Shown: one piece after another, positions 1 to 64,000 of the stretch
Numbering within the stretch: position 1 is the first letter of the stretch
Layout: every line of letters begins with the position of its first letter
DNA from: Halopseudomonas litoralis
Lineage (GTDB): Bacteria > Pseudomonadota > Gammaproteobacteria > Pseudomonadales > Pseudomonadaceae
Direction of reading: 5' to 3'
Assembly: GCF_900105005.1 (NCBI RefSeq)
Contig: NZ_LT629748.1
Span: 1,736,001 to 1,800,000 of the forward strand
Length of the DNA stretch: 64,000 bases
Made by a program: the position numbers and the translations under genes
Notes under the pieces: model-generated
What the model was told of the DNA's origin: nothing
What the model saw: only the letters and a program-made list of their open reading frames with translations
Databases searched by the model: none

Positions 1-726
1 CTCAGCGAGGCGATTGGCTTGAACAACGAAGGAGCGAAACAGCTCCCGCGCATCGGTCGGGCTGAGATTGATGTGGTACAGCTCCAGGTCTTCGTTGCGT
101 ACATTACTGCGCACCCGCACCACATCGCGCTCATCCGAGGCGATGATGCTGAGTTCGAACTGCTTGAAAAACCCGCCCAGCTCAGAAAACTTTTCGTGCT
201 TCTCCCGGCGGATTTCCACTGAAAACGCCACGTGCTCGCCGTCATCAAAACCGAATGACACCAACACATGGGAAATCGCCGGGAAGCCCCAGTTCGACGT
301 GATCATATCCACCGAGCGCAGCCGAGACAGGTCGTACTCCCGACTTTCCCAATGGATGTCATAATCTTTCTGGCTACGCCAATTGAAGTTGCGTACATGC
401 TGCAGGGTAGCTCGCCGCCCTTCCACTGAGCCGGTGGTGATGTGGGTCAGATCATCAGCCCAGTCGCGCTGATTGCTCGGTTTGATGCTCGCCCACCAGA
501 GCATCAGCAAGGCAAAGAGGACAAGATAGACCAGAATGCTTTGCCACCAGGCGCCTCCCACCCACGACCAATACAGCAGCGCAGACAGACCGCATAACCA
601 CAATACCGGCAACCCGTAACGCCCCACGCTGCCCCCCGGAGCCTGAAACCATAGCGCCAGCAGCGCCCATATGCTGCTGAGTAACAGGATGAGCGTGGTC
701 AGAGAGAGTAGGAGCGTTCGGAGCAT
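1..726 (-). CDS. DUF4105 (Lnb N-terminal periplasmic domain) membrane protein, partial
   Basis: This reading frame runs off the left edge, so 242 N-terminal residues are visible and the C-terminus is missing. Three hydrophobic segments (about residues 1-27, 36-53 and 60-80) are followed by a soluble domain beginning with a WADD motif. That domain contains blocks such as NWGFPAISHVLVSFGFDDG and FSVEIRREK, which I recognise from the DUF4105 family. Members are inner-membrane proteins with a periplasmic domain of unknown function. The ATG at 726 is the best start, although no strong Shine-Dalgarno sequence precedes it. The gene lies 98 bases downstream of the FlgT-like gene on the same strand and may be read with that operon. 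The family call is fairly safe; no enzymatic role can be given. Confidence 0.8.
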   Translation of the reverse strand, partial: MLRTLLLSLTTLILLLSSIWALLALWFQAPGGSVGRYGLPVLWLCGLSALLYWSWVGGAWWQSILVYLVLFALLMLWWASIKPSNQRDWADDLTHITTGSVEGRRATLQHVRNFNWRSQKDYDIHWESREYDLSRLRSVDMITSNWGFPAISHVLVSFGFDDGEHVAFSVEIRREKHEKFSELGGFFKQFELSIIASDERDVVRVRSNVRNEDLELYHINLSPTDARELFRSFVVQANRLAE

Positions 727-824
727 GCCACGATCTGCAAGGGAAATTCGGGTTCATCCTACGCCAAACACGGGAAACAGGTACAGAGGGGATGAACGCG
801 AGCCGCAACTCGCGTTCGGCACAA

Positions 825-2018
825 TCAGCGGCGAACGATTGCGCCATTGCCAACGAGTGCGGCGTCGCCGCCAACTACCTTGGCGTAGGTGGTTTTGGCA
901 TTGACTCTGACGACCTGAATATCCGCGACTTTTTCTTCCAATTGTCCCAGAGACTCATGGGTGTAAGGGTCGAACATTTCCTCGCCCAGAAAGAAAACGC
1001 TCAGTTTATCTCCGACATTCATCGTCTTGCCGCCCTGGTTGAGGACCACAGTCGCGCCATTGACCGCCACCACCCGCATCGGATAGATATTCGCCAGCGC
1101 AGCCTGCACCAGCTCTTCCGCCAACAGCGAGGTGATGCCGGCCTGGGATGAGCCGTATTTGCTGAGCATCGAACGAATATCACGGTCACCGAACCTCAGG
1201 GCTACCGAATCAGACCATTTCACCTGCCGGGTCGGTGCCAGAATGATCTTGTAGTCCAGTTGCGCCGAACCAGTATAGGTGGTGATGGTTTCGCCCGTCA
1301 GCTGCAAGGTGCGTGTTGAACGGGTACTGCGAACATCCCGGATATGACCGACCACTATGTAATCCGCCCCCAGCACATTCCCGGCTCTCGCCTGTTCGGT
1401 CAGCGCGCTGTCATCGCCGACCCAGAGAGCCTTCTCTTGCTGAAACTCGTCACCGAACTCACGATCAAGCACGTTCATCCTGCGGGACTGGGTGAATTGA
1501 TCGATTATCTTGTTACGCAACTCGGATTCGATACGGGACGCAGGCGTGCTGTCCCCCAGCAACGAGAAGCTGCGGCTGTTGTAATGAAACGGCATGACCG
1601 CCAGCGTGCGCCGGCTGTCAGTGGGGAGCCCGGGACGCTCATAACGCGCAACATGAACCCTGACGTCCGCGCGGAAGCTGCCATCACCCTCGGGCTGGAC
1701 GTCAATCACGTCGTAGCGGGAAACAACCCCGCCGGTCTGCAGATTGAGCGCCCCCTCACGGGCCACCTCAAAACTTGAAGTATGCGTGACCTCCTCGCCG
1801 GAGCTGACGCTCTGACGACCGGAAATGGACTGCAAGACCTCCCGGCTTTCAATACTGACACCCGTTACCTGGCGCAGTCCCTGTACCAGCGCGTCCGTTA
1901 TGGCCAGGGTGCGGTTTGCTCCATACCCGGTGGCATCCACAGCCTGCTCTGCCGCCAGCACCAGTGCGCTGGACAGCAGCAATATTGCTGTCAGAGCAGT
2001 TTTGATCAAGCGTTGCAT
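825..2018 (-). CDS. FlgT/CsgG-like three-domain periplasmic protein
   Basis: This 397-residue protein has a signal peptide (residues 1-23, ending LAA before EQ). It has three apparent domains: an N-terminal domain (about 24-125, with the A-x-G-x-A / VxGxSIES pattern of FlgT_N), a CsgG/TolB-N-like middle domain (about 140-285, containing LAVMPF, NVLDREF and ADYIVVGHI) and a C-terminal domain (about 305-397, with NVGDKLSVF). This matches the layout of Vibrio FlgT, the flagellar H-ring protein, and its middle domain resembles the CsgG pore family. A longer frame starts at 2039, but the ATG at 2018 is preceded by GAGGGGG at good spacing and begins the signal peptide. It is the last gene of a four-gene operon. 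No flagellar gene is present, so a non-flagellar envelope role is inferred. Confidence 0.75.
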   Translation of the reverse strand: MQRLIKTALTAILLLSSALVLAAEQAVDATGYGANRTLAITDALVQGLRQVTGVSIESREVLQSISGRQSVSSGEEVTHTSSFEVAREGALNLQTGGVVSRYDVIDVQPEGDGSFRADVRVHVARYERPGLPTDSRRTLAVMPFHYNSRSFSLLGDSTPASRIESELRNKIIDQFTQSRRMNVLDREFGDEFQQEKALWVGDDSALTEQARAGNVLGADYIVVGHIRDVRSTRSTRTLQLTGETITTYTGSAQLDYKIILAPTRQVKWSDSVALRFGDRDIRSMLSKYGSSQAGITSLLAEELVQAALANIYPMRVVAVNGATVVLNQGGKTMNVGDKLSVFFLGEEMFDPYTHESLGQLEEKVADIQVVRVNAKTTYAKVVGGDAALVGNGAIVRR

Positions 2019-2028
2019 GGTCGCCCCC

Positions 2029-3441
2029 TCAGAAGTCATCAGCTGACATCAAATCGCGACTTTGGCTGGTACCGCCCTGCCCTGTGGTACGCGGTCGCTG
2101 CTGCGTTGCCTGTTGAGTCTGCTGCGGTTTGAAGTTGCGCAACGACCTGGCCTGTTGCTCGGATCGAGGATGCCAGATAAAGACCACGCCATTGATCTCA
2201 TGGCCGTGCATGGGGTGGTTCTGGGTCCAGCGGAACAGTTCCCGAGTGCCGGCAAGGTCGGAGACGCTGCCGCGGCTACTGATTTCGTTGTTTATGGTGC
2301 GCACGATTTCAGTGGTGGCCTCCTCACTCAGGGTCACATCCTGACCCTCAGCAATAGCCACGCCGGTGTTGGTTCGGTTGGTGCGCTGCGTGACAGCTTC
2401 GTTGACCATGCCGCTGGCCTTGAACAGGTTGGCAAAGTTGGCAAAGCTTTCCGCACGCGCAGAGATGAATGACAACTCTCGGTTATCAGCCCGTTGCTGA
2501 AAATCACTACCGCGGTACGGGTTGCTCGACTGGCCGAAGGAGATCAGCACTGGATATCCCTGCTCGTCGTACATGCGTCGGATACCGAAATCGTCAATCA
2601 GCGCCAATGGGTTGGCACGCAGCAGATCGCGCAGTGGCTGGGCGCTGGCCTTGCTCGGATCAGCAGCAACATCGCCTTTGCTTTCGATCACATCATGAAC
2701 AAACTGACGAAAACGCGGTGAAGCCACCACCGCGACGGCCACCGCATGGTCGCCCTGCTCATTGAAAGCTTCGAACGTCTTGACCGGAATGATGCCAGTC
2801 AGATCACCCCTTCCCCGGGAAACAGTAGTTTGCGCAACCGAGCGCTCGAACAGCTTGGCCCGTTTTTCTGCGGGTGCTGCGCGGAATTCCTCAGGATTGA
2901 TACCCATCTCATCCAGTTGCTGATCCAGTTTGCCACCGGCAACCGCAACCGCCTTGTCAAACAACGCCGCCAGCTTGTTTGCCGAGCGTAAATCTCCAGC
3001 GCTGAAGGAAGGCATATTCGAGGGGTCAGAGAACATCTTCTTCACGCTCTCGGTTTTCACGCTCAGGCCCAGAAAACGAATGTAATTGGCCTGAGCCTCG
3101 ATCATTGCTTCCTTATAGGCCATCACCCTGGCGTTACCCCACTCCCGGCTTTCCGGTTTCACCATGACGGTGGCCGTGGCAACGGTGTAGAACAGCGAGT
3201 CGTTGTCTACAAAGGCACGCCCCTGGGGCGAGGCTTCGAAATCCTGTATCAGTTGTGCCAGATCCAGTCCCGGATCGCTGACCTGCGGCTGCGCCGCTGC
3301 TGCGATCTGCCCGGCAGCTTGATCCAGTTGTTGTTCATTCATGACCGGCTCGTCGGCCGGTACCTGTTGGGCCTGGACACTGTTGAAGCCGGCGCCAGCT
3401 ATTGCAAACGCGATGAGAGTCTTGCCAAAAAAAATTTTCAT
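2029..3441 (-). CDS. Uncharacterised periplasmic protein (DUF6844-like)
   Basis: This 470-residue protein has a signal peptide cleaved after about residue 24 (VQA before QQ). The middle part contains a segment (YTVATATVMVKPES followed by a helix AYKEAMIEAQANYIRFLG) resembling the repeating alpha/beta unit of LPP20/FlgP-like lipoproteins. A second such segment lies near AVAVVASPRFRQF. The C-terminal tail is rich in Gln and Arg and disordered-looking. The gene sits between the LpoB-like and FlgT-like genes with 10-12 base gaps, so the four are almost certainly one transcript. I recognise it only as a conserved companion of COG3014/LpoB-like genes; the DUF number is from memory. A structural role at the outer membrane is an inference. 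Confidence 0.6.
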   Translation of the reverse strand: MKIFFGKTLIAFAIAGAGFNSVQAQQVPADEPVMNEQQLDQAAGQIAAAAQPQVSDPGLDLAQLIQDFEASPQGRAFVDNDSLFYTVATATVMVKPESREWGNARVMAYKEAMIEAQANYIRFLGLSVKTESVKKMFSDPSNMPSFSAGDLRSANKLAALFDKAVAVAGGKLDQQLDEMGINPEEFRAAPAEKRAKLFERSVAQTTVSRGRGDLTGIIPVKTFEAFNEQGDHAVAVAVVASPRFRQFVHDVIESKGDVAADPSKASAQPLRDLLRANPLALIDDFGIRRMYDEQGYPVLISFGQSSNPYRGSDFQQRADNRELSFISARAESFANFANLFKASGMVNEAVTQRTNRTNTGVAIAEGQDVTLSEEATTEIVRTINNEISSRGSVSDLAGTRELFRWTQNHPMHGHEINGVVFIWHPRSEQQARSLRNFKPQQTQQATQQRPRTTGQGGTSQSRDLMSADDF

Positions 3442-3453
3442 AGTCGTATTCCC

Positions 3454-4077
3454 TTACCAGGAGGTGCCCTTGTTACTGCCCATTTTGCTGATCTGCTCTT
3501 CGCCTTCCCATACGGCGAGGCCGTTGCGCAGATCGCTCAAGGTCAGCTGAAAGTAATATTCAACCAGCTGCTTGCGGTTATCGATCCGGTTATTGCGCTG
3601 CAGGATCTTGCCGGACAGGCTCATATCGGGTGCAGCCAGCTGCTGCCTTACCAGCGTCGAGCGATCCACCTTGCGTGACTGACTGAGTTCGGAAAATGCG
3701 GTATTCATCTGATCCTCGGCGCCGTTCAGGCCAATCGCGGTAGTAACCTGAACCTTGCCGCTCTGCAACAACTCGACCCGGATCTTCTTGACCAGTTGGT
3801 CGGTGTCGATACGTTGCATGGTGTCGTTCAGGATCGTTGAAACCACCATTACATGCTTCTTGCCATCACTCCGATCGACTGCGCCGGAAGCCAGAAGCGA
3901 CTGGGTAGCGGCGGCGGCGGCCTGTTCGAAGTCAGCGGCGCTCAGCCCCATCGTGACCGGGCGGTCAGCACTGGAGGATGACAGAAGCTGAGTTTGCGGG
4001 GCGCAACCGACAGTGAGTAACAGGGCCGCGGCAAGGCAGGCCGAACGGATCATGGTGGGTTTTCCGGTGTACTTCAT
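3454..4077 (-). CDS. LpoB-like lipoprotein (COG3417 family)
   Basis: This is a 207-residue lipoprotein with lipobox LTVGC (acylated Cys25). The body has the LpoB/YcfM pattern: a region beginning VTMGLSAADFEQAA, then VMVVSTILNDTMQRIDTDQLVKKIRVELLQSGKV, and a strand ending AVWEGEEQISK. LpoB is the outer-membrane activator of penicillin-binding protein PBP1b, but related lipoproteins occur in other settings. This one is encoded with a COG3014 lipoprotein and a FlgT-like protein, so PBP activation should not be assumed. The ATG at 4077 has a CAGGAG ribosome-binding site; the later ATG at 4053 does not. It follows the COG3014 gene by 14 bases. Confidence 0.78.
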   Translation of the reverse strand: MKYTGKPTMIRSACLAAALLLTVGCAPQTQLLSSSSADRPVTMGLSAADFEQAAAAATQSLLASGAVDRSDGKKHVMVVSTILNDTMQRIDTDQLVKKIRVELLQSGKVQVTTAIGLNGAEDQMNTAFSELSQSRKVDRSTLVRQQLAAPDMSLSGKILQRNNRIDNRKQLVEYYFQLTLSDLRNGLAVWEGEEQISKMGSNKGTSW

Positions 4078-4091
4078 TAAAGACTCCTGAA

Positions 4092-5537
4092 TTAATAGCT
4101 CGCGACCTGAAACACGGGTGCCGTGCCGGCTGCAGTCGCTTTGATATAGACGATGGTGAATTGGGTATCGGGCAGCTCGATCGATAGCGGCGTAGTCATC
4201 CCAGGGCCGGAGACCGTCAATTTTCGATCAGCCGGCGGCCGCAGCCTGGCAACCTGTACGTCCTTGGGCAGGGCTGACCAGATTCGGGTATCCGCTCGAC
4301 TGGTGGTGGCCTGGTAGACTCCGGCAATCAACGCCCCCGCCAGCCCAGCCTGCTCTCTGGCTTTGTATTGAATGAGTCCTTTGGCGAGCGTGCTCATGAC
4401 GGCTTCGGTTACGCGGTATGGGAACTCCGCCTGGAATTCCGTTTGCACAACACGATCGATATCAGCCAGCGGTGCAGTGCTGCCTAGCTTGCGCTTGCCT
4501 GCATATAGATCCAGATGGGTGTAGGCCTGGTCGCGGGTTCTCAATCTCGGCAAGGCAATCTGCGAGTATTCAACCTTGTCGCTCACCAGGTACAGAGGGA
4601 TCGGCACCAATAGCTCTTCGATGTCGGGGCCAAGACCGTTCTCGAAGATCACCCAGACCGCGGGGTTCAGGTTCTGCTTTTTCCACTGCCCGCGAATCAG
4701 CTTGTCGACCACCATCAGATCGGTTCTTACGGCTGGGTTATTCGGATTCATGCCGGCTACTCGACGCAGGGAGTCCCGTGCCTTCCCGTAATCGTCACGA
4801 TCCTGGCTGGCCAGCAGAAAGAACAACCCGTGAAGATAATCGGTATAAGGGTTGACGAAGTTCGGGTAGACCTCCCAGTTCTGCAGCTCCGGGTAGGACT
4901 CATAGATGGACTTTTCCGCCTCCTCCTGACTTTTCGCCATATTCAGGGGCGATGCGGCCGCATCCGCATCCGCATCCTCTTGCTCCTGGCTCTTCGCCTT
5001 TTTCAGCTGCTGGGCCTTGATGCGAGTACTGAAATGCTCTTCCGCCCGCCGCTGCCGATCTGCCGCGCGGTTGAATTCAATACGTGCGCTGGAATGGTCC
5101 TGCAGAAATATATTGTTCAGCGCCTTGTAGGTATTGATCATTACGCCGTCATACACACTGGGGGAATAACGGTTGAGATTGTTGTTCACCAGCGTGGTAG
5201 TGAGCATTTCCACTCCTTTGCGCCCCAGGCTTTCTGTATCTTCGACCTTTGCCAGTTCCTCTGCGGCGTCCAATACGCTGTTGCTCGTGGCGAAATCACC
5301 GGAGGCAGTTAATGCGGCTCCGGCCTGAAGCGACCACAACAACTCCGGCTTCGCTCGCTGGCCGAACATGCCCTGGGTACTGGCGATTACCGCTGCGTCC
5401 GCCGCAGCGCGATAGTCCCCGGCTTCATACAGTACGTTGAAATCAGCTTTCTTTTGTTCAGGTGCGAGTGTCTGGCAACCACCCAGAACGATACTCGACA
5501 GGACCAATAGGAAGGCCCAGTAGGTACGCAAAGTCAT
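4092..5537 (-). CDS. COG3014 family outer-membrane lipoprotein
   Basis: This 481-residue lipoprotein (lipobox LGGC, Cys21) is first in the four-gene operon. The N-terminal half looks TPR-like and helical (YEAGDYRAAADAAVIAS, then NTYKALNNIFLQDHSSARIEFNRAADRQRRAEE). A highly charged, probably coiled-coil stretch rich in Lys, Glu, Gln and Ala follows at about residues 165-210. The C-terminal half is beta-rich and ends in a sandwich-like section. The family (COG3014) is conserved but has no agreed function. The start is supported by GAAGGA ahead of the ATG. Genetic linkage to an LpoB-like lipoprotein and a FlgT-like ring protein suggests an envelope assembly. That is inference, not family knowledge. 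Confidence 0.72.
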   Translation of the reverse strand: MTLRTYWAFLLVLSSIVLGGCQTLAPEQKKADFNVLYEAGDYRAAADAAVIASTQGMFGQRAKPELLWSLQAGAALTASGDFATSNSVLDAAEELAKVEDTESLGRKGVEMLTTTLVNNNLNRYSPSVYDGVMINTYKALNNIFLQDHSSARIEFNRAADRQRRAEEHFSTRIKAQQLKKAKSQEQEDADADAAASPLNMAKSQEEAEKSIYESYPELQNWEVYPNFVNPYTDYLHGLFFLLASQDRDDYGKARDSLRRVAGMNPNNPAVRTDLMVVDKLIRGQWKKQNLNPAVWVIFENGLGPDIEELLVPIPLYLVSDKVEYSQIALPRLRTRDQAYTHLDLYAGKRKLGSTAPLADIDRVVQTEFQAEFPYRVTEAVMSTLAKGLIQYKAREQAGLAGALIAGVYQATTSRADTRIWSALPKDVQVARLRPPADRKLTVSGPGMTTPLSIELPDTQFTIVYIKATAAGTAPVFQVASY

Positions 5538-5884
5538 CTTGTTTCCTTCGAACAGGCGCGCGCGAACGGATGTCCCCGTGCCGATTGATCAGTTACCGGC
5601 GTGGGTATCAGCGAAGCAGCAAAAAAACGGTGAGAGGGGGCTACAGCCCATGGAGCAGATATGATCCGTCATAAAAAACTATACTTCCTTAATGGATACA
5701 ACGATGCCGAGAGAGGGGGCATACAACCAAAGGGAAAGACTGAAGACCACAGACGCGCTTGAGGAAACGATCATGGCTATCCGCCTGTATTTCAATGTCG
5801 CGGTGACATTACTTGCAAAATCCCGGGCTGTCCAGCGTTTAAGGTCGCTACCTTGATCCGACTTGCATGCAAGAGAGGCGCGAT
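5538..5884. other. Intergenic region upstream of the COG3014 operon
   Basis: This stretch of about 350 bases lies between the start of the COG3014 operon and the end of the phospholipase D gene, both on the minus strand. It must hold the operon promoter. Overlapping short frames (for example on the minus strand at 5679-6047) have no recognisable protein features. I see no convincing hairpin followed by a T run that would terminate the phospholipase transcript, and no RNA gene. Confidence 0.4.
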
Positions 5885-7426
5885 TCAGAGCTGCCCTTCG
5901 ATCGGCAGCCAGCCCAGCATCCACGCAGCAGCGCGGCGGAAGCGACTGGCATGGGGCTCGCTGGTCCAAGTCTTTTCGGCGGTCGTCCAGCGAATTTCGT
6001 CGCTGTCGCTCAGCTGCAATTCGAAGGCGAAGTCGTTGGAGGTCCAATGATTGAACAGGTTGGCCAGTTCGATCGCGAGTGCGGGCTGATGCACCAGCAC
6101 GCCAGCCTCGGTATTGAGCACAATCGAGCGCGGATCGAGATTGACCGAGCCGACAAAGACTTTCTGGCGATCAAATACGAACGCCTTGGCATGCAGACTT
6201 GCCAGGGATTCCCCGAGAAAGGCACTGGTCCGCTCCTGCTGGGCCGCCTGGACGCGCAGTTCCCATATCCGTACACCGCCTTTGAGCAACGGCTTGCGGT
6301 AGCTGGCATAGCCACTGTGCACGGCAAGTACGTCAGTGGTTGCCAGTGAGTTGGTCAACACCCCCACCTCCACTCCGTGCTCCACCATGTCGAGCAGAAA
6401 CACCTGACCGCTGGAACCGGGGATGAAATAGGCCGACATCAGCAGCAGCTCCTTCTCACTCGCGCGCGCATGCATGGCCAGCTTGCGCGCGAGGATTGGC
6501 ATCTGATTGGTGACATGCCCGGGATCGGCCTTGGTGGGCGGATCGGTCAACCACTCTGCAGTGCCCCAGTGCCAATTGATCCGATCATCATGCAGTGCCT
6601 GGGCGAAAGGTGATTCGGCCACTGCCTGCAGGTAATCGCTGCCGGCATGTCGTTCGCGCAGAGCCTCGAGCTGCGCACGCAGCCTGGCACCGGCTTTCTT
6701 GCCTGTGCGGCGGAACATGCTTTCGACCGGCACCGACTCATTGGCATTCCAATAATCATCGAAGCTGCGCGCCACATCCCGAGTGATCCGGCCCATGCCG
6801 AGAATATCGATATCCTGGAAATCCATGGCACTGAGCGAGAAATACTCATCGCCGATATTACGGCCACCGGTGATGAACATCTGGCTATCAACCACCATCA
6901 GCTTATTGTGCATGCGATAGTTGATACGTCCGAACTCACCGATCTTGCTGAAGTACTTCAGCACCTTGCCACGCAGCGTAACGGGGTTGAACAGTTTCAC
7001 CTGGATGCGTGGATGATGATTGAGCGTAGCGACGTCAAAATCACGCAGGCCGCTGCCGATATCATCCAGCAGCAGACGCACGCGCACACCCCGATCGGCC
7101 GCGTCGAGCAAGCGCTCGGCGATCAAGCCGCCGGTGACATCACCACGATAGATGTAATATTGCAGGTCCAGGCTGTGTTCGGCCCGATCGATCATTGCCA
7201 ACCGTGCGGCGAGCGCATCGGTTCCCGTCTGCACCAGGGTGAAACCGGACAACCCGGCACTGTCCTCTGGCTGATGGTCCTGGACGTAACGGCCGATTTC
7301 AGAATCCAGATCCGGCGCCGTGGCATAGCTGGGCGGGAGATGCTGTTGCGGTAATGAGATAGCACATCCGGCCAGCATCACCAGCGCACAGATCACCAGC
7401 CCCACCTTCCAGGTAGCTGTCTTCAC
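5885..7426 (-). CDS. clsC: Phospholipase D-family lipoprotein, ClsC-type cardiolipin synthase
   Basis: This 513-residue protein has a lipobox LAGC (Cys21) and two complete HKD motifs. The first is in RMHNKLMVVD (His173, Lys175, Asp180) and the second in LHAKAFVFD (His412, Lys414, Asp419). Length, the two HKD motifs and the segment LDLQYYIYRGDVTGGL fit the ClsC/YmdC branch, which makes cardiolipin from phosphatidylglycerol and phosphatidylethanolamine. E. coli ClsC works with YmdB; no ymdB is seen here. The start is a GTG at 7426 with GGAG four bases upstream. An overlapping ATG 12 bases upstream is out of frame. The gene follows the ankyrin lipoprotein gene by 60 bases on the same strand and may share its transcript. 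A related phosphatidyltransferase or phospholipase activity cannot be excluded. Confidence 0.88.
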   Translation of the reverse strand: MKTATWKVGLVICALVMLAGCAISLPQQHLPPSYATAPDLDSEIGRYVQDHQPEDSAGLSGFTLVQTGTDALAARLAMIDRAEHSLDLQYYIYRGDVTGGLIAERLLDAADRGVRVRLLLDDIGSGLRDFDVATLNHHPRIQVKLFNPVTLRGKVLKYFSKIGEFGRINYRMHNKLMVVDSQMFITGGRNIGDEYFSLSAMDFQDIDILGMGRITRDVARSFDDYWNANESVPVESMFRRTGKKAGARLRAQLEALRERHAGSDYLQAVAESPFAQALHDDRINWHWGTAEWLTDPPTKADPGHVTNQMPILARKLAMHARASEKELLLMSAYFIPGSSGQVFLLDMVEHGVEVGVLTNSLATTDVLAVHSGYASYRKPLLKGGVRIWELRVQAAQQERTSAFLGESLASLHAKAFVFDRQKVFVGSVNLDPRSIVLNTEAGVLVHQPALAIELANLFNHWTSNDFAFELQLSDSDEIRWTTAEKTWTSEPHASRFRRAAAWMLGWLPIEGQL

Positions 7427-7486
7427 CCTGCTCCGCCATGTTTGCCTTTGATAGCGGTCATTCTAGCAGCGGGCCGGGAGGCAGCG

Positions 7487-10066
7487 TTAATCGGTCACAA
7501 CCAACTGGTACTCGGTGGCCCGCCGTCCACGGGTATGCAACACGATATATCCCTCATTGGCTGGTGTCAGATTCTGCGCCTGGGCGGCTTCATAGAGCGC
7601 GCGCCAGGTGCCGGCGGCATCATTGCGCTCGCTGTCGAAAATGACACTCAGCACTGTGGTCGCAGGCTGGTTGAGCAACGCGTACCCACTTACGTGCCCG
7701 CCATTGGCCGCGACCGGGAAACCGACGTTCATCCTCAACGAGCTGGCCGAATTACCTGCCATATCGGGGACATGCAGTGTCAGCGGCCCGGTCAGCTGCA
7801 TGCCACCGCGGCGCACCGCCGCGGTGCCGATCTTTATGGCCAACGAGCGCAGCTGCCTGTCGAGATCAACAGGGCTGCTTTCCAGTGGGCGGCTGAACAG
7901 CATTGCCGCCGGACGCTGCTTGAGACTGATGCGGTATTCCGCGCCGTCAGCCTGATGCTGCAACACATCGCCTTTACGCAAGTCAACCGGTGGCCGCTCC
8001 GCCGCCGGCAGCATTGCATAGGCGGCGCAGACGGGCCCGCGCAGCTGCTCACGATCAGCGTTTGCGAGTACTGCATTGGCCTTCAGCCTCTGGCAGACAT
8101 CCCTGTCATAGCCGTCCCATGCCTGCCGCGCCGCGCCGGCATCGAGCAGCAACTGGATAACCTCGGCGCCCGCTCCGGACGACGCCAACAGCAATGCCGT
8201 CTGTCTGCCCTGCCCGGCCTGACGCCGCTCCGGCCCGCCTACGCCGACATCGCCCAACTGGCGGGTACGCCGGTGTACATCCGCGCCCCGAGCCAGAAGT
8301 AGCCGCACGCTTTCAGGCTGATTCTGTTCGGCAGCGGCCATCAGAGCTGTCTTGCCCCAGCGGTTGGCCTGGTCTGCGGCAAAGCCAGCATCAAGCAACA
8401 GTTGCAGATTGTCCGGGCGCAGGACCGCAGCCATGGTCGCCGGCGAATTGTCCGGCCCGAGTCCGCGCTGCTCACCGAGTGCGCCGGTTTCGTAGGCGAT
8501 GAAATCCCGTACGACATGCGTGGGGCCGTTATTCATCAACACGCTGTGCAGGGTGCTGAAGTGTCGTCCGCGCTCCAGATCACCCGCTAACGGCGCGACG
8601 GCAAAACGAGACTGATAGCGCGCGTGGGCAGGCAGCGGCAAGGACACAGGCTGTGCGGGAGGGGTCAGGTTTTCCATACTGCGAGCCAGAGTCTCATGCA
8701 GCAGCAGATCAGCTGCCGACGTCGCTTCCACGTCATTCAGACCCTGTCCAAGGAACATCTGCCGCAACTCCTGCCATGCCGGTTGCAGCATCGGCATTAC
8801 CCGGCGATACACCTGCTTGTTGGTCAGGTTACGTTCGGACCAGTCGAACAGAGCATCCAGAGCCAGATCATGGCGCTGACGCAGCGCAGCCTCGCGACCA
8901 TAACGGGCAAGCGAGTCGGCACCCAGCAGCGGCAGATTGAGCAGCGTCCATTGCAGCTCTTTCCATGCCTGAAAACGATCACGGCGTTCATGCTGGGCCA
9001 TGGCCGGCAGTGGATCACCGGCGATGCCATCCAGCTCGACCTCCAGGCTGGAATAGGCGGCAAGCCCCGCCAGCGTGTTGGTGCGCGGCGGGGTCAGATA
9101 GGTCTGATACAGGCACAGCGGCTGCAGCGTCGCGCCATTCAATCCATAAAGTCCGGCATAGGCGGATTCACCACGGGCGGCAGGCGAATGGAACCCCCAG
9201 GTTTCGTTGACCAGTACGTAGGCGCCCTCGCCCCGACGGAAGACATCAATGGAGCCATAGTCGCCGGTTTGCGACGAGGATGCATGGGCACGTCCGCCGT
9301 AGTTGGGTTGTTCGGCCACCCAGCGTGGCAAGGTGGCGTCGTCCATGACTGGCTGGCCATTGATGCTCAGACCACTGGCCCGCATCTGGTAGCCCGCGTA
9401 CAGCCCTGCATTGTAGAGATCGACCTTCACTTGCTGGCCGTCCACGCTGGCAGTAGCAGCCGGCGCATGGCTGCCAGCCAGCAGACGGATGCCGGGCAAT
9501 CGTGCGGGAGACGGCATACCCTTGCTGCGCAGATCGCGGTTCAGTTTCTGACCGAGTTGTTCGCACATGGCGCCGGCACGGTTGTCCATCAGCCGGTATT
9601 CAGCATAGCTGGCCAGGGCGTGAGTACCACCGGCTGTTGGTTCGACTGGCTGCCAGCGGGCCAGCTCGCCACTGCGCTGACGATACATGGCGGTCAGGCA
9701 GGCCTGAGCCTGCGCGTCAGGTTCCGCATCCGTGTCGATACCGCACAATTCGCCCCGGCTCAACAGCCATTGGCGATGGTTGGCGGCCAGCAACAGGCTG
9801 CCGGTGAGATCCAGCTCCTGCTGTAGTCGGTGTTGGCGGGCGACCAGATCCTTGTCCAACTGCGCCAGCGCGTCAGCCGCACATATCTGGCGATGTACCG
9901 CAGGCAAGGCACCACCGCAGGCGAAACTGGCCTTGGTCGAGGGCAATGGTTGGCGCGCCTTCGGCGTGGTATCGAGTGGCGGCTTGGGCGGCACCGGGGC
10001 CGCGCAGCCGGCCAGCAGCGCGGCGATGACCAGCAGCCCGAAGGGGGACAGCGCTTTTACCGGCAT
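7487..10066 (-). CDS. Large lipoprotein with LprI-like and ankyrin-repeat domains
   Basis: This 859-residue protein begins with a lipobox (LLAGC, Cys21) and a Pro-rich linker. It then has a Cys-containing LprI/DUF1311-like segment at about 45-135 (AVHRQICAADALAQLDKDL, then HRQWLLSRGELC). A large uncharacterised middle follows. Ankyrin-like repeats lie at about residues 530-660 (NLQLLLDAGFAADQANRWGKTALMAAA, then VIQLLLDAGA). The C-terminal 190 residues are beta-rich and end in a TonB/CSD-like RRATEYQLVVTD segment. AAAGGAG precedes the ATG. The gene lies 20 bases downstream of tonB in the ExbB-ExbD-TonB operon. I do not recognise the whole architecture. The context suggests an envelope partner of the proton-driven TonB complex, which is inference. 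Confidence 0.7.
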   Translation of the reverse strand: MPVKALSPFGLLVIAALLAGCAAPVPPKPPLDTTPKARQPLPSTKASFACGGALPAVHRQICAADALAQLDKDLVARQHRLQQELDLTGSLLLAANHRQWLLSRGELCGIDTDAEPDAQAQACLTAMYRQRSGELARWQPVEPTAGGTHALASYAEYRLMDNRAGAMCEQLGQKLNRDLRSKGMPSPARLPGIRLLAGSHAPAATASVDGQQVKVDLYNAGLYAGYQMRASGLSINGQPVMDDATLPRWVAEQPNYGGRAHASSSQTGDYGSIDVFRRGEGAYVLVNETWGFHSPAARGESAYAGLYGLNGATLQPLCLYQTYLTPPRTNTLAGLAAYSSLEVELDGIAGDPLPAMAQHERRDRFQAWKELQWTLLNLPLLGADSLARYGREAALRQRHDLALDALFDWSERNLTNKQVYRRVMPMLQPAWQELRQMFLGQGLNDVEATSAADLLLHETLARSMENLTPPAQPVSLPLPAHARYQSRFAVAPLAGDLERGRHFSTLHSVLMNNGPTHVVRDFIAYETGALGEQRGLGPDNSPATMAAVLRPDNLQLLLDAGFAADQANRWGKTALMAAAEQNQPESVRLLLARGADVHRRTRQLGDVGVGGPERRQAGQGRQTALLLASSGAGAEVIQLLLDAGAARQAWDGYDRDVCQRLKANAVLANADREQLRGPVCAAYAMLPAAERPPVDLRKGDVLQHQADGAEYRISLKQRPAAMLFSRPLESSPVDLDRQLRSLAIKIGTAAVRRGGMQLTGPLTLHVPDMAGNSASSLRMNVGFPVAANGGHVSGYALLNQPATTVLSVIFDSERNDAAGTWRALYEAAQAQNLTPANEGYIVLHTRGRRATEYQLVVTD

Positions 10067-10086
10067 GATGTGCTCCTTTCCTGGAA

Positions 10087-10880
<794 letters not shown>

Positions 10881-10881
<1 letters not shown>

Positions 10882-11315
10882 CAGGGCTCCAACTCTTCCG
10901 AGGCGACCAGGCTGATATGCGAGTACCCGGCCTTCTGCAACAGATTCATCACCCGCATCAAGGTGCCGTATTCCACCGCCTGATCGCCGCGCAGGAATAA
11001 CCGGGTGTCGCGCCGTTCTCCCGTTGCACCGTGGGTCAAGGCCGCCAGCTGTTCGAGTGCGACCGGCTGTTCCTGAACAAACAGCCCGCCGTTCGCCTGT
11101 ACGCTGATATAGATGGGATCGGTCGGTGGCGTGTTGGCCGCCGATGCGTTGCTCGGCAGGTCCACCGGCACGTCCACGGTCGCCAGTGGCGCGGCCACCA
11201 TGAAGATGATCAGCAACACCAGCATCACATCGACGAACGGTGTGATGTTCATTTCCGCATTCTGCTGGTAACTGTGCCGTTTGACCGTCGGCCCGGAATC
11301 AAGCTGAATGGCCAT
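10881..11315 (-). CDS. exbD: ExbD/TolR-family biopolymer transporter
   Basis: This 144-residue protein has a single N-terminal transmembrane segment containing the family signature [18 protein letters not shown] (about residues 24-41). The Asp (about residue 30) corresponds to the proton-carrying residue of ExbD. The periplasmic part has the usual alpha/beta pattern ([19 protein letters not shown], then [28 protein letters not shown]). It works with ExbB as the proton channel that energises TonB. The gene starts two bases after the exbB stop and overlaps tonB by one base, so the three are one translationally coupled unit. Confidence 0.92.
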
Positions 11316-11317
11316 GA

Positions 11318-12122
11318 TCAGTGCGCCTCATCCATCTGCCGGGAAACCGATGCCAAGAGCTCGGCGGAGAAGTTATCCAGTGCGCCAACGAAACCGTTGA
11401 TGTCACGGGCGAACTTGTTGAAGATCATCACCGCCGGTATCGCCGCAAACAGACCCAGCGCCGTGGCCAGCAATGCTTCGGCAATCCCGGGCGCGACAAC
11501 CGCGAGACTGGCGGATTTCATGGTGGCGATCCCGGCGAAGCTGTTGAGAATGCCCCATACCGTTCCGAACAGACCGATGAAGGGCGCCGTTGCGCCTATG
11601 GTCGCGAGCACCCCCATCATCCCACCGAGCCGGGCCAGGTCGCCCTCCTGCACTATGCTGGCGGTCAGCGACATGCGTTGCAGCAAACGGTTGATCTGAT
11701 CAGCGCTGACATTGCTGCCACGGTGTTGGTCGAAATGCTTCATTTCGGCCTGTGATGCCTGCCACATGCGGCCAACGGCGCTGCAGCTTTTCGAACAGGA
11801 TGGCCCAGGTCAGCAGCGAGCAGAACACCAGGAACACCATGACCGACTTCACTACCACATCGGCCTGGGTAAACATTTCCCGGACGCCGAAGCGCTCACC
11901 GGTCAGCCCGGTAACTTCCCCGAAAACAGTCGCTTCGGTAGCAGTTGGCGACGCGGCGCCAGTTATCGCCGGCTGCGGCGCAGTGGCGGTCGACTCAGGG
12001 TCCGCCTGGGCCAATACCAGACTGGCGCTCAGGCCGGTAATGCCCAGCAATGCCAGCAACATTGCCAGCCGCAGCTTTGCCTGCCAGCGGCCAACTCGTG
12101 ATCGAAGCGTGTTGATATCCAT
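11318..12122 (-). pseudogene. exbB: ExbB-family proton channel, split by an apparent frameshift
   Basis: Two overlapping frames together make a normal ExbB. The first (ATG at 12122 with GTGAGG upstream) encodes a signal-like N-terminus, a linker and the first transmembrane helix (MFTQADVVVKSVMVFLVFCS, then LLTWAILFEKL). It then drifts into non-family sequence and stops at 11700. The second frame (in frame to the stop at 11318) carries the rest: RMWQASQAEMKHF, then the conserved GLFGTVWGILNSFAGI helix and the APGIAEALLATALGLFAAIPAVMIFN helix. The switch falls close to the CTGCAG at 11781-11786. Removing one base there gives the continuous reading KLSAVGRMWQAS. It may be a sequencing error, a true inactivating mutation or, less likely, recoding. 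The downstream exbD and tonB are intact. Confidence 0.8.
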
Positions 12123-12129
12123 ATAAACC

Positions 12130-12435
12130 TCACTTTGTTGTTATTTGTGGTTCGAGAATCGCATGCAGTGCGGTGACATAACGGCTGAAGGCCTCTCGAC
12201 CTGCGCGGCTGAGGCACACCCGGGTGCGCGGTTTGCGACCGGCGAAGTCTTTCTTCACCAGCACATAACCGGCCGTTTCCAAAGTCAGCAGATGCGCGCC
12301 GAGGTTGCCGTCGGTGGCTTTGACGATCGCGCGCAAGGCGACGAACTCGAGCCACTTTCCAGCCTGGAGCGTATTGAGGGCTGCCATGATCTTCAGCCTG
12401 ACCGGCTGGTGAATGATTTCATCGGGCGTCTGCAT
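12130..12435 (-). CDS. Winged-helix transcriptional regulator
   Basis: This 101-residue protein has a compact winged-helix domain: helix IIHQPVRLKIMAALNTL, then a recognition-type section TDGNLGAHLLTLETAGYVLVKKDFAGRKPRTRVCLSRAG. This is the pattern of small ArsR/PadR-like regulators, often paired with a membrane protein of the kind encoded just upstream. The start codon follows the upstream stop directly (TGAATG). It probably regulates its own operon, including the ExbB-ExbD-TonB genes. The ligand is unknown and no effector domain is visible. Confidence 0.8.
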   Translation of the reverse strand: MQTPDEIIHQPVRLKIMAALNTLQAGKWLEFVALRAIVKATDGNLGAHLLTLETAGYVLVKKDFAGRKPRTRVCLSRAGREAFSRYVTALHAILEPQITTK

Positions 12436-12869
12436 TCACAGCCTCCTGAGCCACAGGCCGGAGAGAATCAGTGTTCCCCCGCAGGCCAGGATCATCCAGG
12501 GCCAGAATACTGGCAGCAGGAATACGTAGCCGCCGAGGCACAGAGCCCCCAGCACCAGACCGATGATCATGTAGCGTGGGCGCAACTGAATGCCGCGCAG
12601 GATATACAGCACCGACAACAACATGGGCGCCAGCATGGCGCCCTGCTCGGGTGTGAGCGGCCAGAAGATGATATTCAGCGCCAGACAGAACAGCAATATG
12701 GCGGCAATAACGGCAAGGTAACGCCAGGCAACAGCGGGAACCTCTTCGCCGGCCCCCATAGAATCAATTGTCCGGACTCCGCCTGGTAGTCCTGGAATCC
12801 GGCGGCACGATGTTTGATCAGCGCGATATCACGCAGCGCCTGAGCGGCTTCTTCGGCTGTTGGCCTCAT
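12436..12869 (-). pseudogene. Small four-helix membrane protein, split by an apparent frameshift
   Basis: An ATG at 12869 opens a frame with a soluble helix (MRPTAEEAAQALRDIAL, then ESGQLILWG) typical of small membrane proteins encoded next to winged-helix regulators. That frame loses its character after LILWG and ends at 12675. The transmembrane part (WRYLAVIAAILLFCLALNIIF, two further helices and a C-terminal LRRL) is in another frame that runs to 12436. The join is a run of five Cs on the plus strand at 12753-12757. A sixth C would restore one 145-residue protein reading LILWGAGEEVPAVAW. An ATG inside the G run (12759) could start the membrane part alone. Homopolymer length makes a sequencing error plausible; slippage-based switching is also possible. 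Confidence 0.7.
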
Positions 12870-13153
12870 TGCAACGGGGTCCTTTGTTTTTATTTGTAAA
12901 GAACTCTATGCCGTAGAGCAAACAAAAACAACATGTGTCTCGATATATTTTTATAACCTTTGTTGTCTCACCCGTTTCGCTGGCTTGCTGCGTCTCGAAT
13001 TACTCCCAGATGGCCATCAGGCTGAACTCACCCGACGGACAGAACTCTATCTGGAAACCAAACCGAAACGGAAAACCGTTATTGCCCCTTCGATTTCAAT
13101 GCAACATGACCACCCGTCGCGGTTCCGTTACCGCTCAAAGCGCAGGAGTATGA

Positions 13154-14236
13154 ATGCCATCACCGTCCGCTTTTCGTCCGTCCGCGCCCGCCTGGCTGGC
13201 ATGCCTGTGCTGTACGGTTGTTGTCACGCTCTCCGGCTGCGGCAACGACGAAGAACCCGCCCCGCCCCCGCCGCGTATTGTCCTTGTCGAAAACGTGCAG
13301 GAAGCCCACCCGGGACCGCAGACCCTGCGCTTTGCCGGCGTAGTGGAAAGCGTCACAACCACACAGCTGGCATTTCAGGTAGCCGGTCGGGTTGAACGTA
13401 TCCTGGTCGATGAGGGCACGCGGGTAACCCGTGGCCAGGCACTGGCCGATCTGGATACCACCGATTACGAATTGCAGTTGCGTGATGCATCCGCCCGGCA
13501 ACAGCAGTTGCATGCGGACCTGGTACGCAAGCGCAAATTGCTCGCCGAGGGCATACTCGCACCCGCTGCCATCGAACCCCTGGAAGCTGCCCTGGTATCA
13601 GCCCAGGTGGCGCGCGACACCGCCGCGCGGCAGATCGAGTATGGCCAGCTGACGGCTCCTTTCGACGGTGTCGTGGCCCAACGCCTGGTTGAGCCCGATA
13701 TGGTGGTGGATGCCGGCACGCCCATTCTGCGCATGCAGGATAACCAGCACATCGAAGTCAGCGTCGATCTGCCCGAGAGCGCAGCGCTGACCGTGCCGCT
13801 CGGGCCCGAGCTGAAAGCGCAGGGCCAACTGGTGCTCGCCGATGAAGTGACGCTGCCACTGGAGTACCGCGAACACAGCACTCAACCCCGGGACGGGGCC
13901 AGAACCTACCGGCTGGTTCTGCGTGGCAACCCCCCCGCGGATTACAACCTGCTGCCAGGCATGGCAATGCGCGTAAGCCTGCAACGCCCAGCCCCCGAGC
14001 CCCGGGATGATAGCTATCTGCTGCCGATCTCCGCACTGCAAGCTGGGCCGGATGATCAGCATCATGTCTGGCTGGCAGTCGATGGGCATGCCCGCCGCCA
14101 ACCCGTGCAGTTGCAGGGTATCGAAGCCGACCGCGCCCAGGTAACTGGTCCGTTCGAGGCAGATGCAGCCGTGGTGGTGGCCGGAGGCAGCAAGCTGTCC
14201 GAAGGCCAGCCGATAAAAACCAGACAGCGGAACTGA
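13154..14236 (+). CDS. RND efflux periplasmic adaptor (membrane fusion) lipoprotein
   Basis: This 360-residue protein has a signal peptide and lipobox (VVTLSGC, acylated Cys about residue 32). The family features follow in order: a first lipoyl half (FQVAGRVERILVDEGTRVTRGQALADLD), a helical hairpin (about 105-165), a second lipoyl half (LTAPFDGVVAQRLVEPDMVVDAGTPIL) and the beta-barrel/membrane-proximal domains. It bridges the inner-membrane RND pump and the outer-membrane channel. The ATG at 13154 lies in an in-frame series with CGCAGGAG just upstream. The permease gene begins one base after its stop, so the operon is adaptor-pump-channel. The substrate cannot be told from sequence, and no dedicated regulator gene adjoins it. 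Confidence 0.9.
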   Translation: MPSPSAFRPSAPAWLACLCCTVVVTLSGCGNDEEPAPPPPRIVLVENVQEAHPGPQTLRFAGVVESVTTTQLAFQVAGRVERILVDEGTRVTRGQALADLDTTDYELQLRDASARQQQLHADLVRKRKLLAEGILAPAAIEPLEAALVSAQVARDTAARQIEYGQLTAPFDGVVAQRLVEPDMVVDAGTPILRMQDNQHIEVSVDLPESAALTVPLGPELKAQGQLVLADEVTLPLEYREHSTQPRDGARTYRLVLRGNPPADYNLLPGMAMRVSLQRPAPEPRDDSYLLPISALQAGPDDQHHVWLAVDGHARRQPVQLQGIEADRAQVTGPFEADAAVVVAGGSKLSEGQPIKTRQRN

Positions 14237-14237
14237 T

Positions 14238-17200
14238 ATGGATTTTGCCCGATACGCCATAGGCAAACCGGTCAATATGTGGGTGCTGGTTCTGACCCTA
14301 TTGGTGGGTGGCAGCATTGCCTTCTTCGAGGTAGGCCGACTCGAAGATCCCGCTTTCACCATCAAGCAGGCAGTGATCAACGTGCCCTACCCCGGCGCCA
14401 CCGCGCTGGAAGTGGAACAGCAGGTGACCGAGCCGCTGGAGAGCGCCATCCAGCGGATCACCGAAGTGAAGGAAATCCGCTCGCGTTCCATGGATGGGCT
14501 GTCCGAGATTCGCGTCGAAATTCAGGACAGATACACCGGCGACGCCCTGCTGCAGATCTGGGACAACCTGCGTAACAAGGTCAATGATGCCCAGGCGGAA
14601 CTGCCGCCCGACGCCGGACCTGCGGTGGTGGATGACGACTTCGGCGATGTATACGGTATTTTCTATGCCCTGACGGGTGAGGACCTGACCTACCGGGAAT
14701 TATATGAGTTGGCCAAGGAGTTACGACGCGGGCTGCTGATCGCCGAAGACGTAGGCAAGGTCGAGATCAGCGGCGAGCAGGAAGAGCAGATTCTGATCGA
14801 CATTGATCAGGCACGCCTTGCGGCATTACACCTCGCCCCCGAAGAAATCATCGCGGCGCTGGATGACGCCGATGCGGCCGTCGATGCCGGAGGGATCCAC
14901 GCCGGAGAGTTCTTCCTCCGGCTGCAGCCCAGCGGCGCCTTTGACTCGCTGGATGCATTGCGCTCCCTCCCGGTCGGCCAGGGACCGCAACGCATCACGC
15001 TGGGCTCCATTGCACACATCCACCGCGGCTATCAGGAACGTCCCCGCCAGATGATCCGCCACAATGGGCAGCCGGCGATTACCTTGGGCGTCAGCGGCAT
15101 ATCCGGCAGCAATATCGTCAAGGTCGGTGAAACGGTCGAGACCCGGCTGCAGGACATGCAGCATCGCATGCCTCTGGGGGCGCAGCTGCATCCGCTGTAT
15201 GAACAGCACCACATCGTCAACGACGCCGTGAACAGCTTCGCCCTCAACGTGCTGGTCTCGGTATTGATCGTGGTTGCGGTGCTGTGTATCGCCATGGGCC
15301 TGCGCGCCGGCGCGATCATCGGCTCGGTGCTGTTTCTATCGGTGATCGGCACTCTGCTGTTGATGTGGTTGTTCGGTATCGAGCTGGAACGGATTTCCTT
15401 GGGCGCCTTGATCATTGCCATGGGCATGCTGGTGGACAACGCCGTCGTGGTATCCGACGGCGTCCTCGTTCAGCAGCGCCGCGGCCTGAGTATTCTCGAA
15501 GGTTCACAGAGAACCCTGGAGCAGACCCAATGGCCACTGCTGGGTGCCACCGTTATCGGCATCCTGGCCTTCGCCGGGATTGGTCTGTCCCAGGATGTGA
15601 CCGGCGAGTTTCTGTTTTCCCTGTTCTTCGTGATTGCCACATCTCTGCTGCTGAGCTGGCTATTGGCGCTGATGATAGTGCCACTGTTCAGTCAGTATCT
15701 GCTGGAGCGCGATGAGCGCCAGGCGGACAAGGGAAAAGACAAGGACGAAGAGTTATCCGGCGAAGCTGCTGACGAAACGCAGTTGTACCAGGGGCGTATT
15801 TATGAGGGTTTTCGCCGCGTAGTGCGCGGCCTGCTGCGACACTCCTGGCTTACCCTGGGTGCACTCATCGTGCTGACCGTGGCTTGTATGCTGGGTTTCA
15901 GCCGGGTGCCGCAGAGTTTCTTCCCGGCGTCCAGCACTCCCTTGTTCTACGTCAATCTGTTTTTGCAACCGGGCACCCATATCCGTGAGACCGCGCGACA
16001 GGCTGAAGATGTCGAGGACTATCTGGCAGCGCTCGACGGAGTAACCGATGTTTCCACCTTTCTTGGTGCCGGCGCCTCGCGGTTCATGCTGACCTATATG
16101 CCGGAACAGTCGGACTCGTCTTTGATGCATTTTCTGGTACGCACTGACGATGCCCAGCGTATCGAGCAACTGGTGCGTGAGATCAATCAGACCCTACCGC
16201 CGCGCTACCCGGCCGCGAACGCGCATGCCGCGCAGTTTCTGTTCGGACCCAACGCCGAAGCGAAGCTGGAGGCGCGGATCAGCGGACCGGATATCGACGT
16301 ATTGCGCGCACTGTCCGCCGAGGGACAGCGCCGTCTGCAGGAACAGGGGCAGGTATTCAATATCCGCGATGACTGGCGGTCACCGGTGCTGGCGTTGAAA
16401 CCACAGCTCGATCTGGAACGGCTGGCCGATGCCGGACTGACCCGTCAATCAGTGGCCCGCTCCCTGGCGGTTGCCAGCGAAGGCGCACCCGTGAGCCTGT
16501 TCCGCGAGAAGGATGAGTTGATTCCCATCATGTTGCGTGCCTCCGAGCAGGATCGGGTAAGCGCAGATAATCTGCTGCAGCGGTTGATATGGAGTGCCGC
16601 CAGCAACAGTTACGTACCGTTGGCGCAAGTAGCCCATGGGGTCAAGTTGACCAGCCTGGATCAGGTCATCCGCCGTTTCGATCGCGAGCGCACCATCGCC
16701 ATTCGCGCCGAACCGCGCGATGGCGAGAACACCAACGCGGCACATCAGCGGATCCGGCCACTGCTCGAGTCCATTGACCTGCCGTTGGACTACCGCTTTG
16801 AATGGGGCGGCGACTTCGAACAGTCCTCCAATGCTCAGGAAGCGCTGAGCAGTACGCTTGCCGTACCCTATCTGGCCATGCTGCTGGTTACCGTGTTGCT
16901 GTTCGCCCGTGTGCGTCAGCCGTTGATGATCTGGGCCGTGGTGCCCATGGCTATCTGCGGTGTCACTACCGGGCTATTGCTGACCGGTAAACCGTTCGAC
17001 TTCATGGCGCTGCTTGGCCTGCTCAGCCTGTCCGGCATGCTGATCAAGAACGCCATTGTGCTGGTTAACGAAATAGACCGGCAGATCGCAGAACAGGTGC
17101 CACGCATGACAGCCATCATCGAGGCTTCCGCTTCCCGTCTGCGCCCCGTGACCATGGCTGCCGGTACCACCGTGGTCGGCATGGTGCCGCTGATGTTCGA

Positions 17201-17327
17201 TCCGTTCTTCGTCAACATGGCCGTCACCATCATGGGCGGACTCACCTTCGCTACAGCGCTGACGCTATTGGCCGTGCCTTGTCTGTATGCGCTGTTCATG
17301 AAGGTTCGCCAGGAGGAAGTCGCATGA
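14238..17327 (+). CDS. RND efflux transporter permease subunit
   Basis: This 1029-residue inner-membrane protein has the RND layout: TM1 at about 12-30, a large periplasmic porter domain, a TM2-6 bundle at about 335-490, a second porter domain, and TM8-12 at about 860-1020. The TM4 motif GALIIAMGMLVDNAVVVSDG keeps the proton-relay Asp but has Asn where AcrB has its second Asp, as in the TriC-like branch. Late helices contain FMALLGLLSLSGMLIKNAIVLVNE. The sequence is closer to the TriC/VmeK-type drug pumps than to metal (CusA) pumps. The next gene overlaps its stop by four bases. Confidence 0.93.
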   Translation: MDFARYAIGKPVNMWVLVLTLLVGGSIAFFEVGRLEDPAFTIKQAVINVPYPGATALEVEQQVTEPLESAIQRITEVKEIRSRSMDGLSEIRVEIQDRYTGDALLQIWDNLRNKVNDAQAELPPDAGPAVVDDDFGDVYGIFYALTGEDLTYRELYELAKELRRGLLIAEDVGKVEISGEQEEQILIDIDQARLAALHLAPEEIIAALDDADAAVDAGGIHAGEFFLRLQPSGAFDSLDALRSLPVGQGPQRITLGSIAHIHRGYQERPRQMIRHNGQPAITLGVSGISGSNIVKVGETVETRLQDMQHRMPLGAQLHPLYEQHHIVNDAVNSFALNVLVSVLIVVAVLCIAMGLRAGAIIGSVLFLSVIGTLLLMWLFGIELERISLGALIIAMGMLVDNAVVVSDGVLVQQRRGLSILEGSQRTLEQTQWPLLGATVIGILAFAGIGLSQDVTGEFLFSLFFVIATSLLLSWLLALMIVPLFSQYLLERDERQADKGKDKDEELSGEAADETQLYQGRIYEGFRRVVRGLLRHSWLTLGALIVLTVACMLGFSRVPQSFFPASSTPLFYVNLFLQPGTHIRETARQAEDVEDYLAALDGVTDVSTFLGAGASRFMLTYMPEQSDSSLMHFLVRTDDAQRIEQLVREINQTLPPRYPAANAHAAQFLFGPNAEAKLEARISGPDIDVLRALSAEGQRRLQEQGQVFNIRDDWRSPVLALKPQLDLERLADAGLTRQSVARSLAVASEGAPVSLFREKDELIPIMLRASEQDRVSADNLLQRLIWSAASNSYVPLAQVAHGVKLTSLDQVIRRFDRERTIAIRAEPRDGENTNAAHQRIRPLLESIDLPLDYRFEWGGDFEQSSNAQEALSSTLAVPYLAMLLVTVLLFARVRQPLMIWAVVPMAICGVTTGLLLTGKPFDFMALLGLLSLSGMLIKNAIVLVNEIDRQIAEQVPRMTAIIEASASRLRPVTMAAGTTVVGMVPLMFDPFFVNMAVTIMGGLTFATALTLLAVPCLYALFMKVRQEEVA

Positions 17328-18778
17328 GGAGCTCGATCGTCACGCTGTCCGGTCTCACCATGGCGTTGGTGCTGGGCGCCTGTTCCAGCGTTCCGGAACA
17401 TGCTGCGCCGGAGCTGCCCACACAGTGGTTCAGCCGCAGTCAAAGCGAATCCATCGCCCCGGAGGGTCTGGCCAGCTGGTGGCAGGCATTCGACGACCCG
17501 CTGCTTGCCAGTCTGGTCACCCGTGCACTGCAGCAGAACCATGATGTCGAACTGGCAATGTTGCGGGTAGCCAGCTCCCGCGCCCAGTCGCGCCAATCCC
17601 GCGCCGGCCTGTTGCCCAGCATCGATCTGCCAGGTAGCGCCAGTCGTCAGCGCATCGAGAATGACCGGGACGTTCCGCCCGGCCTGTTGCGGGATCTGGG
17701 GCTGGACGACGACATCCGTATTGAAACCTGGGAACTGGCGCTGCAGGCGAGCTGGGAGCTGGATCTGTTTGGTGCGACCCGGGCACGCAGCCAGGCGGCG
17801 CAACAGCAAGTGCGTTCGGCCGAGGCCGAGGCCATAGCGGCACGCCTTGCTGTAGCCGCAAACACCGCCCAGGCCTACGTCCAGCTGCGTGCCCTGCAGA
17901 ATCAGCGCGAGCTGCTGACCGAAGGTATTGATCTGGCGGCGCAGCTGCAACGCATCGCCGGGCTGTTATTCGATGCCGGAGAAGTCACTCGCCTGGATGT
18001 GGAAAGTGCCGCAGCCGAGCACGCAACGCTGCAAGCCGATCTGAGCGAACTGGAGATCAACCTCGCCCAGGCCAGCCTGGCGCTGGATACCTTGCTGGCC
18101 CAACCGCCGGGCAGCAGCGCCAGGGAGCTGTCCGCCCATGGCACAATCCCTCTGGCAAGCAGGCCGATTCCGGCAGGCCAGCCAGTGGACCTGTTGCGCC
18201 GACGGCCCGACCTGATCGCCGAAGCCGCACGGCTGGACGCTACGGCGTTGCAGTCCCTGGCTGCGCGCCGTGATCTGTTTCCGACGCTGGCGGTCCAGGC
18301 TGCCCTGGGCCGTTCGGGAATGGCGCTGAATGATCAGCTGTCCAGCGTCTCGAATTTCACCCGCCTCGGTGCCACCCTCGGCCTGCCGATATTCGATTTC
18401 GGCCGCCGCCGTGCCGCCATCGAGATGGCCGATGTTGCCGGTGAGACCCGTTACGTGGCTTATCGTCAGTCATTGGGTGATGCGCTGGAACAGGTTGAAC
18501 AGGGATTGACTGCCGTGGATGGACAACGGCGGCGGCTGCAGGCTCTGCAGCGCGTGCTGGAGCATTACCAGCGCACCCATGAGCTGGCACAAACCAGTTA
18601 CCGACTGGGCGAAGCCAATCTGCAGGATGTGCTGAATGCCCAGCGCGGCCTGTTGCAGGGGCGCCAACAGCGACTGGCGGGGCGTACCGCCCTGGCCACC
18701 GCTCAGGTGGCCCTGTTTGTCGCCCTGGGCGGCGGCTGGGAGGCCAAGGTGGAAGAACCCACTACGGCAGCTCGTTGA
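17324..18778 (+). CDS. TolC/NodT-family outer-membrane efflux lipoprotein
   Basis: This 484-residue protein has lipobox VLGAC (Cys about 17) followed by the NodT-type duplicated OEP domain of long helices (for example LQQNHDVELAMLRVASSRAQSRQSRAGLLPS and QRELLTEGIDLAAQLQRIAGLLFDAGEVTRLDVESA). It also has a QPVDLLRRRPDLIAEAARL segment characteristic of the family. It forms the outer-membrane channel for the adjoining pump. A longer frame opens at 17279, but the ATG at 17324 has AGGAGG eight bases upstream and overlaps the pump stop as ATGA. The gene ends three bases before the convergent L,D-transpeptidase gene. Confidence 0.92.
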   Translation: MRSSIVTLSGLTMALVLGACSSVPEHAAPELPTQWFSRSQSESIAPEGLASWWQAFDDPLLASLVTRALQQNHDVELAMLRVASSRAQSRQSRAGLLPSIDLPGSASRQRIENDRDVPPGLLRDLGLDDDIRIETWELALQASWELDLFGATRARSQAAQQQVRSAEAEAIAARLAVAANTAQAYVQLRALQNQRELLTEGIDLAAQLQRIAGLLFDAGEVTRLDVESAAAEHATLQADLSELEINLAQASLALDTLLAQPPGSSARELSAHGTIPLASRPIPAGQPVDLLRRRPDLIAEAARLDATALQSLAARRDLFPTLAVQAALGRSGMALNDQLSSVSNFTRLGATLGLPIFDFGRRRAAIEMADVAGETRYVAYRQSLGDALEQVEQGLTAVDGQRRRLQALQRVLEHYQRTHELAQTSYRLGEANLQDVLNAQRGLLQGRQQRLAGRTALATAQVALFVALGGGWEAKVEEPTTAAR

Positions 18779-18781
18779 GAA

Positions 18782-19528
18782 TCAACGGGTCGTTGTGGCC
18801 ACCATGTTGTCGCTCTCGTCAGCCGGGCAGTTGATGAAAGAAGAAGTAGCAAGCCAATGATCATCCGGGTAATAGGAGAACATGAACTGGCCACCTTTCA
18901 GGCTATCCACCACCATGCTTGCCACCTCCGGACGCACCGCGGGACAACCGTGGCTACGACCGATGCGACCGTGCCGCGTGATCCAGCTGGGATCAACATA
19001 GTCGGCGGGATGAATGACGATGGCACGTTGGCGCGCCAGATCATTGATACCCGGCTCCAGACCGTCCATGCGCAACGAATAGCCATGCTTACCGAAATAG
19101 CTTTCCTGGGTGCGGAACAGACCGATACTCGACTGATGGCTACCTTCGATATTGGAAAAACTGCTGGCCAGATTATCGCCCGATCCCTGGCCATGGGCGA
19201 CCAGGTCCTGCAGCAGCAGGGTCCGGGTCTGTAGATCGAAGATCCACATGCGCTGTTCGGTAGATGGCAGAGAAAAGTCGATGACAGCCAAACGGTTGGC
19301 AGGCTCGGCACCGCTGTTGACAGCGCACTGCATGGCCGAGACGGCAGTCAGCAGTACCTGCGGGTTCAGCTCGGGCGCCTGGGCAGCCAGCATGCTGCTC
19401 AAGGTGTCCTGCGTGTAGGGTTGTGCAGGTGGATGGATGATGGCGGTTTCCATGGCGGCGCCGGGGCCAGCCACAAATGCAAGACAGGCAGCAGTCAATA
19501 CGCCAACGCGGCGTAGACAATTGAACAT
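18782..19528 (-). CDS. Murein L,D-transpeptidase catalytic domain protein (YkuD_2)
   Basis: This is a 248-residue exported protein with a signal peptide of about 25 residues. The conserved core contains AVIDFSLPSTEQRMWIFDL, HGQGSGDN, SSIGLFRT and the active-site segment RSHGCPAV with Cys195 and His193; His173 lies in VIHPADY. This is the YkuD_2 variant of the L,D-transpeptidase fold, which cross-links or trims peptidoglycan using a catalytic cysteine. The frame extends to 19612, but the ATG at 19528 has a clear GAGGGG site and opens the signal peptide. It is divergent from another L,D-transpeptidase gene across 160 bases. Confidence 0.9.
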   Translation of the reverse strand: MFNCLRRVGVLTAACLAFVAGPGAAMETAIIHPPAQPYTQDTLSSMLAAQAPELNPQVLLTAVSAMQCAVNSGAEPANRLAVIDFSLPSTEQRMWIFDLQTRTLLLQDLVAHGQGSGDNLASSFSNIEGSHQSSIGLFRTQESYFGKHGYSLRMDGLEPGINDLARQRAIVIHPADYVDPSWITRHGRIGRSHGCPAVRPEVASMVVDSLKGGQFMFSYYPDDHWLATSSFINCPADESDNMVATTTR

Positions 19529-19688
19529 CGAGTTTCCCCTCGGCTCAAAGAAGTCGAACCAATGAAAAAGGTAGAAAAAACAGGTCGCTTGCCGGCTTCT
19601 TTGAAAAACCACGCATGGCTTTGCCTATACTGCATCAAGGCCGGCTAACAGAAAGCGCCCCCCAAATTTGTGACTGGGAGATTACCTG

Positions 19689-21323
19689 TTGCTCAAAAAA
19701 TGTACAGTGCTATTCGTCAGTTGCCTTTGCTGGGCTACCACATCTGCCCAGGCAGAATTCACCGTCAAGATTGCATTGACGCCCATCCAGGAGAGGTTGA
19801 TGCAAGGCACTGCAGAGCAGTGCAATGACCTGGCGCAGCTGCGCAGCATGCCCATCGCCGAGGCGCTTGAGCAGCTCTACCAGGCCAACGGCTATATTTC
19901 CATCTGGAAACAGGAAGAGCGTCTGCAGAGCCTGCAGGAGGAATTGCAGGAGCTGGCCGGCGATGGCCTGGCGCCAGGGGAATATGCCCACGCCTTCGCT
20001 GAGCAACCCGAAGAGGTCTGTGATGAGCTGCGCCTCAGCGGCGATTATCTGCTGGCCCTGGAGCACCTCAGTCGCGGGCGTTTGAACCCGGAAGATCATG
20101 AACCCATGTGGCGTCCGGAGGATTATCAACCGCCTTCACGGCTCAGCGTCGCCGATCTGGCCGCACAGGGGCTGGCTGACATGACCAGAGCATTCGACGT
20201 TGCCCGCCCCTCCCTTCCGCAATACGTGGAGCTGCGGCGCGCCTATCGCCAGATGGACCGGGAACCGGTCGTCTTCGCAGCTTTTCCCGAGGGGCCGTCG
20301 ATCAAGGCGGGGCAATCCGATCCACGCCTTCCGCAATTGGCGCAGCGGCTCATGCTGGAAGGCTTCCTGCCCAGCGAGCCGGTCACTGCCGGTCCACTCA
20401 CCGAGCCGGTAGCGCCATTCACTGATCCCGTGCGCGCCCAACCGCTGCAATACAACGCCCGGTTGCAACAGGCGGTACGTGCCTTTCAGGTGGCAAATGG
20501 TTTGCAGAGCGACGGAATCGTCGGTCGGCAGACAGTGGCGGCGCTGAATATCACTCCCGAAGAACGGCTGCTGCAGGTACGTATCAACCTGGAGCGGCTG
20601 CGGTGGCTGGATGCCAGCCGTGGTGAGCATGTGCTGCTGGTGAACTCCGCAGGCAGTAACGCGGTATTGTTCAGGGGCAATGAGGTTCAGTGGCACTCCC
20701 GGGTGCAGTCAGGCACCCCTGACCGCGCCACCCCGCTGATGATTTCGCGCATCAACCGAGTCACACTGAATCCCAGCTGGACGATTCCGCCGACCATCCT
20801 GCAGCAGGACAAGCTGCCAGCCATCCGCGCCAATCCGAGCTATTTCGCCGAGCGCGACCTGCAGGCGCTGGATTTCGAGGGCAACAGGCTCAACCCGGCC
20901 GATATCGACTGGTCCAATCCCCAGGGAGTGATGTTGCGTCAACCGCCAGGTCCGAATAATCCGCTGGGGAAAATGGTCTTCCGGTTTGACAACCCATTTG
21001 CCGTGTTCCTCCATGACACGCCCAGTCAATCGCTGTTCGAACGGGCCACACGCAACGTCAGCTCCGGCTGTGTACGTGTGGAACAGGCAACCGATCTCGC
21101 CGATTACCTGTTCCACAGTCTGGATAACCAGCAGCGCGAGCGCATTACGCGTCTGCAGGCCAACGGCAAGACCCGTGAAGTCAATATCGACAACGGGCCG
21201 CAGGTGATTCTGGGCTATTGGACCGTACAGGTAATGGAGAATGGCGAGCTGCGCTATTTACCCGATCCCTATGATATGGACGAGGCACTGTGGAAAGCGT
21301 TCAGCGCGGCGGTAAGGCTCTAA
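19689..21323 (+). CDS. L,D-transpeptidase, YcbB/LdtD type, with peptidoglycan-binding domain
   Basis: This 544-residue protein has a signal peptide ending AQA (about residue 22). An N-terminal helical region typical of YcbB follows, then a peptidoglycan-binding domain (about 255-300: LQQAVRAFQVANGL, then DGIVGRQTVAALN). The YkuD catalytic domain has His442 (FLHDTP) and Cys461 in the NVSSGCVRVE motif. YcbB-type enzymes form 3-3 cross-links in the periplasm. The start is a TTG at 19689 with GGGAG upstream; no in-frame ATG gives a better signal peptide. A TTGAAA / TATACT pair 19 bases apart (19601-19631) is a possible promoter. Confidence 0.9.
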   Translation: MLKKCTVLFVSCLCWATTSAQAEFTVKIALTPIQERLMQGTAEQCNDLAQLRSMPIAEALEQLYQANGYISIWKQEERLQSLQEELQELAGDGLAPGEYAHAFAEQPEEVCDELRLSGDYLLALEHLSRGRLNPEDHEPMWRPEDYQPPSRLSVADLAAQGLADMTRAFDVARPSLPQYVELRRAYRQMDREPVVFAAFPEGPSIKAGQSDPRLPQLAQRLMLEGFLPSEPVTAGPLTEPVAPFTDPVRAQPLQYNARLQQAVRAFQVANGLQSDGIVGRQTVAALNITPEERLLQVRINLERLRWLDASRGEHVLLVNSAGSNAVLFRGNEVQWHSRVQSGTPDRATPLMISRINRVTLNPSWTIPPTILQQDKLPAIRANPSYFAERDLQALDFEGNRLNPADIDWSNPQGVMLRQPPGPNNPLGKMVFRFDNPFAVFLHDTPSQSLFERATRNVSSGCVRVEQATDLADYLFHSLDNQQRERITRLQANGKTREVNIDNGPQVILGYWTVQVMENGELRYLPDPYDMDEALWKAFSAAVRL

Positions 21324-21333
21324 ACCGGAGCCA

Positions 21334-22341
21334 TCAGAAACCCAACCCCGCGAGCCGCTGGGCGATCGACTGCAGGATATCCAACCCTTGCACGTCGGTC
21401 TCCAGCCAGGGCAGACGCGGACGCGGCAGTTGGCTCAATTGAGTATCGATGCGCTGCAGATAAACCGCCTCCTGCTCTCGCCGGCGGCGTAGGAACTCAC
21501 CGTCAGCCTCGTCGGGAATGACACGGTTGACCAGGGTCGCGACTACCGGAATACCCACTTCGGATAGCGTTGCCACGGCACGTACGGTTTCCAGAATCGG
21601 CAGCCGCTCGGGCGTCATGACGAACAGAAAACCGCTGACTGCAGGATCTTCCAGTTTGCGCCGCGCCTGATGAAACAGTCGGCGACGCTCCATCAAGGTT
21701 CTGGCGATGTCGCGTGAACGCCGATCCACCGCATTCAGTGAGTCATCTTCCGGGTCGTCAAAAGGTGTGGCTATGTCACGACCTGCTTTCGGCGTCAGAT
21801 GCTGCAGCACCTTGCCCAGCTCCGCAGATTTCCGGCTGTGCGACAGCAAACCGTCAGTCCAGGCGGCCATGGCTTCCGGCAGCGACAAGAGTCTCAGGGT
21901 ATGCCCGATCGGCGCAGTATCAAAGATGATCAGGTCATAGGCGCTGTCCGGATCATTGATCAATCTGGCAATTCGCTCAAGCAATGCAGCTTCCTGAGTG
22001 CCCGGCGATTGCCGCGTCAGCTGCATCTGACGCTTGAGCTCACCGAGCATTTCCGGTGCGGCAAAACCCTTCATCTGATCCATTACCCGTTTGAGATGGG
22101 CATCGACTTCCGCGTCCGGGTCAATTTCCATGGCGTCCAGGTTGGGCAGGATGCGCCGGGGCTTGTCGTCCAGCTCACGGGCAAGCACGTCACCGAGACT
22201 ATGCGCCGGGTCGGTGGACACCACCAGACAACGCTTGCCCCGTTCAGCAGCCAGCATCGCCAGAGCAGCAGATACTGTGGTTTTGCCCACCCCACCCTTG
22301 CCGCCAACCCAGATCAGCCTGCGGCTCAACAAATCAAACAT
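21334..22341 (-). CDS. ArsA/GET3-family ATPase
   Basis: This 335-residue cytosolic ATPase begins with a deviant Walker A (VGGKGGVGKTT, residues 12-22). The switch and Walker-like motifs STDPAHSLGDVL and IFDTAPIGHTLRLLSLP follow. It has a single ATPase half, like GET3 and unlike the duplicated ArsA of arsenic operons, and no arsenite permease or ArsR is nearby. The frame extends to 22407, but the ATG at 22341 starts directly before the P-loop region and lies eight bases after the stop of the small CC-ending protein gene. With cstA it forms a three-gene unit, so its client is more likely linked to CstA than to arsenic. That is inference. Confidence 0.87.
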   Translation of the reverse strand: MFDLLSRRLIWVGGKGGVGKTTVSAALAMLAAERGKRCLVVSTDPAHSLGDVLARELDDKPRRILPNLDAMEIDPDAEVDAHLKRVMDQMKGFAAPEMLGELKRQMQLTRQSPGTQEAALLERIARLINDPDSAYDLIIFDTAPIGHTLRLLSLPEAMAAWTDGLLSHSRKSAELGKVLQHLTPKAGRDIATPFDDPEDDSLNAVDRRSRDIARTLMERRRLFHQARRKLEDPAVSGFLFVMTPERLPILETVRAVATLSEVGIPVVATLVNRVIPDEADGEFLRRRREQEAVYLQRIDTQLSQLPRPRLPWLETDVQGLDILQSIAQRLAGLGF

Positions 22342-22349
22342 GTTTTTTC

Positions 22350-22631
22350 TCAGCAGCAACGGAAGTGATCGAGCGGAGAATGTTCCATTCCCATGCGCCG
22401 ATGCCAATCATGGAAGCGCTCCAAAAGCAGCGGCTGCAGCTCAAGCGTGTAGTAGGCGGCCGGATTCGGCACGCCCATCATTTCGGAAAACACCAGCAGC
22501 ATGAACAGATCGTCCTCATCACGTCGGGCGCGCGCAATCGCGCCCCGGTAACGACTGCTGTAAGCCTCCTCAAGAAAGAAGCGGGCCTGGTCCAGCCAGC
22601 CCCGCTGCTTGGGGTCGCGCCCTTGCGTCAC
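22350..22631 (-). CDS. Small protein ending Cys-Cys (cory-CC-star family)
   Basis: This 93-residue soluble protein ends with HFRCC immediately before the stop and has an internal SSRYRGAIARARRDEDD segment. These features match a small family I recall as 'cory-CC-star', known for occurring beside carbon starvation protein genes. The most economical start is the GTG at 22631, which overlaps the cstA stop as GTGA. The ATG at 22682 would lie inside cstA and adds a stretch not resembling the family. It occupies the place where YbdD/YjiX usually follows cstA, so it may be a CstA accessory. The terminal Cys pair could bind a metal or be redox active; no function is established. Confidence 0.78.
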   Translation of the reverse strand: MTQGRDPKQRGWLDQARFFLEEAYSSRYRGAIARARRDEDDLFMLLVFSEMMGVPNPAAYYTLELQPLLLERFHDWHRRMGMEHSPLDHFRCC

Positions 22632-24304
22632 AACTGATTCTGCGCAGCGAGTGCACGGTGACGCTTGAGTGCCGATACGCATTCCATGGTGACCAGAATC
22701 GACGCGATCAGCACGACGACATCCAGAATCAGCAGGAAGTAGTTGCCCTGCTCATAGAAAGTGCGCAACTGCAGCACCAGGGCGATAACCGTCATCACCA
22801 GCACGAAGCACAAGGGCACCAGGGTGTACTTGATCGGTCGACGCAGGTGCACCAGCATCACGGTGATCACCAACAGGGTCAGCCCTGCCAACAGCTGGTT
22901 GGTGGTACCGAACAGCGGCCAGATCAACATACCGCCTGAGCCATCCGCGCCGCCGGCACCGAAGGCCAGCAGCAGGCAGGAAGCAATCGCCAGAATGGTT
23001 GCCGGCACCCCTTTCTTCATCCATTCGATGTTGTAGATGTCACCCCACTCCTGAAAGATGTAGCGCTGCAAGCGCAGGCCAGTATCCATGGTAGTGCCGG
23101 CGAACAGCGCAGCCATCACCGTCAGCATGGTGGCCGCCAACACCTCGGACACACCCAATGCGTTGGATATGATGAAGGCACCACCCTGCACGAAGGCCGT
23201 CACGCCACCCTGACCAAAGGCCGAGTACATGGCTTGCCAATCAGCCAGACTGGCAAAACCGGCCGAGGCAACCAAAATCGCAGCCAGCGCCAACATGCCC
23301 TCACCCACCGCACCGAAATAGCCAACGAAGCGGGTGTCTGTTTCACGGTTCAACTGTTTGGAGGTAGTGCCGGAGGATACCAGGCCGTGGAAACCGGAAA
23401 TCGCCCCACAGGCAATGGTCACGAACAGCAAGGGAATGATGGAAGGAGTACCTGCCGGCACATTGTCGTTGAACATCGGCGCGATCATGCTCGGGTTGAG
23501 TACCAGAATGGCGCCATACAGAATCAGCAGGCCGACAAACAACTGCAGACCATTGATGTAGTCACGCGGCTGCAGCAGCATCCATACCGGCAATACCGAG
23601 GCAATACCGGCATAAAGGAAAAGCAGCAGAATCCATACTGCATTGCCGGACACTCCGGCGACCTCGGCTGGCATCTGCACCGGCACCGAAGGCCCCAACA
23701 GGATCAGACCATACAGCGCGGCCACGCCAACCACCGATACGGTGATCAGGCCGATCTTGCGGCGATAGATCAACTGGCCAACGACCAGCGCCACCAGGAT
23801 GGCACCCCACACCGGGACCACGGCGGAGGGGAACGACATCATCAGATTGGCGATGACCACCGCAAATACCGCGTTAACCATCAGCAGCAACAGGAAAATA
23901 ACGATCATGAAGATACTGCGGGCGCGCTTGCCGACGACATCGCCGGTCAGCGAACCGACAGACCTGGCCTTGTTGCGAATGCTGGCCCAGATAGCCCCGG
24001 CGTCATGCACGCCAGCAAAGAAGATGGTACCAAACACCACCCAGGCGAATGCCGGTGCCCACCCCCAGATCACCGCAATCGCCGGCCCGACGATAGGTGC
24101 CGCCCCAGCGACCGATGTGAAGTGGTGGCCCCAGAGCACGTACTTGTTGGTTGGCACGAAATCGATCCCATCCTCCAACTCGTGCGCGGGTGTGCGAAAG
24201 TTCGGGTCCAGGCGGAATATTTTCTCGGCTATGAATTTGGAGTAGATGAAATACCCCAACGCCATCAGCACCAATCCCGTCAGCAGTACAATCACAGCAC
24301 TCAT
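22628..24304 (-). CDS. cstA: Carbon starvation protein A family transporter
   Basis: This 558-residue polytopic membrane protein has about 15-16 helices. CstA signatures include NKYVLWGHHFTSVAGAAPIVGPAIAVIWGW and GAIWASIRNKARSVGSLTGD, and further on FHGLVSSGTTSKQLNRETDTRFVGYFGAV and LIWPLFGTTNQLLAGLTL. CstA/BtsT-type proteins import pyruvate or peptides, often during nutrient limitation. The length is nearer the shorter CstA clade than E. coli CstA (about 700 residues). AAGGAG precedes the ATG. It is translationally coupled to the downstream small CC-ending protein and ArsA-like ATPase genes. Confidence 0.93.
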   Translation of the reverse strand: MSAVIVLLTGLVLMALGYFIYSKFIAEKIFRLDPNFRTPAHELEDGIDFVPTNKYVLWGHHFTSVAGAAPIVGPAIAVIWGWAPAFAWVVFGTIFFAGVHDAGAIWASIRNKARSVGSLTGDVVGKRARSIFMIVIFLLLLMVNAVFAVVIANLMMSFPSAVVPVWGAILVALVVGQLIYRRKIGLITVSVVGVAALYGLILLGPSVPVQMPAEVAGVSGNAVWILLLFLYAGIASVLPVWMLLQPRDYINGLQLFVGLLILYGAILVLNPSMIAPMFNDNVPAGTPSIIPLLFVTIACGAISGFHGLVSSGTTSKQLNRETDTRFVGYFGAVGEGMLALAAILVASAGFASLADWQAMYSAFGQGGVTAFVQGGAFIISNALGVSEVLAATMLTVMAALFAGTTMDTGLRLQRYIFQEWGDIYNIEWMKKGVPATILAIASCLLLAFGAGGADGSGGMLIWPLFGTTNQLLAGLTLLVITVMLVHLRRPIKYTLVPLCFVLVMTVIALVLQLRTFYEQGNYFLLILDVVVLIASILVTMECVSALKRHRALAAQNQL

Positions 24305-24451
24305 GCCATGCTCCTTATTTTTATTTATTCAGGGCTTTCGCCACCGCTCATCGCAATGGCAGACACAATATAGCTCATGATTAGAAGCAAAAATGTCCAT
24401 CGGACGCAAGTTTTCGCGCACCGGAAAGCAAGCTGTCAGCGCCTTGCGGAG

Positions 24452-25516
24452 TCATATCCAGCGACGTCTGCGAAAAAACGCCAGCAGGCCGACGATGATC
24501 CCCAGCATCACTGCCATCACTGCCGGGTAACCCCAGCGCCAACGCAACTCCGGCATCACGTCGAAGTTCATGCCGTAGATCCCGGCGATGAAGGTCAGAG
24601 GCATGAACAGACTGGCGAAGATCGTCAGCACTTTCATGATTTCATTAGTGCGCTTGCTGACGCTGGAAAGGTAGAGATCGAGCATGCTGACCAGCAGCTC
24701 GCGGATGGTATCGATGTTGTCGATGACATGGATGGCGTGATCATGCACATCGCGCAGATATAGCCGGGTTTCCTCGGAAATCAGCTGGCTGTCGTCGCGG
24801 CTCAGCCGGCTGAGCACCTCGCGCAGCGGCCAGATGGATTTGCGCAACAGCAGCATTTCCCGCCGGTAATGATGGATGCGGGCCAGGGTGTCCGGCCCGG
24901 GGGCGTCGATCACCTGGTCTTCCAGCGCCTCGACCTGCTCACCGAGAAACTCCAGCATCTCGAAATAGTGATCCACCACAGCGTCCAACAGCGCGTAGGT
25001 CAGATAGTCGGTACGCATGAAACGGATACGACGTCCCGCCCGCAACCGCTCACGTACACCTTCGAAGACGTCGCCCGGGCGCTCCTGGAAAGACAGCACG
25101 AAATCCGGCCCGAGTACCAGACTGACCTGCTCCGAGTGGATCTGCTGCCGCCCCTGGTCGAACTGCAGCATGCGCAGCACTATGTACAGGTAGCCTTGAT
25201 ATTCTTCCACTTTGGGCCGCTGATCGGTGTTGAGGATATCCTCCATCACCAGTGGGTGCAGGTCGAAGATCGCGCCCATGCCCGACACTACCGAGGCGTC
25301 ACTGACGCCAGCTACATTGAGCCAGGCGATTCGTTCTTCATCCCCGTTGCGGCGGTAGCTGGCCAGATCCTCGATCACCGACTCGCGCAGTTCGTCAGGG
25401 GCATAGTCGATCAAGTGGATGGCAGCGTTGTCCGGCTTGTGCTTGCCGATATGCACAAGAGTGCCCGGCGGCGCTCCGACCTTGGTACCCCGCTTGACCA
25501 CCAGTTTGCGAGCCAT
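24452..25516 (-). CDS. corA: CorA-family magnesium/cobalt transporter
   Basis: This 354-residue protein has a large cytoplasmic N-terminal domain with the long stalk helix (about 215-290) and two C-terminal transmembrane helices. The signature YGMNFDVMPEL lies between them and a basic RRRRW tail follows. CorA proteins form homopentameric channels for Mg2+ and related divalent ions. The N-terminal extension (VKRGTKVGAPPGTLVHIG) is typical of the Pseudomonas CorA-like group. It starts 12 bases after the cysG stop on the same strand and may be co-transcribed. Confidence 0.93.
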   Translation of the reverse strand: MARKLVVKRGTKVGAPPGTLVHIGKHKPDNAAIHLIDYAPDELRESVIEDLASYRRNGDEERIAWLNVAGVSDASVVSGMGAIFDLHPLVMEDILNTDQRPKVEEYQGYLYIVLRMLQFDQGRQQIHSEQVSLVLGPDFVLSFQERPGDVFEGVRERLRAGRRIRFMRTDYLTYALLDAVVDHYFEMLEFLGEQVEALEDQVIDAPGPDTLARIHHYRREMLLLRKSIWPLREVLSRLSRDDSQLISEETRLYLRDVHDHAIHVIDNIDTIRELLVSMLDLYLSSVSKRTNEIMKVLTIFASLFMPLTFIAGIYGMNFDVMPELRWRWGYPAVMAVMLGIIVGLLAFFRRRRWI

Positions 25517-25528
25517 GGCGCCTCCAGA

Positions 25529-26923
25529 TCAGTCCTGTTTCTGCGTTTCGAACCATCTCAGTTTGTTACGCAAGCTGACCACCTCACCAACAATCAGCAG
25601 GGTCGGCGGCTTGATTTCGGTCTGTTCGACCAGCGCCGGCATGCTTGCCAGGGAGCCGGTGAGAACCATTTGGTTAGATGTCGTGCCCTGCTGGATCAAG
25701 GCAATGGGGGTTCCCGGGTCGCGGCCGAATTCGATCAGCCGACGGCATATCTCCGGCAGTCCGACCAGCCCCATGTAAAACACCACCGTCTGGCCCGGCA
25801 CCACCAGCTCCGGCCATGGCAGGTTGGTCGTGCCATCTTTGAGGTGACCGGTGACAAAGCGTACCGACTGCGCGTGGTCACGGTGAGTCAGGGGAATACC
25901 GGCATAGGCCGAACAGCCGTTGGCAGCGGTAATACCCGGCACCACCTGAAAGGGAATATCGTTGGCAGCAAGCTCTTCGATCTCCTCGCCACCCCGGCCA
26001 AAGATGAAAGGGTCACCGCCCTTCAGCCGCAGTACCCGCTTGCCCTCCTTGGCCAGGCGTACCAGCAGCTGGTTGATCTGCTCCTGGGGCACCGCATGAT
26101 CGGCGCGGGCCTTACCTACGTAAATACGGTCGGCATCGCGGCGACAAAGATCAATGATGCTGTCCGGCACCAACCGGTCATGCAGGACCACATCGGCCTG
26201 CTGCATCAAACGCAGCGCGCGGAAGGTCAGCAAGTCCGGATCACCCGGCCCGGCACCGACCAGATACACCTCACCCTGGTAGGACTGACCCTTCTGCTCC
26301 CGCAGGCGCTCGATCAGCAGTTGTTCAGCTTCGGCATCACGGCCGGCGAAGACCCGCTCGGCAATATCACCCTGAAAGGCATTTTCCCAGAATACCCGGC
26401 GTTGATTGATGGTCGGAAAAGCCGCTTTGACCTGGCCTCGAAACCGCTGGGCCAGCTGCGCCAGACGCCCCCAGGAATGGGGGAACAGGGTTTCGATACG
26501 CGCTCGGGTCAGACGTGCCAGTACCGGGGCATGGCCACCACTGGAAATCGCCACCACCAGCGGCGAGCGATCGACAATCGCCGGGAAGATGACAGTGCAG
26601 TGCTCGGGGGCATCAACCGCGTTTACCGGCAAGTTGCGCGCCTGGGCGTCAGCGGATACCTGAGCATTCAGCGCTGCATCATCGGTAGCGGCAATAACCA
26701 GTTGCGCGCCATCGAGGTGCGCTGGCTGATAACCCTGCACCACCCCTTCGCCGGCCTGCCGTTCGAGCAGCTCAAGCAGTTGCGGCTCGATCTCCGGGGC
26801 AACCACACGCAACCGCGCACCGGCTTCAGTCAACAGTCGAGCCTTGCGCAGCGCTATGTCACCCCCGCCGACCACCAGTACAAGACGACCACGCAGGTTA
26901 TGAAACAGGGGTAGAAAGTCCAT
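25529..26923 (-). CDS. cysG: Siroheme synthase CysG
   Basis: This 464-residue trifunctional enzyme has an N-terminal NAD-dependent precorrin-2 dehydrogenase/ferrochelatase domain (residues 1-210; Rossmann motif [17 protein letters not shown], and [15 protein letters not shown] around the regulatory Ser). The C-terminal uroporphyrinogen-III methyltransferase domain follows (about 215-464; [20 protein letters not shown], then [16 protein letters not shown]). It makes siroheme for sulfite and nitrite reductases. The frame reaches 26941, but the ATG at 26923 has GAGGT upstream. It lies after serS, as in Pseudomonas, with about 145 bases between them. Confidence 0.95.
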
Positions 26924-27069
26924 CTGTACCTCACTAGTCATGATTCACCCGAGCGTGCGGCACAGGTGGTTGTGGAGGGCCAACTTGGGTGTAGCGCGCC
27001 TGCCCTACGCCAGTACACCGCAGCCCACACAACCTTGTCGTCAGCAGGCGCTCGACAACCCGAGGAGCC

Positions 27070-28359
<1,290 letters not shown>

Positions 28360-28391
28360 TCATCTTATGGTTGCGGGTGACAGCCTGGCGA

Positions 28392-28763
28392 CTATCTAGT
28401 CAGCATCAGGCCGGCCCAGGTGGCGGTCAGACCGAGGCACACACTGAGCAGGATATATCCAAGGGCCATCAGGCCCTGATCATTCTCCAGCAGACGCCAG
28501 GCGTCCAGGGAGAAGGTGGAAAACGTGGTGAAGGCACCGAGGAAGCCGATCATCAGCCCCTGTTGCAACAGCGGTGACAGTTCCGGGCGGTTCAGCCACA
28601 CGCCGTATAGTATACCCATCACCAGGCATCCGAGCAGGTTGATGAGGAAGGTCGCCAGGGGAAATACCGTCGGCCACAACAGGCCGACGCCCAAGGTCAT
28701 GCCGTAGCGTGATAGCGCGCCCAGCGCACCGCCCAGGGCAATTGCCAGCAGTGTTCCGATCAT
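28392..28763 (-). CDS. crcB: Fluoride efflux channel FluC/CrcB
   Basis: This 123-residue protein has four transmembrane helices and the Fluc motifs GGALGALSRYGMTL, FLINLLGCLVMGILYG and GFLGAFTTFSTFSLDAW. Fluc proteins are dual-topology dimers that export fluoride. The ATG overlaps the rarA stop by four bases (ATGA), so translation is coupled. No fluoride riboswitch is visible upstream because the gene is embedded in an operon. Confidence 0.94.
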   Translation of the reverse strand: MIGTLLAIALGGALGALSRYGMTLGVGLLWPTVFPLATFLINLLGCLVMGILYGVWLNRPELSPLLQQGLMIGFLGAFTTFSTFSLDAWRLLENDQGLMALGYILLSVCLGLTATWAGLMLTR

Positions 28764-30094
28764 CGCTTCTCCTGGCGGCGCTTGCTGGTGCTGGCAGCGT
28801 CCAGGCCACGCAGATAGTCCAGTTTCTGGCCGATCTTCAGTTCCAGCCCGCGATTCACCGGCCGGTAGTAGCGACGCGGCTCCATCTCTTCGGGGAAGTA
28901 GTCCTCACCGGCGGCATACGCCTCTGGCTCGTCATGGGCATAACGGTAAGCCTGGCCGTAGCCCAGCTCCTTCATAAGTTTGGTCGGCGCGTTGCGCAGG
29001 TGCAGTGGCGGTTCCAGCGACGGCTGACTGGCGACATCCTGGCGAGCCATCTTGAAGCCCTTGTACACCGCATTGCTCTTCGGCGCACAGGCCAGATAGA
29101 CAAGGGCCTGGGCAATTGCCAGCTCCCCTTCCGGGCTGCCGAGGCGCTCCTGCACGTCCCAGGCACTGAGGCACAAGGTCAACGCGCGCGGGTCGGCGTT
29201 ACCGATATCCTCACTGGCCATGCGCACCACGCGCCGGGCGATATACAGCGGGTCGCAGCCGCCATCGATCATGCGCACAAACCAGTACAGCGATGCATCC
29301 GGGTCAGACCCGCGTACGGATTTGTGCAAGGCGGACATCTGGTCGTAAAAAGCTTCTCCACCCTTGTCGAAACGCCGACGGTTGTCATTCAGCAGATCAC
29401 CGACCAACTCGATATCGATGGTGCCGCCGTCCGCCACCAGGTCAGCGGCGATCTCCAACAAGTTGAGTACGCGGCGCGCGTCACCATCAGCGGCGCCAAT
29501 CAGCACGCTGCGGGCTTGCGGGGTGATATCGAGACGATGGGCTCCCAGGCCGCGTTCGACATCCGTGAGCGCCCGGTCGAGCAAGGCCTCCAGCGCCTGT
29601 TCATCCAGCGATTTGAGCACGTAAACGCGCGCCCGGGACAACAGGGCGTTATTCAACTCGAACGAAGGGTTCTCGGTGGTGGCGCCGATGAACAGCAAGG
29701 TGCCGTCTTCGACGAACGGCAGGAAGGCATCCTGCTGCGCCTTGTTGAAGCGGTGTACTTCGTCGACGAACAGAATGGTCTGACGGCCGTTCTGCGCGGC
29801 ATGCTGACGCGCCTGATCCACCGCCAGGCGGATATCCTTGACCCCGGCCAGCACCGCCGAAATAGTCACGAAATGCGCATCGGCAAGTGTTGCCAGCAGC
29901 TTCGCCAGGGTGGTCTTGCCCACGCCCGGCGGCCCCCAGAAGATCATCGAATGCAATGCACCCTGCTCCAGGGCCACCCGCAGCGGGCGGCCCTGACCAA
30001 GCAGATGTTGCTGGCCGGCGTATTCATCGAGACTCGCAGGCCGCATGCGCGCCGCCAGCGGTTGATGACGCGCAGGACTGGCAAACAGGTCCAT
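28760..30094 (-). CDS. rarA: Replication-associated recombination protein A (RarA/MgsA)
   Basis: This 444-residue AAA+ ATPase of the clamp-loader clade has Walker [12 protein letters not shown], Walker [16 protein letters not shown], and sensor segment [23 protein letters not shown]-terminal RarA sections follow ([19 protein letters not shown] and [15 protein letters not shown]). It acts at stalled replication forks with SSB and RecA. The longer frame begins at 30151, but the ATG at 30094, one base after the lolA stop, gives the family-typical N-terminus [19 protein letters not shown]. Confidence 0.95.
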
Positions 30095-30095
30095 A

Positions 30096-30734
30096 TCACT
30101 CACTGATGACATCGACCCCGGACGGCACAACGAAGGTGAACTGGCTGTCATCCAGGGGCTGGTTCAGCTCGACATTGCGGAACAGGATGTTGGTACGCTG
30201 ACCGATAGGGTCATTCATCTGCATGTCGTTGATCATGCCATCGGTGAAGGAGATCCGCAGGTGATCGAACATGGAGTCGGGTTCTCGGGGTGTCAGGGTG
30301 AAATCCTGCACATTGCCGCCCTCGGTCCATTCGATAGTGAAATTCTGCTGCAGCTGGCTGACGTCACCTGACAACAACAGCGCCGGAGTATGGCTCAGGC
30401 GCTTGTCCATCTTCTGAATGGTGACCTGCTCCAGATCCGGGTCATACAACCACATCCGTTCGCCATCGGAGATCAACAGTTGCTCCAGCGGCGGATCAGT
30501 GTGCCAGCGGAACATGCCGGGGCGCTTGAGCGCCAGGGTACCGGTGGTCTCCTGCAGATTGGCGCCGTTGGAGCTGAGCGTCATCTGCGAGAAGCCGCCC
30601 GTCATGGTACGGGCCTGGGACAAAAGTTCGTTCAGTCGTTCGGCAGCGCGGGCCTGATCGTCGGCCATCACGGCCAGGGGCAGCGCAGCAAGGCATACGG
30701 CTGCAATAGTGGAACGCAGTAGTTTGCGGATCAT
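30096..30734 (-). CDS. lolA: Outer-membrane lipoprotein carrier LolA
   Basis: This 212-residue periplasmic protein has a signal peptide ending AVMA (about residue 24). The LolA fold follows, visible as [63 protein letters not shown] and a C-terminal [10 protein letters not shown]. It ferries lipoproteins from LolCDE to LolB, which matters for the many lipoproteins encoded in this window. It lies 26 bases downstream of ftsK and one base upstream of rarA. Confidence 0.95.
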
Positions 30735-30760
30735 TTTCGGGTCATTACTCCACTGGGAGA

Positions 30761-33169
30761 CTAGTCACGTACAGGAGGCGGCGCGATCACCTCGCGCGAG
30801 CCATTGGTATTCATCGATGTTACGACACCGGCCATTTCCATGGATTCAATCATGCGCGCGGCTCGGTTGTAACCTATCTTGAGCTTGCGCTGGACTGCGG
30901 AGATGGATGCCCGACGGCTTTCGGTGACGAAACGCACTGCCTCATCGTACAGCGCGTCTTCCTCTTCACCATCGCTGCCCATGCTGCCACCGTCAAAGCT
31001 TCCCGCGCCGCCGTCATCGGCACCGTCCAGAATGTCCTGGATGTAATCCGGCTCACCACGCAGTTTCCATTCATCCACCAAACGGTGCACCTCTTCATCG
31101 GAAACAAAGGCGCCGTGCACCCGCACCGGCAAACTGGTGCCCGGCGGCATGTAAAGCATGTCACCATGGCCGAGCAGTTGCTCGGCGCCGCCCTGATCGA
31201 GAATGGTTCGTGAATCTATCTTGCTGGATACCTGGAACGCCATGCGCGTAGGGATGTTGGCCTTGATCAGACCGGTGATCACATCCACCGATGGGCGCTG
31301 AGTCGCCAGGACCAGGTGAATACCGGCGGCACGGGCTTTCTGCGCGATACGGGCAATCAGCTCTTCGACCTTCTTGCCGACGATCATCATCATGTCGGCG
31401 AACTCATCAATCACCACCACGATCACCGGCAGAGTTTCCAGTTCCGGTGGCAGGTCATCCATGCTTTCCCGCCGGAACAGCGGATCGGTCAATGGCTCAC
31501 CGGCCTTCTGGCCATCCTTGACCTTACGGTTGAAGCCGGCCAGGTTGCGCACGCCCAGGGCCGCCATCAGCTTGTAGCGGCGTTCCATCTCCGCCACGCA
31601 CCAGCGCAGCGAATTGGCGGCTTCCTTCATGTCAGTTACCACCGGGCACAACAGGTGCGGAATGCCCTCGTAGATCGACAATTCCAGCATCTTCGGGTCG
31701 ATCATGATCAAGCGCACTTCTTCCGGCTGCGATTTGAACAGGATGCTCAACAGCATGGCGTTGACCCCGACCGATTTACCCGAGCCGGTAGTACCGGCCA
31801 CCAGCAGGTGCGGCATCTTGGCCAGATCGGCCAGCACCGGCTTGCCGCCGATATCATGCCCCAGCGCCAGGGTGACCGGCGACTGAGCCTCATCGAATTC
31901 GCGGGTCTGCAATACTTCCGACAACCGGACGATTTCGCGATCCTCGTTGGGAATCTCGATACCGACAGTGGTCTTGCCGGGAATGACCTCTACCACCCGC
32001 ACACTGATCACGGCCAGCGAACGCGCCAGATCCTTGGCCAGGTTGGAGATCTTGCTGACCTTGACCCCGGGCGCGGGTTGTATTTCAAAACGGGTGATGA
32101 CCGGGCCGGGCTGAACCTTCTCCACTTCAGCTTCGACGCCGAAGTCCTTGAGCTTGATTTCCAGCAGGCGAGACATGCCATCCAGCGACTCAGGTGAGAA
32201 ACCCTTGCTGATCTTGCTCGGCGGGTCGAGCAGCGCGATGGGCGGCAGCGAGCCAGGCACTACCGGCTCAAAGCTCAACGGCGCCTGTCGCTCCTTCTGA
32301 GTACGGGTGCTGGACTGCACGGGTTTGGTGTCCAGCGGCTCGATTATCGGTGGTTGGCGCTTTTCCTGTGCAGCAACGTGCTTGGTCAGGGCTTCATGGC
32401 GCTGGCTTCGTGAAGCCTCGGCCTGGCGTTTTTCTTCCGTGGCGACACTCGGCTCACGCCGCGCCGCCGGTTCCGAACGTACTGCGGTAACGCGGCTATC
32501 CGCTCTGCGCGCACGCCATCCCGCCCAGCCCTGCTTGAACAGGTCGAGCAGATCCAGGGTGATCCGACCGGCAAGGTCCATCACCTTGAACCAGGACAGA
32601 TTGGTGAACACGGTCAGACCGAACAGGAAAAGCGTCAGGAAAATCAGCGTGCTGCCCTGCATGTTCAATACCGGATAGGCCATTTCGCGCAATAGCTGAC
32701 CCAAGGCTCCACCCGCTCCTGCCCCTTCCGGGAAGCCGTCCGGCGCAGCCCCATGCAGCGCAGCCAATGCCGTGCCGGCCAGTAGCGTGAGTACAAAACC
32801 GATCAATCGCCAGGAGAACAACCAGCCATTCCAGACGAATGGCTGGTGCCGCCGACGGAACATCTGCCATACCTTGACGGCCACAATCAGAGGGAACAGG
32901 TAAGCCAGATAGCCCAGCATGAACAACAGCACATCGGCGACCCAGGCACCCATGCGTCCGCCAGCGTTCTGCACGGCCAGCTCACCGCTGCTGCGGGTCC
33001 AGCCGGGATCGCCGACGTCGTGCGTAAACAGCGCCATGCATAGGTACAGGCAAAGCGCGATCATGCCCAGCAGCGCCCCTTCGCGCAGGCGCAGACTGAG
33101 TTGCTCTTGCCAGGCAAAGTGCTGGCCTTTGTGAGATCGGGTATCCTTCAACGCTCTGGCTTCCGTCAT
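30761..33169 (-). CDS. ftsK: DNA translocase FtsK
   Basis: This 802-residue protein has four N-terminal transmembrane helices (about residues 28-195). A short charged linker follows (about 215-300), then the RecA-like motor with Walker [12 protein letters not shown] (about 455-465) and Walker [15 protein letters not shown]-terminal winged-helix gamma domain (about 735-795: [32 protein letters not shown]) reads KOPS sites. It resolves chromosome dimers at the septum with XerCD at dif. The linker is short compared with E. coli (1329 residues) but normal for Pseudomonas. It is divergent from aat across 177 bases; no trxB lies between, unlike P. aeruginosa as I remember it. Confidence 0.96.
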
Positions 33170-33346
33170 GATTCAGCTGCCTATTGTACAGGTTCTGCAA
33201 AGATCAGTTGAATTGACCTGTAAAGATGGGTTGCGTTCCTCCAGTTATGGGAACTATCTTTATTAGAGACAATAACTTAACGCTGCTTCTTGATAAACCT
33301 TTTAACAGATCCATTGATCTGAAATGAGAACCGAACAGGATTTGGA

Positions 33347-34054
33347 ATGACCGAACTGAGGTGGCTGGATTCGGATAGCCTGGACTTTCCCCCATCCAAC
33401 GAAGCGCTGACCAACCCCAATGGCTTGCTGGCGGTGGGAGGCGATTTGACTCCCGCCCGACTGGTGGCTGCCTACCGGCGCGGGATTTTTCCCTGGTACG
33501 AGCAAGGGCAACCGTTGCTCTGGTGGTCTCCCGACCCGCGAACGGTATTGCTTCCCTCTTCGCTCCATATCTCGCGCAGCATGGGTAAATTTCTGCGCCA
33601 GACCCGCTACACCGTCACCTTCGACCGCGACTTTGCCGCGGTGATCAGCGCCTGCGCCGAGCCGCGCGATTATACCGACGCCACCTGGATCACCGCCGAC
33701 ATGCAGCAGGCCTACATGCAACTGCACCAATGGCAGGTGGCTCACTCGGTCGAGGTCTGGGACGGCGACGAACTGATCGGTGGGCTTTATGGGGTTGCGC
33801 TGGGCAAGGTGTTCTTCGGCGAATCCATGTTCAGCCGTCGCAGCAACGCCTCGAAAACCGGTTTCATCGCACTGGTTCTTCATCTTCAGGAGCGCGGCTG
33901 CGAGCTGATTGACTGCCAGATGCCGACCGACCATCTGCACAGCCTCGGCGCCAGCACCCTATCCAGAAAAGACTTTGTCGCCGCATTGGGCGAGCTCTGC
34001 AATGAACAGGTTCCGACCTGCTGGCAGGCAATGCCAAGGCAGACAGAAAATTGA
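33347..34054 (+). CDS. aat: Leucyl/phenylalanyl-tRNA-protein transferase
   Basis: This 235-residue enzyme has the Aat signatures FPPSNEAL (N-terminal), [40 protein letters not shown], and [36 protein letters not shown]. It transfers Leu or Phe to N-terminal Lys or Arg, making N-end rule degrons for ClpAPS. An ATTTGGA site precedes the ATG. The partner bpt follows 51 bases later with what looks like its own promoter. Confidence 0.96.
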
Positions 34055-34078
34055 TGCTGCCGACGCAGCTTCTATACT
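34051..34078 (+). promoter_or_regulatory. Candidate sigma-70 promoter for bpt
   Basis: TTGATG (34051-34056) and TATACT (34073-34078) are separated by 16 bases and sit 28 bases ahead of the bpt start codon, overlapping the aat stop. The -10 matches consensus in five of six positions. Confidence 0.5.
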
Positions 34079-34105
34079 GGGAAAGCACTTTCCAGAGCGA
34101 CCCCC

Positions 34106-34813
34106 ATGACTGATCTGGCGCACCTGAAATTCTATGCAACGCAGCCACACCCCTGCAGCTACCTGCCTGACCAGCAGGCGGTAACGCTGTTTCTCGACCC
34201 GCATCAAGCCATTGATCTGACTACCTACGGCAAACTCTCCGAACTGGGCTTTCGCCGCAGCGGCGAGCACCTCTACCGCCCGCATTGCGCCCAATGCGGA
34301 GCCTGCATCCCTGCGCGTATTCCGGCAATCGACTTCACGCCGAACAAGCAACAGAAACGCATTCTGAAACGCAACAGTGATCTGCAGGTACGCACTATCG
34401 AGCCGGTGATGAATGATGAAATCTACCAGCTGTATGCCCGCTACATAACCGCACGCCACAGCGACGGCGACATGTATCCACCGAGCCGAGAACAGTTTCG
34501 CTCGTTTTTGGTGAGCGAGGACAGCTTCTGCGAGTTCAGCGAATTTCGCGCGGGTGAGCGCCTGCTGGCTGTCGCGGTCACCGACCGCCTGCACAACGGG
34601 CTGTCCGCCGTATACACCTTCTTCGATCCAGACGAAACCCGTCGCAGCCTGGGCCGTTACGCTATCCTGTGGCAGGTGGAACAGGCTCGGCAGGCGAATC
34701 TACCGGCGGTCTATCTCGGATACTGGATCAGGAACTGCCAGAAGATGAGCTACAAAACCGAGTATCGCCCATTGGAAATGCTGGTCAACCAACGCTGGAT
34801 CCGCGTTACCTGA
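34106..34813 (+). CDS. bpt: Aspartate/glutamate leucyltransferase Bpt
   Basis: This 235-residue protein has the R-transferase features: N-terminal [16 protein letters not shown], a Cys cluster [14 protein letters not shown] (about 63-76) and the C-terminal block [20 protein letters not shown], ending [17 protein letters not shown]. Bpt adds Leu to N-terminal Asp or Glu, complementing Aat in the bacterial N-end rule. Its length and the aat-bpt-infA order are as in other Pseudomonas. No clpS is seen in the window. Confidence 0.95.
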
Positions 34814-34843
34814 CCAGGCCCGGGTAAAAATACCAGTCATAAC

Positions 34844-34872
34844 TTGGCTGTTGCCGGCTTTTAAGGCACAAT
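34844..34872 (+). promoter_or_regulatory. Candidate sigma-70 promoter for infA
   Basis: TTGGCT (34844-34849) and CACAAT (34867-34872) lie 17 bases apart, about 69 bases upstream of the infA start codon. The intervening leader contains no other gene. Confidence 0.45.
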
Positions 34873-34940
34873 TGTTCACCTTTTTTGCGAGCCCTCATCC
34901 CGACGGCCCGCTTTGTAACAGATTGAGAGGCCTTTGCTTA

Positions 34941-35159
34941 ATGGCGAAAGAAGACAGTATTGAAATGGAAGGCACCATCGTGGACACCCTGCCCAACACC
35001 ATGTTCCGTGTTGAGTTGGAAAACGGCCACGTAGTGACTGCCCACATTTCAGGCAAGATGCGCAAAAACTACATTCGCATCCTGACCGGTGACAAGGTGC
35101 GCGTTGAATTGACGCCCTACGACCTGACCAAAGGCCGTATCACCTACCGCGCCCGTTAA
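34941..35159 (+). CDS. infA: Translation initiation factor IF-1
   Basis: This 72-residue protein begins [19 protein letters not shown] and ends KGRITYRAR. It is a standard-length S1/OB-fold IF-1 with [31 protein letters not shown]. It occupies the ribosomal A site during initiation. A longer frame opens at 34851, but the family start is the ATG at 34941, preceded by GAGAGG at some distance. In P. aeruginosa clpA follows infA; here it is replaced by an unrelated convergent gene. Confidence 0.97.
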
Positions 35160-35248
35160 TTCCCGGACGCCCATCCGCAACGCCCCGGCTTTTTCTGTCA
35201 GGGGCGCCGGTTGATCCAGCACAATCCCCCAGCAGCATCCCTGAACGC

Positions 35249-35269
35249 AAAAACCGTGTGCAAACACGG
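35249..35269 (-). terminator. Rho-independent terminator for the acyl-CoA dehydrogenase gene
   Basis: Read on the minus strand, CCGTGT-TTGC-ACACGG forms a six-base stem with a four-base loop, followed by TTTTTGCG. It lies 38 bases past the dehydrogenase stop. A second copy of the right arm at 35276-35283 allows an alternative eight-base stem. Confidence 0.75.
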
Positions 35270-35306
35270 CGGTCTGCACACGGCTGTCTAGGGAAGGACG
35301 ACTGAA

Positions 35307-36515
35307 TCAGCGCGTCATATAACGGCCCAGTTCGATCTTGCCGATTGATGCGCGATGCACTTCATCCGGACCGTCCGCCAGTCGCAGCGTGCGCTGCATG
35401 GCATACATGTGTGCCAGTGGCGTATCCTCCGACACCCCCGCACCACCATGCATCTGGATTGCCCGGTCGATCACTCGCAGAGCCACGTTGGGCGCCGCCA
35501 CCTTGATCTGTGCGATCTCGCTCTTGGCAATCTTGTTACCGACGGTATCCATCATGTAGGCAGCGTTCAGCGTCAGCAGGCGCGCCTGGTTGATTTCGAT
35601 ACGTGACTCAGCGATCAGATCGATATTACCGCCCAGCTGAGCCAGGCGACGACCGAAGGCTTCACGCTCCACCGAACGCCGACACATCAACTCCAGCGCA
35701 CGCTCTGCCGCACCAATAGAGCGCATGCAGTGGTGAATACGGCCCGGCCCGAGGCGCCCTTGAGCAATCTCGAATCCTCTGCCCTCACCCAGCAGCACAT
35801 TACTGTAAGGTACGCGGACATTTTCCAGCAGCACTTCGGCGTGACCGTGAGGAGCGTCGTCATAACCGAAAACCGGCAGCGGGCGCAGTACCTTCAGGCC
35901 CGGTGCATCCATCGGCACCAAAATCATCGAGTGCTGCTGATGGCGCGGCGCATCAGGATTGGTCAATCCCATGAAGATCATTACCTTGCAGCGCGGATCG
36001 CAGGCACCGGAGGTCCACCACTTGCGGCCATTGATGACCCACTCATCCCCTTCACGACGGGCGTTGGCCTGCATGTTGGTCGCGTCGGAAGAAGCCACAC
36101 CCGGCTCGGTCATGCCGAAACAAGAGCGAATCTCGCCGGCCAACAGGGGCTCGAGCCATTGTTTCTTGTGTTCGTCGCTGCCGTAACGCACCAGCACCTC
36201 CATATTGCCAGTGTCCGGCGCGCTGCAGTTGAAGGCCTCCGACGCCAGGCCGGAACGCCCCATCAGCTCGGCCAGCGGTGCGTACTCCAGGTTGGTCAGT
36301 CCGGCGCCCAGTTCAGACTCAGGCAGAAAGAGGTTCCACAAATCAGCGGCCCGCGCCTTCTCTTTCAGCTCTTCGACAATCGCCGTTGGCTGCCAGCGGT
36401 CACCCTCATTGATCTGCCGATGGAAAGTTGCTTCCGCTGGAAATACGTGCTCCTGCATGAAAGCATCAACCCGCTCACGCAGCTGTTTGACCTTGGGAGA
36501 GTATCCGAAATCCAT
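35307..36515 (-). CDS. Acyl-CoA dehydrogenase family protein
   Basis: This 402-residue flavoprotein has the three acyl-CoA dehydrogenase domains: a helical N-terminus ([32 protein letters not shown] segment), a middle beta domain ([18 protein letters not shown], then [13 protein letters not shown]) and a C-terminal helical domain ([19 protein letters not shown], ending [19 protein letters not shown]). The pattern fits the ACAD10/11-like branch acting on unusual acyl-CoAs; the chain length is unknown. It is divergent from a LysR regulator gene, its likely controller, and ends at a good terminator. Confidence 0.92.
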
Positions 36516-36690
36516 ATTTGAACACCTTTTCTGATTTTGTTGTGCTTATGTATCTGAGGTACAAAAAAGGTAGATGAGACAAACAGATTTATCTAATCTA
36601 TTTTCGGCGTGTATAAAGATTCATAAGTTATATATACTCGACCTCGCCTATAAGAGCCTATAAACGAGCCAGATGAAGGATGATGTTGCG

Positions 36691-37638
36691 ATGAACCTCA
36701 GTAAAGTAGACCTGAACCTGTTCATTGTGTTCGACGCTATCTATACCGAAGCAAACCTGACCCGCGCCGGACAGATTGTCGGTATTACCCAGCCAGCAGT
36801 GAGCAATGCTCTGGCCAGACTGCGCGATACCTTCAATGACCCACTGTTCGTTCGCACCGCCCAGGGCATGGTACCTACGCCGATGGCGCAGAACATCATT
36901 ACCCCGGTGCGCCACGCCCTGCAGCTATTGCGCGTTTCCGTACAGGAAAGTCGCAGCTTCAACCCCGACCAGGCGAACAAGACCTACCGCATCAGCATGA
37001 CCGACCTCACCGAGGCCGTGATCCTGCCGCACCTCGCCGCTCGTATCCGGCGCCTGGCACCGAGCATCAATATCGACAGTTTCCTTACCCGCCGCCGGGA
37101 AACCACCAAGGAGCTGGCCGCTGGCCGCTTGGACTTTGCCATAGATGCGCCATTGAATACCGACACTCAGGTGCGCCACGTCAAGCTGTTCGAAGACCGC
37201 TATGTATGCATCATGCGCAGAGGGCACCCACTGGCAGGAAAAGACAAAATCACGCTGGATGACTATCTGGCGCAATCGCATATTCACATCTCCAGCCGCC
37301 GCAACGGCCTGGGTCACGTGGATCTGGCACTCGGCAAGATGGGTATTCAGCGCCGCGTGGTGCTGCGCTCACAGCACTACCAGATGGCACCCCTGGTACT
37401 GGAGTCGACGGACATGGTCATGACCGTCAGCGAACGCTTTGCTCTGCGCCATAATCTGCACTGGGTGAAGCTGCCGATCGATGATATTCCGCCGATCCAG
37501 ACTCATCTGTTCTGGCACGAAAGCACCGATCAGGACCCCGCCAACCGCTGGATGCGCGAGCAGATCATTGAGCTGTCACAACAGCTCGAACGGAAAATGA
37601 ACAAGGAAAGAGAAGCATCCGCCCAGATTGAAGGCTGA
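36691..37638 (+). CDS. LysR-family transcriptional regulator
   Basis: This 315-residue regulator starts MNLSKVDLNLFIVFDAIYTEANLTRA, with the winged helix GITQPAVSNALARLRDTFNDPLFVRT (about 30-60). An effector-binding domain of the PBP2 type follows. The frame extends 18 bases upstream (36673), but the ATG at 36691 gives the usual LysR N-terminus and has AAGGA nearby. It sits head-to-head with the acyl-CoA dehydrogenase gene across about 175 AT-rich bases that include the direct repeat CCTATAA. It probably controls that gene; the inducer is unknown. Confidence 0.9.
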   Translation: MNLSKVDLNLFIVFDAIYTEANLTRAGQIVGITQPAVSNALARLRDTFNDPLFVRTAQGMVPTPMAQNIITPVRHALQLLRVSVQESRSFNPDQANKTYRISMTDLTEAVILPHLAARIRRLAPSINIDSFLTRRRETTKELAAGRLDFAIDAPLNTDTQVRHVKLFEDRYVCIMRRGHPLAGKDKITLDDYLAQSHIHISSRRNGLGHVDLALGKMGIQRRVVLRSQHYQMAPLVLESTDMVMTVSERFALRHNLHWVKLPIDDIPPIQTHLFWHESTDQDPANRWMREQIIELSQQLERKMNKEREASAQIEG

Positions 37639-37654
37639 TCGTCAACCTCAACCT

Positions 37655-38506
37655 CTATTCCAGCGCCGGTTCCTCCTGCGATATCGGCGCGAACTGGTCA
37701 TTCCAGATGTCGCGGTATTTTTCCACCAACCTGCGCGGCTCGCCCTGTCTGACCATCCGGTGCATCCCTTGCGCCAGGGCAGCGCGCAGTGCCGGAGAAT
37801 TGCAGGCCGAGTTATGAGATACGGTGTAATACAGCGGCTCGTTGATCAACGAACCTTCGAGCACGTCCAACTGCTCAAGAATATTCATCTGCGCAGCCAG
37901 CGCCAGGCCCTGATGCCGTTCATAGACAACGTAATCGGTGCGGTCGCGCAGCAGCAGCTCAAATGATTGCTCGATGGAAGGGACAGTATTGATATCGAGG
38001 TGGTCGGCGGCATAGGTATCGAAGGCCGCGCCAAAGCTGTTGCTGACCAACGAACTGCCACGCTTGCCGCGCAAGTCATCCCACCCGCTATAGGGAAACG
38101 CCTTGCCGCGCTTGACGAAGATGACGCTCGGCACCTCCATGTAGGGCGGATAGACATAATCCATCTCGGCCAGGCGACCCGGCGTCAGAAAAGCGCCGGC
38201 AAGCATATCCACCCGACCACTGCGCACTTCTTCCTGGGCTCGGGCCCAAGGGCCGACATTCAGCACATCGACGTGGATACCGCTACCTTCAAGGGCGTTT
38301 TCCAGCAGCTCCACTGCCGCGCCGACCAGGCGCTTGGAATCATCGGGATCGACCCAGAGCACAGGCGGGTACTGCGCATTGCCGGTGACGACGATGCGCT
38401 CACAGACTCCGCCGGCAGCCAGGCTCGGACTACTGACTCCGAGCAGCGCCAATACAAGCGCTGCCGACAGACATACTCTGCTTTTGAATCCTGTGCGCAC
38501 CCTCAT
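37655..38506 (-). CDS. Periplasmic solute-binding protein (SBP_bac_3 type)
   Basis: This 283-residue protein has a signal peptide (ending about residue 30, SLAA before GG) and the bacterial family-3 solute-binding layout: QYPPVLWVDPDDSKRLVGAAVELLENAL, VGPWARAQEEVRSGRVDMLAGAF, then YPPYMEVPSVIFVKRGKAF. No ABC permease or ATPase is adjacent. It may therefore act as an orphan receptor or serve a distant transporter; the ligand (amino acid or similar) is a guess from the family. GAGG precedes the ATG. It is convergent with the LysR gene, with a 16-base gap. Confidence 0.82.
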   Translation of the reverse strand: MRVRTGFKSRVCLSAALVLALLGVSSPSLAAGGVCERIVVTGNAQYPPVLWVDPDDSKRLVGAAVELLENALEGSGIHVDVLNVGPWARAQEEVRSGRVDMLAGAFLTPGRLAEMDYVYPPYMEVPSVIFVKRGKAFPYSGWDDLRGKRGSSLVSNSFGAAFDTYAADHLDINTVPSIEQSFELLLRDRTDYVVYERHQGLALAAQMNILEQLDVLEGSLINEPLYYTVSHNSACNSPALRAALAQGMHRMVRQGEPRRLVEKYRDIWNDQFAPISQEEPALE

Positions 38507-38550
38507 CGACCATCCTCAATCATGTCATCTGCCCGCAGTATAGCGACAGA

Positions 38551-39162
38551 TCAGGCGGCCGAATCAATCGCACCACTGTGAAAGCGGAATTCCACATCAT
38601 TTTCAATGATGGCCTGGGCTTCTACCTCGGCAAAAAAGGCAATCCGCTCATCGATCGACTCATCCGCATAATCGCGAGCAAGCTTGAGGTAATCCTGATA
38701 ATGCCGGGCCTCGGACTTGAGCAGTGATTTGTAGAGCTCACCCAGCTCGGCATCCAGATGCGGTGCCAGTTTGGCGAAGCGCTCGCAGGAACGCGCCTCG
38801 ATGAAAGCGCCGACGATCAGCGTATCCACCAGCCGTCCCGGCTCCACCGTGCGTACGTGCTGGCGCAGCCGTTGAGCGTAATGACTGGCGGACAGCCCTC
38901 GATAGACTATCCCGCGCTTGCCCATCAATGCGATCACCTGCTCAAAGTGACGAAGCTCCTCTCGCGCCAGACGCGACATCTTCTGCAGCAGGTCCGGCTT
39001 GTCGATATAGCGGAACATGAGATTCAATGCCGTGGAAGCCGCCTTCTTTTCACAGTTGGCATGGTCAATCAGCAATTCTTCGGGATACTGCAGCGCCTGT
39101 TGCACCCAGGTATCGGGAGTAGCGCGCCGCAGGAAAGCGAGCAATTCGTCGGGGAGTGTCAT
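38551..39162 (-). CDS. miaE: tRNA-(ms2io6A37) hydroxylase MiaE
   Basis: This 203-residue ferritin-like diiron enzyme has the expected ligand motifs in four helices: HANCEKKAASTALNLMFRY, AREELRHFEQVIALM, AFIEARSCERFAKLAP and KSEARHYQDYLKLA. MiaE hydroxylates the isopentenyl group of ms2i6A at position 37 of tRNAs. The length is normal. It is divergent from the universal stress gene across 167 bases; the Anr/FNR-type box there is nearer the stress gene. Confidence 0.93.
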   Translation of the reverse strand: MTLPDELLAFLRRATPDTWVQQALQYPEELLIDHANCEKKAASTALNLMFRYIDKPDLLQKMSRLAREELRHFEQVIALMGKRGIVYRGLSASHYAQRLRQHVRTVEPGRLVDTLIVGAFIEARSCERFAKLAPHLDAELGELYKSLLKSEARHYQDYLKLARDYADESIDERIAFFAEVEAQAIIENDVEFRFHSGAIDSAA

Positions 39163-39238
39163 ATGTTCACGCAGTCAGATTGATCAACTGGCCATTATAC
39201 GGATATCCACCCACCTCTGTCAGACCTGCACAGGGAGG

Positions 39239-39252
39239 TTGACTCAGGTCAA
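39239..39252. promoter_or_regulatory. Anr/FNR-type box upstream of the universal stress gene
   Basis: TTGACTCAGGTCAA is a perfect palindrome of the form TTGAC-N4-GTCAA, the family site for Anr/FNR/Dnr regulators. It lies 78 bases before the start codon. A -10-like TACATT at 39275-39280 would place the box near -41, the usual activating position. Confidence 0.65.
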
Positions 39253-39329
39253 CGGCATAACGGCAAAAACCGTCTACATTGATAGATATGTAAGGCATAA
39301 CACTGCTTTGTCTATAAAGGGAGAAGGTC

Positions 39330-40190
39330 ATGCAAGCCATCAAACGCATACTGGTCGTGATCGACCCGACCAGCGAAGAGAGCGTCGCGCTGGTCCGTTC
39401 AAGACTGATTGCTGCCTTCATTGGCGCCGAGCTGCACCTGCTGGTTTGTGAAAACCGTCAGGATTACAAACCCGTGCTGGAAGAGCTCTGTGCAGGGCTG
39501 GAAGCGGCAGGCATCAAAGCAAGCTACACCCAGGCATGGCATTCCAACCTGACCGATACCATTGTGCGTACATTGACGGCAGAAGGCTGTGGCCTGGTTA
39601 TCAAGCAGCACCTGCCGGACAACCCATTGAAAAGAGCCCTGTTGACGCCGGACGACTGGAAGCTGCTGCGCTACTGCCCAGCACCTGTGCTGCTGGCCAA
39701 GAACAGTGCTTCCTGGATGCATGGCGCCGTTCTGGCTGCTGTCGATCTGGGCAACCACGACGACCAGCACCATGTTCTGCATGACACCATCGTCAGCCAT
39801 GCGGCGGATATCGTCGACATGATCAACGGCCAGATGCACCTGATCAGCGCGCATCCGGCCCCCATGCTTTCAGCCGCCAACCCGGTGTATCAGCTGCGTG
39901 AGAACATCGTCAGGATCTACGTCGACAAGGCCGCACGCTATCGTGATCAGTACAACATCAGCGAAGCCAATCTGCATATTGACGAAGGCCCCGCCGATAC
40001 GCTGATTCCCAAGGTGGCCCAGGAGATCGGCGCCAGCGTGACGGTTATCGGCACCGTCGCCCGGACCGGCATCTCCGGAGCGCTTATCGGCAACACAGCG
40101 GAGGTGGTGCTGGACCAACTGAGCGGTGACGTTCTGGTGCTCAAACCGGATGACATGATCGCCCACCTGGAAGACCTGCTGGAGAAATGA
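39330..40190 (+). CDS. Tandem universal stress protein (UspE-like)
   Basis: This 286-residue protein has two Usp domains. The first begins KRILVVIDPTSEESVALVRSRL. The second ends with the nucleotide-binding-type loop GTVARTGISGALIGNTAEVVLDQ and VLVLKP. Tandem Usp proteins in Pseudomonas are commonly induced by low oxygen through Anr, which agrees with the box upstream. AAGGGAG precedes the ATG. The function is stress survival by an unknown biochemical mechanism. Confidence 0.93.
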   Translation: MQAIKRILVVIDPTSEESVALVRSRLIAAFIGAELHLLVCENRQDYKPVLEELCAGLEAAGIKASYTQAWHSNLTDTIVRTLTAEGCGLVIKQHLPDNPLKRALLTPDDWKLLRYCPAPVLLAKNSASWMHGAVLAAVDLGNHDDQHHVLHDTIVSHAADIVDMINGQMHLISAHPAPMLSAANPVYQLRENIVRIYVDKAARYRDQYNISEANLHIDEGPADTLIPKVAQEIGASVTVIGTVARTGISGALIGNTAEVVLDQLSGDVLVLKPDDMIAHLEDLLEK

Positions 40191-40279
40191 CCACGCACGG
40201 CCTGTCGAATACGGCGGGCCGCAATCAGTCATATCGCAGCGCCGTATGACCCGAGACCAAGGTCGCAATATCTCTCGCC

Positions 40280-40308
40280 TTAACTTTACCCGCCTCTTGC
40301 TGTAGAAT
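40280..40308 (+). promoter_or_regulatory. Candidate sigma-70 promoter for acnB
   Basis: TTAACT (40280-40285), a 17-base spacer and TAGAAT (40303-40308) make a good promoter. This gives a leader of about 175 bases before the acnB start. The rest of the 40191-40491 gap holds no gene. Confidence 0.55.
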
Positions 40309-40451
40309 TCTGCCCGCCGTAAGTGCTGTGTACAGGCGTTTGCCCGCAACCCGTATTCTGTTACCCCAGTACACCAGGTTGCCCCCCACCAGATCGGGCC
40401 TGCGCTTGCACCCATCCCTATTTTCGGCATCCTAGGTCCGTGAGGATGACC

Positions 40452-40470
40452 GTTCCGTCACAAACGGAAC
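40452..40470 (+). promoter_or_regulatory. Stem-loop in the acnB leader
   Basis: GTTCCGT and ACGGAAC form a perfect seven-base stem with a five-base loop, ending 21 bases before the GTG start codon. It lacks a T tract, so it is more likely an RNA stability or translation element, or a DNA operator, than a terminator. Confidence 0.45.
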
Positions 40471-40491
40471 AGACTGATGAGGGTAATTATT

Positions 40492-43086
40492 GTGCTTGAA
40501 GCCTATCGCAAACACGTTGAAGAACGCGCCGCACAAGGCGTCGTGCCTCAGCCGCTTAATGCCGAACAAACCGCTGGTCTGGTTGATCTGCTGAAAAACC
40601 CGCCGGCCGGCGAAGAAGAATTCCTGCTTGATCTGCTCGCCAACCGTATTCCGGCGGGTGTGGATGAAGCTGCGTACGTCAAAGCTGCGTTCCTGTCTGC
40701 TGTCGCCAAAGGTGAAGCCACCTCCCCGCTGCTGAACAAGGTTCGTGCTGTCGAACTGCTGGGCACCATGCAGGGCGGCTACAACATTGCCACTCTGGTG
40801 GAGCTGCTGGACAACGAAGAACTGGCGGCCACCGCTGCCGAACAGCTCAAGCACACCCTGCTGATGTTCGACGCCTTCCACGACGTTGCCGAGCGCGCAA
40901 AAAATGGCAACCCGCATGCCAAAGCCGTTCTGCAGTCCTGGGCTGAGGGCGAGTGGTTCACCAACCGCCCAGCCGTTGAAGAAAAGATCAGCCTGACCGT
41001 ATTCAAGGTACCTGGCGAAACCAACACCGACGACCTGTCTCCAGCTCCGGATGCCTGGTCGCGCCCCGACATCCCGCTGCACGCTCTGGCCATGCTGAAA
41101 ATGGCCCGCGAAGGCATCGAGCCGGCCGAGCCCGGTGTGACCGGTCCGCTGCAGCAGATCGAAGCCATGAAAGCCAAGGGTCTGCCGGTTGCCTATGTCG
41201 GCGATGTGGTCGGTACCGGTTCCTCGCGCAAGTCCGCCACCAACTCGGTGCTGTGGTTCTTCGGTGACGACATCCCCAACGTGCCGAACAAGCGCGCCGG
41301 TGGTTTCTGCTTCGGCACCAAGATCGCCCCGATCTTCTACAACACCATGGAAGACGCTGGCGCCCTGCCGATCGAGTTCGACTGCAACGACCTGAACATG
41401 GGCGACGCCATCGACGTCTACCCGTACGAAGGCAAGGTCTGCAAGCACGGCACTGACGAAGTCATCACCACCTTCGAACTGAAGACTCAGGTGTTGCTCG
41501 ACGAAGTACGCGCCGGTGGCCGTATTCCGCTGATCATCGGCCGTGGTCTGACCGAAAAGGCCCGTGCTGAACTGGGTCTCGGCGGTTCCGATCTGTTCCG
41601 CAAGCCTGAAGCGCCTGCCGAAAGCACCAAGGGTTTCACCCTGGCACAGAAGATGGTCGGCAAGGCCTGCGGCGTCGAAGGCGTTCGCCCTGGCACCTAC
41701 TGCGAACCCAAGATGACCACCGTCGGTTCCCAGGACACCACTGGCCCGATGACCCGTGATGAGCTGAAAGACCTGGCTTGCCTGGGCTTCTCCGCTGATC
41801 TGGTCATGCAATCCTTCTGCCACACTGCGGCCTATCCGAAGCCGATCGACGTCAACACCCACCACACCCTGCCCGACTTCATCCACAACCGTGGTGGTGT
41901 TGCGCTGCGTCCTGGCGACGGCATCATCCACAGCTGGCTGAACCGTATGCTGCTGCCCGATACCGTCGGTACCGGTGGCGACTCGCACACCCGTTTCCCG
42001 ATGGGCATTTCCTTCCCGGCCGGTTCCGGTCTGGTTGCCTTCGCCGCAGCTACCGGCGTCATGCCGCTGGACATGCCGGAGTCGGTACTGGTGCGCTTCA
42101 AGGGCAAAATGCAGCCCGGCATCACCCTGCGTGATCTGGTGCATGCGATCCCTTACTACGCGATTCAGAAAGGCCTGCTGACCGTTGAGAAAAAAGGCAA
42201 GAAGAACATCTTCTCCGGCCGTATTCTCGAAATCGAAGGTCTGAACGATCTGACTGTTGAACAGGCTTTCGAGCTGTCCGACGCCTCCGCCGAACGCTCC
42301 GCAGCTGGTTGCACCATCAAGCTGCCGGAAGATGTCATCGCCGAATACCTGAAGTCCAACATCACCCTGCTGCGCTGGATGATCGCTGAAGGCTATGATG
42401 ACGCACGCACCCTGGAGCGCCGCGCTCAGGCCATGGAAGCCTGGCTGGCCAACCCGGAGCTGATGCAAGCTGACGCCGATGCCGAGTACTCGGAGATCAT
42501 CGAAATCGATCTGGCTGAAATCAATGAGCCTATCCTGTGTGCGCCGAACGACCCTGACGACGCTCGTCTGCTGTCCGACGTTGTCGGTCGCAAGATCGAC
42601 GAAGTCTTCATCGGTTCGTGCATGACCAACATCGGTCACTTCCGCGCCGCCGGTAAACTGCTGGAGAAGAACAAGGACGCTCTGCCGACACGTCTGTGGC
42701 TGGCTCCGCCGACCAAGATGGACCAGTGGATGCTCACCGAAGAAGGCTACTACGGCATCTACGGCAAGGCCGGTGCTCGCCTGGAAATGCCCGGCTGCTC
42801 GCTGTGCATGGGTAACCAGGCTCGCATCGCAGCCAAATCGACTGCCGTCTCCACCTCCACACGGAACTTCCCGAACCGTCTGGGTGATGGCGCCGACGTC
42901 TTCCTGGCCTCTGCTGAACTGGCCTCGGTTGCTGCCATCCTTGGCCGCCTGCCGAGCGTTGAGGAATACATGGACTACGCAGCGGATCTCAACAGCATGT
43001 CTGCCGAGGTCTACCGCTACATGAACTTCAACGAAATCGAGTCCTACCAGAAAGCAGCTGCAAGCATTCCGGTGACCGAAATCTGA
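40492..43086 (+). CDS. acnB: Aconitate hydratase B
   Basis: This 864-residue TCA-cycle enzyme contains the 4Fe-4S ligands Cys710 (FIGSCMTN), Cys769 and Cys772 ([11 protein letters not shown]), at the numbering I recall for E. coli AcnB. That agreement supports the GTG at 40492 ([15 protein letters not shown]) over the ATG at 40477, whose first bases supply the GAGGG ribosome-binding site. The N-terminal HEAT-like domain (about 1-160) and swivel domain precede the catalytic core, the AcnB domain order. Codon use is strongly biased, as expected of a highly expressed gene. A clear terminator follows. Confidence 0.97.
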
Positions 43087-43105
43087 TTATCCGTAATCAG
43101 TGAAG

Positions 43106-43130
43106 AACCCCGCCTTGTGCGGGGTTTTTT
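43106..43130 (+). terminator. Rho-independent terminator of acnB
   Basis: AACCCCGC-CTTGT-GCGGGGTT forms an eight-base stem followed by TTTT, 20 bases after the stop. A smaller inverted repeat (CTGATTA...TAATCAG, 43083-43100) overlaps the stop codon. Confidence 0.92.
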
Positions 43131-43226
43131 ATGCTCGGGGAAAACAACCGGAACCGGTCGGGCCTGATTCATGTCAAAAACGCTGTACTCGCACTGAAAG
43201 ATGACGCAAACAAGAGGATTGAAGAC

Positions 43227-43445
43227 ATGAAGAAATGGTTAATCGCCGCGTTTTGCATCACCGGCATGTTTGCTCTGGTCGGCTGTTCCAATGATCACCT
43301 TATCCGCACCAGCGACGGACAGATCATCGAAGCAGACGAGAAGCCGGAAATCGATGATGATACCGGTATGATTGAATATGAGGATCACAGTGGGCGGGAA
43401 AACCAGATTCAACAGGAAGACGTGCGGGAGATCAAAGAACGTTAA
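43227..43445 (+). CDS. YgdI/YgdR-family small lipoprotein
   Basis: This is a 72-residue lipoprotein: signal MKKWLIAAFCITGMFALVGC with the acylated Cys at residue 20, then the YgdI/YgdR SH3-like core (IRTSDGQIIEADEKPEIDDD, TGMIEYEDHSGRENQI, IQQEDVREI). The family is widespread, anchored in the envelope and of unknown function. A longer frame from 43131 is an artefact overlapping the acnB terminator; AGAGGAT before the ATG at 43227 supports the shorter form. Confidence 0.9.
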   Translation: MKKWLIAAFCITGMFALVGCSNDHLIRTSDGQIIEADEKPEIDDDTGMIEYEDHSGRENQIQQEDVREIKER

Positions 43446-43456
43446 GGGTGCCACAC

Positions 43457-43478
43457 CCCTGCGGGCAGCCCCGCAGGG
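43457..43478 (+). other. Strong GC-rich stem-loop after the YgdI/YgdR gene
   Basis: CCCTGCGGG-CAGC-CCCGCAGGG is a perfect nine-base stem with a four-base loop, starting 11 bases past the stop. No T run follows, so it may be an mRNA-stabilising hairpin or a weak terminator. Confidence 0.6.
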
Positions 43479-43539
43479 CGCACTTCCATCGCGTGCTCCG
43501 ACGAATGAACATTTCCTCATTGGCGACAAGGTAAGCAAC

Positions 43540-43689
43540 ATGGCAAGAGTACGACGCTCTCGAATGCGTCAGAAATCTCGCAGACGACGAGCACGACGAC
43601 GCACATATCTCCTGTTCCTGGAACGTCAGATCGCTGAATGGCGAGACCGCGGTGTACTGCTGGATCGTTTGCGGCGAAAGAGAAAGTAG
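43540..43689 (+). CDS. Arginine-rich small basic protein (hypothetical)
   Basis: This 49-residue frame starts at an ATG with AAGGT ten bases upstream. About 19 of its residues are Arg, clustered at the N-terminus (MARVRRSRMRQKSRRRRARR) and the C-terminal RLRRKRK. A short amphipathic helix (LLFLERQIAEW) lies between. It precedes the thioredoxin-like gene by 34 bases and lies in the same direction. I do not recognise the family. Composition suggests binding to RNA, DNA or ribosomes. It may be non-coding; the frame is supported only by the site, the context and its own coherent composition. Confidence 0.45.
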   Translation: MARVRRSRMRQKSRRRRARRRTYLLFLERQIAEWRDRGVLLDRLRRKRK

Positions 43690-43723
43690 ATCACCTACGA
43701 CTATCAGGTGGAGAATCAGGAAT

Positions 43724-44050
43724 ATGACCATGAACAGCTCCTACACAGATCAAGAACCACCCCGCGCAGAAATCGACATACTCAAAGGGCCCACGCTGAT
43801 TGAATTTGGTACCGATTGGTGCGGCCACTGCAAAGCCGCGCAACCGCATCTTGCGTCGGCCTTTGATGAGCACCCCGATCTGCGGCATCTGAAAATTGAG
43901 GATGGTCCCGGTCGCCCCTTGGGCCGATCCTTCCGTGTAAAGCTCTGGCCAACGTTGATATTCATGCGTGATGGTGAAGAAGTCGAACGACTGGTGCGTC
44001 CCACAGATGCAGCCTCGATTCGTCAGGCCATGGCCAGAATTGACTCCTGA
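43724..44050 (+). CDS. Thioredoxin-family protein
   Basis: This 108-residue cytoplasmic protein has the active-site motif EFGTDWCGHCKAAQPHL (Cys-Gly-His-Cys at about residues 37-40). The cis-Pro segment is VKLWPTLIFMRDGEEVERLVRP. It lacks a signal peptide, so it probably reduces disulfides in the cytoplasm. The CGHC motif differs from the CGPC of thioredoxin 1. The frame reaches 43652; the ATG at 43724 has GGAG ten bases upstream, and an ATG at 43730 is equally possible. An inverted repeat (TGACTCC...GGAGTCA) surrounds the stop. Confidence 0.88.
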   Translation: MTMNSSYTDQEPPRAEIDILKGPTLIEFGTDWCGHCKAAQPHLASAFDEHPDLRHLKIEDGPGRPLGRSFRVKLWPTLIFMRDGEEVERLVRPTDAASIRQAMARIDS

Positions 44051-44097
44051 AAGGAGTCAGCACGCCACCGCCTGAACTTTCGGCGTATGGAAAGCCA

Positions 44098-44136
44098 TAT
44101 TGAATAAGGGCACAATACCGCTTTGATTATTCAATA
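44098..44136. promoter_or_regulatory. 10-base inverted repeat in the thioesterase promoter
   Basis: TATTGAATAA (44098-44107) and TTATTCAATA (44127-44136) are perfect inverted copies with 19 bases between them, 16 bases ahead of the gene. The left arm contains a TTGAAT -35-like element, and GATTAT at 44125-44130 is a possible -10 at 18-base spacing. This suggests an operator for a dimeric repressor. Confidence 0.5.
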
Positions 44137-44151
44137 AGAACAAGGCATTCC

Positions 44152-44646
44152 ATGACAGATACCGCTCTGCAAGATCTCCTTTCACCCCACGGCGTCTGTT
44201 ACGGCTGCGGTGGCGACAACCCCCATGGGCTACAGATCAAAAGCTTTTGGGATGCCGATGATGTCCATGTAATCGCCCGGCATCTGCCGGAGGCAAAGTA
44301 CTGCGGTTGGCCGGATCTGGTGTATGGCGGTCTGCTCGCCATGCTGGTGGATTGTCATTCCAACTGGACGGCGATGGCCTATCATCTGCGCGCCGAGCAG
44401 GCCGATGGCAAGCAACCGACAGAGATCAATTGCGTTACCGGCGAGCTGGGTATCAAGTACATCAAGCCAACCCCGATGGGTGTGGAGTTGACGCTGCGGG
44501 CCCGGGTGGATGGTCCGCTGGGTCGCAAGAGCCGTATCATCTGTGAGATCTACGCTGGCGATGTGCTGACTGCCATAGGCGACTCGACCTTTGTGCGGGT
44601 AGATGCCGGCAAGCTCGCTGCGCAAGCCCACGCCCGCGAAATCTGA
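44152..44646 (+). CDS. PaaI-like hotdog-fold thioesterase
   Basis: This 164-residue protein has a hotdog domain: CYGCGGDNPHGLQIKSF, then the central helix segment YGGLLAMLVDCHSNWTAMAYHL, then TGELGIKYIKPTPMGVELTLRARV. The N-terminal Cys-x2-Cys and Asn-Pro-x-Gly pattern is found in a PaaI/YiiD-like group of acyl-CoA thioesterases. The catalytic acid is probably the Asp in LVDCHSN. The substrate is unknown. The gene lies alone between the thioredoxin-like gene and the convergent AEC carrier, behind an inverted-repeat promoter. Confidence 0.86.
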   Translation: MTDTALQDLLSPHGVCYGCGGDNPHGLQIKSFWDADDVHVIARHLPEAKYCGWPDLVYGGLLAMLVDCHSNWTAMAYHLRAEQADGKQPTEINCVTGELGIKYIKPTPMGVELTLRARVDGPLGRKSRIICEIYAGDVLTAIGDSTFVRVDAGKLAAQAHAREI

Positions 44647-44665
44647 CAGGAACAGCGGTGGGGTT

Positions 44666-45553
44666 TCACCCCGCCGCCGGCAACCACCAGATCAGCAGCA
44701 GGGGGATCAGCAGGAAGGACAACAGCGTCGAGCAGATAACCAGACTGGCGACAGTTTCCGGTGAGCGATTGGCCTTTACCGCGAACAGATAGTTGAAGAC
44801 TGCCACCGGCATCGCCGACTGCAGCACCAGCACCCCTTGAGCCAGCGGTGGCAGATCCAGCGCCAGGGCTATACCCCAGCCGATGGCGGCGCCGCACAGA
44901 ATACGAAAGCCCCCAAGCAACATGCCCTTCCCCACCTGTTTCGGGCGAATGCTGGCCAGCGACACCCCCAGGGTCAGCAGCATCATCGGAATGCTCATAC
45001 TGCCCAGCAGATCGACGGTGTTGGCAACCCAGCGTGGTAACTGCAGGTCCAGCATCAATACCGCCAGCGCCACGCCCAAGCTGATGATGACCGGGTTGAG
45101 TAGCAATCGCCGCCAGGACTGTGCCGCGCCGGACAGCATCATGCCGACAGTGAAATGCCCCACCGACAACACCACGAAGAAAGCCACAGCCAATGCCAGC
45201 CCCGGTTCACCGAAGGCGTACAGGCTGATCGGCAAGCCCATGTTGCCGGTGTTGGGAAACATGTAGGCCGGTACCAGTACCTTGGGATCGGAGTTGATCG
45301 CCCGGCTCAATACCCAGCCGATCATCGCCATGATGACGCAGATCACCACGCAGGCCAGTGCCATCTGACCGAACACCTGCAGATCCACCTCCGCGCGACT
45401 CAAGGTCGACAGCACCAGGCAAGGCGTACTGACATTGAGCACCAGGCGGGTGACGAACTCGGTGGGATAAGGCTGGCCGGAGCGCGCCCAGCCAAAGCCG
45501 ATACCGGCGACAATCAACACAGGCGCCATTACTGCGAATAGCTCGATGAGCAT
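44666..45553 (-). CDS. AEC-family (auxin efflux carrier-type) transporter
   Basis: This 295-residue membrane protein has ten predicted helices in two halves. Family segments include TPCLVLSTLSRAEVD, FPNTGNMGLPISLYAFGE and SIPMMLLTLGVSLASI, with a C-terminal VLQSAMPVAVFNYLFAVK. Bacterial AEC proteins export or import carboxylates such as malate. The small gene upstream ends 14 bases before its start and is probably co-transcribed. It converges with the thioesterase gene, and a GC hairpin (44655-44677) spans the junction. Confidence 0.9.
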   Translation of the reverse strand: MLIELFAVMAPVLIVAGIGFGWARSGQPYPTEFVTRLVLNVSTPCLVLSTLSRAEVDLQVFGQMALACVVICVIMAMIGWVLSRAINSDPKVLVPAYMFPNTGNMGLPISLYAFGEPGLALAVAFFVVLSVGHFTVGMMLSGAAQSWRRLLLNPVIISLGVALAVLMLDLQLPRWVANTVDLLGSMSIPMMLLTLGVSLASIRPKQVGKGMLLGGFRILCGAAIGWGIALALDLPPLAQGVLVLQSAMPVAVFNYLFAVKANRSPETVASLVICSTLLSFLLIPLLLIWWLPAAG

Positions 45554-45567
45554 TCTGGATCCTTATT

Positions 45568-45846
45568 TCAGCGCGTCGACCGGGCGCGCATGCATTCGTA
45601 ACCACGGCGGGTCAGTAGCAACAGATGCCGGGTACTGGCATAGATCTGTCCCGAGGCCTTGAGGCTGTCGATCAGCTCTGGAAATTCATCGGCTGGTAGA
45701 TAGAAATAATCCACCCCCTCGCTCAGCTCAGCCTCACACGCCTTGAACCAGCGAAAGCTGGTGCCCTTGGATAGCCCATTCAGCTCGTCAAGTTGGCGCA
45801 GGCTCAATGTATCGGAGCCTGCGAAATGAATCGGATCGGGGGTCAT
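45568..45846 (-). CDS. Small ORF6N-like DNA-binding-type protein (hypothetical)
   Basis: This 92-residue protein reads LSLRQLDELNGLSKGTSFRWFKACEAELSEGVDYFYL, a helix-turn-helix-like start. It is followed by ELIDSLKASGQIYASTRHLLLLTRRGYECM. The pattern is reminiscent of the ORF6N/antirepressor N-terminal domain, in which a basic helix and the TRRGY end recur. I know it only as a conserved hypothetical of Pseudomonas. Linked to the AEC carrier, it may regulate it. The resemblance is weak, and no catalytic residues are visible. Confidence 0.6.
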   Translation of the reverse strand: MTPDPIHFAGSDTLSLRQLDELNGLSKGTSFRWFKACEAELSEGVDYFYLPADEFPELIDSLKASGQIYASTRHLLLLTRRGYECMRARSTR

Positions 45847-46046
45847 GCAGGATTTCCGTGAGCCAGATGCCAGAACAGGCCGGCAACCATAGCAGAATTA
45901 CACCCGTTCAGGGGAGCCGGAAGCCCTCGGACTCCGCGCCAGCTGTACCTGAGGTTGCCGCCGTCGCTCCGTTCGACCTGCTATCTTGGTTGGCAGGATG
46001 CGGCACCTGCCGTATTACATTGCCTAATGCTGGGAGGCCTATCCTG

Positions 46047-46766
46047 TTGAGTTCCACTCTCTCGCGCATCATCAAATGGCTGTTGTTTCTGGCGGTCGTC
46101 GCCGGCGCGGTGTTGACTCGACCCTGGGAGTATATTCCACCTGAGTGGCATCCCCTAGAGCCTCTCGCCATCGAGCACCCCATGACGCTGGTAACCAAAT
46201 GGAAACTGGGGCGAATCAAGGATGATCCTCAGCAGTGTCTGGCCGTGCTGGAGGCGGCGCCGGAGGGAGCGATCGATTATCTGGCGCTGGAAGATTATAC
46301 GCCCGTTGCCGGCTGCCCATTGACCAATGTCGTGCGAGTCAGTAATACCGGCGTGCGCTTCAGTTCCACGTTCACCATAACCTGCCCACTGGCGGTGGCC
46401 TGGGTGATGTTCGAGCGCCAGCAACTGCAGCCGCTGGCGCAACAGCATCTCGGCAGCGCCTTGATACAGGTAGATCACTTCGGCAGTTTTGCCTGCCGCA
46501 ATATCTACCATCGTGAAGGCGCGCGCCGCAGTCAGCATGCCACCGCAGGTGCCTTCGATGTCGCAGCTTTTCGCTTCGAGAACGGCCAACAGGTTTCGGT
46601 TCTGAGCCATTGGGCTGATGACGAGGCGCCAGCCAAGTCGGCCTTTCTCAAGGAAACCCATGATGCAGCCTGCGGCTACTTCGGTACCGTGCTCGGCCCG
46701 GACTACAACCAGCCACACGAAAACCATTTCCACTTCGATACCAGTGGTTTCGGCTTCTGTCGCTGA
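46047..46766 (+). CDS. Extensin-family protein (extensin-like C-terminal domain)
   Basis: This 239-residue protein has an N-terminal membrane anchor (about residues 9-25). The domain has CLAVLEAAP, YTPVAGCPLTNVVRV, ITCPLAVAWVMFERQQL and CRNIYHREGARRSQHATAGAFDVAAF, with a zinc-peptidase-like end PHENHFHFD. The His/Asp arrangement resembles LAS-type peptidases (D-Ala-D-Ala carboxypeptidases), suggesting cell-wall hydrolysis. The frame opens at 45807, but a TTG at 46047 with GGGAGG nine bases upstream and directly preceding the anchor is the likely start; the upstream stretch lacks family features. Confidence 0.83.
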   Translation: MSSTLSRIIKWLLFLAVVAGAVLTRPWEYIPPEWHPLEPLAIEHPMTLVTKWKLGRIKDDPQQCLAVLEAAPEGAIDYLALEDYTPVAGCPLTNVVRVSNTGVRFSSTFTITCPLAVAWVMFERQQLQPLAQQHLGSALIQVDHFGSFACRNIYHREGARRSQHATAGAFDVAAFRFENGQQVSVLSHWADDEAPAKSAFLKETHDAACGYFGTVLGPDYNQPHENHFHFDTSGFGFCR

Positions 46767-46866
46767 TGTTGTAGCGATACACTCCGGGCCTGATGGCTTG
46801 ACCTTGCCATGATGGGAAGGTTTAGCCTGCATCTGTATTGAATCCATTCAGGCCAGGAGGCAAACC

Positions 46867-49362
46867 ATGAGCGCGTCAATCACTGGCGACCCCGCCGCAA
46901 CAGCGATCAGCCTGCCTATCGAAGGCATGAGCTGCGCCTCCTGCGTCGGTCGCGTGGAAGCCGCCCTTGGCAAGGTCGAGGGCGTCGGTGCGGTCGCGGT
47001 CAATCTTGCCACGGAACGGGCGAATATCCGCCTTACCCGCCAGGTTGACCGCACTGCACTGGTGCAGGCAGTCGAGAAGGCCGGCTATAGTGTGCCTGCC
47101 AGCACTATCGAGCTGACTATCGAAGGCATGACGTGCGCTTCCTGCGTCGCGCGGGTCGAGCGCGCACTCAAGGCCGTGCCGGGCGTCTTGGAAGCGAGGG
47201 TCAACCTGGCCACGGAGCGTGTCACGGTGCATGGCAGCGCCGCCGCCGATACACTGGTCGCCGCCATTAAAAACGCCGGCTATTCGGCGCAGGTCATCGA
47301 CGCACTGGACGGTGATGTCAGCGAAGAAGCTACTGCGAAAAAGGACGCAGAACGCGCCACACTCAAGCGCGATCTCATCACTGCTGCCATGCTGGCATTG
47401 CCGGTGTTCGTTATTGAGATGGGCTCGCATATGGTGCCGGGGGTGCACGAGCTGATCATGCGTACCATCGGCCTGCAGTGGAGCTGGTATCTGCAGTTCA
47501 TCCTGACCACCCTGGTGCTGGCCGGGCCCGGCCGGCGTTTCTACCGCACCGGTTTCCCGGCGCTGCTGCGTCTCGCGCCTGACATGAACTCATTGGTCGC
47601 GCTGGGCACCATGGCCGCCTATGCCTATTCGGTGATTGCGACATTTGCCGCCGACCTGCTGCCTGCCGGTACAGTCAACGTCTACTACGAAGCCGCAGCA
47701 GTCATTGTGGCGCTGATTCTACTCGGGCGGTTTCTCGAAGCCCGCGCCAAGGGGCGCACCTCCGAGGCCATCCAGCGGCTCGTCGGCCTGCAGGCCAGAA
47801 CCGCACGGGTACGACGCGACGGCAGCACGCTGGATATAGCCGTCGGCGAAGTCGCCCCGGGTGATGTGGTCGAAGTGCGACCCGGCGAGCGTGTACCGGT
47901 CGATGGCGAGGTCGTCGAAGGGCAGAGCTATGTTGATGAATCGATGATCACCGGCGAACCCGTACCCGTCAGCAAGTCGGCTGGCAACCCGGTGGTGGGC
48001 GGCACCGTCAACCAGACCGGCGCCTTTGCTCTGCGGGCCACCGCCGTCGGCGGCCAGACCGTGCTGGCACAGATCATTCGCCTGGTCGAGCAGGCTCAGG
48101 GCTCCAAGCTGCCGATTCAGGGGCTGGTAGACAAGGTGACCATGTGGTTCGTACCCGCGGTCATGCTGGCTGCGGCACTGACCTTCGTCATCTGGCTGAT
48201 TGTCGGCCCCTCCCCTGCGTTAACCTTCGCTCTGGTCAATGCTGTGGCCGTGCTGATCATTGCCTGTCCTTGCGCCATGGGCCTGGCCACGCCCACCTCG
48301 ATCATGGTCGGCACCGGTCGCGGCGCGGAGTTGGGGGTGCTGTTTCGCAAGGGAGAAGCTCTGCAGCTGTTAAAAGATGCCAAGATCGTGGCCGTGGACA
48401 AGACCGGCACCTTGACCGAAGGCCGCCCCGCCCTGACCGACCTGGAAACCTCGGCCGGCTTTGAGCGCGCCCAGGTACTGGCACGGATCGCAGCCGTCGA
48501 AAGCCGCTCGGAGCACCCGATCGCCCGTGCGCTGGTGGATGCTGCCGAACAAGAAGGCCTGAGCCTGCCAACGTTGAGCAACTTCAAATCGGTCACGGGC
48601 TTCGGTGTGCGTGCCGATGTCGACGGCGCACGGGTGGAGATCGGTGCCGATCGTTACATGCGTGAACTGGGATTGAGCGTGGAGGTCTTTGCACAGACTG
48701 CGGAGCGTCTCGGTGACGAGGGTAAATCCCCCTTGTATGCCGCCATCGACGGACGCCTCGCCGCCATCGCGGCGGTCGCCGATCCGATCAAGGCAAGCAC
48801 CCCCGGCGCCATTGCCGCGTTGCACGATCTGGGGCTGCAAGTTGCCATGATCACCGGCGATAACGAACGCACCGCCCAGGCCATTGCCCGCCAGCTGGGT
48901 ATCGACGAGGTGGTGGCCGAAGTGTTGCCCGAGGGTAAGGTTGATGCTGTGCGCCGCCTGAAGGCCGAGCATGGCTGCCTGGCGTTTGTTGGCGACGGCA
49001 TCAATGACGCGCCGGCTTTGGCTGAGGCCGATGTTGGGCTCGCGATAGGAACGGGTACCGATGTAGCGATGGAAGCAGCGGATGTGGTGTTGATGTCCGG
49101 CAACCTGAACGGTGTACCCAACGCCATAGCCCTGTCCAAGGCCACTATCGGCAACATCCGGCAGAATCTCTTCTGGGCCTTCGCCTACAACACAGCCTTG
49201 ATTCCGGTTGCTGCCGGGGTGCTGTATCCGGTCTATGGCCTGCTGCTGTCACCGATCTTCGCCGCTGGAGCTATGGCGCTGTCGAGTGTCTTCGTACTCG
49301 GCAATGCGCTGCGACTGCGACGTTTCCAGGCGCCGATTGCTGCGGCCGAAACCGCAGCCTGA
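46867..49362 (+). CDS. copA: Copper-translocating P1B-type ATPase
   Basis: This 831-residue pump has two N-terminal heavy-metal-associated domains (GMSCASC with Cys23/Cys26 and GMTCASC with Cys90/Cys93) and eight helices. The ion-binding motif is CPC in [11 protein letters not shown] (about residue 467), with actuator motif TGEPVPV, phosphorylation site DKTGT (Asp511) and the nucleotide-binding motifs SEHPIARA and [10 protein letters not shown]. It exports Cu(I) from the cytoplasm. CAGGAGG precedes the ATG. No CueR-type regulator or copper chaperone gene is adjacent. Confidence 0.96.
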
Positions 49363-49428
49363 TCAGCAAGCAGATAACAGCAAGGCCGACCTGACATTGC
49401 AGATCGGCCACCTGCTCAGGTCATTCCA

Positions 49429-50337
49429 TCAGTACGGGCAATTGCCACGGTATTCGGAGATATTGCGGTCGGATTCATGATTCGGACCGCACAGGAACTG
49501 GCTATAGCGCGTATCGTTATCCAGGAAACGCTTCATCCAGGATACGCCCATACGGCTGAGTACATCATTGTTGAACCCGCCGCCATTGGCGCAGTAGTGC
49601 GAGCCGCCGTCAATCTCGACATAAGCCTTGTCGATGTCATTCGGCAGCTGGTTATAGAACGGCGAAGCATGACTGCGCACCGGCGCGATAAGGTCGGATT
49701 CGCAAGCGAAGATCAGCGTCGGAGCCTGTACTCCACTGGCGCGCGCGGTATCCCATGGCGCCAGCGGAATGGCTGCCTTGATACGGCCCTGGCTGGCTAC
49801 GCGCAATGTGCCGCCACCGCCCATGGACCAGCCGATCACGCCCAGCCGATCGGTATCGATCATGCCATTCACCGGACTGAGGCGACTGGAGTTCTGGTCA
49901 ACCAGATAATCCAAAGCATTATTGATCTGACGGGCACGGCTCCGCGGCTGGTCAAAACCCGTATTGGTATCGATGGTCATCACCACGAAGCCGTGAGACG
50001 CCAGTTTCGGCCCCCACCAGTCGATGGAAGACTCGGCAGATACAAAACCCGGAATCACCACAATGGCAGCCATGGTTCCGGAGGTGCCTGTAGGATAATG
50101 AATGGTGCCGCCCCCGAAGCCGCTGGTCAAACTCGACACGTTGCTGGTGCGCACGCTGTGAGGCCCACTAGAGGCTTCAAGGAAGGAAACCGTCGGGTCC
50201 GGACCTCGTTCGTAAGCTCCACCTGGATCGCTCGGGTCGTCGACCGGTGGGTTGGTTGCAAATGCAGAAGTGGACAGCATAAGGGCGCCTGCTGCCAGCA
50301 TGGAGAGCAGCGAGCTGGGTAAGTTCTTATTGATCAT
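49429..50337 (-). CDS. Secreted polyester/PET hydrolase-like cutinase (alpha/beta hydrolase)
   Basis: This 302-residue protein has a signal peptide (cleavage AFA before TN, about residue 27) and the cutinase/polyesterase fold. The nucleophile elbow is GWSMG with Ser171. Asp215 ([10 protein letters not shown]) and His247 (GGSHYC) complete the triad. Phe98 (PGFVS) and Met172 form the oxyanion hole. Cysteine pairs at 212/249 and 283/300 match the two disulfides of type II PET hydrolases. From memory it is very close to PE-H of Halopseudomonas aestusnigri (Ser171, Asp217, His249, Tyr250). The spacing from Asp to His is identical and Tyr248 corresponds to Tyr250. The Asp and His are shifted by two residues, so the loop after WDT is shorter here. 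Natural substrates are probably cutin-like or triglyceride esters. Confidence 0.93.
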
Positions 50338-50736
50338 TATTACTCCAGGAAAGACTTATTCAGGATTATTGTTAATTACATATAACGCGTGAAGTTGATG
50401 TCCCGGATGAGAACTGCCATCAACAGCGATGAAGTATTTGATCTGTCTCAGAGAGCGTCAACGGCCCACAAGCAAGTTCACCCACATGGGTTAAGCGAAC
50501 AATGTTCTTTGTTATAAGCCTGGTGATCTTGAACTAATACCCGATATAAGGTGACAATATGCCATTATTGAAAACCACTCTTTCGAGTGAGTGGCCAAAG
50601 CATGGCCGTAACATATCAATCGACCATCAGAGGCTCCGCATTTACGTGCCTTCATGCAGGTCAATTCCTAACCGACGATTGACGATGAACCGGTGACAGC
50701 AGATCATCTCTGCCTGATTGATCGAGGATGAGATAG
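50338..50736. other. Divergent intergenic region between the polyester hydrolase and mscS genes
   Basis: About 400 bases must contain the promoters of both divergent genes. CTGGAGT before the hydrolase ATG is its ribosome-binding site, and AT-rich patches on that side (TTATAT, TAATTA) could hold a -10. I see no protein-like frame, no RNA gene and no clear operator. Confidence 0.4.
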
Positions 50737-51651
50737 ATGTTTGAAAATGTGGATTGGTTGCCTGACAATTTTGTCATCTCTGATGCCGTGCTGAGCCTGC
50801 TGGCCAGCTCGGCCATCCTGATAGTGACTGTCATCATCCTGCGGGCGCTGACGACACGCTTCATACAACGCACGGTGAATTCGCCGGAGCTGCGTGGCAA
50901 ATGGCTGGTCAATTCGCGTAACGGATTTCTATTGCTGTTGATGCTCGGGCTGGTGATGATCTGGGGCGAGGAGCTGCGTACCCTGGCGCTGTCCATCGTT
51001 GCTATCGCCGTGGCTTTCGTGGTGGCGACCAAGGAGCTGATACTCTGCTTCACCGGCTCGATTCTCAAGAGCGGCTCGCGCTCCTTTGTACTGGGCGACC
51101 GTATCCAGATAAAGGACCTGCGCGGTGACGTGATCGACCAGAGCCTGTTGGCAACGACTATTCTCGAAGTAGGCCCCGGCAAGCACCTGCACCAACGCAC
51201 CGGCCGCCGTATTGTCATCCCCAACGCGCTGTTTGTATCCGAGCCGGTGATCAATGAAAGTTTCACCACGCATTATGACTTTCATGTATTCACCGTGCCC
51301 TTCAAACGTGAAGACAACTGGCAGGCCGCGCAACAAGCACTACAGATTGCAGCCGACCATCATTGTCAGCCGTATCTGGAGCTGGTACGCCGCTATATGA
51401 GCAAGATCGGTAGCCAGCGCGGACTGGTAATGCCGTCGGTTGACCCTCGGGTAACCATCCAGGTCCCTGTCGCCGGGGAGATCCATCTCACGGTCCGGAT
51501 TCCGGCCAAGGCTGGCGAGCGCAACTTCATCGAGCAGGCGATTCTCACCGAGGTGTTTTCCGAGAACGACTTTTCAGCCCCGCGCCCCGGGCGAGCCGAA
51601 GACAGGGCAGCGTCGTCCTCCAGCGAGAGTTTGAGAACCCAGGGTCGCTGA
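50737..51651 (+). CDS. MscS-family mechanosensitive channel
   Basis: This 304-residue protein has an N-terminal helix (about 16-35) and two further helices (about 68-110). The MscS-like cytoplasmic beta domain contains LKSGSRSFVLGDRIQIKDLRGDVIDQSLLATTILEVGPG and RRIVIPNALFVSEPVINESF, followed by an alpha/beta C-terminal domain to about residue 275. Such channels release solutes on osmotic downshock. The pore helix (LSIVAIAVAFVVATKELI) lacks the Gly-Ala spacing of E. coli MscS, so gating may differ. The last 25 residues are Arg/Ser-rich and unstructured. Confidence 0.86.
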   Translation: MFENVDWLPDNFVISDAVLSLLASSAILIVTVIILRALTTRFIQRTVNSPELRGKWLVNSRNGFLLLLMLGLVMIWGEELRTLALSIVAIAVAFVVATKELILCFTGSILKSGSRSFVLGDRIQIKDLRGDVIDQSLLATTILEVGPGKHLHQRTGRRIVIPNALFVSEPVINESFTTHYDFHVFTVPFKREDNWQAAQQALQIAADHHCQPYLELVRRYMSKIGSQRGLVMPSVDPRVTIQVPVAGEIHLTVRIPAKAGERNFIEQAILTEVFSENDFSAPRPGRAEDRAASSSSESLRTQGR

Positions 51652-51693
51652 ATGCCGTCGTTAAAGATTCTGTAAAGCTTCAAAGGAGCTGTC

Positions 51694-52137
51694 ATGTACA
51701 AGTATGTCCTGGTGCTGCACATTCTGTCCGCCACGGTCTGGACCGGCGGACACCTGGTACTGGCGTTGGCATTATTGCCGAAGATCCTGCGTGAGCGGTC
51801 GGTCGCCGATCTGCTGGCCTTCGAGTCGGCTTACGAAAAATGGGGCATGTCGGCCCTGGTGATTCAGGTGCTGTCCGGACTATGGCTGGCGCATACCCTG
51901 ATGCCGGATATCTCCACATGGTTTGCTGCCGACAACTTCATCACCCGGCTCATCCTGCTGAAACTGACCCTGCTGGCACTCACATTAGCCGTGGCGATGG
52001 ATGCCCGACTGCGAGTGATCCCCAAGCTGTCTGCCGACACCCTGCCGACCATGGCATTGCGCATCCGCTTGATCACCCTGCTCAGCGTCGCCTTCGTCAT
52101 TGTCGGAGCGACTTTCAGAACCGGCCCTTGGATGTAA
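51694..52137 (+). CDS. CopD-like membrane protein
   Basis: This 147-residue protein has four transmembrane helices. The first carries HILSATVWTGGHLVLAL with two histidines (His9 and His20), a pattern shared with CopD and related haem- or copper-associated membrane proteins. CopD-family proteins contribute to copper uptake to the cytoplasm, but this compact form is uncharacterised. It lies 42 bases after the mscS gene on the same strand. A stem-loop after the stop may terminate it. Confidence 0.75.
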   Translation: MYKYVLVLHILSATVWTGGHLVLALALLPKILRERSVADLLAFESAYEKWGMSALVIQVLSGLWLAHTLMPDISTWFAADNFITRLILLKLTLLALTLAVAMDARLRVIPKLSADTLPTMALRIRLITLLSVAFVIVGATFRTGPWM

Positions 52138-52174
52138 CCTCGAGAATGCTCCAGGATCTGAGTGAGTTCTTCCA

Positions 52175-52192
52175 CAGGGGCTAACGCCCCTG
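52175..52192. terminator. Stem-loop between convergent CopD-like and DnrO-like genes
   Basis: CAGGGGC-TAAC-GCCCCTG forms a perfect seven-base stem with a four-base loop in the gap between two convergent genes. There is no T run, so termination strength is uncertain. Confidence 0.45.
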
Positions 52193-52229
52193 CACCGTCC
52201 TCTGCCCATCCGATTGAGTAATTGACAGA

Positions 52230-52736
52230 TCAGTGCTCGATCGGCTCGAAGCTCTCATCACCGAAATAGGTCGCGTAGTTGTTCAAGGCACCAACGACCT
52301 TGACTGCACCACTGGTGCGGGAATCTTCGGTGGCGCCTTCCATGGCACTGGCGCCGGCCATCAGCTGAGTAATCAGGATATGCAACTGAGCATCAGCCTC
52401 CCCTTCCAGCCCGCAGTTCTCGATCATGTAAGCCACCTGGCCATTGATTGTTGCAGCCAGACTATCGAAAGCACTGTCAGCGAAATTGCCGGTATGGATA
52501 TCATCCAGTGACGCGCGCACCCTGCCGCGCAGCTTGCCCATGGCCTCACGTAACGGCTCATCGGTACCCCAAGGCTGACCGTCATTCAGATAAAGCACAT
52601 GACCTTCGTTCGCATGAACTGCGTGACTGTCGTGATCATGCACATCATTGGTGCTGGTCGCCGCAACCAGAGGCGTGCTGAGGGTCAAGGCGCCCAACGC
52701 CAGGGCGAAATAGACACCGGAAGACTTGATACTCAT
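52230..52736 (-). CDS. Histidine-rich exported DnrO-like protein
   Basis: This 168-residue protein has a signal peptide (ending VAA, about residue 26). A His/Asp-rich stretch HDHDSHAVHANEGH (about 33-46) follows, then a helical domain (WGTDEPLREAMGKLRGRV, AFDSLAATINGQVAYMIENCGLEGEADAQLHILITQLMAGASAMEGA). The helical part resembles the DnrO-like family found in Pseudomonas; the histidines suggest binding of Cu, Ni or Zn in the periplasm. It is convergent with the CopD-like gene and 2.9 kb from copA. A metal role is inference. Confidence 0.65.
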   Translation of the reverse strand: MSIKSSGVYFALALGALTLSTPLVAATSTNDVHDHDSHAVHANEGHVLYLNDGQPWGTDEPLREAMGKLRGRVRASLDDIHTGNFADSAFDSLAATINGQVAYMIENCGLEGEADAQLHILITQLMAGASAMEGATEDSRTSGAVKVVGALNNYATYFGDESFEPIEH

Positions 52737-52968
52737 GGTAATTCCTCGTTACTAAAGGTGTGTCTATACAAAAGCAAGTTCCATGCCGCTATATAAATCC
52801 TTATTATTCAATTAGATGCGATTAACGGGTGTTTCATACCCTCGTAGATAATGGTCTTTTGCACCCGCAAGGTATTATTAACCCCCTGGAAGTTCCGCCA
52901 GAGCTGTGTCTCTTTCACGTGCCGTCCCGTCTATGCTCGTATGATGGCTCATCAGTAGGGACGGACAT

Positions 52969-55158
52969 ATGAAAGAGAGGCTGGCGAACGCGCTGCGGGT
53001 ATTATTGAGCTCCTACGTCACCACGGGGGTGTCTGCCGGTCTCGGGCTGATGCTGATTTCCGGCACCGCCTATCTGCTGCTCGGCCAGTTTGCCGCATCG
53101 GTGATGGCCGTGGGTGCCATTGTCTGTGTTCCCCCTGACCACGCCTTGCCCCGCCGCGGCAAGTTCGCCAGTCTGTTACCGGCAGCGATTCTCGGGTTGC
53201 CTTTGTTCGCCGGTGTGCAGATGCTGCAGGACCAGCCGTTGTATCTCGGGCTGTTGCTGGTGCCCGCTACCTTCTTTGCTTTTCTCGCCGGTGCCTGGGG
53301 GCAGCGCGGACTGCCAATCATCATTTCGATCATGTTCGCCATGACCTTTTCCATGGCCGTTTCGAAACAATCGAACGGCGGCAGCCTGCTGACTACCTGC
53401 CTGTATTTTGTGTCCGGATCCCTGTGTTATGTGCTGTACGCCACCGCCGCCAATGCGCTGCTCAATAGCCGTTACCGTGCCCAGCTGCTGGCTCAGTCGA
53501 TGCTGGCTCTGAGCCGTCTCATGCGCATTCAGGCCGATCGCTTTGACCCTACAACCGACACGCTCCAGGCCGCCGCGTTGATGCAACAACAAGCGCTGCT
53601 GGCCGAGCAATTACAGGCTGCGCGTGACCTGCTGCTGGAGTCACCACGCACAGCTCGCCGGCAACAGCGGGCAGCAATACTGATCAACATCCTCGAAATA
53701 CGTGATCACCTGTTGGCCAGCGAGTTGGATCTTGATCTGGTCAAATCCCGCCCGGAGGCGGCCTCGGTCCTGACCGAGATGCACAAGCTCCTTGACCAGA
53801 TGGCTGATGAGCTGGATCGACATGCCGATGCCCTGCTGCTGAGCAGGCAACCAGCTCCACTGACCGATTGGCGTCCGGCTCTGGCGGCGCTGAATCGCAT
53901 GCCCCAGACGATGGCCCGCGAGGAGGTCGGACCTACGCCGTCATTGATCATACTGTTGCGCGGACTGACCAACCGGGTAGGCAATATCAATGACGAGATT
54001 TTGCGGATCAACCGATTGGCCAGGGGCAAGGTCGAGCCGGATCTGGCTGCGGTACGCACGGCGTGGAAATTGTTTGTCAGCCCGACCAGTTGGTCGCTGC
54101 GCCCGGTGATGGTGCTATGGCGCTGGGATGCTCCGCCACTGCGCCATGCTATGCGCGCTGCGCTGGCGGTCGGGGCTGGTTACTTTCTGTCATTGGCGAT
54201 GCCGTGGAGCACTCACGGCTACTGGATTCTGGTCACCATAGTGGTGGTGCTGCGCGGGAGCCTGTCGCAGACTCTGGAACGACGCAACAATCGTGTTGCC
54301 GGGACTATTCTGGGCTGTTTGCTGGCCGGGGCAATATTATCCACCCAGGCTCCGCCCCTGCTGCTGTTGGTCATAGTACCGCTCGCCCAGGCGGTCTCGC
54401 ACTCCTTTGCCATCAAGCGCTATATCGTCACTGCGGTATCCGCCACCGTATTGAGCCTGGTTCAGGCGCACCTGATCAGTGCCGTGGATGCACCCATGTT
54501 CAACGTGTTGGAGCGCATCGCCGATACCTTTATCGGGGTCGGCATCGCCTGGGCTTTCAGCTATGTGCTGCCCTCCTGGGAACGCAACCAGATTCCCTCG
54601 CTGGTCAACCGCACCTTGCAGGCGCAGGCCCGGCACGCAGAGATCGCCCTGAACCTGCGCCAGTTCACAGCAGTGGACGACGAACCCGAACTGGAATGGC
54701 GGCTGGCGCGCAAAGAAGCCTATGACAGTCTGTCAGCGTTGGTGCAGGCGACACGAAGATCACTGGCCGAACCCCGTGCAGTGCGCCCCGCATTGGAGCC
54801 ACTGGAAAGCCTGCTCAGTCATGGTTACCAGTTACTGGCTCAGTTGACCACGGTGAAAACCATGCTGTTGATGCGTCGGGACGAAGATCAGAGCAATATC
54901 CAGCCCACCCTGCAAGCGGCGGCCGAGGAGATCAGAAGAACACTGCAAGACGGGGCGATAGCTGCGGAAACACCGGCATTCAGCCGATTGAACTGGGGAG
55001 GACAGGAGGAGTTCAGTGACCCCTTCGTGTATGACCTGGAGCCCTGGATACTACGCCGGCTGCAGCTGGCTCAGGATCTGGCAGAAAGCATGCGCCAGGA
55101 TGCCAGTGCGGCATTGCGACCCGTCGGGGAGCCTGACAGCTCCCCTGAACGAGTTTAA
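52969..55158 (+). CDS. FUSC-family membrane protein (aromatic acid exporter-like)
   Basis: This 729-residue protein is duplicated in layout. An N-terminal block of about six helices (residues 18-165) is followed by a long cytoplasmic helical domain (about 165-385). A second helix block (about 405-545: MRAALAVGAGYFLSLAMPWSTHGYWILVTIVVVLRGSLSQTLERRNNRVAGTILGCLLAG) and a C-terminal helical domain follow. The ERRNNRVAGTILG motif is the FUSC signature of AaeB/YccS-like exporters, which remove aromatic carboxylates or polyamine-like compounds. No AaeA-type adaptor is adjacent. Confidence 0.88.
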   Translation: MKERLANALRVLLSSYVTTGVSAGLGLMLISGTAYLLLGQFAASVMAVGAIVCVPPDHALPRRGKFASLLPAAILGLPLFAGVQMLQDQPLYLGLLLVPATFFAFLAGAWGQRGLPIIISIMFAMTFSMAVSKQSNGGSLLTTCLYFVSGSLCYVLYATAANALLNSRYRAQLLAQSMLALSRLMRIQADRFDPTTDTLQAAALMQQQALLAEQLQAARDLLLESPRTARRQQRAAILINILEIRDHLLASELDLDLVKSRPEAASVLTEMHKLLDQMADELDRHADALLLSRQPAPLTDWRPALAALNRMPQTMAREEVGPTPSLIILLRGLTNRVGNINDEILRINRLARGKVEPDLAAVRTAWKLFVSPTSWSLRPVMVLWRWDAPPLRHAMRAALAVGAGYFLSLAMPWSTHGYWILVTIVVVLRGSLSQTLERRNNRVAGTILGCLLAGAILSTQAPPLLLLVIVPLAQAVSHSFAIKRYIVTAVSATVLSLVQAHLISAVDAPMFNVLERIADTFIGVGIAWAFSYVLPSWERNQIPSLVNRTLQAQARHAEIALNLRQFTAVDDEPELEWRLARKEAYDSLSALVQATRRSLAEPRAVRPALEPLESLLSHGYQLLAQLTTVKTMLLMRRDEDQSNIQPTLQAAAEEIRRTLQDGAIAAETPAFSRLNWGGQEEFSDPFVYDLEPWILRRLQLAQDLAESMRQDASAALRPVGEPDSSPERV

Positions 55159-55166
55159 AGAGAGTT

Positions 55167-55298
55167 TTACACCATATCGCTGTTTGAGCGTTTGGCTTCG
55201 CGAAAGTCGCGCAATACCGCGTGGCCGATAAGGCCCAGCATGCCCAGGGTGATAGCGGGCCAGATCAGAACATAGGAACCCAGAATCAATGTTTGCAT
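55167..55298 (-). CDS. Putative transporter small subunit (single-helix protein)
   Basis: This 43-residue protein is mostly one transmembrane helix (MQTLILGSYVLIWPAITLGM, then LGLIGHAVLRDF) followed by a charged tail REAKRSN. The start has AAGGAG seven bases upstream, while the longer frame from 55361 overlaps the symporter end. Such short proteins regularly follow sodium:solute symporter genes of this type, here 59 bases downstream. It is probably a stabilising or accessory subunit. The family name is recalled, not checked. Confidence 0.78.
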   Translation of the reverse strand: MQTLILGSYVLIWPAITLGMLGLIGHAVLRDFREAKRSNSDMV

Positions 55299-55357
55299 GA
55301 TAATTCTCCTTGGTTGAAAGCTCAGCCTCCTGTTGCTGGAGACTGAGGTGATAACAC

Positions 55358-57028
55358 TCACCGAGCGATGACGGCATCGCTGTCCGGCTGATCTTGCGCC
55401 GGCTTGTTATAGTCCCCGACGCGCTCTTTGATGAGATCGAAGTCGAAGCGCTCTTTGCTTGTCAGGCTGATACCGATACATACCAGCGTGCTGACGCCGT
55501 AGGCAGTCAACGACGCCAGCAATACGGTGAATTCGCGCAGGCTGCCAACGCCGATCCAGGCAACGACGGCACCGGCAATGAAGAAAGCGATCACCCCCAT
55601 CCGCTTGCCGAAGAAACCGAAGGTCATCAGCCCGCCGACTACGCCAGCACCTACTGCGGCCAACAGCTCTACGCCAACAGCCAGCACGCCGGTCATCGGC
55701 ACCAGTTCGAAACGCACCAGACAGAACACCAGCAATGCCACGATCACCGCCCAGGTGAAGGCCGCATTGGTTACGCGATTCCAGAAACAGCTGGCAATAA
55801 CCGGGAACACGATGGCGCCCCAGAGTGCCCCCACGAACACCAGCATGACCAGGATATCCAGAGCGAAACTGGCAAAGATGATGCCGATTACAGTCGCGGT
55901 GATCATGGTCATGCGCCCGATCAGCAGCATTTTCTTCGGATCGGCCTTGTTCTTGGCGATGTTCTTGCCATAGACGTCCGCCATCATGATTGCCGACAGC
56001 GCCGACAAGTCGGAGTCCGCCGTGGATGACAGTGAACCTATGACCAGAATAAAGAACAATCCTATGAAGAACGGCGGCAGATAGGTGGAAACCATCTGCG
56101 GAATCAGGTTGTTCATATTGCCATTCAGCGGCTCGACACCCAGCGTCAGGGCCATCAGGCCGATCATGCCCAGACCGATAACAATCGCACCGTAGCTGAT
56201 GGTAGCGGTAATGAAGGTCGGTTTGATGTGCGACTCATCCACCGCAAACAGGCGCTGGGAGATGGTCTGATTACCGATCGCATAGGCCAGCACGGCGACG
56301 AAGTAAGGCGCCCCCTGATTCAGGAAGGCCTCCTTGGAAAAGATGTTGGCCTGCTCCGCCGTCAGGTTCGACAGGTTGTCCGCCATCACTCCCGGACCAC
56401 CCATGGAGAACAGCACCGCTGGAATGATGACGACAGCAATCGCCATCATGGCCATCAGCTGGGCGAAGTCGGTGAATACTGAGGCCCTGAAGCCCGAGTA
56501 CAGCGTGTAGCTGAGTACGCCTGCACCCGCAATGAGAATCCCTGTCTGGAATGACAACGGCGAAAGCACCGACACCAGCGCCCCCGCGGCGGTGAGATTG
56601 ACCATCAGGCTGATGACACTGCCGAGAATATTGGAGAATGCCAGGATCAACTGACTGGAGGCCCCGTGCCGGGCGTGGATAAGCTCACCCAGAGTGTGTG
56701 CATTGGGCGCCAGATCACGGAAACGACGACCGAAGGGGTAGATGAACAGAATCATCAAGGCGCCCCAGAAGCCGTAATGCAGCGGACCGGAGACACCGTA
56801 GGTATAACCCGATGTGGCGGCGGCGTAGAAAGAGGCAGCCCAGATCCAGGTTGCGGTCATACTCGCAGCACCCATTCCCAGGCCGATGCGCTGGTTGGCC
56901 ACCATGAAACCGTCAGCATCGCCCTCGCTCTGCTTGATCCGGGTGGAGAGAAGATAGGTACCGCCATAGAATCCAAACAACAACAGTAATACTGTTACCG
57001 TCGAGAACTGAAACAATTCAGAATTCAC
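55358..57028 (-). CDS. Sodium:solute symporter family protein
   Basis: This 556-residue SSS protein has about 13-14 helices. It includes ATWIWAASFYAAATSGYTYGVSGPLHYGFW, the GELIHARHG loop, FAVDESHIKPTFITATISYG, and the sodium-site segment VIGSLSSTADSDLSALSAIMMADVYGKNIA. It resembles the urea/short-chain carboxylate branch more than proline or glucose symporters; the solute is not determinable. The downstream small protein gene is its likely partner. The region upstream (57029-57543) should hold its promoter. Confidence 0.9.
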   Translation of the reverse strand: MNSELFQFSTVTVLLLLFGFYGGTYLLSTRIKQSEGDADGFMVANQRIGLGMGAASMTATWIWAASFYAAATSGYTYGVSGPLHYGFWGALMILFIYPFGRRFRDLAPNAHTLGELIHARHGASSQLILAFSNILGSVISLMVNLTAAGALVSVLSPLSFQTGILIAGAGVLSYTLYSGFRASVFTDFAQLMAMMAIAVVIIPAVLFSMGGPGVMADNLSNLTAEQANIFSKEAFLNQGAPYFVAVLAYAIGNQTISQRLFAVDESHIKPTFITATISYGAIVIGLGMIGLMALTLGVEPLNGNMNNLIPQMVSTYLPPFFIGLFFILVIGSLSSTADSDLSALSAIMMADVYGKNIAKNKADPKKMLLIGRMTMITATVIGIIFASFALDILVMLVFVGALWGAIVFPVIASCFWNRVTNAAFTWAVIVALLVFCLVRFELVPMTGVLAVGVELLAAVGAGVVGGLMTFGFFGKRMGVIAFFIAGAVVAWIGVGSLREFTVLLASLTAYGVSTLVCIGISLTSKERFDFDLIKERVGDYNKPAQDQPDSDAVIAR

Positions 57029-57543
57029 TGCATAACCTCGAGACTTTCTGCGGAATGATCATCTTGTCTGATGACGGGTTACAACCGAACCACAGAAAAC
57101 GAAAACAGAGTCACGCCGTTACGCGCAGAAACTGCGAGTACTCGACTTGACGACTATAAGAGACGTAAGAGGAAACAGCGGACTTGCTAATGGTAGCCTT
57201 TATAGCAGGCTTGATTGCGTATTACAGATTTCAGGCAGGAAGCTGAATCGAACTTTTTATTGGATTGGTTGAACATTGTTTATTCTCCGACGGGCACTTC
57301 TGTCCATTGAGTTGGCTGACTTTGCAAACATCTCCTGAAGCGATGCGAAAACGATCGAACAAGCTTACAGCTCTAATGGATTTTTTTCAACTGCGGAGCC
57401 GAGCCATGGCCCTGCTGCCCGCATCACACCAGCGCTGCAGGGCCGTCAAATGGACAAAAACAGATGCAGGCGCTATGATCCGAGCCCTTTCGATCAGCCT
57501 CTCACCGCCTTGGTGAGCCATAAACCTATTTAGAGGTGAGACC
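57029..57543. other. Long intergenic region between the symporter and yjdM
   Basis: About 515 bases separate these divergent genes. The short plus-strand frame at 57265-57516 has no recognisable features. A stem CTCACC-GCCTT-GGTGAG lies at 57501-57517, just ahead of the yjdM ribosome-binding site (GAGGTGAG). I see no tRNA-like or riboswitch-like fold. The stretch could hide a small RNA, but nothing seen supports one. Confidence 0.4.
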
Positions 57544-57885
57544 ATGAGCGCACTGCCTGAATGCCCTTCCTGCGGTTCTGAATATACCTATGAAGATGGA
57601 CCCATGTATGTGTGTCCTGAATGTGCCCATGAATGGTCGAAAGAAGGCGAAACGACGACAGCATCTGATGAGCGCGTCATCAAGGATGCCCACGGCAATA
57701 TCCTTCAGGATGGCGATTCCATTACCGTGATCAAGGACCTGAAGATCAAAGGTTCCTCATCGGTAGTTAAAGTGGGCACCAAGGTAAAGAATATCCGCCT
57801 GGTTGACGGCGATCATGATATCGATTGCAGAATTGACGGTATCGGCGCAATGAAACTCAAGTCCGAGTTCGTCAAGAAAAGTTGA
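57544..57885 (+). CDS. yjdM: YjdM/PhnA-family zinc-ribbon protein
   Basis: This 113-residue protein has an N-terminal zinc ribbon ([21 protein letters not shown], Cys pairs at about 9/12 and 26/29). The conserved C-terminal SH3-like domain reads [45 protein letters not shown] sequence. The family was once called PhnA for its link to phosphonate operons, but its function is unknown. GAGGTGAGACC precedes the ATG. Confidence 0.93.
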
Positions 57886-57894
57886 CTCCAGAGC

Positions 57895-58362
57895 CTAATA
57901 GTTCCTCACCAGAGTGGCCCCCCAGGCCACTGTCATCGAGCCGATTATCACCAGACTGATCGGCTTGCGCAGGGCGGTATACCAGGCCGGTGCCAAGCCG
58001 TTTCTGACCGCCCAGTTATCCGCGATATACAGGGTCGCAAAGGCTAAGAAAAATACCGGAATGGCAAAATCGATCGGTAGGCTCAGAGCGAACCAGCCAA
58101 GCAGTGGCGGAATGACTGACAAACCCAGCTGCATCGGCGCCCGGTGACTGGACTCATCGGCACGCATCGCCAGCCCCCAATGGATGGCCCCCATGAAAGC
58201 CAGCATTATCGCCGCGAAGGACAGCAGCTCCTCCATTACCCATACGCGCCAGGCTTCAGGAGTCACCCATAGACCCAATGCCCCGGTGACAAAGGGCACC
58301 AACCCCGCCATGGCCAGCCCAACGGCGAGCTTGGGCGGATGTGAGGCATTGAACGGATGCAT
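57895..58362 (-). CDS. DUF3429 membrane protein
   Basis: This 155-residue protein has about five helices: LAVGLAMAGLVPFVTGALGLWV, then LLSFAAIMLAFMGAIHWGLAM, then LGLSVIPPLLGWFALSLPIDFAIPVFFLAFATLYIADN. The GAIHWGLAM segment is the DUF3429 hallmark. Its function is unknown. The frame starts at 58500, but the upstream 46 codons look unlike protein; AGGAGC before the ATG at 58362 supports the shorter form. It lies 40 bases downstream of the transglutaminase gene. Confidence 0.88.
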   Translation of the reverse strand: MHPFNASHPPKLAVGLAMAGLVPFVTGALGLWVTPEAWRVWVMEELLSFAAIMLAFMGAIHWGLAMRADESSHRAPMQLGLSVIPPLLGWFALSLPIDFAIPVFFLAFATLYIADNWAVRNGLAPAWYTALRKPISLVIIGSMTVAWGATLVRNY

Positions 58363-58402
58363 TGCAGCTCCTGAATAGTATTGGCAGGCGAACCCGCTCA
58401 CA

Positions 58403-60448
58403 TTACAACCGCCGCCCCTCGCCAGGCAAGTCCACTGGCGTCGTCGGTCGTGGCGGGCGCCGGCGCGGCAAGGCGCGCAGCAGATCGCGCAGCGCCCCAT
58501 TCAGCTGCGCCGACATGGGCTCGGTTTCTCCCGGCACTGTCGCATAGGTCAAACGAATATACTCATCAAAAAAGGCAGCTATTTCTGCCTGCTGACCAGG
58601 CAGGTACTGCATCAGGCGTTGTTGCCATGCTCGCGGTCCTTCGCCTGTTCTTACCTGTAGCTGCAGCCCGGCCAGGCGCTTGTTCAGCTTCAGCCAGGCG
58701 CGCTGCCTGGGACCCTTCGGGCGTCTTTCAGGGCGCAGGATCCAGAGTGCCATCGGCAACATGATCAGGGCCAGCACGCCGAGTGACAGCATGCCGATTC
58801 GCTGCCAGTCGGCCGTGCCCAGCCAACGGCGGAAGAATGCCATCTGCCGCTCACTTTCATAGCCGAGCACGCGCAGCTGCCATTGGTAATTGAGATCATC
58901 CCAGAACAACCGCATATCGTTGAACCACCCGATATTGCGGTAGCGCGCCACCGCGAGCGGGGAGTCCTCAAGAAAACTACCCTCACGCTCCAGGGCCTCC
59001 TGTAAGCCCTGTTCGATACGTTCCGGCGCCACCTGAAAGGTCGGGTCGACCGACACCCACCCCTGCCCCGGCAACCAGGCCTCAACCCAGGCGTGGGCCT
59101 CGAACTGATGCACCAGCACATAATTGCCGCGCGGATTGATCTCGCCGCCCTGGTAGCCCGCAACGACCCGGGCTGGTATACCTGCGGCCCGCAGGACGAA
59201 GGTCATGGCACCGGCAAAATGGGCACAGAAGCCACGACGGCTATCAAACAGAAACTCATCGTTACTGTGTTGGCCAAGCAGCTCCGGCCGCAACGTGTAA
59301 TGGAAGGGTTCCCGGTTGAAGTGAGCCAGCAAGGCTTGCACCAGCTCGGCATCGTCCCTGTAGGTCTGGCGCAGTTCGGCCGCGAAGGCGCGAGTGCGAG
59401 GGTCGAAGCCTTCCGGCAGATGCAGATTGATTCTTTGCTGGAGAGTGTCCAACCCCTGTGGTTCGAGCAGACTGTCCAGGCGCGACGTAGCCGTATAGGA
59501 TATGGCCTGCCCCAGCGGGCGCCGCGCCTGCAGGATGAAATCGCGAGTGAGCATCAACCTCTCATCATCGGAGCTCGCCCCGCGCAGACTGAACACCCAG
59601 GGCTGATGGCTGGCGGTGGCGATCACCCGGTAGCTGGTGGGGTCGCCCTGTGGCTGCCAATCCTGCGGCGCGCCTCGGGCATTGAAACGCGAGCTGCTCC
59701 AGGTACGCCCATCGAAGCGGCTCAGTGTCATTGCCCGCCAATACAGTTGTGGCTGCGGAGGAATCGCGCCGTCAAAAGCTGCCCGAAAAACCAGCTCGCC
59801 AGACCGGGCCAGTTCGGCCATGTCCGCGGGCGTCATGCTTTCTGCCAGCCCGGTGCGGGCTTGTTGCCCGGGTGCGTTTACCGACCAGAGCGGCCCCATG
59901 CGCGGGAACAGCACAAACAAGACCACCATCAACGGCACCGCCTGTAACAGCAACACCCCACCGGTACGCAGGGCCCGCGCAGGGTCGTTGCGCCCCGGCG
60001 TCTGTTGCAAGCCAACCAGCGCTGCCACCAGCACCAGCAGAGAGAAGCACTGGAATAACGACAGAGGTATGCTCTGGTCAAACAGGAACGCAGTGGCAAC
60101 GATGAAAAATCCCAGGTAGATCACCACCAACGCATCGCGTGGCTTACGCATTTCCAGCAGCTTGAGCATGAACAGCGTCAGTAGCAGCATTACTGCGGCA
60201 TCAAGCCCGATCAAGGTGCCCTGCGCCATGAATACGCCCACCGTCACTACCCCCAGTACCAACGCCCGCACCACCAATCCCGGATAGGGCCAGCGCATAC
60301 GTTGAATCTGTATGCGCCACAGCGCGCAGCCCAGCCACAGCGCGGCCACCCATAACGGCAATCGCGGCAGATGCGGCAACAAGGCGACTATCTGCGCTGT
60401 AAGCAACCAGACCAGACTATTGCGCGGAATCAAGGCATGGGTATTCAT
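58403..60448 (-). CDS. tgpA: DUF3488/transglutaminase-like membrane protein TgpA
   Basis: This 681-residue inner-membrane protein has five to six N-terminal helices (about 1-185). A periplasmic transglutaminase domain follows with the Cys-His-Asp core: SRRGFCAHFAGAMTFVL (Cys408), then HQFEAHAWVEAWLPGQGWVSVDPT. One helix (about 555-575) and a cytoplasmic DUF4129-like tail complete it. TgpA of P. aeruginosa is essential and thought to act in the envelope. The start overlaps the DUF58 stop (ATGA), so the longer frame to 60646 is rejected. It is third in the moxR-DUF58-tgpA operon. Confidence 0.92.
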   Translation of the reverse strand: MNTHALIPRNSLVWLLTAQIVALLPHLPRLPLWVAALWLGCALWRIQIQRMRWPYPGLVVRALVLGVVTVGVFMAQGTLIGLDAAVMLLLTLFMLKLLEMRKPRDALVVIYLGFFIVATAFLFDQSIPLSLFQCFSLLVLVAALVGLQQTPGRNDPARALRTGGVLLLQAVPLMVVLFVLFPRMGPLWSVNAPGQQARTGLAESMTPADMAELARSGELVFRAAFDGAIPPQPQLYWRAMTLSRFDGRTWSSSRFNARGAPQDWQPQGDPTSYRVIATASHQPWVFSLRGASSDDERLMLTRDFILQARRPLGQAISYTATSRLDSLLEPQGLDTLQQRINLHLPEGFDPRTRAFAAELRQTYRDDAELVQALLAHFNREPFHYTLRPELLGQHSNDEFLFDSRRGFCAHFAGAMTFVLRAAGIPARVVAGYQGGEINPRGNYVLVHQFEAHAWVEAWLPGQGWVSVDPTFQVAPERIEQGLQEALEREGSFLEDSPLAVARYRNIGWFNDMRLFWDDLNYQWQLRVLGYESERQMAFFRRWLGTADWQRIGMLSLGVLALIMLPMALWILRPERRPKGPRQRAWLKLNKRLAGLQLQVRTGEGPRAWQQRLMQYLPGQQAEIAAFFDEYIRLTYATVPGETEPMSAQLNGALRDLLRALPRRRPPRPTTPVDLPGEGRRL

Positions 60449-61410
60449 GAGTTGTCCGCTCCATACAGCGCCAACGCGCGCAGACAGGCGTCCCGATGGA
60501 CATCGCCCAGTGCCGGCCCGAGGCGCTGCCCGGCCAGCTCCAGGCCATAGGGCCGATGCCGGGTTTCCAGCTGCAGCACCCAACCGGTCAGGCAACCGAG
60601 TTGCTGATCGAGGGACTGCCCCGGAGCCTGAGCCAGCGTAAGCCACAGGCTATCCTGTTGCGGCTCGGCGAATACCTTGCTGTGCAGCCCCTGACCTCGA
60701 GACCAGGCGCGCCAGTCGAGACGCTTCTTTGAATCGCCCGGTTGATAGGCGCGCAATCCCTGAAAGTCATCAACTCCTTCTGCCAGCAACTGAACGCCCT
60801 CCCCCTCGTTACCGGCGCGCATGCCCGGCAGCGGCAGATTCAGCGGTTGCGGATAGACCAGCACCCGCCAGTCCAGGTCCACCAGACTCCAGGCTACGAA
60901 CCAGCCAAGCGGATAGCGCGTTTCCACTCGCAGACGCCCGGGCTTGAGCCAGCCGCGCCGGGAGGTGGGATGATATAGCGAGAGCGTCGTGCCCTGGTCA
61001 GGATGCACATCCACCTGCCGCGGCGAGGTACCCGGCCAGTACAAGGCGATCGCCTGATATTCACGCCGCGCCGCGAGCAATGTCATGGTCAGCGGCGCCT
61101 CTTCACCGGCAAACACAGGCAGACTGCCGTTGGCGTGAAGCTCCAGGCCAGCGAGATTGCGATAGGTATGATGCAAGCCGATCCAGAACAGGCTGCCGAG
61201 CAGGAATACCACGGCATATACCAGGCTGTTCTGATAATTGATCGCGCCGATCAGCATGATCAGCAATAGCAACAGCAATCCCATCCCGGCCCGGGTCGGC
61301 ATGATAAAGATGCGCCGGTGATCCAGCCGTACCTGGCTGGCGGCAGGGATGCGTTTTTTAAGCCAACGCTGAAACACCCCGCTGGCCTGACCACCAAGCC
61401 GGCCGATCAA
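60445..61410 (-). CDS. DUF58 domain protein
   Basis: This 321-residue protein has two N-terminal transmembrane helices (about 35-80). The DUF58 block is near VDDFQGLRAYQPGDSKKRLDWRAWSRGQGLHSKVFAEP (about 220-260), a degenerate von Willebrand A-like fold. Such proteins are partners of MoxR AAA+ ATPases in assembling or activating envelope complexes. The start overlaps the moxR stop by four bases and its stop overlaps tgpA. Confidence 0.92.
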   Translation of the reverse strand: MIGRLGGQASGVFQRWLKKRIPAASQVRLDHRRIFIMPTRAGMGLLLLLLIMLIGAINYQNSLVYAVVFLLGSLFWIGLHHTYRNLAGLELHANGSLPVFAGEEAPLTMTLLAARREYQAIALYWPGTSPRQVDVHPDQGTTLSLYHPTSRRGWLKPGRLRVETRYPLGWFVAWSLVDLDWRVLVYPQPLNLPLPGMRAGNEGEGVQLLAEGVDDFQGLRAYQPGDSKKRLDWRAWSRGQGLHSKVFAEPQQDSLWLTLAQAPGQSLDQQLGCLTGWVLQLETRHRPYGLELAGQRLGPALGDVHRDACLRALALYGADNS

Positions 61411-62330
61411 ACCGCCGGCACCTCATTGAGCAGCCGCTGAGCCAGGCTGCCGCCACCATGCCCTGCCGGGTCATCACTGGCACGCAATCGGTGGCTGACC
61501 ACCGCTGGCAACACCGCCTGCACATCTTCGGGAATGACATAGGCGCGATTTTCCAGCATTGCCCAGGCGCGGGCCGATGCCAGCAAACCCAGACTGGCAC
61601 GGGGCGACAATCCCCAGGCGCAAAGCTGGCTTTCCCGCGTGCGGGTGACCAGCCGCAGGATGTAATCAATGATGGCTTCACTCGCCGTCACCTGAGGTAC
61701 GGCAGCCTGTAATGCCTGCAACTGGGCACGGCTCAGCACCGGAGTGATACTGTCGAGCCGCGCCCGTCCGGTGCCACCCAGCAGCAGGATCTTCTCGGCG
61801 GCTGGCGCCGGATAACCCAGGGACAGGCGCATCAGAAAGCGGTCGAGCTGGGATTCGGGCAGTGCAAAGGTGCCACTTTGTGAAGCGGGGTTCTGGGTGG
61901 CGATGACAAAGAATGGATCGGGCAGAGGACGCGTCGCTCCATCCACTGTCACCTGCCCCTCTTCCATCGCTTCGAGCAGGGCGCTCTGGCTTTTGGGCGT
62001 GGCACGGTTGATCTCGTCCGCCAACACCAGTTCGGCAAAAATCGGTCCGGGGTGAAAAACGAAAGCGCCGGTATTACGATCGAACACCGAGGTTCCGAGA
62101 ATATCCCCGGGCAGCAGGTCGCTGGTGAATTGAATGCGCTGATAACTCAGCCCCATAACCCGCGCCAACGCCTGAGACAGGGTGGTCTTGCCCATGCCCG
62201 GCAGATCCTCGATCAGCAGGTGCCCCTTGGCGAGAATACAGGCAACCGCGAGCTTCACCGCGTGCTGCTTGCCCAAGAGTATTCGGTTGATTGCATCCGT
62301 TGCGTTACTCAACACATCCTTCATGTCCAC
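61407..62330 (-). CDS. MoxR-family AAA+ ATPase
   Basis: This 307-residue ATPase has Walker A LPGMGKTTLSQALA (about 40-53), Walker B LVLADEINRATPKSQSALLEAMEEGQV, sensor 1 VIATQNPASQSGTFALPESQLDRFLMRL and a C-terminal lid. It is probably a chaperone for the DUF58 and TgpA proteins encoded behind it, as in P. aeruginosa. All three genes overlap by four bases, so they are translationally coupled. About 155 gene-free bases upstream should carry the promoter. Confidence 0.94.
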   Translation of the reverse strand: MDMKDVLSNATDAINRILLGKQHAVKLAVACILAKGHLLIEDLPGMGKTTLSQALARVMGLSYQRIQFTSDLLPGDILGTSVFDRNTGAFVFHPGPIFAELVLADEINRATPKSQSALLEAMEEGQVTVDGATRPLPDPFFVIATQNPASQSGTFALPESQLDRFLMRLSLGYPAPAAEKILLLGGTGRARLDSITPVLSRAQLQALQAAVPQVTASEAIIDYILRLVTRTRESQLCAWGLSPRASLGLLASARAWAMLENRAYVIPEDVQAVLPAVVSHRLRASDDPAGHGGGSLAQRLLNEVPAV

Positions 62331-62485
62331 CTCTTTGTTTGCCCAACTGGCAATGTCTGGCGCAACAACGCGGTTCGCGTTGAAACCTCAACAGAGTCTG
62401 CTACACATCTTATGGTCCTGCCTGGAGAGTTGAAAGCCCACCGCAATGAGCTGTCACACTCGGTTATCGGAGCCCAGCACCGCAG

Positions 62486-63817
62486 TCATGCGGCTCTCTC
62501 ACTCTGCATCTGCCGCAGCCGGCTGATCATGTACCCCACATGCAGGTGCAGGCTGTACAGCTCATGCGCATAGGACAAGGGCACATCTACTCTGGTCAGC
62601 TCATCTTCAAGCTTGATCAGCTTGTCTATCTCCCGCTCCAGAACCTGCAGGATTCCACCATTGTGGATCAGCTTGTCCACCCGCCTCAGGTCGGCATACC
62701 AGCGGTAGACACGCGCCCGCATGCGCCATGTATAAAGCGGCCCCATGCTCTTCAACAGCGGCAGCATGATGACAATGAAAGGAATCAACAGCACCACGTA
62801 ACGATCGGCTATGGAGGCAATCCAGAATGGCAGGTAACGCTGCAGAACCGGTACGCCATGCTCATGGTAATACGCTGCCTCGCCGCTCAGCTCCAGCTCC
62901 ATGGGCTTGGCAGCCGGGAAAGCGCCCGGCGGATCGAGCAGACTGCCGTGGCGCAGTACGTCGGCAGTGGCCTGCAGCACCAACGAGGCCAGGGCCGGGT
63001 GAAAGGCTTCGTTGATGACCAGCGTCGCCACGGGTGACAGCAATGCGGTGCGTTGGGCAGGAATGTTACGTGTCAGGTCAAGCAAGCCCTCCGGAATAGT
63101 CAGGGTATCGAGAAATGGCAGTCTCGCAGCAAGCGCTTCGGTCTGTGCCAGATCAACCAGTTCCAGTTCCGGATCGGCCAGTAGCTGGCGCACCGTCGCA
63201 TTGTCCACCGGCAGCACGAAAAACGCCGCGTCCAGTTCGCCGGCCTGCAGCGCTTCGGCAGACGCCCGCGCTGAGAGCCGCTGCCAGTTGCCCGCTGCTA
63301 CATCCTCTTCACCAGCATGTTCACCAAGCTGGCTGAACACACTGCGAACCACCGCCCAGGTGCCGCTACCCATGCTGCCAACCGACACCCTGCGTTCATG
63401 CAGGTCTACCAGCCGGGAGATTCCCGCATCGCGTCGCTGAAACAGCCATAGCGGCTCGTGATAGATGGCCGCAAGCCCTTCCAGCTGCGAGCGTTGATGC
63501 GCCTCGATCAGGTCGGTGGTGCCGCTCTGGATCAGTCCCAGCTGGACCTCCCCGGAGCCATCGGTCAGCCGCTGCAGGTTCTCCACCGAGCCACTGCTGG
63601 TACGCAGCTCCAGGGTAAGGCCATCCTCATCCAGGCGCTCTTTCAATGCCAGTGCAAATCCGTGATAACCCCCGCTCTCGCCCCCGGTAGTCATGACCAG
63701 CGTACGCGGTGGCGCCGGGTCCAGAAAATGGAACAGCCCCCACGCCAGCAACAGTGCCAGCGGTACAATCCATAAATTGGTGCGAACGAATAACGCGACC
63801 TGTTTCACCACTCGCAT
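62486..63817 (-). CDS. TAXI-type TRAP solute-binding protein with membrane anchors
   Basis: This 443-residue protein has an N-terminal membrane helix (about 14-30). A TAXI solute-binding domain follows (about 38-305: MTTGGESGGYHGFALALKERL, VENLQRLTDGSGEVQLGLIQSGT, VSVGSMGSGTWAVVRSVFSQ). A C-terminal helix (about 332-352) is followed by a cytoplasmic helical tail rich in charged residues. Classical TAXI proteins are periplasmic and work with a fused DctQM permease; none is adjacent. The membrane-bound form with a cytoplasmic tail may be a sensor rather than a transporter component, which is inference. Confidence 0.85.
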   Translation of the reverse strand: MRVVKQVALFVRTNLWIVPLALLLAWGLFHFLDPAPPRTLVMTTGGESGGYHGFALALKERLDEDGLTLELRTSSGSVENLQRLTDGSGEVQLGLIQSGTTDLIEAHQRSQLEGLAAIYHEPLWLFQRRDAGISRLVDLHERRVSVGSMGSGTWAVVRSVFSQLGEHAGEEDVAAGNWQRLSARASAEALQAGELDAAFFVLPVDNATVRQLLADPELELVDLAQTEALAARLPFLDTLTIPEGLLDLTRNIPAQRTALLSPVATLVINEAFHPALASLVLQATADVLRHGSLLDPPGAFPAAKPMELELSGEAAYYHEHGVPVLQRYLPFWIASIADRYVVLLIPFIVIMLPLLKSMGPLYTWRMRARVYRWYADLRRVDKLIHNGGILQVLEREIDKLIKLEDELTRVDVPLSYAHELYSLHLHVGYMISRLRQMQSERAA

Positions 63818-64000
63818 GCAACTCTCTCCTTCTCAAGAATACGCTGACTCAAATAACCCGAACATGACGGACGCGGCACGACCAGGCAAACGCCAAAACC
63901 AGCGAGGAGCTTGCAAGAAGTTGCCATTCTGGTACTGTCTATCTATGTCGACGTCCTGTCGGCTTCTTTACTTGTTTCCTACATATTATTTTATTGTTCT

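Follow-up and report, generated by a model that had tools for sequence, protein, structure and literature searches.

The window analysed here is a stretch of 64,000 nucleotides from Halopseudomonas litoralis (C1:1736001-1800000), whose genome is a single contig of 3,987,842 bases. An open reading frame on its minus strand, at 49429..50337, encodes a 302-residue alpha/beta hydrolase that the reading frame, profile, alignment and structural matches indicate to be a type IIa PET hydrolase-like secreted polyesterase. Residues 1-27 (50257..50337, minus strand) look like a signal peptide by eye from the translation; the preliminary description of this DNA had also read a signal peptide.

On the far side of the stop codon lies a heavy-metal P-type ATPase gene (46867-49362), placed between the PETase gene and a gene at 45807-46766. 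The ATPase and PETase genes are convergent, and the space between them holds a terminator-like hairpin (49384..49409, minus strand); three such sites occur in the region against 1.4 expected, a weak excess. At loci L003-L007, L037 and L048, the DNA match to the gene at 45807-46766 starts 56-90 bp after the PETase match, and this adjacency implies that the ATPase gene was either inserted here or lost there. An MS-channel gene stands beside the PETase gene in six fetched loci, and CopD-like and FUSC genes are found in part of them. A conserved operon of the PETase gene with its neighbours was considered and rejected, since the MS-channel, CopD-like and FUSC genes are divergent from it and functionally unrelated. 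Further along the window, a 168-residue frame (52230-52736) appears by eye to begin with a signal peptide and has no match in Pfam.

Results

The encoded protein is a PET hydrolase close to two enzymes of solved structure

The active-site residues proposed in the preliminary description were all found in the translation at the numbers it had assigned to them. The nucleophile, Ser171, lies in GWSMGGGG (codon 49825..49827, minus strand), of which GWSMG occupies residues 169-173; the catalytic Asp215 (codon 49693..49695, minus strand) and His247 (codon 49597..49599, minus strand) correspond to D217 and H249 of PE-H; and Phe98 and Met172 are also in place. The protein contains four cysteines in total (212, 249, 283 and 300). 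In PE-H, according to the accessible text of PMC7031157, the triad is S171/D217/H249 and the disulfides are C214-C251 and C285-C302, and the pairs 212/249 and 283/300 match these by alignment. The same numbering bears out the earlier observation that Asp and His fall two residues before their PE-H counterparts.

The Pfam PETase profile PF12740 scored 413 bits, its cut-off being 28, and a homologue search with the protein returned 3636 relatives at E <= 1e-30, which together exclude chance as the source of the PETase identity. The NCBIfam equivalog for the BHET hydrolase BdeA, NF051441, scored 329.4 bits, below its cut-off of 520, so that by NCBI's own rule the name of BHET hydrolase is not given. 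The tannase/MHETase-type profile PF07519 had no match in this genome, nor in any of the control genomes, and two full-length GspD-type secretins are encoded in this genome. The elements of the M5 motif, taken as elements with the spacing rule aside, are all present, namely GGGG, PGF for [PG]G[YF], Met after Ser, and DxDxR(Y)xxFxC; these are given as discriminating for functional PETases in the part of PMC12224614 available to us.

The predicted structure had a mean pLDDT of 86.6, with values below 50 for residues 1-39, and its best structural matches were 8AIT (0.7 A over 262), 8AIS and PE-H. The first two, PbauzCut of Halopseudomonas bauzanensis (8AIT) and PsCut of Pseudomonas saudimassiliensis (8AIS), are identical letter for letter over residues 1-302 to the proteins encoded at L004 and L003, respectively. 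Both have 302 residues and align with the query gap-free over 302/302 positions, with mature identities of 92% for PsCut and 91% for PbauzCut (20 and 24 substitutions over 263 mature positions), and both share with it the triad, the two cysteine pairs and the lengths of the two loops considered below. Nearest relatives among non-polyester lipases would speak against a polyesterase; the closest solved relatives are PsCut and PbauzCut, which the accessible table of PMC10495362 labels PETase, and the earlier claim was not refuted on this point. In a tree of 61 of 86 open frames (every one of the loci up to L050, together with six picked from L051-L071), the query falls inside a starred clade of nine rows with PsCut as the nearest row and PbauzCut as a further member, while PE-H falls in another clade; no row of this tree can be named as type IIb. 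From sequence comparison, the query is an orthologue of PsCut and PbauzCut and an ordinary new member of the known type IIa family.

The type assignment agrees with the type II arrangement, and the kinship to PE-H, that had been recognised earlier. As judged from the sequence, the cysteine pairs 212/249 and 283/300, one of them beside the catalytic His, would form the two disulfides typical of type II. PE-H (6SBN, from Halopseudomonas aestusnigri) resembles the query in fold, triad and disulfide pattern, with 81% identity over the mature part (214/263). The top PDB matches include PE-H, PbauzCut, Ple628 and Ple629, all ranked above IsPETase, which places the query with type IIa rather than type IIb; in the accessible portions of the literature, PE-H and PbauzCut are classed as type IIa (PMC12442448), as are Ple628 and Ple629 in print. 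Ple628 and Ple629 (7VMD and 7VPA), MG8 (9VZR) and PET44 (8OTU) come from other genera or metagenomes and have the PETase fold in common with the query at 66-75% identity over the model; the published descriptions of Ple628 and Ple629, so far as they were available, give them two disulfides, as in the query, and give Ple629 a longer extended loop than the query has.

Residues following the catalytic His set the query apart from IsPETase

The extended loop that follows the catalytic His, GGGFNN (residues 252-257; 49567..49584, minus strand), has the length of that in PE-H, as the alignment and the loop table show, and differs from it in residues (GGSIYN in PE-H). The stretch that holds it counts 12 residues in the query and in PE-H, compared with nine in three actinobacterial type I rows, which again places the query in type II. 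IsPETase has Ser where the query has Tyr after the catalytic His. This type IIb enzyme shares the overall fold with the query at about 52% identity. By the accessible texts, it also has GWSMG (PMC12442448) and the second disulfide, and its extended loop differs from that of the query (PMC7031157).

PE-H residues 254-259, after the catalytic His, are the type II-defining loop and were mutated in the work described in the available text of PMC7031157. There, neither single nor whole-loop exchanges increased activity on PET film or BHET, although product from bottle PET was detectable with S256N; Y250S, beside the catalytic His, did raise activity. The query (Tyr248) keeps the wild-type Tyr that it has in common with PE-H at the Y250 place.

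The short loop after PWDT is a common variant of the family

The two-residue shift of Asp and His had been attributed to a shorter loop after PWDT, and this was upheld by the alignment with PE-H (6SBN), in which a two-residue gap after PWDT leaves both residues numbered two lower. The loop, TARASGVQA (residues 197-205; 49723..49749, minus strand), is two residues shorter than that of PE-H by the alignment and the loop table. The further suggestion that this length distinguishes the enzyme found no support, since 18 of 61 rows of the loop table, among them PsCut, PbauzCut and the query, have the same one. Counted between Asp196 and Pro206, the loop has nine residues in those 18 rows, 11 in 40 rows, and 10 in the remaining three, which are actinobacterial type I sequences; among 120 listed of the 3636 homologues, it has nine residues in 48 (query included) and 11 in 65, with seven unmatched by the pattern. 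On a tree built with the loop columns excluded, its length changed at least eight times. At the H. sabulinigri HyVt-376 locus (L025), all three type IIa copies have the nine-residue loop; the accessible literature traces the PET-active HaloPETase5 and 6 to this genome.

A functionally distinct polyesterase, in which this shorter and non-aromatic loop after Trp195 alters substrate choice relative to PE-H, has some local evidence on its side. The loop comes directly after Trp195 and Asp196, positions mutated in IsPETase engineering, and it contains no F, W, Y or H (so in 9 of 61 rows, query included), whereas PsCut (TTRFSGVQA) and PbauzCut (TTRFRGVQA) each carry a Phe in it, so that a local difference from these two remains. 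Set against this are the many rows with a nine-residue loop, the solved PsCut and PbauzCut among them, and the repeated changes of loop length on the tree; moreover, the five loops that the accessible text of the PE-H paper lists as differing between types do not include the stretch after PWDT (PMC7031157). We therefore rejected novelty based on the loop, for its length is common, has changed often and is gap-free against PsCut and PbauzCut, and we regard altered substrate choice through this loop as distinctly improbable. As far as sequence comparison goes, the short loop is a common family variant and not a new property.

Type IIa genes and a second type of PETase are general in the genus

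All 37 Halopseudomonas genomes (the present one included) encode a relative of the enzyme, and 36 of the 37 have a type IIa copy (E <= 1e-100); the exception, G035, has distant PETase relatives only. In places the type IIa genes stand in tandem, two or three per locus, for example at L025, L017 and L018. A distribution this general makes plastic an unlikely reason for the gene, and a natural ester polymer more likely as the everyday substrate. It also bears on the reading of the protein as a general secreted lipase, esterase or cutinase whose PET activity is incidental only: type IIa copies are spread more widely in the genus than selection by PET exposure would be expected to produce, and the depositors of 8AIS and 8AIT named them 'Lipase 1' and 'Cutinase', respectively. 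The top solved-structure matches, besides that one 'Lipase 1', are by name mostly PET or polyester hydrolases and cutinases, which weighs against it. We consider this reading somewhat more probable than not, and it is compatible with membership of the family, since a natural function and PET activity may both hold.

The H. litoralis genome carries a second PETase-family gene, 31% identical to the query (G000:C1:2039884-2040666; L002:1474-2337). Its best solved relatives, 9W68, 9K0H, 9HL5 (HaloPETase1) and 2FX5 (PmC), are of type III; it is this paralogue, and not the query, that strongly matches 9HL5 and 2FX5, and the query shares with HaloPETase1 and PmC the PETase superfamily. In the accessible text of PMC12442448, HaloPETase1 lacks an aromatic clamp and its disulfides are different ones, which sets it apart from the query. 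Distant PETase relatives of this kind occur in 35 of the 37 genomes, being absent from G024 (75% complete) and G031; we call them type III-like, a label for which only the distant gene of the present genome was compared with type III structures.

A palindrome recurs upstream of both types of PETase gene

Upstream of the type IIa gene in the window are promoter-like boxes, TTGACG-17-AATACT (50433..50461, minus strand), and above these, 157 bp before the start codon, is an 18-bp palindromic candidate operator that reads TTAACCC-ATGT-GGGTGAA on the minus strand (50477..50494). An alignment of 223 bp of upstream DNA from the window and seven relatives showed TTGAC and AATACT to be invariant in 8/8 sequences, with the palindrome TTAACCCATGTGGGTGAA above them. 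The pattern AC[CT]C-N3-5-GGGTG[AG] was present at -90 to -200 in 15 of 46 loci (L026 was left out and L035 has no upstream DNA) compared with 9 of 3830 control pieces of equal length, and none of the 15 positive loci bears the name of a different genus, for instance Marinobacter, in its title. At 12 or more of 14 matches, TTCACCC-N4/5-GGGTGAA was found in 14 of 19 chosen upstream regions (the window, the 15 positives and three more) and in 5 of 1622 control pieces, each 400 bp long. The match at L011 is at -375, in several regions another and weaker site lies 78-97 bp above the first, and PE-H's own gene has weak sites only, the best scoring 11. A hairpin-like inverted repeat with a CACTC-N4-GAGTG core is also present in the window at 50575-50590, about 97 bp above the palindrome; it scores below 10/14, and similar degenerate second sites lie at that distance in L003, L004 and L006.

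Upstream scoring was then applied, the present genome apart, to 40 type IIa genes out of the 52 places found at E <= 1e-100 and to 40 distant genes out of 65 places. Sites of at least 11/14 were found before 28 of the 40 type IIa genes, compared with 0.65 expected from shuffles that keep dinucleotides and leave the kinship of the genes uncorrected. These 40 include the seven relatives in which the palindrome was first seen; with those removed, the count is 21 of 33. The distant genes, which are about 30% identical and had no part in defining the palindrome, reached the same score in 23 of 40 cases against 0.85 expected, again with kinship uncorrected by the shuffles. Fourteen of these 23 sites terminate with AGGCGA[AG] and are found 121-161 bp upstream of the first aligned base. 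In H. litoralis, the site before the distant PETase gene is TTCACCCTTATAGGCGAG (L002 1363-1380, 111 bp before the start codon), and the palindrome common to both PETase genes of this genome (window 50477-50494 and L002 1363-1380) can be written in the wider form TTCACCC-N4-RGGYGAR.

Whole-genome searches placed most sites before PETase genes. The exact pattern TTNACCCNNNNGGGTGAA was present in 12 of the 37 genomes, at 15 distinct places in all, and its reversed control nowhere; 11 of the 15 precede a PETase gene by 136-182 bp (ten type IIa, one distant). The wider pattern TYMACCCNNNNRGGYGAR occurs at exactly two places in the H. litoralis genome, one before each PETase gene, the reversed control giving one. 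Of 15 hand-chosen genomes of the 37, 13 contain it, at 46 distinct places in total compared with 7 for the reversed control. Of the 46 places, 31 precede a PETase gene by 121-262 bp, an interval into which about 0.03% of places would fall by chance. The pattern was absent from G005 and G014, both of which have PETases. The sites were already known when this pattern was composed, which accounts for part of its sensitivity but not for its scarcity elsewhere in the genomes.

The other 15 of the 46 places lie away from PETase genes. The search for further regulon members came to nothing; of ten non-PETase loci read, at least five have the site inside a long frame, and by eye, these frames are a class III alcohol dehydrogenase (twice), lpxA and an adenosylhomocysteinase-like protein (twice). 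Separately, the palindrome is found close to where an acyl-CoA synthetase frame begins (Pfam; L243 near 1501), beyond an EamA transporter gene (Pfam) on its 3' side in two genomes (L237 and L240 near 1501), and before a pilV-like gene named by eye (L124 near 1318); each may be a further target or a chance occurrence.

The palindrome might instead be non-regulatory, conserved by descent or for another reason. Many of the genes scored are related, and the shuffles are blind to kinship; 12 of the 40 type IIa and 17 of the 40 distant genes score below 11/14; the TYMACCCNNNNRGGYGAR pattern was written after the sites were seen; and two of the 15 genomes have PETases and no TYMACCCNNNNRGGYGAR place, while its reversed control has seven. 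These points are outweighed by the 23 type III-like genes, none used in defining the palindrome, and by the placing of 31 of the 46 TYMACCCNNNNRGGYGAR sites before PETase genes, and we judge a non-regulatory palindrome to be unlikely.

A genus-restricted TetR-family gene accompanies the distant PETase

Beside the type III-like PETase gene of H. litoralis, on the same strand, is a TetR-family gene (L002:2569-3192; G000:C1:2040952-2041572) whose product has the PF18598 C-terminal domain and a single PDB match, the TetR regulator 4ZA6. Relatives at 72% identity or more were found in 35 of 37 genus genomes and were missing from the same two that have no distant PETase. In all 35 genomes that carry it, the gene lies 233-3392 bp downstream of a distant PETase gene on the same strand, and among 248 sampled genomes of the family no relative at E <= 1e-25 was found in any of the 211 from outside the genus. 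The distant PETase and TetR genes are separated by a short-chain dehydrogenase gene at L253:1042-1803 and L255:330-1133 (Pfam) and at L254:324-1145 (by eye). In G008, the interval holds a similar short-chain dehydrogenase frame and an opposite-strand frame of 699 residues, 666 of which have no Pfam match.

Linkage, site size and symmetry prompt the guess that this TetR-family protein binds the palindrome. Against it, the palindrome is absent before the TetR gene of H. litoralis, in the stretch after the PETase gene. In addition, its centre, worked out by hand from the promoter guess, would lie near -60 if transcription starts near 50426, the position of an activator rather than of a classical TetR repressor, which also counts against TetR as the binder. 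The protein that binds could be another altogether.

Discussion

Taken together, these data lead us to read the gene, at a probability of about 0.9, as one for a secreted type IIa PET hydrolase, a polyesterase orthologous to PsCut and PbauzCut that would work by the serine-hydrolase mechanism and carries a common loop variant, its transcription being probably under control of the palindrome. The enzyme would be exported by means of its signal peptide, possibly with a type II secretion system completing the passage. Outside the cell, Ser171, activated by His247 and Asp215, would attack, at the polymer surface, an ester carbonyl in a polyester chain seated in an open groove, the backbone amides of Phe98 and Met172 would hold the oxyanion, and an acyl-enzyme would form. 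Water would then release the acyl-enzyme, with MHET-like products expected from PET by analogy with PE-H and IsPETase. The everyday substrate is more likely to be a natural polyester or a lipid-like ester than PET, and transcription is probably controlled from the conserved palindrome upstream of the -35 box.

The wider proposal is of a Halopseudomonas polyesterase regulon, for which we hold the odds to be even. Here a single regulator, perhaps the TetR-family protein confined to the genus, would bind TTCACCC-N4-RGGYGAR before both the type IIa and the type III-like PETase genes, and would switch them together on one signal, probably a breakdown product of polyester. The accessible text of PMC12442448 and PMC7031157 yielded no passage on regulation, promoters or operons, and we found no report of PETase regulation in Halopseudomonas in the accessible open-licence literature.

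As an enzyme, the protein is one more natural PETase, very close to those already solved, and the loop that had been singled out in it is one that varies often across the family. The regulatory part matters more, in that it bears on why these bacteria keep PETases and what induces them. If the operator is shared by the two types of gene and the regulator is linked to them, the natural inducer, and hence the natural substrate, would become testable.
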